Shown in pieces: positions 1 through 35,733 of a stretch of DNA of 35,733 bases. Within the stretch, counting starts at the first letter, position 1, and each line of letters begins with the position of its first letter. The position numbers and the translations under genes are program-made. Where the stretch lies: positions 1 to 35,733 of the forward strand of contig CAIODK010000165.1 in assembly GCA_903856995.1 (NCBI GenBank), in the 5' to 3' direction. The notes under the pieces are model-generated. The model ran no database searches and was not told the DNA's origin. It worked only from the letters and a program-made list of their open reading frames with translations. Source of the stretch: an uncultured Burkholderiales bacterium. GTDB taxonomy: Bacteria; Pseudomonadota; Gammaproteobacteria; Burkholderiales; Burkholderiaceae_C.

Positions 1-24
1 GGCAAGGATGGCGAGCTTCTTCAT
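1..24 (-). CDS. Branched-chain amino acid-type ABC transporter permease (LivM-like), 5' end only
   Basis: Minus strand reads ATG AAG AAG CTC GCC ATC CTT GCC, in an ATGA overlap with the stop of the LivH ORF; position fits livH-livM order. Only 8 codons are in the window. Confidence 0.45.
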
Positions 25-896
25 ACTTTTCGCTCCACTTTTTTACCCAACAAGCCCTGTGGCTTGAACAAAATCACGACCATGAAAATGATCAAGGCCA
101 CCGCGTCTTTGTACGCAGGAGAAATGTAGGCCGCAGCCAAGTTCTCGCAGACCCCCACAAGCAAACCGCCCAACAAGGCGCCGCGTGAGTTGTTGAAGCC
201 GCCGATGATGGCGGCGAAGAAGGCCTTGTTACCCAAGGACCCCCCCATGTCGAACTTCGCGAGGTAAGTCGGCGTGACCAAGATGGCAGCAGCCGCAGCC
301 AACAACGCATTGATAGCGAAGGTATAAAAAATCATGCGAGGTACGTTGATGCCCAACACCGAAGCGCTTTCAGTGTTTTGCGCGACCGCCTGCATGGCAC
401 GACCCGTGACGGTTTTAGCCAAGAACGCTTGCGTGACTAACACCAAGGCAATCGCAAAGGCAAAGGTACCAATGTCGGTGGCGGAAATGGTCACACCGGC
501 AATGTTGTAGACCTCATCTGGAAACAGATTGGGGAAAGGTTGCGGCTCAGCACTGTAGCCCGCACGCACCGCATTGCGCATGGCGATGGACAAACCAATG
601 GTCGCCACCACGATGGGCATCATGCCGAACTTGAAGAGTGGGTCCACCACGCCGCGTTTGAACAACCAACCCAAGACGATGACCGACAACACACAACTAC
701 CAACAAAGCTCAACACCAACGGGAAACCCGCAGACAAAAAGCCAAGCATCATGAATGCGGGCAGCATCACAAACTCGCCTTGCGCAAAGTTAATGGTGCC
801 CGAAGCTTGCCAAAGCAACGTAAAGCCTAAGGCCGCCAGCGCATAAATGCTACCAGTGGCAAGGCCACTGAAAAAGAGTTGTAGGAAGTCGGTCAT
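21..896 (-). CDS. Branched-chain amino acid-type ABC transporter permease (LivH family)
   Basis: 291 aa; GLATGSIYALAALGFTLLWQASGTINFAQGEF and AAIIGGFNNSRGALLGGLLVG are LivH-family signatures; multiple TM segments. Confidence 0.93.
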   Translation of the reverse strand: MTDFLQLFFSGLATGSIYALAALGFTLLWQASGTINFAQGEFVMLPAFMMLGFLSAGFPLVLSFVGSCVLSVIVLGWLFKRGVVDPLFKFGMMPIVVATIGLSIAMRNAVRAGYSAEPQPFPNLFPDEVYNIAGVTISATDIGTFAFAIALVLVTQAFLAKTVTGRAMQAVAQNTESASVLGINVPRMIFYTFAINALLAAAAAILVTPTYLAKFDMGGSLGNKAFFAAIIGGFNNSRGALLGGLLVGVCENLAAAYISPAYKDAVALIIFMVVILFKPQGLLGKKVERKV

Positions 897-909
897 AGGG
901 ATTCAGGTG

Positions 910-2055
910 TTACTTCTTAGCGCTCAAAGCGGGCAAAGTGGCGGTCACTACTTGACGACCGTTCTTCACTTCAATCAAGAAGCTTTCGCGGTCGAGGTCA
1001 CCGTTGGCATCAAAGCTCACATCCATGATGACACCGGGGTTCTTCTTGGCGCTGATGTTGATGCCATGCAAAGCTTGTGCAACGGCCTTGCGATCAAGCT
1101 TGCCTACTTTTTCGATGGCGGCTTTCAGAACATACACACCGGTGTAGCCCTTGATGCCGTTGTGGTCAGAAATGCTGCCATAGGCTTGGTAGTACTTGGC
1201 TTTGAACTTCAACATTTCTGGGTTAGGCGCGTCCACGGTCAAGCCCACGTGAGCGATCGCGCCGTTGGCGGCATCACCGGCCAACTCAATTACTTTTTGG
1301 CCCGTCAAGGTGGTCTCACCGATCACGGGTTTGGTCCAACCTTGCTTTTTCAATTCGCGCAACAAACGTGCGGACTCTTCTTCGTTGGTGTACGCAAAAA
1401 TCGCATCAGCGTTGCTTTGCTTGGCCTTCAACACCGCGGCAGAGAAGTCAATTTGACCGGCATCTGTTGAGATATCAGCCACCACTTTGGTAGGTCCACC
1501 TTCAAGCAATTTCGCCAACGTGTCACGGCCGCCTTTGCCGAAGTCGTTGTTCACATAAATCACAGCCAAGGTCTTGGCTTTGGTGTTGATGAACTTCGCC
1601 AACTTAGGAAATGAGGAGCTTTGACCAAACGCCGTGCGGAACACGTAAGGGTTACCTTGTGCCGTGATGGAGGCTGCTTCGCCCCCCGTGAAGTTAGGCA
1701 CTTCGCCCCGCTTGGATTCGGCCATAGAGACCATGATGGAGCCCGAGTACACAGGGCCAAAAATGGCGAACACGCCATCGTCCACTGCTTTTTGAGTCAA
1801 ACCCTTGGCAACGCCTGGGTTGGTTTGCGTGTCGACGGTGTAGCTGTCGATTTTTTTACCCAAGATACCGCCGTTGTCGTTGATCTCTTTGACCGCCAAC
1901 TCGACGCCATTTTTAAACACTGTGCCAGCGGTGGTGCCTGGACCTGACAGTTCGACAATGTTGGCAATTTTGATCGTCTGCTGCGCGTGCGCGATGCCGG
2001 CCAGCGCAAAAATAGCGGCGGCGGCAACAGTCTTCAGGGTGGTGCGTTTATTCAT
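910..2055 (-). CDS. ABC transporter substrate-binding protein (LivK/Peripla_BP_6 family)
   Basis: 381 aa with signal peptide (MNKRTTLKTVAAAAIFALAGIAHAQ), IKIANIVELSGPGTTAGTVFKNGVELAVKEIN; directly upstream of the LivH-like permease. Confidence 0.93.
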   Translation of the reverse strand: MNKRTTLKTVAAAAIFALAGIAHAQQTIKIANIVELSGPGTTAGTVFKNGVELAVKEINDNGGILGKKIDSYTVDTQTNPGVAKGLTQKAVDDGVFAIFGPVYSGSIMVSMAESKRGEVPNFTGGEAASITAQGNPYVFRTAFGQSSSFPKLAKFINTKAKTLAVIYVNNDFGKGGRDTLAKLLEGGPTKVVADISTDAGQIDFSAAVLKAKQSNADAIFAYTNEEESARLLRELKKQGWTKPVIGETTLTGQKVIELAGDAANGAIAHVGLTVDAPNPEMLKFKAKYYQAYGSISDHNGIKGYTGVYVLKAAIEKVGKLDRKAVAQALHGINISAKKNPGVIMDVSFDANGDLDRESFLIEVKNGRQVVTATLPALSAKK

Positions 2056-2218
2056 GGATGTCTCCTCTTTGGGGTTTAAATTGTGCTGTTAGATGACTGC
2101 TAGGGATGGTGAAAAAGTCAGCAAACCATCCAAAGTATTTGGATGTATGAAATTTAAATGCAAACACCTGAATTGACAGGGATATTTGACTTATTCGCGC
2201 GATTAACGAACGCTTATG

Positions 2219-2235
2219 TGCGATCATCGATCGCA
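2219..2235. promoter_or_regulatory. Candidate IclR-family operator: TGCGATC-ATC-GATCGCA inverted repeat
   Basis: Perfect 7-bp inverted repeat with 3-bp spacer in the divergent intergenic region between the livK-like gene and the IclR gene. Confidence 0.5.
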
Positions 2236-2260
2236 TCTCGGGTTTCCCCTTGGACCGCTT

Positions 2261-3043
2261 ATGAACACACTTTTGACGCATCACACGCCCATCGATAAAA
2301 AGGACTGGATCGCTGGCCTCGACAAAGGGTTGGCCATGCTGCAAACCTTTGACGAGTACAACCCGCGGTTGACCGCCACACAAGCAGGACAGCGTTGCGG
2401 TTTGACGCGCACCGCCGCACGACGCTATTTGTTCACCCTCTTGAGTTTGGGCTTCGTGGCCAGTGACGGTAAGTTGTTTTGGCTCACGCCCAAGGTGATG
2501 CGCTTGGGTCAGTCGTACTTGGAATCGGTGCGCTTGCCGCGCATCGTGCAACCGTCGCTGCAACGTTTGGCGATGGGCACACAGGAAATTTCGTTTGTCG
2601 CCGTACTCGACGGCTACGACTTGGTTTACATCGCGCGCAATGGGCAAAACCGCAGCATGAACACGAGCTTTGCATTGGGTGCGCGCGTCCCCTGTCACCT
2701 CACCTCGGCGGGTGTGTTGTTGCTTGCCTTGCTGGGCGAAACAGAAGTCGATGCATGGCTTGCCACCCATGAGCTCAAGGCGTTCACGTCGCACACCATC
2801 ACCGACCCCAAGCGCATGCGTACTGAATTGGCGCGTATCCGAGCCCAAGATTGGGCGATGTCCGAGCAACAACTGGACTTGGCTTATCGAGGTGTCGCCG
2901 TACCCTTGCGCGACCACAAAGGCAATGTGCAGGGCGCGCTGACGGTCAGCATGCCCATTCAACTCGAAACCGCCAAGGAGGCGGTTCACCGCGTGTTGCC
3001 CGTGCTGCGCGAAGTTGCACAAAGCCTCAGGCCGTTGATTTGA
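2261..3043 (+). CDS. IclR family transcriptional regulator (PcaR/PobR-like)
   Basis: N-terminal HTH (LTATQAGQRCGLTRTAARRYLFTLLSLGFV) plus IclR effector domain (GARVPCHLTSAGVLLLA, AVPLRDHKGNVQGALTVSMP). Start set to the internal ATG at 2261 (MNTLLTHH...). Confidence 0.93.
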   Translation: MNTLLTHHTPIDKKDWIAGLDKGLAMLQTFDEYNPRLTATQAGQRCGLTRTAARRYLFTLLSLGFVASDGKLFWLTPKVMRLGQSYLESVRLPRIVQPSLQRLAMGTQEISFVAVLDGYDLVYIARNGQNRSMNTSFALGARVPCHLTSAGVLLLALLGETEVDAWLATHELKAFTSHTITDPKRMRTELARIRAQDWAMSEQQLDLAYRGVAVPLRDHKGNVQGALTVSMPIQLETAKEAVHRVLPVLREVAQSLRPLI

Positions 3044-3053
3044 AGCTTGCGCT

Positions 3054-3863
3054 TTAGTCATCGCCTAATATTTTTTTAGTTGCATTCAACGCAACCTCGG
3101 CCCAAGCCCTATCTCCCAAGGCAGCGGCACGTTGGAGATCTGGAATTTCCACACTCACCGGCAAGTCCGAAGGCAAGGCTGCAAACAAGCCCGTCACATC
3201 AATCGTGCCCTCGCCCGGCAACAAGCGGTGTTGGCGTGCGGTGTGTATCAACTCTTCGGTGGTGAAGTTCAAACCGGCTTGTGCATCGCACATTTGTGCG
3301 TAGTGCAGCAATGCATGAGGAATCGCTGCGATGTCAGCCAAGCTGGTGGTTGACCGACCAAAGTGCAAGGCGTCCACCAAGATGCCTGCATTCTTGGGGG
3401 TCCCCGCAAGCGTGATGACACGCAATGCAGACTGCGCATCTTTCACACCTGTCCATGGCATGAACTCTAAGTCAGCCGTCAAACCATAAGGCTGCATGAG
3501 CTCACACAGCTGCGCATAGTGCTGCGACAGGCGTTGCTCGTTGATGTCGTCTGCGGCCACCAGCACTGCACGTGCTTTGAGTGCGGCCCCTGCTTCGAGC
3601 AAGGGCCGATGAACGACAGGGTCGAACTGCTCACCAATGCGAATGATTTCAAGGTCATACACCTGCACACCGTTGTCCGCCATACGTGCCAAGGTTTCGC
3701 GCTGCACAGCCACATCGTCAATAAAACTTTGACATGGGCCGCCTGGGCCATTGGGCTGTAAGCGCAAGCCCACAAAACCATAGCCCAGCTCAGCAGCAAT
3801 GCCGATGGCTTGAGGAACCGTTGACGCGCTGGCGGTTAAGTACGCAAGTGAATAGGTGCGCAT
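3054..3863 (-). CDS. Sugar phosphate isomerase/epimerase family TIM-barrel protein (xylose isomerase-like; possible 3-dehydroshikimate dehydratase-type)
   Basis: Start set at MRTYSLAYLTASAST (ATG 3863); GYGFVGLRLQ, TADLEFMPWTGV, GILVDALHFGRS, SVEIPDL fit AP_endonuc_2/xylose isomerase-like proteins. The 3-DHS dehydratase role is inference from context. Confidence 0.8.
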   Translation of the reverse strand: MRTYSLAYLTASASTVPQAIGIAAELGYGFVGLRLQPNGPGGPCQSFIDDVAVQRETLARMADNGVQVYDLEIIRIGEQFDPVVHRPLLEAGAALKARAVLVAADDINEQRLSQHYAQLCELMQPYGLTADLEFMPWTGVKDAQSALRVITLAGTPKNAGILVDALHFGRSTTSLADIAAIPHALLHYAQMCDAQAGLNFTTEELIHTARQHRLLPGEGTIDVTGLFAALPSDLPVSVEIPDLQRAAALGDRAWAEVALNATKKILGDD

Positions 3864-3883
3864 GGTGTGATGCCTTGAATGGC

Positions 3884-6253
3884 TTATTTCAGTGGAGAAA
3901 CAGCGGTGGGCATGGCAATGGTGGACACCATGTTGGTGGTCAAGTTGGCGGGACCGCCTTTGGGCGGCCAAATACCTTGGGCCACGGCATCGGCACGGGC
4001 TTTGCTGCGTGCGTCTAGGGTGGGGTAAGCCCAAATATTGGTAAAACGCAGCGGGCCATCCAAAGCCACCATCGCGATGACGCATGGCGACAGTTTTTCG
4101 CGCGCAGGAATGGCTTGCTCCCACAAATCAATCGTGGGTTGCACACCACCCGGCTTGATGCCATAGGTACGAATTTCGTAAACGGGACCATGGATGCCGC
4201 TCTCAGCACTGGGGCGCACGGGCTTCATCCAAGGAAAGCTTTGGTAGCTGTGCTGCTCCAGCGTTTGGAAGATTTCACCGCAACCAAAAGGGCTGGCATT
4301 CTGCTGCGTGCGTTGGCGCTCAGCTTGCAAGGTGGCCAAGTCATCAAAGCCACGCAACACAACCATTTGATTCAAGACGCCAATGTCAGTGAACCAACAG
4401 CCCAGCAATTCACCTTGCCCTTGGGCCGCAAACGTTTGGACGTTGAGTGCCGCTTGTCCGGCGGTGCCAAATGGCAATGTCATGGTGGCGAGTTCGTAAT
4501 ACATGGGTGAAGTCCTTTTAAAAAATGTGTGTTCGGGTGAGGTGCGGGCCGCATGATGCGCGGCAAGAAAACCAAAGGTCATGGCTGGGCCAAGCGTGAT
4601 ACCACCACTCGGGTAGTTGCCGCCCATCATGCTGGAGAGGTCATTGCCTCCTGCGTACAAACCATCGATGGCCTGCCCATTCGCATTCAACACTTGTGCG
4701 TGTTCGTTGCAACGCAAACCTGCAAAGGTACCCAAGCTACCTGCAACGATGCGCACGGCGTAGAACGGGCCATCTTGCAACGGCGCCATGCATGGATTGC
4801 GCCCCGTGTGGGCGGGGTCGCCTTGCATGCGGTTGTAGGGCGTTTGGCCTTTGGCAAATTCGCCGTCATGGCCAATGTCAGCCATGGTGTTGTAACGCAC
4901 CACGGTGTTTTGCAAACTCACCGCATCGATGCCGCACCGCTCGGCTATCTCGGCCAAGGTATCACCTCTTTGCAAATAACCGTTGGCCAGCATGCCATGC
5001 ATAGGCACAGGCGCAGGCTTGACTGCACCCAAACCCCAGCGACGGATGAAGCGATGGTCGACCACCAGCCACGCTTGCACGGGCTCCCCTTCGGGAAGCG
5101 CCTGAATCAAACCCTGCACGAAGTCGTGGTACGAGTCAGCCTCATTCACAAAGCGTTTGCCAAAGCGTGTGACAGAAATCAAACCGGGCTTGCCACGTTC
5201 AATCAAGTGCGGGAAATGCACCTGAGTGCCATCCGCGCGAAGGACCAAGGACACAGGGGCCAATGCCGCCGCTTGCTTCAAATCCTTAGCAACCACGCCC
5301 CCCGCCGATTCGCCCAAACGCAAACCATCGCCGGTGTTGCCTCTAGAAGCTGCAGAAAAATGTTGTTGCCCTGTGGGGTCGTGCGCCAGTAGTTCACTTT
5401 TGCGTTGTGGGTCATGCGGGAAGCCACCCGCGGCCAACATCACGCCGCGCTTGGCGCGAATGGTTTGCTCTGCGCCGTGATGCATCACTACCGCGCCACG
5501 GACATTGGGGCCATCGGTGATCAAGCGCACGGCAGGGCTGTTCACACGAATGTCCACCCCTGCATCAAATGCTGATTTGGCCAGCGCGGCCACCAAGGCG
5601 TTGCCATTGACCAAGTGCATGCCACGACCATGCCAAACCAAATCCCAAAGATGACGCACCACACGGTTGGTCACGTACAAGAACGAACGCCAGGCGCGCA
5701 TGGCATTAAAAAAGTGACGGATGTCTGCGCCCGACGCAATGCCCATCCCTAAGAAGGTGATCTCATGCAAAGGCGTTTTGAGTTGTTCGATGTGCTGACC
5801 CAACAAGCGACCATCAAACGGGGCAGCGCACACAGATCGGCCGCCCAAGGCCGCGTCTTCGGTACGGCCATGAAAATCAGGAATCGCGTTGCCATCGATG
5901 AACTGCAAGGACGTGTGCGTTTCAAAAAAAAGCACCATGCGAGGACCGTTGCTCAAGAACGTGCGCGCACGCGCCTCCTCAAACTGTTGCCCGAGTTCAT
6001 GGCGCAAATAGGAGAGCGGTTTTTCAATCGGTTCAGCCATGCCGCCTCTGAGCGCCAACACGTTACGCGGGATCCACATCCAACCGCCGGACCATGCCGT
6101 CGTGCCGCCATAGTGCGGATCTTTTTCGACCACGATCACCTTGAGCCCTAAGTGCGCGGCTGTGACGGCCGTGGATAAGGCGCCCGCACCCGAACCGACC
6201 ACGAGCAAATCGCAATCCCAATGCGTCACAGAGGCGGACTTGTCGCTATTCAT
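3884..6253 (-). CDS. FAD-binding dehydrogenase (3-ketosteroid-delta1-dehydrogenase / fumarate reductase flavoprotein family) in frame with a C-terminal tandem NIPSNAP protein
   Basis: 789 aa; Rossmann motif DLLVVGSGAGALSTAVTAAHLGLKVIVVEKDPHYGGTTAWSGG, C-terminal GLYAGGNDLSSMMGGNYPSGGITLGPAMTFG; residues ~584-789 (MYYELATMTLP..., VYEIRTYGIKPG...) look like two NIPSNAP domains. Confidence 0.88.
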   Translation of the reverse strand: MNSDKSASVTHWDCDLLVVGSGAGALSTAVTAAHLGLKVIVVEKDPHYGGTTAWSGGWMWIPRNVLALRGGMAEPIEKPLSYLRHELGQQFEEARARTFLSNGPRMVLFFETHTSLQFIDGNAIPDFHGRTEDAALGGRSVCAAPFDGRLLGQHIEQLKTPLHEITFLGMGIASGADIRHFFNAMRAWRSFLYVTNRVVRHLWDLVWHGRGMHLVNGNALVAALAKSAFDAGVDIRVNSPAVRLITDGPNVRGAVVMHHGAEQTIRAKRGVMLAAGGFPHDPQRKSELLAHDPTGQQHFSAASRGNTGDGLRLGESAGGVVAKDLKQAAALAPVSLVLRADGTQVHFPHLIERGKPGLISVTRFGKRFVNEADSYHDFVQGLIQALPEGEPVQAWLVVDHRFIRRWGLGAVKPAPVPMHGMLANGYLQRGDTLAEIAERCGIDAVSLQNTVVRYNTMADIGHDGEFAKGQTPYNRMQGDPAHTGRNPCMAPLQDGPFYAVRIVAGSLGTFAGLRCNEHAQVLNANGQAIDGLYAGGNDLSSMMGGNYPSGGITLGPAMTFGFLAAHHAARTSPEHTFFKRTSPMYYELATMTLPFGTAGQAALNVQTFAAQGQGELLGCWFTDIGVLNQMVVLRGFDDLATLQAERQRTQQNASPFGCGEIFQTLEQHSYQSFPWMKPVRPSAESGIHGPVYEIRTYGIKPGGVQPTIDLWEQAIPAREKLSPCVIAMVALDGPLRFTNIWAYPTLDARSKARADAVAQGIWPPKGGPANLTTNMVSTIAMPTAVSPLK

Positions 6254-6264
6254 GGCTTTGAATC

Positions 6265-7080
6265 TCAGGCCGCATAAATGGGTTGCAAGCGCACCTTTCT
6301 TTTGCCACGCGCCAACATGGGCGAAGCACCACTGGCTGCGGCCAACTGTGCAGCGTAAGACAACAAATCCGGAGCAAGGGCCAACATGCGTTCGCGCGTC
6401 AAACGCGCAGAAGGGCCCGCCACACTGATGGTGCCCATAGGCAATTGACCGACTAAACCGACAGGGGCAGCAATGGCATTGAGGCCAGCGGTATAGGTTT
6501 CTTCGGTCAGGCTAAAGCCTTGTTTGCGGGTGTCTTGCAAGACTTTGAGAAATGCCTTCAAGCTTTTGGGGGCGTTGGGGCCAAAGTCTTTCGGCAAACC
6601 CAACCCTTGCTGCGACACCAATGCAAGCGCCTCATCATCCTTCATGGTCGACAACCAAGCCAAACCCGAAGATGAACAACTCAGCCGTGCAATGCTGCCC
6701 ATGTCTGGGTCATAACGCAGGCCTTGGCGCGCCCCTTGTGCGCGTGCCACCCACGTCAGACGGTCACCATCGACCACCGACAAACGCACCAACTCACCGG
6801 TCTGTTCAGCGAGGCGATCGAGCAACGGCTGGGCAATATCAATCACACCGGTTTTGCTCAGGTAGCTCAGGCCCAAGGACACGAGCTTGGTGGTCAATGC
6901 GTACTCGCCTAATTCGCGTGTTTGGCGAACGTAGCCAAAACGAATGAGGTCCACCAGCAAACGGTGCGCTGCGCTCTTGGGCATGTTGAGTTGCTCCGCC
7001 AAAACGGCCAACTCAACGCCCTGCCCTTGTGCTGACAAGAGTTCCAAAATGCCCAAAGTTCTTTCGAGTACGCCGCTCAT
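6265..7080 (-). CDS. IclR family transcriptional regulator
   Basis: 271 aa; SGVLERTLGILELLSAQGQGVELAVLAEQLNMPKSAAHRLLVDLIRFGYV HTH and IclR C-terminal domain (NAIAAPVGLVGQLPMGTISVAGPSARLT). Confidence 0.95.
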   Translation of the reverse strand: MSGVLERTLGILELLSAQGQGVELAVLAEQLNMPKSAAHRLLVDLIRFGYVRQTRELGEYALTTKLVSLGLSYLSKTGVIDIAQPLLDRLAEQTGELVRLSVVDGDRLTWVARAQGARQGLRYDPDMGSIARLSCSSSGLAWLSTMKDDEALALVSQQGLGLPKDFGPNAPKSLKAFLKVLQDTRKQGFSLTEETYTAGLNAIAAPVGLVGQLPMGTISVAGPSARLTRERMLALAPDLLSYAAQLAAASGASPMLARGKRKVRLQPIYAA

Positions 7081-7126
7081 CGTGATTTGTATTGGTTCAT
7101 AGTGGACCGCACTTTATCACGAAAAA

Positions 7127-7158
7127 TGAATTTCATTCAATAGTTGAACGACGTTCCA
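7127..7158. promoter_or_regulatory. Candidate IclR operator region: two palindromes between divergent IclR and aroE-like genes
   Basis: TGAAT-TTC-ATTCA (7127-7139) and GAACG-A-CGTTC within TTGAACGACGTTCCA (7144-7158). Confidence 0.5.
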
Positions 7159-7204
7159 TTTTTGTATAAACTGCGACACATTCATTCACTCACTCCTGCT
7201 CACC

Positions 7205-7999
7205 ATGCTCGACAACTTCAGCGGCGCCACACGTGTTCACCTCATCGTGGGTGACCCCATCGCACAAGTGAAATCGCCTTTTGGCGTCACGCAAGCATTT
7301 GAACAACATGGCAAAGACGCCGTGTGCGTCCCCGCCCACGTGCCCACCCAAGACCTGAAGCAATGGTTTGAAGGCGTATCCCTCGCACGCAACGTCGACG
7401 GGGTTATCGTCACCGTGCCTCACAAGTTTGACTGCCATGCGTTTTGCGCCACCAGCTCACCTCGCGCCGAGTTCTTGGGTGCGGTCAACACCATCCGCCG
7501 CAATGCTGATGGCCGTTGGCATGGCGACATGTTCGACGGTTTGGGCTACGTCAAAGCAATTGAGTCGAAAGGCTTCGACCTCAAAGGCAAAAAAGCGTTG
7601 CTGGTCGGTGCAGGCGGTGCAGGCTCGGCCGTCGCACACAGTTTGGTGTTGGCTGGCGTGAGCGAGTTGGCCATCCACGACGAAAGCACCGAGCGCCGTG
7701 AGTCACTCATCAAACGACTGAACAGCTTGAACATGGGGCGCGTCTTCTGCGGCAGCGGCGACCCAACTGGCGTTGACGTGGCCATCAACGCCACGCCCCT
7801 CGGGATGCGCGAAGGCGACCCAAGTCCCATTGATTTGAGTGCCATCACGCCACAGATGTTCATCGGTTGCGTCATCACCGCGCCCGCCGTATCACCCCTG
7901 ATTGCCGCAGCCCGCAGCAAAGGCTGCCCTACCGTCACGGGCGCGGAGATGTTTGCGCAAGTCCGCGAGCTGATGGTGCAATTCTTGTTAGAAGCCTAA
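7205..7999 (+). CDS. Shikimate dehydrogenase family protein (AroE-like, divergent substrate pocket)
   Basis: 264 aa; VHLIVGDPIAQVKSPFGV, VIVTVPHKF, FLGAVNTIRR, LLVGAGGAGSAVAHSL match the AroE fold; catalytic Lys/Asp positions kept. Confidence 0.88.
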   Translation: MLDNFSGATRVHLIVGDPIAQVKSPFGVTQAFEQHGKDAVCVPAHVPTQDLKQWFEGVSLARNVDGVIVTVPHKFDCHAFCATSSPRAEFLGAVNTIRRNADGRWHGDMFDGLGYVKAIESKGFDLKGKKALLVGAGGAGSAVAHSLVLAGVSELAIHDESTERRESLIKRLNSLNMGRVFCGSGDPTGVDVAINATPLGMREGDPSPIDLSAITPQMFIGCVITAPAVSPLIAAARSKGCPTVTGAEMFAQVRELMVQFLLEA

Positions 8000-8018
8000 T
8001 GCTTTGGAGACTTTAAAG

Positions 8019-9791
8019 ATGAGCGACACACCCCATCCCCTCACCCATCGCATCAACACCGACCTCTCGCAATTCCATGACCTAGACACGGTGGACTTGG
8101 TGGTCATCGGATCAGGCGGCGCGGGTTTCTCGGCGGCGCTCAACGCCACGATTGACGGCGCACGCGTGCTGTTGGTCGAACGCATGGCCCATGTAGGAGG
8201 TACCACCGCTTTATCCGCAGCCACCACGTGGGTACCCGGCACCAAACGCGGCCTAGAAGTCAACCCAGACGACACGCCCGAGCGTGTGGCGACGTTTTTG
8301 GACCTCGCCGTGGGCGATCGTTCAGACGCCAAACTGCGCCAAGCCTTCATCGATAACGGCCCACATGCCATCGCCAAATTCGAAGCCCACAGCGCACTGC
8401 AATTTCAAGTGCGCATGCTGCACCCAGACTACTTGTCTGAGCTCGAAGGCTCTGTGCTTCGTGGCCGCGCGATTGAGCCGCAACCCTTTGACGGCAAACT
8501 GCTCGGCCCCAACATGACCTTGGTTCGCAACCCCATCCCAGAGTTCACTGTGCTCGGCGGCATGATGGTGGACCGCGATGACATCTTCCATTTGTTGCGC
8601 TTAACGGAGACCTGGAAATCATTCAGCTACAGCGTACGCATCATCGTGCGCCACTACCTCGACACACTGCTGCATCCACGCAGCACACGCTGGGTCATGG
8701 GCAACGCCATGATTGCGCGCATGCTCTACAGCTACATCGAACGCCAAGGCTTATTGGTCACCCACACCGAAGTGACGGAACTTGTGCAAGACGGCAACAA
8801 CGTTCACGGCGTGGTGTTGCAACAAACCTTGCCCAATGGCAGCAAAGTGCAACGCACTGTGCACAGCAAAGGTGGCGTGGTCATGGCCAGCGGTGGCTTC
8901 AACCGCCACCCCACGCGTCGCGCACAGATGCTGCCAGGTGCGAAAGAGGCGTGGTGCCCGGCGGGTCCAGGCCACACAGGTCGGGCGCAAGACTTGGCAC
9001 TGCATGCAGGTGGTCAACTCGGAACAGGTGGCTTGAGCAACGCTTTTTGGGCGCCTGTGTCGACACGGCGAAGGGCCGACGGCAGCACAGCAGTCTTCCC
9101 CCACTTCGTGATGGACAGGGGCAAGCCGGGCGTGATCACGGTCGATAGCCAAGGCCATCGCTACGTGAATGAATCCACCTCGTACCACTTGTTTGGCATT
9201 GCCATGCAGGCGCACCACGCCACCACCCCCAGCGTACCGTCATGGTTGGTGTGCGATGCAGGGGCCTTGAAACGTTATGGTCTCGGCATGATTCGACCAG
9301 GCGGCAAAGGCCTCGCACCCTTCTTGGCCGACAACTATTTAAAGAAAGGCAACACCTTGGCAAATCTGGCGCAGCAACTGCACGTGCCTGCCAGTCAACT
9401 GGAAGCCACGGTGGCGCGCTTCAACGGCTTTGCCGACCTGGGTGTGGATGCCGACTTTCAACGCGGCACCACAGACTATCAACGCGCCAACGGCGATGCC
9501 ACGTGGACGGGACCTAATCCTTGCTTAGGCGCCTTGCGCGAAGGTCCGTATTACGCCATTGCGCTGTATCCCGGCGATATCGGTGCAGCCACGGGCCTGG
9601 TCACCGATGGAGATGCACGTGTGTTGAATGCAGAAGGTCAGGCCATTGAGGGCTTGTACGCCTGCGGTAACGACATGCACTCGATCATGGGGGGCGTGTA
9701 CCCAGGACCAGGCATCACCATTGGGCCTGGGTTGACGTTTGGCTATTTGGCCGCCAAGCACGCCGTGGCAAGAGCGAACTCAAGGCGCTGA
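8019..9791 (+). CDS. FAD-binding dehydrogenase (KstD/fumarate reductase flavoprotein family), paralogous to the 3884-6253 product
   Basis: VDLVVIGSGGAGFSAALNATIDGARVLLVERMAHVGGTTALSAATTWVP; C-terminal GLYACGNDMHSIMGGVYPGPGITIGPGLTFGYLAAKHA. The track's TTG start at 8004 was replaced with ATG at 8019. Confidence 0.93.
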   Translation: MSDTPHPLTHRINTDLSQFHDLDTVDLVVIGSGGAGFSAALNATIDGARVLLVERMAHVGGTTALSAATTWVPGTKRGLEVNPDDTPERVATFLDLAVGDRSDAKLRQAFIDNGPHAIAKFEAHSALQFQVRMLHPDYLSELEGSVLRGRAIEPQPFDGKLLGPNMTLVRNPIPEFTVLGGMMVDRDDIFHLLRLTETWKSFSYSVRIIVRHYLDTLLHPRSTRWVMGNAMIARMLYSYIERQGLLVTHTEVTELVQDGNNVHGVVLQQTLPNGSKVQRTVHSKGGVVMASGGFNRHPTRRAQMLPGAKEAWCPAGPGHTGRAQDLALHAGGQLGTGGLSNAFWAPVSTRRRADGSTAVFPHFVMDRGKPGVITVDSQGHRYVNESTSYHLFGIAMQAHHATTPSVPSWLVCDAGALKRYGLGMIRPGGKGLAPFLADNYLKKGNTLANLAQQLHVPASQLEATVARFNGFADLGVDADFQRGTTDYQRANGDATWTGPNPCLGALREGPYYAIALYPGDIGAATGLVTDGDARVLNAEGQAIEGLYACGNDMHSIMGGVYPGPGITIGPGLTFGYLAAKHAVARANSRR

Positions 9792-9974
9792 TTTGGGCAC
9801 TGGCTCGTCAGGGTCGGGGTGTTGTTCAAAGTGCGTTTGGAGCGCGTCTGTTTTTTCTTTCAGACGACCGATGCGCTCTTGAAGCGAAGAAAGTTTTTCT
9901 GCGCGATGCACTGCGTCATTTTCAATGGGATCGGGGGATGCGGGATCGATTTGATTTTGCATAGCGATGCTCAT
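9780..9974 (-). CDS. Small hypothetical coiled-coil protein
   Basis: 64 aa MSIAMQNQIDPASPDPIENDAVHRAEKLSSLQERIGRLKEKTDALQTHFEQHPDPDEPVPKSAP with heptad-like helix; tail-to-tail 12-bp overlap with the flavoprotein gene. Confidence 0.5.
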   Translation of the reverse strand: MSIAMQNQIDPASPDPIENDAVHRAEKLSSLQERIGRLKEKTDALQTHFEQHPDPDEPVPKSAP

Positions 9975-10063
9975 GAATCAGGTACGTTTCACTCTATCAG
10001 TAGCGGCACGCAGTGGAGGGTATAAAAAATGACATTGCAGTCACAATTCATCAGCCCTCCCCT

Positions 10064-10951
10064 TCATTCTGGGTGCTGACGAAACTCGCGCCACAGCAAA
10101 TACAAGCCACTCATCACCACGACGCATGCGCCAAGCGCAACGGCTTGATCCGGCACTTGTCCAAAAATCAACCATCCCCAAAACGTCATGTAAATAATTT
10201 GTTGGTACAAAAATGGGCCCAGTACCGCTGCCGAGGCATAGCGGTGCGCCTGTGCAGCGGCAATATGTCCCAGACCACCACATAAGCCCGTCGCTCCAAT
10301 GATCAACCAAGTCTGCCACCCCTGAGGCGTTTGCCACTGCCACAAAGCAAAGGGAGCCAACACACAGGTAGCCACAGCAGCTGAAGCCAGTTGCGTCACC
10401 ACTGGGTTATCGCTGCTCGCCAAACGTCGTGTCATCAGGTTAAAGCCTGCGTAGAAAACCGCATTTAAAAGACTCAGAAAAATAGCGGGATGAAAACCAT
10501 TCCCGCCTGGACGGATGATGACAAGGACACCTAAAAATCCAATGCAAATGGCGATCCAACGCCTCGCATCCAAGCGCTCTTTCAGCCACCATGCAGAGAA
10601 CAGCGCAATCAGAATGGGAACCGAAAATTGAACCGCGCCGGTTTCAGCCAATTGCAAATATTGCAGCGCCCAAAAATTAATCCCCGTCATCACAGCCAGC
10701 ATCAATCCACGCGCCAGTTGCATGCGCGGCCGACTGACCACCAACAAACCTGCGCCCATGGAGGGTATGAACATCGCGGTCGTCAAAATCGTGTGCACCA
10801 AAAACCTCAGCCACACCACTTGCAACACAGGAAGGGTTTGCACCAGCCATTTGGCACTGGCATCCAAGGCCGCAAACATCAAGGTCGTGATCACCATCAA
10901 GGCAATGCCAATTTGACGATTGCGAGCCGTGTTGTTTAAGCGGTAGGACAT
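10064..10951 (-). CDS. EamA/DMT family transporter
   Basis: Start set at MSYRLNNTARNRQIGIALM (10951); ~10 hydrophobic segments; typical DMT sequence AALDASAKWLVQTLPVLQVVWLRFLVHTI and repeat VLGPFLYQQIIYMTFWGWLIFGQVPD. Confidence 0.9.
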   Translation of the reverse strand: MSYRLNNTARNRQIGIALMVITTLMFAALDASAKWLVQTLPVLQVVWLRFLVHTILTTAMFIPSMGAGLLVVSRPRMQLARGLMLAVMTGINFWALQYLQLAETGAVQFSVPILIALFSAWWLKERLDARRWIAICIGFLGVLVIIRPGGNGFHPAIFLSLLNAVFYAGFNLMTRRLASSDNPVVTQLASAAVATCVLAPFALWQWQTPQGWQTWLIIGATGLCGGLGHIAAAQAHRYASAAVLGPFLYQQIIYMTFWGWLIFGQVPDQAVALGACVVVMSGLYLLWREFRQHPE

Positions 10952-10974
10952 CAGACCCTTTTTTACGTGACTCG

Positions 10975-11931
10975 TTAAGCGTTGAGCTGCTGCTCCAAAT
11001 CGTGCAGAACCTTGTAGCAAGGGAGCACTTGTGCCACGCTTGAGTTTGGTTCGCGGCCTTCTTTGATCGCAGCAAAGAATTCTCGGTCTTGTAACTCGAT
11101 GCCGTTCATGGAAACTGCCACGTTGGAGACATCAATTTTCTCTTCTTTGCCCGTGTACAGATCATCGTAACGAGCCAAGTAGGTGCCGGTGTCACCGATG
11201 TAGCGGAAGTACGTTCCCAAGGGGCCGTCATTGTTGAATGACAAGCTCAAGGTACAAATCGCGCCGTTGGCGGTTTGCAACTGAATGCTCATGTCCATCG
11301 CAATGCCCAGCGCGGGGTGGATTGGGCCTTGCACGGCGTTGGCCTTGACGATGGGGCTACCCGCCTGGTAAGCAAACAAATCCACCGTGTGCGCTGCGTG
11401 ATGCCACAACAGGTGGTCGGTCCAGCTACGGGCTTGACCTAAGGCGTTCATGTTGGTGCGGCGGAAAAAGTAGGTTTGCACATCCATTTGCTGAATATTG
11501 AATTCACCTGCCTTGATTTTGTTGTGCACCCATTGATGGCTGGGGTTGAAGCGACGGGTGTGACCGCACATCGCGACCAAACCTTTTTCGCTGGCGACTT
11601 GCGCCACTTCGGCGGCATCTTTCCAGCTGTCAGCCAAGGGGATTTCCACTTGCACGTGTTTGCCAGCCCTCAAGCAAGCCAAGCTTTGTGCGGCGTGCAT
11701 TTGTGTGGGTGTACACAAAATCACAGCATCGACTTCAGGCAAAGCCAAACTATCGGCCAAGTCGGTGGTGATGTGCTTGATGCCGTACTTGTCAGCAGTT
11801 TCTTTGGTTTTTTCTAAATCGCGGCTGATCAATGACACGACTTCTACGCCGTCGATATTTTTGATACCGTCCAAGTGTTTGATGCCGAAGGCACCAGCGC
11901 CCGCCAAGGCGACTTTGATGGTTTTGCTCAT
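10975..11931 (-). CDS. pmdC: 4-carboxy-2-hydroxymuconate-6-semialdehyde dehydrogenase (Gfo/Idh/MocA family)
   Basis: 318 aa; VALAGAGAFGIKHLDGI Rossmann motif, LigC-like GHTRRFNPSHQWVHNKIKAGEFNIQQMDVQTYFFRRTNMNALGQARSWTDHLLWHHAAHTVDLF; located next to pmdAB. Confidence 0.92.
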   Translation of the reverse strand: MSKTIKVALAGAGAFGIKHLDGIKNIDGVEVVSLISRDLEKTKETADKYGIKHITTDLADSLALPEVDAVILCTPTQMHAAQSLACLRAGKHVQVEIPLADSWKDAAEVAQVASEKGLVAMCGHTRRFNPSHQWVHNKIKAGEFNIQQMDVQTYFFRRTNMNALGQARSWTDHLLWHHAAHTVDLFAYQAGSPIVKANAVQGPIHPALGIAMDMSIQLQTANGAICTLSLSFNNDGPLGTYFRYIGDTGTYLARYDDLYTGKEEKIDVSNVAVSMNGIELQDREFFAAIKEGREPNSSVAQVLPCYKVLHDLEQQLNA

Positions 11932-11979
11932 GTTTTACTCCAGTTGAGGACAGAGCTAAAGATCTGTCCCGCAAAGTTA

Positions 11980-13321
<1,342 letters not shown>

Positions 13322-13322
<1 letters not shown>

Positions 13323-14239
13323 TAAAAAGTCTCCTCAGGCCAGTAGAGGCGCATCGGGTTGTCGACCAACAACTTACGTTGTTGCTCTTCAGTGGTCGCG
13401 ATGTGCGGAATGAAGTCAACCAACAAGCCGTCATCAGGCATGTGGTCTTTGAGGTTGGGGTGCGGCCAATCGGTGCCCCACAACACGCGGTCTGGGAACT
13501 CATCCACGATGCGCTTGGCAAAGGGGATCACGTCTTGGTACGCGTTTTGTTCGCCGTTCAAAGCCTTGGGGCCGGAGACTGACAAACGCTCGGGGCACGT
13601 CACTTTGCTCCACACATTTTTGTGCTCGCGCATGAACTTCACAAACAGCTCAAACTCTGGGCCATCGACGGGCTTGGTCACATCGGGACGGCCCATGTGG
13701 TCCACCACCACGTTGGTGGGCAATGTGGTGAAGAAGTCCCACAGCTCTGGCAAATCAACGGCTTCAAAGTAAATCACCACATGCCAGCCCCAGAGCTGAA
13801 TGCGTTTGGCGATTTCAAGCAATTCGTCTTTGGGCGTGAAATCCACCAAGCGCTTCACAAAGTTAAAGCGCACACCGCGCACACCCGCATCGTGCATGGT
13901 TTGGATTTCTTCATCGGTGATGCTGCGCTTGACGGTGGCCACGCCACGTGCTTTGCCGTTAGAGCTGACCAAGGCATCGACCATGGCGCGGTTGTCTGCG
14001 CCGTGGCAAGTGGCTTGCACCACAACATTACGGGCAAAACCGAGGTGATCGCGCAAGGCAAAAAGCTGAGCCTTAGATGCGTCGCAGGGCGTGTATTTAC
14101 GCTCGGGGGCATAGGCAAATTCAGCACCCGGACCAAACACGTGGCAATGCGCATCCACGGCCCCTGCCGGCAATTTGAATTTGGGTTTGGTTGGACCGGT
14201 GTACCAGTCCATCCAGCCTGCGGTCTTTTGAAATTCCAT
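13322..14239 (-). CDS. pmdD: 2-pyrone-4,6-dicarboxylate hydrolase (LigI/amidohydrolase family)
   Basis: 305 aa; GAVDAHCHVFGPGAEFAYAPERKYTPCDASKAQLFALRDHLGFARNVVVQATCHGADNRAM, VLWGTDWPHPNLKDHMPDDG; TAATG overlap with pmdA. Confidence 0.95.
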
Positions 14240-14256
14240 CTCGTTCCTCGTTGTCT

Positions 14257-15222
14257 TTAATCAGGTTGAATATTGGCTTCGCGCACCAACTTGGCGTAGC
14301 GCTGGCGTTCTGTACGAATCAGTTGTGTGAACATGTCTGCGCTGCCGGGAACCACTTCACCGCCTACAGCGTTCATGCGTTCACGAACCTCTTTGGTTTG
14401 CAAGGCTTTTTGCACTTCATCGTGCAGCTTGCTCACAATCGGTTTTGGCGTGGCCGCGGGCGCCACCAAACCATACCAAACGGAGGCTTCAAACCCGACA
14501 AAACCAGATTCGGCAATGGTGGGAACATCCGGAAAGATAGCGCTGCGATTGGGGCTGAGCACCGCCAACACTTTGAGCTTGCCGCTCTTGACGTGTGGCA
14601 ATACTTCCAACGCATTCACGGCCACCAAAGGTAGCTGACCACCGATCACATCGGTGATCGCAGGGGTACCGCCTCGGTAAGGAATGTGCTGCAAATCAAT
14701 ACCTGCGGCACGAGCGAATAGCTCAATCGCCATATGTGGGGTAGAACCGTTGCCTGGCGTTCCAAAGGCAATGCTGTTGGGCTTGCCTTTGGCTGCCTCA
14801 ATCAGCTGTTTGATGTTGGTGTACGGCGCATTGGGATTGGCCGCAATCACCACAGGTACGCGACCGATGAGCGATACCGCCACCAAATCACGCTCTGCAT
14901 CAAACGGCGCGGGCTGGTAGAGCGACATGTTGGCAGCCAATGCATTGGCAGCCATCATTAAGGTGTAGCCATCGGGCTCCGCCGTGATGACTGACTTGAC
15001 CGCAATGTTGGTCCCGGCACCCGGTTTGTTTTCAACCACCACGGGCTGCCCCATGCTGATAGAGATGCTTTGACCAATGGTGCGGGCCACCACGTCCACA
15101 GCACCGCCTGCTGCATAGCCGACCACGACCTTGATCGGCTTGGCCGGATAGGTCTGCGCCATGGCGTGGCTTGCTATCAAACACATGGACAGAGCGGAGA
15201 CGAAACGCATCAAATTCTTCAT
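14257..15222 (-). CDS. Bug/TctC family tripartite tricarboxylate transporter substrate-binding protein
   Basis: Start set at MKNLMRFVSALSMCLIASHAMAQTYPAKPIKVVVGYAAGGAVDVVAR; signal peptide; typical GTPGNGSTPHMAIELF and VPTIAESGFVGFEASVWYGLVAPAATP. Confidence 0.94.
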   Translation of the reverse strand: MKNLMRFVSALSMCLIASHAMAQTYPAKPIKVVVGYAAGGAVDVVARTIGQSISISMGQPVVVENKPGAGTNIAVKSVITAEPDGYTLMMAANALAANMSLYQPAPFDAERDLVAVSLIGRVPVVIAANPNAPYTNIKQLIEAAKGKPNSIAFGTPGNGSTPHMAIELFARAAGIDLQHIPYRGGTPAITDVIGGQLPLVAVNALEVLPHVKSGKLKVLAVLSPNRSAIFPDVPTIAESGFVGFEASVWYGLVAPAATPKPIVSKLHDEVQKALQTKEVRERMNAVGGEVVPGSADMFTQLIRTERQRYAKLVREANIQPD

Positions 15223-15331
15223 CGTGGGTTCCTTTGAGACATAAATCGACTTGTGCCGTGCCGCGCAAACCTGCTGTGCAAACGCTAGCAAGTAAGGCAT
15301 GCCTGCTTCACGGCCTTTGGGAATGGCGACG

Positions 15332-16015
15332 TTAGTCGATGTATTTCAAGCCTGCTGCGGCCAGAGGCTCACGCATCTTGTACATGTCGAGGCCTAATAC
15401 ACCGGAGGCTAATTTGGCACGTTTCTCACCTTCAAAGCTCTCACGCTTTTGAGCGGCTTCCCACGTTTGTGCAGCACGTGCAGCAGGCACGCACACCACA
15501 CCGTCATCGTCAGCGACGATGACATCACCGGGATGAACCAACATGCCTGCACACACCACGGGAATATTGACAGATCCGATCGTGGCCTTGATGGTGCCTT
15601 TGCTACTGATAGCTTTGCTCCACACGGGGAAGTTCATGCGGTGCAACTCTTTCACATCACGCACACCGGCGTCGATGATCAAAGCGCGTGCGCCACGGGC
15701 TTGGAACGAGGTGGCCAACAAATCACCAAAGTAACCATCGGTGCAATCGGCCGTGATCGCAGCCACCACGATGTCACCGGGCTGAATTTGTTCAGCGGCC
15801 ACATGCATCATCCAGTTGTCGCCGGGGTGCAAAAGCACGGTCACCGCGGTGCCCGAGACTTGCGCACCTGGGTAGATAGGACGCATATAAGGCTTCATCA
15901 AACCCACGCGACCCATCGCCTCATGAACCGTGGCAGAGCCCAAAGCGGCCAAGCCGTCAGCAGCTGCGCGATCAGCGCGGGTGATGTTGCGGTAAACAAC
16001 GCCGAGTTCGTACAT
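15332..16015 (-). CDS. pmdF: 4-carboxy-4-hydroxy-2-oxoadipate aldolase / oxaloacetate decarboxylase (LigK/RraA-like)
   Basis: 227 aa; [94 protein letters not shown]. Confidence 0.95.
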
Positions 16016-16057
16016 AAGAAATCTCCAAAAATTAAGGTGGCTTAAGCGGCTCGCAAA

Positions 16058-17092
16058 TCAACGACCTTGCGACTTGAGCTTGGTATCCAAACGTGAGAAC
16101 ACGCGACGTGCGTTGCCCTCGTAGATCTGATGACGCTCATCTGCATTGAGGTTGAGCGTACCTTCGATGTAACGCTTGGTGTCATCGAAGTAGTGTCCCG
16201 TTTCTGGGTCAATGCCGCGCACGGCGCCAATCATCTCGGACGCAAACATGATGTTCTTGACGGGGATCACTTTGGTCAACAAGTCGATGCCAGGTTGGTG
16301 GTACACGCAGGTGTCGAAATAGATGTTGTTCATCAAGTGCTCGTTGAGCAACGGCTTTTTGAGCTCTTGCGCCAAACCACGGAAACGGCCCCAGTGGTAA
16401 GGCACAGCGCCACCGCCATGAGGAATCAAAAACTTCAAGGTGGGGAAATCTTTGAACAAGTCAGAGGTCAAGCACTGCATGAAGGCCGTGGTGTCTGCGT
16501 TCAAGTAATGCGCACCCGTGGTGTGGAAGCAGCCATTGCAGCTGGTCGACACATGAATCATGGCGGGGATGTCGTACTCGACCATCTTTTCGTAAATGGG
16601 GTACCAAGACTTGTCGCTCAATGGGGGTGATGTCCAGTGGCCGCCCGATGGATCGGGGTTGAGGTTGATGCCGACGTTGCCGTATTGCTCCACACACTTG
16701 ACCAACTCTGGAATGCAAGTGGCAGGGTCCACACCGGGCGACTGGGGCAACATAGCTGCTGGCACGAAGTTGTTGGGGAACAACTCAGCCACGCGGAAGC
16801 ACAGCTCGTTACAGATGGCCGCCCAAGTGGATGACACTTGGAAATCGCCAATGTGATGTGCCATGAAGCTCGCGCGTGGGCTGAAGATGGTGATGTCAGA
16901 GCCGCGCTCTTTCATCTTGGCGAGTTGGTTGGTCTCGATGGTTTCGCGCAATTCGTCGTCGCTGATTTTCAGCTCGGACACTTTGGGCATAGACGCGGGG
17001 TCTTTGATGCCTGCAATTTGGCGATTGCGCCATTCTTCTAAGGCCTTAGGTGCCGTGGTGTAGTGACCGTGTACGTCGATGATGAGAGACAT
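16058..17092 (-). CDS. pmdE: 4-oxalomesaconate hydratase (LigJ-type amidohydrolase)
   Basis: 344 aa; IIDVHGHYTTAPKALEEWRNRQIAGIKDP, GGHWTSPPLSDKSWYPIYEKMVEYDIPAMIHVSTSCN, FLIPHGGGAVPYHWGRFRG. Confidence 0.94.
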   Translation of the reverse strand: MSLIIDVHGHYTTAPKALEEWRNRQIAGIKDPASMPKVSELKISDDELRETIETNQLAKMKERGSDITIFSPRASFMAHHIGDFQVSSTWAAICNELCFRVAELFPNNFVPAAMLPQSPGVDPATCIPELVKCVEQYGNVGINLNPDPSGGHWTSPPLSDKSWYPIYEKMVEYDIPAMIHVSTSCNGCFHTTGAHYLNADTTAFMQCLTSDLFKDFPTLKFLIPHGGGAVPYHWGRFRGLAQELKKPLLNEHLMNNIYFDTCVYHQPGIDLLTKVIPVKNIMFASEMIGAVRGIDPETGHYFDDTKRYIEGTLNLNADERHQIYEGNARRVFSRLDTKLKSQGR

Positions 17093-17104
17093 AAATAACC
17101 CCTA

Positions 17105-17818
17105 TTAAAAATCCATGCCCTGCTTGCGTTTGATGTCTTCAACGCGCGGAGAAGCCAAGAACTGCAAGAACGACTGAACAGCAGCGACACGCGAGGTGTC
17201 GTTGGTAATGATTTGCGCAATCCCCGCAGAGAAGGTGGTGATGAACGCCACATCCTCAGGCAGGGTCCCCAGCACATCGATGCCGGGCATTGAAATGAGT
17301 TCACTCAATTGTTGAAAACCCAAAGCGGCCTGGCCCTTAGCCACCAACTCACCGACAGGTGTGCCTGGAGCGGGGACCACGATGCGGGTTTTGATTTGGT
17401 CGGCAATGCCCCAACGTTCAAACAATTTTTCAAGGTAAACGCCGCTCGGGCCTGTCGAGTAGCTGAGTGAGGGACTGGCTAACACGGCGGCTTTCAAAGC
17501 GGCTTCGTTGCTCAAGTCAGGATGCACAGTGCCAGCTTGTACGGCCACCGCCACGGGTGAACGCACCCAGTCGTTGCGGCTACCTTGTTGCACATGACCG
17601 GAAGCAATCAAGCGCTCAATCGCATCTGCGGCCAACAACACCATGTCAAATACCTCGCCGGCTTGGACGCGTTTGGCCGCATCAACGCCTCCGACAGATT
17701 CGATCTGCACCACTACACCCGTTTCGACTTGGTATGCGTGCGTCAAATCAGCCAGCAAAGCCTTGGTGGCCATGGACGAAATGCCTCGCAAAACGAGGGG
17801 GTTGGTAGGGGTATGCAT
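17105..17818 (-). CDS. ModA-like (periplasmic-binding-protein type II) solute-binding-domain protein with no signal peptide; first gene of the pmd operon
   Basis: 237 aa; LVLRGISSMATKALLADLTHAYQVETGVVVQIESVGGVDAAKRVQAGEVFDMVLLAADAIERLIASG, SYSTGPSGVYLEKLFERWGI, ALGFQQLSELISMPGIDVLGTLP are ModA-like; the N-terminus MHTPTNPLVLRG has no hydrophobic leader. Confidence 0.8.
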   Translation of the reverse strand: MHTPTNPLVLRGISSMATKALLADLTHAYQVETGVVVQIESVGGVDAAKRVQAGEVFDMVLLAADAIERLIASGHVQQGSRNDWVRSPVAVAVQAGTVHPDLSNEAALKAAVLASPSLSYSTGPSGVYLEKLFERWGIADQIKTRIVVPAPGTPVGELVAKGQAALGFQQLSELISMPGIDVLGTLPEDVAFITTFSAGIAQIITNDTSRVAAVQSFLQFLASPRVEDIKRKQGMDF

Positions 17819-17878
17819 GCGGTGGATTCTAGAGATTTACCCCAGAACTAGGCGTTAAATGCAGGACTAGCTGCTATG

Positions 17879-17908
17879 CCGTTTTTAAATAACGGACAAT
17901 TGGTTATT
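17879..17908. promoter_or_regulatory. Candidate LysR-type operator in the pmd/lysR divergent promoter
   Basis: CCGTT-N7-AACGG (17879-17895) overlapping AATAAC-N9-GTTATT (17888-17908), just upstream of the LysR ATG. Confidence 0.5.
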
Positions 17909-17924
17909 CAAAATCGAGAATTGC

Positions 17925-18845
17925 ATGGAACTCAAACAAATCGAATCTTTTGTGCGCGTCGCCGAACTGGGTAGCTTCACCAAAGCGGCCTTAGCATTGG
18001 GCATTCCGCAACCTCTTCTGAGTCGCCACGTGCGCCAACTGGAAGTGGAGTTGCACCAGAACCTGCTGATGCGCAATGGGCGAGGCGTCACGGTGACGGA
18101 AGCTGGCTTGGTGATGCTCGAACACGGACGGGGTATCTTGCATCAAGTGGCTGTGGCACAAGAGGAGCTGGGAACCGTGCGCGGCGCATTGGCAGGACGT
18201 GTGTCGATCGGTTTGCCGCCTAGCTTGTCCAAGCTGGTGACGGTGCCACTGACCATGTCGTTTCGCGCTTATTTGCCACATGCACAACTGTCACTGACCG
18301 AAGGGTTTTCCGTGTTGATGGTCGAGAGCTTGCGCGCAGGTCGCCTGGATATGGCCGTGCTCTACAACCCACCGCCCTCGCCTGATTTGGAAATGACGCT
18401 GCTGCACGAAGACACCCTGATCTTGATTTCGGGGAAGAAAGGTCAGCAGCATCGTGCTGAAACAAAACTCAAACCCGTGATGCAACTGGCTGATTTGGCG
18501 AAGTTGCCACTCATCGCGCCTAGCCGCCCCAATGCATTTCGCTTGTTGATTGACACGGAAATGCAACGAATCAACTGCAAGCCCAACATCGTTTTCGAGA
18601 TTGATGGCTTGAACGCCATTTTGGAACTCGTCAAAGAAGGCTTGGGCTATGCCGTTTTGCCAGCCTACACACTGAGCAATTTCGCCAAGCCAGAAGACTT
18701 CACCACGCACTTGGTCGAAAAACCAAAGTTGATGAGTCAACTGATGTTGGTGTGGTCAGCCCGACGTCCACTCACGGCAACCCACAAAGCAACCATGAAG
18801 CTGACGCAAGAGGTCGCCACTCAAGCACTGCTGGCCAATGGCTGA
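17925..18845 (+). CDS. LysR family transcriptional regulator, probable pmd operon regulator
   Basis: 306 aa; MELKQIESFVRVAELGSFTKAALALGIPQPLLSRHVRQLEVELHQNLLMRNGRGVTVTEAG; divergent from the pmd operon. Confidence 0.94.
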   Translation: MELKQIESFVRVAELGSFTKAALALGIPQPLLSRHVRQLEVELHQNLLMRNGRGVTVTEAGLVMLEHGRGILHQVAVAQEELGTVRGALAGRVSIGLPPSLSKLVTVPLTMSFRAYLPHAQLSLTEGFSVLMVESLRAGRLDMAVLYNPPPSPDLEMTLLHEDTLILISGKKGQQHRAETKLKPVMQLADLAKLPLIAPSRPNAFRLLIDTEMQRINCKPNIVFEIDGLNAILELVKEGLGYAVLPAYTLSNFAKPEDFTTHLVEKPKLMSQLMLVWSARRPLTATHKATMKLTQEVATQALLANG

Positions 18846-19739
18846 TTACCAGCTGTCGTCGCCGCCACCTGAATCAGCACTGTCCCAATCGCTGCCAGAG
18901 CCGGCATCGAATGCGCCTAAGTCGGGTTGCGCAGGGGCGTCAAATGGCACGTAGCCCCCATTGCCTGCTGCGGGTGCTGCACTGGGTGCCGATGCATTGT
19001 GATGGTCACCCTCAAACGCTTTAGACAAGGCATAGCCCGCCGCCACACCTGCCAAACCACCGACGACAGCACCCGTCATGGTCGAGCCACCGCTATTCGG
19101 CTGGGCGTAACCCTGCTGCGGGGCAGCTGCATAGCCTGGCGCATTGGGGGTGAACTGTGCGCCAAAGCCACGCGGCGCTAATGGGGCGCCCGCGGGGGCA
19201 GGTACAGGTGCGTAGTTTGTGTTGTTGGCATTGGCGACCGCCGAGCGGCGGAACCACAAACCGAGCACAACCAAGCCGGCAATAGCCAGCCACACGTAGC
19301 TGAGTGGGAACCCGCTGCTTGCTGGCGCTACAGGTACCGCTTGGGTGGCAGCGTGCGTACCTGGCGCGACAGAAGGCGACATCACCACGGAAGAGGATGG
19401 GGATGCCAAATCGCTCACTTTGGTGAACACGGCGTTGAACTTCTCGGGACTGGTCGCGAACTTCAGCGATGGCTCAATGTCCTTGGCTTTTTGCAGCTCG
19501 GTTTGCGCTTCTTTGTAGCGCTGCTCGTGGGCCAGCACTTGGCCAAGCTCGTAATGCGCTTTGGCGCTTTGTGGTTTGTCTTGAAGAACTTCGCGCAGCA
19601 TGGCTTCTGCCTGCGTGTAATGACCGGCGCTGACGGCGCCTTCAATATCTTTGGGCGTAGGCAAGGCCAATGCCAGCGTGGCACTCACAATCAGCACGGT
19701 AGCCGCTAAAGATTTCAGCAATCGGGTCAACATAGTCAT
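18846..19739 (-). CDS. Tetratricopeptide repeat protein with signal peptide/TM and Gly/Asp/Ser-rich C-terminus
   Basis: 297 aa; QAEAMLREVLQDKPQSAKAHYELGQVLAHEQRYKEAQTELQKAKDIEPSLKF (TPR), TM SYVWLAIAGLVVLGLWF, tail DAGSGSDWDSADSGGGDDSW. Confidence 0.82.
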   Translation of the reverse strand: MTMLTRLLKSLAATVLIVSATLALALPTPKDIEGAVSAGHYTQAEAMLREVLQDKPQSAKAHYELGQVLAHEQRYKEAQTELQKAKDIEPSLKFATSPEKFNAVFTKVSDLASPSSSVVMSPSVAPGTHAATQAVPVAPASSGFPLSYVWLAIAGLVVLGLWFRRSAVANANNTNYAPVPAPAGAPLAPRGFGAQFTPNAPGYAAAPQQGYAQPNSGGSTMTGAVVGGLAGVAAGYALSKAFEGDHHNASAPSAAPAAGNGGYVPFDAPAQPDLGAFDAGSGSDWDSADSGGGDDSW

Positions 19740-19884
19740 GAACTACCTTTCAAAAAAACCTGCATCACACATGCGGTGCATTGTGCATCGCGGATGTGAC
19801 GGCTTGGTAAACCACGCGAGCTCTCGCCTAGTTGGGTGCACCCATCCGAAATACAAGGGGAAAGATGAAAAGCGTGGCAGAAAC

Positions 19885-19909
19885 GAAAAAGGCTCCTTGC
19901 GGAACCTTT
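19885..19909 (-). terminator. Rho-independent terminator (minus strand)
   Basis: Minus strand AAAGGTTCC-GCAA-GGAGCCTTT hairpin (one G-U pair, GNRA-type loop) followed by a T tract, downstream of the partial tRNA-Val. Confidence 0.7.
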
Positions 19910-19937
19910 GACTTTGGCTTGTTTGAAGCGTTTGAAC

Positions 19938-19991
19938 TGGCAAAAATGGTGGGCGATGCACGTTTCGAACTTGCGACCCCCACAGTGTGAA
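19938..19991 (-). repeat. Direct repeat copy 1: 3' half of tRNA-Val(CAC) plus flank; putative att site
   Basis: 54 bp identical to 23225-23278 except one base (c at 19961 vs a at 23248); similarity stops in the anticodon loop. Confidence 0.9.
19947..19991 (-). pseudogene. tRNA-Val 3' fragment (T-arm, acceptor 3' strand and CCA)
   Basis: Reverse complement TTCACACTGTGGGGGTCGCAAGTTCGAAACGTGCATCGCCCACCA; lacks 5' acceptor strand and D-arm; one T-stem mismatch. Confidence 0.85.
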
Positions 19992-20130
19992 GACTATGGC
20001 AGTTTGCCAATTTATTAAATTAAATCAACGACTTATCTAATTATAAATGTCCAAAAGTAGTATAGTTTTAGTATAGCTTTTCACTTATATAGTTATTACT
20101 TTCAAACCATACTTAGAACTTGTAGGACAC

Positions 20131-20155
20131 CAAGCGTAAAGACTCTTTACGCTTG
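20131..20155. terminator. Strong hairpin downstream of gntR, possible terminator
   Basis: CAAGCGTAAAG-ACT-CTTTACGCTTG perfect 11-bp stem; only a weak T tract follows. Confidence 0.4.
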
Positions 20156-20186
20156 TAAGTTTTGGGTTTGCACTCATGCAATAAAG

Positions 20187-20837
20187 CTACCGATCTTTCA
20201 CAACTCTACGGATCGTGTTTGCGAAGTGATCGTTAACAGCCCTCTTCATTTTTTTCACATCACGGCTAGCTAAGGCTTGGGCAATTTCTTCATGGTCCTC
20301 TAAAGCACCACGCCAATTTTCAGGTGTGTTGTTGCCACTGTATCTGAGGCTACGCATGCGTTTGCTAAGGGTGCTATGAAGCATCGTTAGTGATTCGTTA
20401 TCAGCCATCTCCACCAAAGTGTCATGAATTTTTTGATTTAAATCGAAATATTCTGGCCGTTTACCTTTTGCGTACAACACTTTCATTTTTTCGTTCATGG
20501 CCAGCACTTGGTCAATTCGATGTTGATCTGTCTTACATGCCTTTTGGGCTGCAAAACTTTCTAGCAGCCCCATTACCTCCAACATGTCTGCAGCATCTTT
20601 AGAACTGAAATTTTTTACTACAGCGCCACGCAAAGGCAACAACTCCACCAAACCCTCAGACGCTAACACCTTCAAAGCCTCACGAATTGGTGTTCTAGAA
20701 ACGCCCAAATCTCTGCTTATCTCTAACTCAGGCACTCTTTCCCCCGGCTTAATTTGCGATTCAACAATTAAGTTGCGCAAACGAGATGTCACCTCTAAAT
20801 GGAGCGATGTTCTTGCAATTGGATCTTTCACGGACAT
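20187..20837 (-). CDS. GntR family transcriptional regulator (FadR/FCD subfamily)
   Basis: Start set at MSVKDPIARTSLHLEVTSRLRNLIVESQIKPGERVPELEISRDLGVSRTPIREALKVLASEGLVELLPLRGAVV; helical FCD domain follows. Confidence 0.94.
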   Translation of the reverse strand: MSVKDPIARTSLHLEVTSRLRNLIVESQIKPGERVPELEISRDLGVSRTPIREALKVLASEGLVELLPLRGAVVKNFSSKDAADMLEVMGLLESFAAQKACKTDQHRIDQVLAMNEKMKVLYAKGKRPEYFDLNQKIHDTLVEMADNESLTMLHSTLSKRMRSLRYSGNNTPENWRGALEDHEEIAQALASRDVKKMKRAVNDHFANTIRRVVKDR

Positions 20838-20850
20838 AGATATTCGAGGG

Positions 20851-20907
20851 TAATTACGGATGCCGATGATTGTATGAGATTCATTACACTGTAATCCGTA
20901 ATTACAG
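20851..20907. promoter_or_regulatory. Nested inverted-repeat operator region between gntR and pdxA-like gene
   Basis: TAATTACGGAT (20851-20861) / ATCCGTAATTA (20894-20904); ATTACA-C-TGTAAT (20883-20895); CTGTAAT-N5-ATTACAG (20889-20907). Confidence 0.65.
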
Positions 20908-20944
20908 ATTACACATAAGATCAATTTTGTTTTGAAAGAACCTA

Positions 20945-21901
20945 ATGACGCTTCCTACCATTGCTCTGTTCACTGGCGATCCTGCAGGCATAGGTCCTGA
21001 ACTGGTTCAAAAACTGCTGCAAGACCCAGTTAGTCATCAAGCAAAAAAAATCATTTTGATAGGCCAAAAAGGCTGCATATCGCCGAGTTCAATTTCAACT
21101 TGGCACGACTGGTCAGGTCACATGGCTCCTTCATTCAAAGCCGCCTCTGCAGACGCTCATAACGGGGCTTACATGATTGAGGCTTTGGCACAAGGTGTTG
21201 CATTGGTTAGAGATGGTCAAGCGGATGCCTTTTGTTTTGCTCCCCTTAATAAAAGCGCCCTTCGCCTTGGCGGTATGCACCAAGAAGACGAACTTCGCTG
21301 GTTTGAAGAATTTTTGAACTACAAAGGCGTATGCGGCGAGCTTAATGTCTTAGAGAATCTTTGGACCTCACGCGTCACATCTCATGTACCCTTGAAAGAA
21401 GTCAGTAATCTGCTGTCGAGTCAAAAAGTATTTGAATCGATATGGATGATTTCAAATGCACTCAAGGCAGCGGGAAAACAAAAACCACGCATAGCAATTT
21501 GCGGGCTTAATCCACACAATGGCGACAACGGTAACTATGGCGATGAAGAAATCAAAATCATTGCACCAGGGGTAGAGATGGCTCAGAGAGAAGACATCAA
21601 TGCAGACGGTCCCTTTCCTGCAGATACTGCATTCGTCCGCGCCATTCGAAAAGACGATGGGTATGACGGCGTAGTCACCATGTACCACGACCAAGGACAA
21701 ATCGCAATGAAACTAATGGGTTTTGAAAAAGGGGTCACTGTGCATGGCGGGCTCCCTATCCCCATCACTACTCCGGCGCATGGAACCGCATACGACATCG
21801 TTGGAAAAAACTTAGCTAATCCCCAAGCCATGCTGAATGCATTCGAATTGGCTTGCCGAATGGGACAACACCATCGTAAACAAAATAAATCAATGACTTA
21901 A
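20945..21901 (+). CDS. PdxA family NAD-dependent dehydrogenase/decarboxylase (4-hydroxythreonine-4-phosphate dehydrogenase-like)
   Basis: 318 aa; ALFTGDPAGIGPELV, VTSHVPLKEVSNLL, AICGLNPHNGDNGNYGDEE, VTMYHDQGQIAMKLMGFEKGVTVHGGLPIPITTPAHGTAYDIVGKNLA. GntR-linked context suggests a catabolic PdxA2-type, not PLP synthesis. Confidence 0.9.
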   Translation: MTLPTIALFTGDPAGIGPELVQKLLQDPVSHQAKKIILIGQKGCISPSSISTWHDWSGHMAPSFKAASADAHNGAYMIEALAQGVALVRDGQADAFCFAPLNKSALRLGGMHQEDELRWFEEFLNYKGVCGELNVLENLWTSRVTSHVPLKEVSNLLSSQKVFESIWMISNALKAAGKQKPRIAICGLNPHNGDNGNYGDEEIKIIAPGVEMAQREDINADGPFPADTAFVRAIRKDDGYDGVVTMYHDQGQIAMKLMGFEKGVTVHGGLPIPITTPAHGTAYDIVGKNLANPQAMLNAFELACRMGQHHRKQNKSMT

Positions 21902-21928
21902 ACCTTGATTACCTAACTAGGAGACGAA

Positions 21929-22888
21929 ATGAATAAACACATTACCGTTTTGGTGTCCGCTCTCTTATTTGCCCTCAGCACTCAAGCACAAAACTCTTAC
22001 CCAAATAAACCCGTCAAAATAATGGTGGGCGCAGGCGCTGGCGGCGGTACTGACATCATTGCGCGCATGCTGGCAGAGAAAATGAGTGATTCGCTAAAAG
22101 GCACCTTCATTGTTGAAAACAAACCTGGCGCCGCAAACACCATCGCGGCCGAACTCACCGCTAAGGCTGTGCCAGATGGACACACTCTCTTAGTTGCTAC
22201 CAATACAGGGCAAGCCATCGCGCCACATTTGATCAAGTTGTCCTACGATCCCATGAAAGATTTAACACCCCTTGGATTGGTAGTCACCGTTCCTAACGTA
22301 TTGGTGGTTGGCTCCAACGTCCCTGCCAACAACATCAAAGAGTTGGTCGCACTAATGAAAGCAAAGCCTGAGGAGTTTAAATATGCTTCATCAGGCGTTG
22401 GCAGCACGCAGCACATTGCAGGCGAAGGATTTGACTTGGCAGCCGGCGTCAAGAGTGTGCACATACCCTACAAAGGAAGTGCCCAGGCCCACTTAGACAT
22501 CATTGCAGGCAATGTCCAGATCATGTTTGACACAACATCCTCTGCCATGGGCCAAATCAAAGCAGGTAAATTCAAACCCTTGGCTGTGACCACTGCACAA
22601 CGCACCTCTGAACTACCCAACGTTCCGACCTTGGCTGAAGCTGGTGTACCTGGTTTTGAGATGAGCACCTGGTATGGCCTATTCGTGACAACAGGTACCC
22701 CCCCTGATGTGGTGGTAAAGCTTCAAACTGAATTAGCACGAATCATCAAATTACCCGATGTACAAATCAAACTCAAAGGACTTGGCGGCGAATCAGGCAA
22801 CCTTAGTCCTGAAGAATTTACAAAACTAAATCGTCAGGAGTTTGAGCGATTTGGCAAGTTGATCAAACTGGCCAACATCAAAATGTGA
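21929..22888 (+). CDS. Bug/TctC family tripartite tricarboxylate transporter substrate-binding protein
   Basis: 319 aa with signal peptide; YPNKPVKIMVGAGAGGGTDIIARMLAEKM, VPTLAEAGVPGFEMSTWYGLFVTTGTP. Confidence 0.94.
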   Translation: MNKHITVLVSALLFALSTQAQNSYPNKPVKIMVGAGAGGGTDIIARMLAEKMSDSLKGTFIVENKPGAANTIAAELTAKAVPDGHTLLVATNTGQAIAPHLIKLSYDPMKDLTPLGLVVTVPNVLVVGSNVPANNIKELVALMKAKPEEFKYASSGVGSTQHIAGEGFDLAAGVKSVHIPYKGSAQAHLDIIAGNVQIMFDTTSSAMGQIKAGKFKPLAVTTAQRTSELPNVPTLAEAGVPGFEMSTWYGLFVTTGTPPDVVVKLQTELARIIKLPDVQIKLKGLGGESGNLSPEEFTKLNRQEFERFGKLIKLANIKM

Positions 22889-23044
22889 CAAGCAATCGGT
22901 AAATGTTCACTAGAAAAATAGAACAGGCAATTTGCAATCAAGTTGTTGTAACCGGCTCCTGAAAGAAGCGCAATGCGAAGGAGCGATAGCAAATCAGACA
23001 GAACATGCTTAGAAATAAGAACTGCATTTTCAATGCGAGTACCT

Positions 23045-23063
23045 TGCTCACGTAGCGTGAGCA
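23045..23063. other. Perfect hairpin TGCTCACG-TAG-CGTGAGCA
   Basis: 8-bp stem with 3-nt loop in the noncoding end of the islet. Confidence 0.45.
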
Positions 23064-23138
23064 TATGAAGTTTTGTAACCCAATTCAATCCGGCTTATCG
23101 CGATGAATAAATCAACAAGTTTCAGTTTTGAAGAGACG

Positions 23139-23163
23139 AAAAAAATGCTTCCTAGGGAAGCAT
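23139..23163 (-). terminator. Rho-independent terminator for tRNA-Val (minus strand)
   Basis: Minus strand ATGCTTCC-CTA-GGAAGCAT followed by TTTTTT; ~70 nt downstream of the tRNA 3' end. Confidence 0.75.
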
Positions 23164-23224
23164 ATGTCGAACTCTTAAAAAGTAAATTCTGAAAACACCC
23201 TAAGTGATTGGTGGCGTTCAGATT

Positions 23225-23278
23225 TGGCAAAAATGGTGGGCGATGCAAGTTTCGAACTTGCGACCCCCACAGTGTGAA
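23225..23278 (-). repeat. Direct repeat copy 2, inside the intact tRNA-Val(CAC); putative att site
   Basis: See 19938-19991; 53/54 identical. Confidence 0.9.
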
Positions 23279-23308
23279 TGTGGTGCTCTACCCCTGAGCT
23301 AATCGCCC
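23234..23308 (-). tRNA. tRNA-Val (anticodon CAC), CCA encoded
   Basis: GGGCGAT TA GCTC AGGGGTA GAGC A CCACA TTCACAC TGTGG GGGTC GCAAG TTCGAAA CTTGC ATCGCCC A CCA: all four arms pair; anticodon CAC. Confidence 0.95.
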
Positions 23309-23344
23309 ATTTTTACCTTATTCCCATTGCTGGAAAGTCAATAA

Positions 23345-24058
23345 TTATGCCACAGAATTTTCTGCATTTCTCCAAACCGTATTTCCGCCGCTCGATTTAT
23401 CTAACTGCGTCAACACATCTTCGTGCTGCGTCAGTTCTTGTTCAGAGGCAGCGATGACGGGAAGCTGAAAGCTGCGGAGCTCCACATACTCGGTTGTGCG
23501 ATTTAGCTCGTCGCTACTCTCGACTTCCATCAACAGCGCGTCCTGCCCGCGAGTCATGTTGATGTACACGTCGGCCAACAGCTCAGCATCCAGCAAAGCG
23601 CCATGCAGCGTGCGACCTGAGTTGTCCACCTCCAAACGATCACACAAAGAGTCCAGTGAGTTGCGTTTGCCAGGGAACATTTCTTTGGCCATCACCAGCG
23701 TATCGGTGATGCTGTCAACAAACGTGGTGAACGGTTTGCGACCTTGCAGTTCGAGCTCTTTATTTAAAAAGCTGACGTCGAATGGGGCATTGTGGATGAT
23801 GACTTCAGCACCTTCGATGTACTCCAAAAACTGGTCCACCACTGCACCAAACTTGGGTTTGTCTTTCAAGAACTCGTTGGTGATGCCGTGCACGCGCAAG
23901 GCTTCTTCATGGCTGTCACGCTCAGGATTGAGGTAGAAATGCAGATTATTGCCAGTGAGCTTGCGGTGCAGCAGCTCCACACACCCAATCTCAATGACGC
24001 GGTCACCGCTGTCAGCCGAGAGACCTGTTGTTTCTGTGTCTAGAAAAATCTGGCGCAT
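23345..24058 (-). CDS. dnaQ: DNA polymerase III epsilon subunit
   Basis: Start set at MRQIFLDTETTGLSADSGDRVIEIGCVELLHRKLTGNNLHFYLNPER; ExoI DxE, HNAPFDVSFLNKEL, LHGALLDAELLADVYINMT. Confidence 0.96.
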   Translation of the reverse strand: MRQIFLDTETTGLSADSGDRVIEIGCVELLHRKLTGNNLHFYLNPERDSHEEALRVHGITNEFLKDKPKFGAVVDQFLEYIEGAEVIIHNAPFDVSFLNKELELQGRKPFTTFVDSITDTLVMAKEMFPGKRNSLDSLCDRLEVDNSGRTLHGALLDAELLADVYINMTRGQDALLMEVESSDELNRTTEYVELRSFQLPVIAASEQELTQHEDVLTQLDKSSGGNTVWRNAENSVA

Positions 24059-24060
24059 GG

Positions 24061-24399
24061 TCAGTGGTTTTCTTTTGCGTGGTTGATGGTGTACTTTGGA
24101 ATTTCCACCACCAAGTTTTGCTGAGCCACGATGGCTTGGCAACTCAAACGCGAGTTGGGTTCTAAGCCCCAAGCACGGTCGAGCAAGTCGTCTTCGTTTT
24201 CGTCAGCTTCGTTGAGCGACTTCAAACCCTCGCGCACGATGACGTGGCAGGTGGTGCAAGCGCAGCTCATGTCGCAAGCGTGCTCAATGTTGATGTGGTT
24301 TTCTAGCAGCACTTCGCAAATGGTGCTACCCGCGGTGGCTTGAAGCTCAGCACCATTTGGGCAGAGTTCGGCATGGGGCAAGATTTTGATAACAGGCAT
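24061..24399 (-). CDS. fdx: ISC-type [2Fe-2S] ferredoxin
   Basis: 112 aa; EHACDMSCACTTCHVIVREGLKSLNEADENEDDLLDRAWGLEPNSRLSCQAIV; adjacent to hscA. Confidence 0.96.
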   Translation of the reverse strand: MPVIKILPHAELCPNGAELQATAGSTICEVLLENHINIEHACDMSCACTTCHVIVREGLKSLNEADENEDDLLDRAWGLEPNSRLSCQAIVAQQNLVVEIPKYTINHAKENH

Positions 24400-26255
24400 T
24401 AGAGGTTCTCGATGTTTTGTCCGGCCAAGGCATGCTGAATGCCTCGGTTCATGCGTTGGGCGGCGAAGGCTTCTGTGCCCTTGGCCAAGGCTTCGGTGGT
24501 GGCTTCAATCTGGGCAGCGTCTTCAAGTTTTTTAGCTTCGAGGGTTGCAACCATCAAGGCGTCGATGCGCGTGCGGTCCTGCGCAGACAGCAAATCACCA
24601 TCTGCCTTCAAAGCACTTTGCGTGGCCAGCCACATGCGATCTGCATCCACACGTGCCTCAACCAAAGCGCGCGCTTTGATGTCTTGCTCCGCGGTTTTGA
24701 AGCTGTCTTGCAGCATGGTGGCGATTTGATCGTCTGACAAACCATAGGAAGGTTTGACAGTGATGTTGGCAGTCACACCACTCATTTGCTCCAGCGCACC
24801 CACACTCACCATGCCATCGGCATCGACGGTGAAGGTCACACGGATACGCGCAGCACCAGCAGCCATGGGCGGAATGCCTCGCAGCTCAAAGCGGGCCAAG
24901 CTGCGGCAGTCGGCCACCAAATCGCGCTCGCCCTGCACCACGTGCAAGGCCAAAGCGGTTTGACCATCTTGGTAGGTGGTGAAGTCTTGCGCCATCGCAG
25001 TCGGGATGGTTTGGTTGCGGGGGACGATGCGCTCGACCAAACCGCCCATTGTCTCGATGCCGAGCGACAACGGAATCACGTCCAACAAAAGCAACTCGCC
25101 ATCCGGGTTGTTGCCTGCCAGTTGGTTGGCTTGAATCGACGCACCCAAGGCAACCACTTCGTCTGGATTCAGGTTGTTCAATGGGGCACAGCCCAGCAAA
25201 TCAGCGACAGCATGCTGAACTTGCGGCATGCGGGTGGAGCCACCGACCATGACCACGCCTTGAATGTCTTCTTTGCTCAACTTGGCATCGCGCAGAACTT
25301 TGCGCACAGCAGACAGTGTGCGCAGGGTCAGCGCCGCCGTTGCAGCTTCAAACTCAGCACGCGTGACGGTGTGACGCACAGCGCCGCCCGACAACACCAC
25401 TTCAAACGTGGCCGTTTCAGCACCAGACAGGGCTTCTTTGCAGGCACGCGCAGCCACCAACACATTGGATTTATCAGCAGGCGTGTTGAGTTCGCAGCCG
25501 GTTTGGGCTTGTACCCAGTCCACCAAGGCGCGGTCGTAGTCGTCGCCGCCCAAAGCGGAATCACCGCCCGTGGCGAGTACTTCGAACACGCCACGGGTGA
25601 GGCGAAGCACAGAAATATCGAACGTGCCACCGCCCAAGTCATAGACGGCATACACGCCTTCGCTGGCTTGATCTAAACCATAGGCAATGGCTGCAGCCGT
25701 GGGTTCGTTGATGAGGCGCAGCACGTTGATGCCGGCCAGTTGTGCGGCGTCTTTGGTGGCTTGGCGTTGGGCATCGTCAAAATACGCAGGCACGGTAATC
25801 ACCGCACCATATAAATCGTCGTTGAAGGTGTCTTCGGCGCGAAAACGCAACGTCGCCAAAATTTCGGCGCTCACCTCGACGGGTGATTTCTCACCCGCGC
25901 GGGTTTGAATGGCCAACATGCCAGGCTTGTCGATGAACGCATAGGGCAACTTGTCGCGGTTGGCAATGTCTGCCACGCCACGGCCCATGAAACGCTTCAC
26001 AGACACCAATGTGTTTTGTGGGTCTTGCGCTTGCGAAGCCAAAGCCGCACGGCCTATTTGGCGGCCATCGTTTTCGAGGTAACGCACAGCTGAGGGCAAG
26101 ATGACATGACCGTCGGCGTCGGGCAAGCACTCGGCCACGCCATGACGCATGCAAGCCACCAATGAATGGGTGGTACCTAAATCAATGCCGACCGCGATGC
26201 GTCGCTGATGGGGATCTGGGGCTTGACCGGGTTCGGAAATTTGTAACAACGCCAT
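24399..26255 (-). CDS. hscA: Fe-S assembly chaperone HscA (Hsp70 family)
   Basis: 618 aa; [34 protein letters not shown]; isc operon position. Confidence 0.97.
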
Positions 26256-26273
26256 AGGTGTGTATTGTCGCTT

Positions 26274-26822
26274 TCAGGAGGCGTCTAGATTGTCAATTCG
26301 GAATTCGATGTCACGCAAAAACTTCGCGATGAACATCAGCCCCCTCACCTGCTGTGCGGCGGCGGGTAGGTCGTGTGCGGTGTCAATGAGCTGTGCGCAT
26401 TGCTGCAAAGCAGTTTTGTGGGCTTGTTGCACATCGTCGTGCAAGGCGTCTAGCGCGGCCACATCCGTGGCGTCGTCCATGGCCTCGCGCCATTCCATTT
26501 GCTGCATCAAAAACGCAGCAGGCATGGCGGTGTTGTTTTCGGCTTGAATGGGCGCCCCGCCCAGCTCGCACAAATAGGCGGCGCGGCGCATGGGGTCTTT
26601 GAGGCGTTGGTAGGCCTCATTGATCCGTACCGACCACTGCATGGCCACGCGTTGTGCGGCCGTGCCTTGGCTGGCAAATTTATCGGGGTGCGCTTCGCGT
26701 TGCAAGTCTTTCCAGCGCGTATCTAGTTGCTCGCGTGCCTGTGAGAACTGCACAGGTACGTTAAAGAGCTCAAAGTCGCTGACCGAAAGCTGCGCCGACA
26801 ACGGCTTGGCCGGTTCGCTCAC
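26274..26822 (-). CDS. hscB: Fe-S assembly co-chaperone HscB
   Basis: 182 aa; J-domain variant FELFNVPVQFSQAREQLDTRWKDLQREAHPDKFA. Confidence 0.95.
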   Translation of the reverse strand: MSEPAKPLSAQLSVSDFELFNVPVQFSQAREQLDTRWKDLQREAHPDKFASQGTAAQRVAMQWSVRINEAYQRLKDPMRRAAYLCELGGAPIQAENNTAMPAAFLMQQMEWREAMDDATDVAALDALHDDVQQAHKTALQQCAQLIDTAHDLPAAAQQVRGLMFIAKFLRDIEFRIDNLDAS

Positions 26823-26834
26823 GTCAACCCCACT

Positions 26835-27158
26835 TTAGATACGGAACGATTCGCCGCAACCGCAACGGTCACGTTCGTTCGGGTTGAGAAACTTGAAGCC
26901 TTCGTTCAAGCCTTCGCGCACGAAGTCGAGCTGTGTGCCGTCGATGTAGGCCAAGCTTTTGGGGTCGATCAACACCTTGACGCCATGATCTTCAAAGATC
27001 ACGTCTTCAGGCTCAGACGCGTCCACGTACTCGAGTTTGTAAGCCAAGCCCGAACAACCCGTGGTTTTGACACCCAAACGCACGCCCATGCCCTTGCCAC
27101 GTTTGGCGAGGTAGCGGGTCACGTGTCGAGCCGCTGCTTCTGTCAGAGTGATAGCCAT
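26835..27158 (-). CDS. iscA: Fe-S assembly A-type carrier IscA
   Basis: 107 aa; [17 protein letters not shown] and CGCGESFRI cysteine motifs. Confidence 0.96.
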
Positions 27159-27170
27159 GGCGGTACGTGC

Positions 27171-27557
27171 TTAAACAGCGTGTTTCTTTTTGTAGTCATC
27201 CACAGCGGCCTTGATGGCGTCTTCAGCCAAGATGGAGCAGTGAATTTTGACGGGAGGGAGCGCCAGCTCTTCAGCGATTTCGCTGTTCTTCAAAGCTGCT
27301 GCCTCGTCCAAGGTCTTGCCCTTGACCCACTCGGTCACCAGCGAGGAAGAGGCAATGGCGGAGCCGCAGCCGTAGGTTTTGAAACGTGCATCTTCGATCA
27401 CGCCCGTGATGGGGTTGACCTTGATTTGCAACTTCATCACGTCGCCGCAAGCGGGTGCGCCAACCATACCGGTACCAACCGTGTCGTCGCCCTTGTCAAA
27501 CGAACCCACGTTGCGTGGGTTTTCGTAGTGATCGATTACTTTTTCAGAATAAGCCAT
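27171..27557 (-). CDS. iscU: Fe-S scaffold IscU
   Basis: 128 aa; MAYSEKVIDHYENPRNVGSFD, VGAPACGDVMKLQI, KTYGCGSAIASSSLVTEW, LPPVKIHCSILAEDAI. Confidence 0.97.
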   Translation of the reverse strand: MAYSEKVIDHYENPRNVGSFDKGDDTVGTGMVGAPACGDVMKLQIKVNPITGVIEDARFKTYGCGSAIASSSLVTEWVKGKTLDEAAALKNSEIAEELALPPVKIHCSILAEDAIKAAVDDYKKKHAV

Positions 27558-27572
27558 GGTGATTTTCCTTAA

Positions 27573-28793
27573 TTAGTGCGCAGCCCACTGGATGGTGCTG
27601 ATGTCAATGCCTTCTTTGTACATGTCCCATAGAGGGCTGAGTTCACGCAGTTTGGCGACGTTGAGACGAATGGTTTCAATGGCGTAGTCAATTTCTTCTT
27701 CGGTCGAAAAACGACCGGTGGTCATGCGCAAGCTGCTGTGAGCCAACTCATCACTGCGGCCCAGGGCACGCAACACATAACTCGGCTCCAAGCTGGCCGA
27801 GGTACAGGCAGAACCCGACGAGACGGCCAAGCCCTTGATACCCATGATGAGCGACTCGCCTTCCACGTAGTTGAAGCTGATGTTCAAGTTGTGTGGCACG
27901 CGGTGCTCTAGATTGCCATTGATGAAGACTTGCTCCATATCGGTCAAGCCGTCGAGCAAACGCTTTTGCAAAGCGGTCGCTTTTGCAATGTCTTGCGCCA
28001 TTTCAAGTTTGGCCAAGCGAAATGCCTCACCCATGCCCACGCATTGGTGCGTAGGCAAGGTCCCGCTGCGCATACCGCGCTCGTGGCCACCACCATGCAT
28101 TTGCGCTTCCAAGCGCACGCGGGGTTTGCGGCGCACATACAAAGCGCCAATGCCTTTGGGGCCATAAGTTTTGTGCGAAGCCAAGCTCATCAAGTCGACC
28201 GGCAAGGTCGCCAAGTCAATCTCAACTTTTCCGGTGGCTTGTGCGGCATCGACGTGAAAAATGATGCCTTTTTCACGGCACATCGCGCCAATGCCAGCGA
28301 TGTCTTGAATCACACCGATTTCGTTGTTCACGAACATCACGCTAATGAGGATGGTGTCTGGGCGAATGGCAGCTTTGAGCGCGTCCATGCTCAACATGCC
28401 GTCTTCTTGCACGTCGAGGTAAGTCACCTCAAAACCCTGGCGCTCCAGCTCACGCATGGTGTCGAGCACGGCTTTGTGCTCGGTCTTGACGGTGATCAGG
28501 TGCTTACCTTTGGACTTGTAGAACTGCGCTGCGCCTTTGATAGCGAGGTTGTTGGACTCTGTCGCACCCGAGGTCCACACGATTTCACGAGGATCAGCGC
28601 CGATCAATGCCGCCACATCTTCACGGGCTTTTTCTACAGCGGCTTCTGCTTCCCAGCCCCAAGCATGGCTGCGTGAGGCGGGGTTGCCAAAATGCTCGCG
28701 TAGCCAAGGAATCATGGCATCCACAACGCGTGGGTCACACGGGTTTGTAGCGCCGTAGTCGAGATAAATGGGGAAATGGGGTGTCATGTCCAT
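27573..28793 (-). CDS. iscS: Cysteine desulfurase IscS
   Basis: 406 aa; [66 protein letters not shown]. Confidence 0.97.
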
Positions 28794-28828
28794 GATGCGT
28801 TCAATCGAGAGGTAAAAAAGAGGGAGGC

Positions 28829-29365
28829 TTAGTTCTTTGCGAACGCGTTGCCAAGGGCAAACACGGAATTGGGGGCGTTCACCCGGATAGGTTTAACCAA
28901 GGGCATGGGTGAAATCGCGCGGCGAATTGCGGGCTTGTTTTCAATTTCCACACCTTTGGCGAGTTGGTCGTCGACCAACTTTTGCAAGGTCACCGAGTCC
29001 AAGAACTCAACCATGCGCTGGTTGAGCGAGGCCCACAGCTCGTGCGTCATGCAACGACCGCTTTCGCCCAAACAATTTTCTTTACCACCGCAGTGGGTGG
29101 CATCAATGGGCTCGTCCACGGACACGATGATATCGGCCACGGTGATGTCCGAAGCTTTGCGCCCCAGTGAATAACCGCCGCCGGGGCCACGGGTAGACTC
29201 CACCAACGCGTGGCGGCGCAACTTACCAAACAGTTGCTCAAGGTAAGACAAAGAGATTTGTTGGCGCTGGCTGATGGCAGCCAAAGTAACGGGACCGCTG
29301 TTTTGGCGCAAGGCCAAATCAATCATGGCGGTGACCGCAAAACGACCTTTGGTGGTGAGACGCAT
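28829..29365 (-). CDS. iscR: Fe-S cluster regulator IscR (Rrf2 family)
   Basis: 178 aa; [69 protein letters not shown]; Cys triad [17 protein letters not shown]. Confidence 0.97.
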
Positions 29366-29390
29366 GGCAAGCTCCTTTCAAGGGCTGGGC

Positions 29391-29415
29391 TTTGTCGACT
29401 AATTAGGTCAAGTAT
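29391..29415 (-). promoter_or_regulatory. Candidate type-1 IscR binding site / iscR promoter
   Basis: Minus strand ATACTTGACCTAATTAGTCGACAAA resembles the type-1 IscR consensus (ATASYYGACTRWWWYAGTCRRSTAT); TATACT -10-like box overlaps. Confidence 0.65.
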
Positions 29416-29467
29416 AGCTTAATCCCAACTTATTTGCTCGGGTACTCGGTCGCAAACCCCTTCTGAC

Positions 29468-31579
29468 TTAGGGCTTTTGAGCGAGTATGGCCACGTTGTC
29501 ATGCCCTGCCCCACCAAAGGCTTGCTCGCGCAAGGTGGCGAGTTGGTCGCGTACGCGGGCGGCATTTTCGAACTCGAGATTGCGGGCGTGTTCCATCATG
29601 AGTTTTTCAAGGCGTTTGATTTCTTTGGCCACGTCGCGCTCACTCATATCCTCGATTCTGGCCTTTTGCAGCTCACGGGCTTGGGCCTCCTTGCCAGCCT
29701 TCTCGCTGTAGACGCCATCAATCAAATCTCGAATCTTCTTGACCACACCTCGCGGCGTGATGCCATGCGCTTCGTTGTGCGCGATCTGCTTAATGCGACG
29801 ACGCTCGGTTTCACCAATCGCCTTCTTCATCGACTCGGTCATGCGGTCGGCGTACAAAATGGCTTTGCCACTCAGGTTACGCGCCGCTCGGCCAATGGTT
29901 TGAATCAAGCTGCGCTCAGAGCGCAAGAAGCCCTCTTTGTCAGCATCCAGAATCGCCACCAACGACACCTCGGGCAAGTCGATGCCTTCGCGCAGCAAGT
30001 TGATGCCCACCAGCACGTCAAATGCGCCTAAACGCAAGTCGCGCAAGATCTCCACACGCTCAACGGTGTCCACGTCGCTGTGGATGTAACGCACTTTCAC
30101 GCCGTTGTCAGTGAGGTAGTCGGTCAGCTGCTCTGCCATGCGTTTGGTGAGGGTGGTGATGAGCACGCGTTCGTTCAGCGTCACTCGGATACGGATTTCT
30201 TGCAGCACATCGTCCACTTGGTGCGTGGCGGGACGCACCTCCACCAGTGGATCGACCAAACCGGTCGGGCGCACCAACTGTTCGACCACGCGACCGGCAT
30301 GGGTCTTTTCGTAGTCGGCTGGCGTGGCAGAAACAAACACCACTTGACGCATGCGCTTTTCAAACTCATCCAGCTTGAGCGGTCGGTTGTCCAACGCGCT
30401 GGGCAAGCGGAAGCCATATTCCACCAAAGTGGTTTTGCGCGCACGGTCACCGTTGTACATGCCGCCTAGCTGGCCAACCATCACGTGACTCTCGTCCAAG
30501 AACATGATCGAGTCCTTGGGCATGTAGTCGGTCAATGTGCTGGGGGGTGCGCCGGGCGCTGCGCCTGACAAATGGCGGGTGTAGTTCTCAATGCCTTTGC
30601 AATGACCTACTTCACTGAGCATCTCCAAGTCAAAGCGGGTTCGCTGTTCTAGGCGCTGGGCTTCGACCAGTTTATTCATGCCCACCAGTTCTTTCAAACG
30701 TTCAGCCAGCTCCACCTTGATGGTTTCCACGGCGGCCAACACGCGGTCGCGTGGCGTGACGTAATGACTGGAAGGGTAGATGGTGAAACGGGGAATCTTT
30801 TGGCGAATTCGGCCTGTGAGCGGATCAAACAGCTGCAGGCTTTCGATTTCGTCATCGAACAGCTCAATGCGAATCGCCAATTCCGAGTGTTCAGCGGGGA
30901 ACACATCGATCGTGTCACCACGCACGCGGAATTTACCGCGTGAGAAGTCTTGGTCGTTGCGCTCGTACTGCATGCGCACCAGCTGGGCGATCGCATCGCG
31001 CTGCCCCATTTTGTCGCCCGCCCGCAGCGTCATGATCATCTGGTGGTAGCTCTCGGGCTCACCAATGCCGTAGATGGCCGAGACTGAGGCCACCACAATC
31101 ACATCGCGACGCTCCAAGATGCTTTTGGTGCAGCTCAAACGCATTTGTTCAATGTGCTCGTTGATGGCACTGTCTTTCTCAATGAACAAGTCACGTTGCG
31201 GCACATAGGCCTCGGGCTGGTAGTAGTCGTAGTAACTCACGAAGTACTCCACCGCGTTATTGGGGAAAAACTCGCGGAACTCGCTGTACAACTGCGCAGC
31301 CAAGGTTTTGTTGGGCGCAAAAATGATGGCCGGACGCCCCAACTGGGCAATCACGTTGGCCATGGTGAAGGTTTTACCCGAGCCCGTGACACCCAAAAGG
31401 GTTTGAAACACCTCGCCGTCATTCACCCCCTCCACCAACTGGGCAATGGCCGTGGGCTGGTCGCCCGCAGGCGGATAGGGCTGAAACAGTTCAAACGGTG
31501 AGCCGGGGTAGCGGACCATCGTGCCCTCGGCAGCAGCCACTGGCGTTACGTCAGAAAGTGTTTCGATAGATGCGGGCAT
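29468..31579 (-). CDS. uvrB: Excinuclease ABC subunit B
   Basis: 703 aa; [68 protein letters not shown]-terminal UVR motif. Confidence 0.98.
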
Positions 31580-31729
31580 GGTGTGTAAAAGCTGGATGGC
31601 TCGAAAAAAACGTGCGGTTCTAAAAACCCTGCGGGTTGACCCTTAAAATTCAGGCCGAACGTGCAAGCCTACCGCAGACTGCGCGTGTTTACCTCCCCTC
31701 CTCTCTTTATCCGTGATCAAGGACTGACG

Positions 31730-32926
31730 ATGTCAATGTTTACCGCTGTCGAAATGGCACCCCGCGACCCCATCTTGGGCCTCAACGAGCAATACAACGC
31801 CGACACCAACCCTCATAAAGTTAACCTTGGCGTAGGCGTGTACTTCGACGACAACGGCAAACTGCCATTACTGCAATGCGTCCAAGCTGCAGAAGCAACC
31901 ATGATGGCAACCCCCTCTCCACGCGGCTACTTGCCCATCGACGGGATTGCCGCCTATGACGCTGCCGTCAAAGGCTTGGTGTTTGGCTCTGACTCTGAAG
32001 CCGTCACCTCTGGCCGCGTCGCCACGGTGCAAGGCATTGGCGGCACAGGCGGTTTGAAAATCGGTGCTGACTTTTTGAAGCGTTTGAACCCCAACGCGAC
32101 CGTGTTGATTTCTGATCCCAGTTGGGAAAACCACCGCGCCTTGTTCACCAACGCAGGGTTCACGGTCGACACCTACGCTTACTACGACGCTGAAAAACGC
32201 GGCGTCAACTTTGAAGCCATGCTGGCCTCATTGAATGCCGCTGTGGCTGGCACGGTGGTGGTGTTGCACGCCTGCTGCCACAACCCAACCGGCTACGACA
32301 TCACGGCAGCCCAATGGGACCAAGTGGTGGCTGTGGTCAAAGCCCAAAACCTTACCGCCTTCCTAGACATGGCTTACCAAGGCTTTGGCCACGGCATTGC
32401 CGAAGACGGCGCTGTGATTCAAAAATTCGTCGCTGCTGGCCTGTGCTTCTTTGTATCCACCTCATTCTCCAAGAGCTTCAGCTTGTACGGTGAACGCGTG
32501 GGTGCTTTGAGCGTGTTGTGCGCCGACAAAGAGGAATGCAGCCGCGTGCTCTCACAACTCAAAATCGTGATCCGCACCAACTACTCCAACCCGCCGATCC
32601 ACGGCGGCGCTGTGGTGGCGGCGGTGTTGAACAACCCAGAGCTGCGCGCTTTGTGGGAAAAAGAATTGGGCGAAATGCGCGTGCGCATCAAAGCCATGCG
32701 TCAAAAGCTGGTCGACGGCCTCAAAGCCGCTGGCGTCAAGCAGGACATGAGCTTCATCACCACCCAAATCGGCATGTTCAGCTACTCAGGCCTCTCCAAA
32801 GACCAAATGGTGCGCCTGCGCTCTGAGTTCGGCGTCTACGGCACCGACACAGGCCGCATGTGCGTCGCTGCATTGAACAGCAAAAACATCGATTACGTTT
32901 GCCAGGCCATTGCCAAGGTGATGTAA
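31730..32926 (+). CDS. Aromatic/aspartate amino acid aminotransferase (class I, TyrB/AspC type)
   Basis: 398 aa from ATG 31730; MSMFTAVEMAPRDPILGLNEQYNADTNPHKVNLGVGVYFDDNGKLPLLQCV, HACCHNPTGYDIT, STSFSKSFSLYGERVGAL (PLP Lys). Confidence 0.96.
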   Translation: MSMFTAVEMAPRDPILGLNEQYNADTNPHKVNLGVGVYFDDNGKLPLLQCVQAAEATMMATPSPRGYLPIDGIAAYDAAVKGLVFGSDSEAVTSGRVATVQGIGGTGGLKIGADFLKRLNPNATVLISDPSWENHRALFTNAGFTVDTYAYYDAEKRGVNFEAMLASLNAAVAGTVVVLHACCHNPTGYDITAAQWDQVVAVVKAQNLTAFLDMAYQGFGHGIAEDGAVIQKFVAAGLCFFVSTSFSKSFSLYGERVGALSVLCADKEECSRVLSQLKIVIRTNYSNPPIHGGAVVAAVLNNPELRALWEKELGEMRVRIKAMRQKLVDGLKAAGVKQDMSFITTQIGMFSYSGLSKDQMVRLRSEFGVYGTDTGRMCVAALNSKNIDYVCQAIAKVM

Positions 32927-32941
32927 CGAAAGGGGCGCTGC

Positions 32942-33766
32942 TCACCCCCAAACGACCGAGCGCATGGCGATAGACGCTAGCTGATACCCCTCGTTGAAAA
33001 ACTCAACAGGTTCTCCTGCCTCTGCCGCGCCTGCGGCGTAGAGCAAAGGCAGAAAGTGGTCATAGCTGGGATGCGACATCTTCGCTGCCTCGCCTTGGGC
33101 TTGAAAATCCACCAAGGCCTCTAAATGGCCCGATGTGATTTGCTGAGCCACCCATTGATCAAACTCAATCGCCCAGTCATACGCTTGGTTGTCAGCGGCA
33201 GAGCGGTTCATGGTGCGCAGGTTGTGCACGGTGTTGCCACTGGTCACGATGAGCACACCCTGTTCGCGCAAAGAACGTAGTTGTTGGCCCAAGGCATAGT
33301 GTTCCGCTGGGGGTCGGTGGTAGTCGATGCTCAGCTGCACCACCGGAATATCAGCAGAAGGAAACATGGGCTTGAGCACGCCCCATGCGCCGTGGTCTAA
33401 ACCCCACTCTTTCAAATCAACACCAACAGCTTGACCGTTGTGCGGCTGACGCAATTGCTGTGCAGTTTGCGTGGCCCACTCAGACGCGCCGGCTGCAGGG
33501 TATTGCTGGTCGAACAGTTCTTGCGGAAAACCGCCAAAGTCGTGAATGGTTTTGGGCTTGTCCATGCCCGTCACCCACCAGCCGCCTTGGGTCATCCAAT
33601 GGGCAGAAATACACAAAATCAGCTTGGGCTTAGGCCAACGCACACCAAACTGCCCCCCCAAATCCTGCCATGCACGGCGGTAAGGGTTGTCTTCGATGAC
33701 GTTCATGGGGCTGCCGTGACCAATAAACAAAACAGGCATGCGTGTAATAGTTATGTATGAATTCAT
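32942..33766 (-). CDS. ygiD: 4,5-DOPA dioxygenase extradiol-like protein (LigB superfamily)
   Basis: MPVLFIGHGSPMNVIEDNPYRRAWQDLG, CISAHWMTQGGWWVTGMDKPKTIHDFGGFPQELF, VTSGNTVHNLR, YDHFLPLLYAAGA. Start may be the internal ATG at 33736. Confidence 0.93.
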   Translation of the reverse strand: MNSYITITRMPVLFIGHGSPMNVIEDNPYRRAWQDLGGQFGVRWPKPKLILCISAHWMTQGGWWVTGMDKPKTIHDFGGFPQELFDQQYPAAGASEWATQTAQQLRQPHNGQAVGVDLKEWGLDHGAWGVLKPMFPSADIPVVQLSIDYHRPPAEHYALGQQLRSLREQGVLIVTSGNTVHNLRTMNRSAADNQAYDWAIEFDQWVAQQITSGHLEALVDFQAQGEAAKMSHPSYDHFLPLLYAAGAAEAGEPVEFFNEGYQLASIAMRSVVWG

Positions 33767-33871
33767 GATTAAAGTTCGTCAACGCTTGGTTTTAAGTAGT
33801 TTGGGGGACAGACTCCATTTTCAACCAAGTAACAGCTGCTATATTGCACTGCAACATTACTGAGACAACAC

Positions 33872-35311
33872 ATGCTTTATCAAATCTTCGAAACGCAACG
33901 TAGCCTCATGGAGCCGTTCGCAGACTTTGCGCAGGCAGCGTCCAAACTTTACGGACAAAACAACAGCCCAATGGGCCAAAATGCCATGACACAGCGCGTG
34001 TCTGCCGGCTACGACCTGCTCTACCGCTTGGGTAAAGACTACGAAAAACCTCAATTCGGCATTAAATCCGTCGAAGTAGAAGGCGTCGAAGTGGCCATCC
34101 ACGAGCGCATCGAAATTGACAAACCATTTTGTGAATTACGCCGTTTCAAACGCTTCACTGATGACGCGCAAACACTGACCAAACTCAAAGCCCAACCCGT
34201 GGTGCTGATCGTGGCCCCCTTGTCTGGCCACTACGCCACCTTGCTGCGCGACACAGTCAAAACCATGCTCAAAGACCACAAGGTCTACATCACCGATTGG
34301 AAAAATGCACGCTTGGTCCCATTGAGCGAAGGTGGATTCCACCTCGACGACTATGTGAACTATGTGCAAGACTTCGTCCGTGACTTGCAATCCAAGTACG
34401 GCAACTGCCACGTCATGAGCGTGTGTCAACCCACTGTGCCGGTTCTGGCTGCCGTGTCATTGATGGCAAGCCGAGGTGAAAAAACCCCACTCACTATGAC
34501 CATGATGGGCGGTCCCATTGACGCCACCAAGTCCCCCACTTCCGTGAATAACTTGGCAACCAACAAGAGCCACAGCTGGTTTGAGAACAACGTGATCTAC
34601 CGCGTGCCAGACAGTTTCCCAGGCGCTGGCCGTCGCGTCTATCCAGGCTTCTTGCAGCACACCGGTTTCGTTGCCATGAACCCCGATCGCCATTTGAAGA
34701 GCCATTACGACTACTTCAAAGACCTGATCAAGGGCGACAACTCAAGCATCGACTCGCACCGCGATTTCTATGATGAGTACAACGCTGTGCTCGACATGGA
34801 TGCTGATTACTACTTGGAAACCATCAACACCGTCTTCCAAGACTTCAAATTGGTACGCGGCACATGGGAAATCAAAAACCCACAAGGCAAGCTCGAACTG
34901 GTTCGCCCACAAGACATTCGCACCACAGCCTTGCTGACGGTCGAAGGTGAGTTAGATGACATCTCTGGCTCCGGCCAAACCGAAGCAGCACACAAACTGT
35001 GCAGCGGCATCGTGCGCCAAGAACACCACCACCTCGAAGCCAAAGGCGCAGGCCACTACGGCATTTTCAGTGGCCGTCGTTGGCGCGATGTGGTGTACCC
35101 ACACGTGAAGAGCTTCATCTTGGAGCATAACAAGGGTTCCATCAAATCCGCTGTTGTGAAACCCAAAGTTGTGGCAAAAACGATTGTGCCAGTGCCCAAA
35201 AAAGCTGCCCCGGTGGTGAAAGCTCAGATCCCTGTGGTGGCTACCGTTGCGGCAACGAAAAAACCAGTGGCAAAACCTGCTGCTAAAAAAGTCGCTGCTA
35301 CTAAAAAGTGA
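33872..35311 (+). CDS. phaZ: Intracellular polyhydroxyalkanoate depolymerase with Lys/Ala/Pro-rich C-terminal tail
   Basis: 479 aa; [50 protein letters not shown] (lipase-box-like Cys), tail [17 protein letters not shown]. Confidence 0.94.
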
Positions 35312-35733
35312 TTTCGGTCGAGCAAATCAACCTCGCCCTGCCGCAAACGCAATGCACGCGTTGCGGCTATCCTGACTGTCAGCGCTACGCCGAGGCCATT
35401 GGCCAAGGCGAGGCTGACATCAATCAGTGCCCACCAGGAGGCACTGAAGGCGTTGAACGACTGGCTGCACTCACCGGCAAGCCAGCCCTCCCCTTGAACC
35501 CAGACAACGGCATTGAAGGCCCACGCACCATTGCCCTGATTGATGAGGCCTGGTGTATTGGTTGCACGCTGTGCATCGCGGCATGCCCGACCGATGCCAT
35601 CGTGGGCGCAAATAAGCGCATGCACACCGTGATAGAGGACTATTGCACGGGCTGCGAACTGTGCATCCCCGCTTGCCCCGTCGATTGCATTGACCTAGAG
35701 CCCGTGGATGTGAACTTGAGTGGCTGGGCCTCA
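35308..35733 (+). CDS. rsxB: RnfB/RsxB-type electron transport ferredoxin, 3'-truncated by window end (missing from ORF track)
   Basis: GTG start overlapping the pha[48 protein letters not shown]..., two CxxCxxxCP motifs ([32 protein letters not shown]). Confidence 0.88.

Follow-up and report, generated by a model that had tools for sequence, protein, structure and literature searches.

The analysed window, a stretch of 35,733 nucleotides from an uncultured Burkholderiales bacterium (contig CAIODK010000165.1), carries a protocatechuate 4,5-cleavage (pmd) operon. Its first gene encodes a ModA-like protein and is located 12 bp upstream of pmdE, followed by pmdF, a gene for a TctC receptor, pmdD, pmdA, pmdB and pmdC (Table 1). 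The preliminary description of this DNA had placed the ModA-like gene at the first operon position and had assigned pmdAB, pmdC, pmdD, pmdE and pmdF to the operon; both assignments are borne out, the former by gene spacing and order and the latter by profile matches, with the CHA aldolase confirmed by TIGR02798. In Comamonas, the pmd genes are arranged in the order pmdUKEFDABC. Clusters that start with a PrpF gene and otherwise contain the same genes (PrpF-type clusters) occur in the same family as the source genome, and the TctC receptor is missing from several ModA-type and several PrpF-type clusters. The 106 bp that separate the ModA-like gene from the divergently oriented LysR gene harbor a LysR-box-like inverted repeat (ATAAC-N9-GTTAT, 17889-17907); a search of this region for a sigma-70-like match was negative. 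Neither modB nor modC neighbors the ModA-like gene, which is flanked by the pmd genes downstream and the LysR gene upstream.

Table 1 Features of the pmd region (positions within the window)
Feature	Position	Strand	Basis or remark
pmdC, Gfo/Idh/MocA-type CHMS dehydrogenase	10975..11931	-	Gfo/Idh family; cluster position conserved
pmdB, protocatechuate 4,5-dioxygenase beta subunit	11980..12861	-	NF009903, 575 bits
pmdA, protocatechuate 4,5-dioxygenase alpha subunit	12864..13322	-	TIGR02792, 236 bits
pmdD, LigI-like PDC hydrolase	13322..14239	-	Amidohydro_2; cluster position conserved
TctC-type receptor in the operon	14257..15300	-	profile match
pmdF/LigK, CHA aldolase	15332..16015	-	TIGR02798, 418.7 bits
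pmdE, LigJ-like hydratase (amidohydrolase)	16058..17092	-	Amidohydro_2
Leaderless ModA-like (SBP_bac_11) protein, proposed 4-oxalomesaconate tautomerase	17105..17818	-	237 aa
Intergenic region, ModA-like gene to divergent LysR gene, 106 bp	17819..17924	.	read in the sequence
LysR-type regulator, divergent, recurrent beside both cluster types	17925..18845	+	

Three further regions of the window were recorded. A shikimate/quinate dehydrogenase-like gene (7205-7999) lies close to the pmd operon and could supply the pathway with protocatechuate derived from quinate or shikimate. Genes for a GntR regulator, a PdxA-like dehydrogenase and another TctC receptor (20187-22888) adjoin the pmd region and possibly form another aromatic-acid module. 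A 789-aa open reading frame (3884-6253) encodes a fused protein that combines a FAD-dependent dehydrogenase-like domain with a C-terminal domain that is, as judged by eye, NIPSNAP-like.

The ModA-like protein was matched to SBP_bac_11 (PF13531) in a Pfam profile search with E=2e-42, and its orthologs in two genomes of the same genus are 81-83% identical. The closest solved sequences are ModA proteins (E ~1e-6). An AlphaFold2 model (mean pLDDT 97.1, pTM 0.90) finds its best PDB fold matches among ModA-type proteins (TM ~0.74-0.82), and the carboxylate binders PEB3 and AcfC are among its structural neighbors. The periplasmic-binding fold that had been proposed is thus supported by profile and model alike. 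No match to PF04303 or NF033377 was obtained in profile searches, and PHROGs gave no match. Compared with E. coli ModA (1amf/3r26), the protein has the same fold and aligns over the full length with about 20% identity or less, but it has no leader and no modBC partners, and it scores only 35.1 bits against the ModA equivalog TIGR01256, below the cut-off of 62.5 bits. A true ModA (C99, 226 bits) is encoded separately in the source genome.

Since an in-frame stop is located six codons 5' of the sole start and the first strand runs from residue 9 onward, the reading frame leaves no room for a leader. In many orthologs, likewise, the first strand is separated from the upstream stop by only 6-25 codons, and about 50 orthologs read as leaderless. 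The upstream stop and the orthologs exclude an alternative start further upstream that would add a signal peptide. The protein is therefore leaderless, as had been read from the window alone. Its nearest paralogs in the same genomes have signal peptides or lipoboxes. In a phylogenetic tree, the leaderless proteins form a clade of 52 rows (SH-aLRT 99) with an exported sister clade of 23 rows (93), and the true ModA groups are separate; the tree was obtained by a short search and contains some long branches. Leaderless and exported members are 34-39% identical and have S15, S87, S121, S125 and a QQxSE motif in common. The exported paralogs, known from the source genome as well as from Cronobacter and Pantoea, differ in their signal peptide or lipobox, in their location outside pmd operons and in a SASAS segment where the leaderless proteins have STGPS.

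A PF04303 search, positive in control genomes, detected no PrpF gene in the whole source genome (97% complete, 6.6% contamination) or in the two genomes of the same genus, each listed as 100% complete and one of them a single contig. The preliminary description had seen no PrpF-fold tautomerase in the window and had stated that its proposal would be refuted by a LigU/GalD homolog encoded at another place in the genome; the absence extends to all three genomes, and no such homolog appeared. In a sample of 200 genomes from the same family, the ModA-like gene (counted as present at ≥170 bits) and the aldolase gene occurred together in 103, the ModA-like gene alone in 5, the aldolase gene alone in 18 and neither in 74 (Fisher p=8e-31). 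PrpF and the aldolase were not associated in these genomes (p=0.88), and 64 of them encode the aldolase and the ModA-like protein with PrpF nowhere in the genome. An artefact of incomplete genomes as the cause of the missing PrpF is rejected on the basis of the two 100%-complete genomes and of these 64 genomes in total. Coordinates for the survey were transferred by hand from search outputs to scripts.

The five genomes with the ModA-like gene but without the aldolase are 73-92% complete, and in one of them pmdE adjoins the ModA-like gene. Among the 18 aldolase-only genomes, PrpF is adjacent to the aldolase in nine and a LigU ortholog is found on another contig in one (G009). In G017, G021, G069 and G110, the aldolase is accompanied by a ModA-like copy that is weaker, divergent or cut, two further cases (G108, G166) are cut off by contig ends, and G052 has just a partial ModA-like copy elsewhere in the genome. 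The one case left over is G148.

At the level of individual loci, 122 aldolase genes were inspected. A ModA-like gene was present within 6 kb in 73 cases and PrpF in 9, with no locus having both, and for 35 of the 40 remaining loci the genome has a ModA-like ortholog elsewhere. The ModA-like gene is usually found 1.7-1.9 kb upstream of the aldolase and PrpF 1.7-2.5 kb upstream; in about a dozen genomes, the ModA-like gene is located away from the pmd cluster. Examples are an uninterrupted row of LysR, ModA-like gene, pmdE, F, D, A, B and C without a TctC gene (L044), and PrpF followed by pmdE, F, D, A, B and C (L037). In their other genes the clusters agree, with PmdE at 75-87% identity in both the ModA-type and the PrpF-type clusters of the family. 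The PrpF of the latter clusters is a true LigU, as judged from its best PDB match, (4E)-oxalomesaconate Delta-isomerase (PDB 6p3j, E=9e-117) and from 529 bits against NF033377. LigU, PmdU and GalD (PDB 6p3h/6p3j/6p3k) share with the ModA-like protein the operon position, the partners (a LigJ-type hydratase and LigK) and the proposed reaction but neither sequence nor fold, LigU being a protein of 350-370 aa with the PrpF/DAP-epimerase fold.

In the rest of the order, outside the family, 10 genomes are ModA-type, 14-15 are PrpF-type and none is both. Of 13 aldolase-bearing genomes elsewhere in the class, at least 10 encode PrpF on the contig that also holds the aldolase. In none of the 13 does a ModA-like gene adjoin the aldolase, and the only ModA-like match is weak (29% identity) and located on another contig. 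A PmdE tree with 42 ModA-type and 32 PrpF-type loci requires about nine changes between the two types, at least five of which are forced by strongly supported branches; it comprises 79 proteins, was computed by a quick search and includes loci picked for having a pathway cluster. These repeated swaps indicate that the mutual exclusion of the ModA-like gene and PrpF is not one inherited accident. A confounding link of the ModA-like gene to transport by TctC is also rejected, because TctC can be present or absent in clusters of either type and some ModA-type clusters have an MFS transporter. The ModA-like gene fits the genomic role of the OMA (4-oxalomesaconate) tautomerase, as this is the only missing step of the operon and the gene is exclusive with LigU.

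Gallate modules narrow down the pathway step. After cleavage of gallate, which yields OMA directly, an OMA tautomerase, a KCH hydratase and a CHA aldolase (named as in PMC12314914) follow. In three ModA-type loci (L042, L114, L117), the ModA-like gene, pmdE and pmdF are found together with a gallate dioxygenase; those of L117 and L042 are about 430 aa in length and score 761 and 792 bits against NF009904, respectively, and the L117 enzyme matches DesB (3wku) with E=7e-169. Plasmids of Burkholderia multivorans and B. pyrrocinia encode a gallate dioxygenase, an MFS transporter, a LigJ-type hydratase, LigK, the ModA-like protein and a tannase. L114, L117 and both plasmid stretches are all without pmdC, pmdD and PrpF. 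Their hydratase and aldolase being accounted for, these modules leave the ModA-like gene as the sole remaining candidate for the OMA tautomerase. A proteomic study of Hydrogenophaga grown on 4-hydroxybenzoate lists LigAB, LigI, LigJ and LigK, with no tautomerase mentioned in its text (PMC6592069).

PrpF genes that occur elsewhere in ModA-type genomes were rejected as the true tautomerase: the copies tested belong to other groups and are 44-49% or less identical to LigU. One of them has YbhH as its best PDB match and lies beside TctC, MaoC-like and CoA-transferase genes. Yet a YbhH-like group present in some ModA-type genomes passes the NF033377 cut-off for OMA tautomerases (487 vs 440 bits). 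The same surroundings are seen for such cut-off-passing copies at L071 (G199) and similar loci, where the NCBIfam name is likely an over-annotation.

Leaderless copies are not restricted to Burkholderiales. Members of the same clade adjoin genes of the protocatechuate 4,5-pathway in Arthrobacter keyseri and Streptomyces and ligK in Methylobacterium. In Pseudarthrobacter, the genes of the pathway reportedly form a single transcription unit, and a gene whose operon position matches that of the A. keyseri ModA-like gene is annotated as 'ABC-type molybdate transport system' and read as a transport gene (PMC8431788). The likeness is one of position, without a direct sequence comparison.

The ligand cleft was examined by alignment with ModA, whose molybdate contacts we take to be S12, S39, A125, V152 and Y170, a numbering that fits the alignment. 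These positions are located in one loop and at the N-terminal ends of helices; in the alignment, S39 is replaced by G44, A125 by S125, V152 by G152 and Y170 by Q170, and S12 may correspond to S15 or A17; no binding data are available. The same contact segments are the most conserved parts of the ModA-like family (SSMAT, GGVDAA, STGPSG, PG-PVG and GFQQxSE), and S15, S87, S121, S125, Q169, Q170, S172 and E173 are invariant in the leaderless and exported clades. The conservation suggests that the cleft likely holds a carboxylate ligand, an inference from the alignment and not from docking.

Taken together, it is probable that the ModA-like protein is a cytosolic OMA tautomerase of the periplasmic-binding fold that is not homologous to LigU, the activity being inferred from comparative genomics. 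In the proposed scheme, a type II periplasmic-binding-fold enzyme would do the job of LigU/PmdU/GalD in the cytosol: (4E)-oxalomesaconate from PDC hydrolysis or gallate cleavage would be isomerised to the keto isomer KCH, which would then be hydrated by PmdE and the product cleaved by PmdF to pyruvate and oxaloacetate. OMA may be bound between the two lobes, with its carboxylates held by the helix N-termini at S15, G43-G44, S121-G126, G152-G156 and F168-E173. A proton would be moved in a 1,3-allylic shift by invariant cleft residues, for which E173, S125 and Q169/Q170 are putative candidates. Among PrpF proteins, SoPrpF catalyses a related shift on 4-methyl-cis-aconitate (PMC5690661), and TarA/TbrA act on trans-aconitate (PMC11495376).

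A non-homologous tautomerase was one of the options offered in the preliminary description, and it is picked out, without activity data, by the exclusion of PrpF, the co-occurrence with the aldolase, the gallate modules, the leaderless clade and the separate ModA. A metabolite sensor, also offered there, fares less well. Such a cytosolic sensor or carrier would bind OMA or another intermediate and modulate the LysR regulator or deliver its ligand to PmdE, with tautomerisation being spontaneous or catalysed by PmdE. This would suit a fold whose members usually bind without catalysis and which is also that of LysR effector domains, the divergent orientation towards the LysR gene, and the structural proximity to PEB3 and AcfC. 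The absence of any joint locus is unexpected under this explanation, however, and a sensor would not repeatedly replace LigU next to the same PmdE. Moreover, LysR genes also occur at PrpF-type clusters and relocated ModA-like copies persist far from the LysR gene, so that a sensor or carrier is considered unlikely.

Very unlikely is a role in another pathway step, for instance E/Z isomerisation of a ring-cleavage product, with OMA being tautomerised by an unrecognised protein. Genomic position is indeed all that is known, and aconitate-type isomerases can take several related acids (PMC5690661, PMC11495376), but the gallate modules without pmdC and pmdD leave OMA steps only, and the gene that is replaced is LigU and no other enzyme. 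Scarcely credible is a real transport component that binds molybdate or an aromatic acid, as current annotations ('substrate-binding domain-containing protein', 'ABC-type molybdate transport system') imply. It could draw on fold and family and on the TctC gene within the operon. Against it stand some 50 orthologs without a leader next to an exported sister clade, an operon without modB/modC in a genome with a true ModA elsewhere, ModA-type clusters that lack TctC (L044) or have an MFS transporter instead, and the differing contact positions, the latter resting on presumed positions and on no binding data. Labels such as 'substrate-binding' or 'molybdate transport' are thus most likely a wrong name for an unrelated enzyme, whose activity as an OMA tautomerase is inferred.

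No description of a ModA-like OMA tautomerase was found in the papers searched. With somewhat less assurance, the widespread leaderless ModA-fold family can be regarded as a second, non-homologous class of OMA tautomerases that has swapped with LigU several times and that forms, together with exported ModA-like isomerases, a superfamily of allylic isomerases with the periplasmic-binding fold, a counterpart to the PrpF superfamily. If the tautomerase assignment is true, a missing step in a central pathway of lignin and tannin catabolism would be filled in at least 64 of the 200 sampled family genomes, which lack a known tautomerase, and a misleading transport annotation would be corrected in Proteobacteria and Actinomycetota. 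It would also represent a clear non-orthologous replacement, with old and new enzymes alternating at one operon site, and a new tautomerase of practical use in PDC and lignin engineering. Confirmation of the ModA-type fold as an allylic isomerase would turn other leaderless 'substrate-binding' proteins into enzyme candidates.

Two genomes, G148 (complete) and G575, contain pmdE and pmdF with neither the ModA-like gene nor LigU nearby. Possible explanations are that tautomerisation is spontaneous or solved in yet another way, or that a genome was misread. The G575 locus (L134) has a complete pmdE-F-D-A-B-C cluster, with TRAP/TAXI-like transporter genes and a dienelactone-hydrolase-like gene upstream. 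An open reading frame also upstream of this cluster (13428-14372) resembles, by eye, a 4,5-dihydroxyphthalate decarboxylase. A third solution to OMA tautomerisation at this locus is possible.

The leaderless proteins would probably share ancestry with exported ModA-like proteins encoded near TctC receptors, MFS transporters and LysR genes, and the latter may be aconitate isomerases. The aconitate isomerase of Pseudomonas sp. WU-0701, said to have been described by Yuhara in 2015, is reportedly an exported ModA-like protein; it would be likewise an allylic isomerase that acts on a tricarboxylate, possibly with the same fold, but with a different substrate and location. The exported paralog of the source genome (C308; G000, L063:2069-2860, minus strand) is a protein of 264 aa with a signal peptide, encoded beside a TctC receptor gene. 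It scores narrowly above the TIGR01256 cut-off, yet is distinct from the true ModA, and is a candidate aconitate isomerase, with the activity inferred. On Cronobacter and Pantoea plasmids (L237, L244), an exported ModA-like protein is encoded between an MFS transporter gene and a convergent LysR gene, a content that resembles the trans-aconitate (TAA) system encoded by the tar genes, with another protein in place of TarA. An ISME study reported Pantoea and Serratia isolates that use TAA but lack TarA, for which these modules may provide an explanation.

Follow-up and report, generated by a model that had tools for sequence, protein, structure and literature searches.

The CIMEs of Streptococcus are regions of 1.2–13 kb with cargo that have kept their att sites and contain no integration or transfer genes; they undergo tandem accretion with integrase-bearing elements at the 3′ end of one gene, and sites of this type in tRNA-Lys are known from S. 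agalactiae (PMC7563491, PMC5704250). The ssrA islands of Dehalococcoides are arranged in tandem, bounded by direct repeats of the 3′ end of the RNA gene, and carry catabolic cargo; 15 of them lack an integration module (PMC3146451). Islands of the Islander class show a regenerated tRNA gene and a displaced fragment, with the anticodon loop as a common sub-site of crossover, and the Islander procedure needs an integrase gene detected by PF00589 (PMC4383910). In freshwater Methylophilaceae, the flexible island fGI-2 is additive, 330 bp to 42 kb in size, with a variable number of repeats of the tRNA-Lys 3′ end in front (PMC10872708).

Here, we analyzed a 3.2-kb islet next to a tRNA gene in a contig of 35,733 nt (the window) from a metagenome-assembled genome of 373 contigs, with a completeness of 97.5% and a contamination of 6.6%. 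The genus is Limnohabitans or very near to it, with close named matches such as Limnohabitans sp. Jir61. The islet is closest in kind to the CIMEs and closest in layout to the integrase-less ssrA islands of Dehalococcoides. We consider it probable (about 0.7) that it is a non-autonomous integrative cassette of the cis-mobilizable type, which would be moved by an integrase acting in trans or by way of tandem accretion. Such a cassette would comprise cargo between two conserved ends and an attachment site derived from tRNA-Val, without a recombinase of its own. The features of the locus are listed in Table 1.

Table 1. Features of the islet and its flanks (positions in the window)
Feature	Position	Strand	Basis
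Intact tRNA-Val(CAC), integration target (attL side)	23234..23308	-	ARAGORN; adjoins dnaQ genus-wide
att repeat, tRNA-side copy; core TTCACAC in anticodon loop	23225..23278	-	repeat alignment
att repeat, displaced tRNA 3′ half (53/54)	19938..19991	-	repeat alignment; shuffle control
tRNA-side end (endR), common to integrase-less cassettes only	23044..23233	-	alignment A1; model R1
Distal end (endL), common to integrase-bearing islands too	19992..20157	-	alignment A2; model R2
Palindrome ATGCTTCCCTAGGAAGCAT with T-run, putative element-borne tRNA terminator	23145..23163	-	sequence comparison
Palindrome CATATGCTCACGCTACGTGAG, putative promoter-like sequence ahead	23047..23067	-	sequence comparison
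Two direct arm-like repeats CTATACTAAAACTATACTACTTT, 85 bp before core	20054..20076	-	conserved spacing
25-bp palindrome CAAGCGTAAAGAGTCTTTACGCTTG within distal end	20131..20155		sequence comparison
Cargo: GntR/FCD regulator	20187..20837	-	Pfam (GntR+FCD)
Cargo: PdxA-family dehydrogenase	20945..21901	+	Pfam; below NCBIfam PdxA cut-off
Cargo: TctC-type solute-binding protein	21929..22888	+	Pfam
Flank: dnaQ (exonuclease)	23345..24061	-	Pfam; syntenic
Flank: TPR gene, first gene past tRNA-Val in empty sites	18846..19739	-	comparison with relatives
Ancestral terminator, directly after tRNA-Val in empty-site relatives	19885..19909		comparison

The direct repeats bracketing the islet are identical at 53 of 54 positions, compared with at most 30/54 for the best match among 60 shuffled versions of this region. 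Read in the direction of the tRNA, the repeat extends from the anticodon loop (TTCACAC) to 9 bp beyond the CCA. The only tRNA-Val(CAC) called by ARAGORN lies whole at one end and a displaced tRNA 3′ fragment at the other, which is the layout of a tRNA island, and the islet appears to have kept both attL and attR. The single mismatch (position 19961) is in the displaced copy, which can drift freely, and falls into its T-stem. These data agree with a previous sequence-only reading that had reported this repeat, its limits just past the CCA and in the anticodon loop, and the intact tRNA, and had recognized the geometry of tRNA-targeted integration; the latter is further supported by empty sites in sister species and by shared ends. 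If one copy of a tandemly duplicated tRNA gene had simply eroded, unrelated to mobile DNA, the repeat itself would be explained and nothing else. However, the repeat breaks off within the anticodon loop, and the ends are conserved while the cargo varies; the empty sites, together with the shared ends, refute a single duplication event, and we give this explanation practically no credence.

At least five sister species (G101, G105, G033, G009 and G075) possess an empty site, in which a single tRNA-Val is directly followed by the terminator and then the TPR gene, the order predicted by the sequence-only reading. When aligned, the joined window flanks are 78–82% identical to these sites, indels aside. 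On a different branch, tRNA-Val of G088 is separated from an unrelated flank by an insert of 2,278 bp, which is precisely missing from G076 (flanks 97% identical) and also from G027 and G019. Because of the sister empty sites and this independent case, we conclude that insertion is precise and occurred more than once. At this level of comparison, the genomes show a precise insertion, the region of the crossover, a replaced tRNA half and shared ends. A block present in all syntenic relatives without the repeat, or inherited vertically with its flanks, would have argued against insertion; here, the sisters are empty and the cargo is sporadic.

The proposed gntR-pdxA-tctC content was recovered by Pfam, cargo functions being assigned by family only. 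The ORF list and Pfam searches of the 3.2-kb islet also bear out the reported absence of a recombinase ORF between the repeats and revealed no integration or transfer genes, as in CIMEs. The AT-rich interior was confirmed as well: GC is 0.38–0.51 between the repeats versus about 0.51–0.63 outside, and GC3 is 0.42–0.50 in the three cargo genes versus 0.62–0.72 in 13 flanking genes. A search of 84 genus genomes matched the PdxA cargo in nine (nearest 74% amino acid identity) and in none of the close relatives with an empty site. The low GC3 and the patchy occurrence of the cargo indicate import. In six relatives pdxA adjoins tctC, and in two of those gntR is adjacent, too; the cargo is therefore an ordinary operon of the genus relocated into the tRNA site.

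The islet is a member of a genus-wide family forming tandem arrays, which the sequence-only reading could not reveal. The first related case (locus L043 of G094) has the same site, the same kinds of ends and an alpha/beta hydrolase as cargo. Other two-ended integrase-less cassettes carry LysR-RraA-TctC (G074, distal end partly deleted), a ParE-like toxin and others (G088), two ParB-like proteins and a serine recombinase (G106) or an ABC transporter (G029, distal end at the contig edge), and one is found in G093. LysR-RraA-TctC cargo also occurs in G073 and in the second element of G061, without a recognizable distal repeat. Integrase-less cassettes outnumber integrase-bearing islands in the genus. 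Both site-specific insertion and family membership of the islet are well supported.

The conserved ends span about 170–190 bp. Model R1, built from alignment A1 of the tRNA-side end, matched 16 of the 84 genus genomes, and model R2, built from alignment A2 of the distal end, matched 20, almost always at tRNA-Val or a tRNA-Val half. Neither end was found in about 395 sampled genomes of the family outside the genus; these genus and family searches used stricter filters, by which weak matches may be lost. The distal end is common to the integrase islands of G006 and G062 and to a nitrate-respiration (nar) island of G061 with a truncated integrase. What sets the family apart from known elements is the combination of this common distal end with a tRNA-side end private to integrase-less cassettes, which points to a non-autonomous lineage more than to repeated decay.

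Direct arm-like repeats (CTATACTACNNNTATACTACTTT) lie 88–92 nt from the core end in 15 of 16 distal ends, including, with one mismatch, that of the window. At the other end of the islands (G061, G062, G082, G071 and G086), inverted arm copies are located near +60 and +75 relative to the CCA; in G006, the inverted pair sits downstream of the split host tRNA half. No inverted arm sites were detected in the tRNA-side end of the window or in any end of that type. Near the position where the islands have them, the window carries the palindrome ATGCTTCCCTAGGAAGCAT with its T-run, and the second palindrome of this end, CATATGCTCACGCTACGTGAG, is preceded by a putative promoter (TTGAAT-17-TATGCT). Recognition by the island integrase is therefore unproven at one end; in the proposed mechanism, this lack of inverted arms is the largest gap.

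The candidate helper is a protein of ~450 aa encoded in full beside the att site in G006 and G062; pieces of it persist in G061, G091, G026 and G034. Since it has no Pfam or NCBIfam match at E ≤ 1e-5, PF00589 included, we checked its identity by other means. It matches a PHROG integrase family (E 1e-17), and R282, K312, R392, H393 and Y426 are invariant in an alignment of 16 sequences. The best PDB match of its AlphaFold model (mean pLDDT 78) is lambda integrase (E 1.7e-7), which it resembles, and we regard it as a divergent tyrosine integrase of the lambda type on the basis of the PHROG match, the invariant residues and this predicted fold. The N-terminus is predicted to consist of three strands and a helix. 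The arm-binding domains of lambda Int have a fold of three strands and a helix, and the arm-like repeats of the distal end would match such an arm-binding-like N-terminus. None of ten ORFs tested from the G006 and G062 islands is a relaxase or conjugation gene. Another candidate, a 190-aa tyrosine recombinase of the nar island, is not favored: it lies at least 1.3 kb from the att site, in G061 with intervening IS-like genes, and shows no apparent connection with the conserved ends.

Cassettes of this family have moved between species. A toxin-antitoxin cassette in G086, G087, G088 and G093 shows 94–97% DNA identity over 0.6–1.26 kb, whereas the neighboring dnaQ genes (measured in G087, G088 and G093) are only 66–77% identical; an integrase-less cassette has therefore crossed species recently. 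The cassettes of G086/G087 and G088/G093 differ in their tRNA-side parts and agree in the distal part. Such chimeric appearance, together with the length of the conserved ends, would fit DNA uptake followed by homologous recombination among ends, tRNA and flanks, without any integrase. However, the flanking dnaQ is too diverged for easy crossovers, end homology is not needed for gain at an empty site, and in G006 the crossover is confined to the 7–9-bp core, the 3′ halves being different. We thus regard this route as quite improbable.

A phage remnant or a satellite using a phage integrase is less probable still. A 38-kb viral contig (L104) contains the same 45-bp tRNA-Val half adjoining a 349-aa integrase, but both conserved ends are missing from its att region, and its integrase has hardly any similarity to that of the islands. 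None of the cassettes examined contains a structural or packaging gene, and the whole islet has no match in 50,697 phage records. Two pattern scans of IMG/VR viral contigs with the tRNA-side palindrome and the arm repeat returned nothing, and the distal end has no match in plasmid records.

The sequence-only reading had left two options, a cassette mobilized in trans and one decayed island. In the latter case, a single integrase-bearing island would have lost its integrase in place, the rest being fixed without onward mobility. The G061 nar island, which retains just 107 aa of its integrase, shows that such loss occurs; the window genome has no close integrase copy, and the mutation in the displaced tRNA half suggests that the insertion is not brand new. 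Against decay, the tRNA-side end differs from the corresponding end of the integrase islands and is common to a dozen integrase-less cassettes with varied cargo, an identity that independent decay would not yield, and a sister cassette without integrase moved recently. We therefore judge decay unlikely and favor the first option, mobilization in trans, because unrelated cargo lies between the same ends in many species and one cassette crossed species.

For a cassette mobilized in this way, entry would require one crossover within the anticodon loop of tRNA-Val(CAC), with TTCACAC as the core. The cassette would have brought a replacement 3′ half, so that the tRNA stayed whole, and the original 3′ half would have been displaced 3.2 kb downstream. 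The palindrome ATGCTTCCCTAGGAAGCAT may serve as terminator in place of the displaced one. From the shared distal end and arm sites, we infer that recombination is performed by the lambda-type ~450-aa integrase of related islands, acting in trans or by composite excision after tandem accretion. The best relative of this integrase in the window genome is only 38% identical, and an excised circle was not seen; since a close copy is lacking, the cassette is probably stranded at present. More tentatively, and with somewhat less than even odds, integrase-less tRNA cassettes might form a lineage in their own right in Limnohabitans, with a tRNA-side end peculiar to them (terminator and promoter-like palindrome), parasitizing the integrase of unrelated islands, trading cargo, stacking at tRNA-Val and spreading between species, integron-like with a tRNA half as attachment site.

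Like CIMEs, the islet is small, carries cargo, appears to keep its att sites and lacks integration and transfer genes, and its family shows tandem accretion. By definition, CIMEs arise from ICEs or IMEs by deletion; for the islet family, such descent is hypothetical, as it has a private tRNA-side end and the ten island ORFs include no conjugation gene. The Dehalococcoides islands differ in target (tmRNA, here the anticodon loop of tRNA-Val) and in enzyme (the serine recombinase DsiB, here probably a tyrosine integrase of the lambda type). With Islander-class islands the islet shares the whole tRNA, the displaced fragment and the anticodon-loop crossover, but it has no integrase gene of its own; Islander would miss both the islet and the islands with the ~450-aa integrase, which lacks a PF00589 match. 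The Methylophilaceae islands resemble it as tRNA-bounded metabolic cargo of freshwater bacterioplankton; the available part of that report mentions no shared end sequences or arm sites, both of which the islet family has, and describes Tycheposons as encoding their own tyrosine recombinase, which is absent from the islet (PMC10872708). Island finders that demand an integrase overlook such cassettes, which carry substrate-uptake and catabolic genes, plausibly for niche-tuning, in a common freshwater genus. With shared ends, a fixed arm spacing and a candidate helper integrase, the mobility of integrase-less islands becomes directly testable.

Comparison among the genomes also shows swapped cargo, transfer of the sister cassette between species and stacking of elements. 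In the window, the cassette stands alone. The count of arrays is too low overall, since most genomes are drafts with fragmented contigs. G061 has, in order after the tRNA, the 30.9-kb nar island, a distal end, an att copy and a second element, an integrase-less cassette, and further junctions of a distal end, att and a new element occur in G093, G029, G018 and G087, in the manner of CIME-like tandem accretion. In addition, the G076 assembly contains both an empty (C127) and an occupied junction (C111) with 85 bases in common, which may be an assembly effect and fits a population with both states.

Relatives of the ∼450-aa integrase family (A3), which is represented in the islands of genomes G062 and G006 and their relatives, occur at the 33–40% level in ∼30 further genomes of the genus. 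Neither of the two members tested was detected with PF00589, and island surveys built on PF00589 could therefore overlook this family. The larger islands carry along a small catalytic-domain tyrosine recombinase of 190 amino acids.

On contig C7 of G062, the distal end, the att core and the integrase follow each other in the order of attP in an excised circle. The tRNA-Val gene lies on a different contig, and its own downstream flank begins like an empty site. In G006, the host tRNA-Val (GCGTGGT type) is broken at its anticodon loop, with the 3′ half displaced by ∼30 kb to a position behind the distal end. In place of the split gene, the island contributes a whole foreign tRNA-Val of the GGGTCGT type. 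The G076 assembly contains both occupied and empty junctions of the same locus, which have 85 bases in common. On a 38-kb viral contig from IMG/VR, an exact 45-bp half of tRNA-Val adjoins a 349-aa integrase, which makes phage use of this same site probable.

The G106 cassette has as its cargo a large serine recombinase and two ParB-like proteins, possibly a nested element. Downstream of the TPR gene, the window harbors a second cluster, tctC-RraA-amidohydrolase, in which no att repeats were noticed and which resembles in kind the RraA-TctC cargo of other cassettes. The promoter-like sequence with the palindrome ATGCTCACG..CGTGAGCAT is also found at places other than the tRNA-side end; the copy in genome G034 is located near an integrase fragment.

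Locations of the features described
Feature	Genome or source	Position
190-aa tyrosine recombinase		L106:11003-11632
190-aa tyrosine recombinase		L118:16598-17170
190-aa tyrosine recombinase		L115:11514-11756
Distal end, att core, integrase	G062	L111:15259-17217
Split host tRNA-Val	G006	L119:16126-16500; L118:6456-6500
Empty and occupied junctions	G076	L231 end; L212
tRNA-Val half and integrase	Viral contig	L104:906-2068
Cassette	G106	L205:3746-7082
tctC-RraA-amidohydrolase cluster	Window	14257-17092
Promoter-like sequence, palindrome		L114:6624-6704
Promoter-like sequence, palindrome		L121:2516-2602
Promoter-like sequence, palindrome		L248:7143-7212
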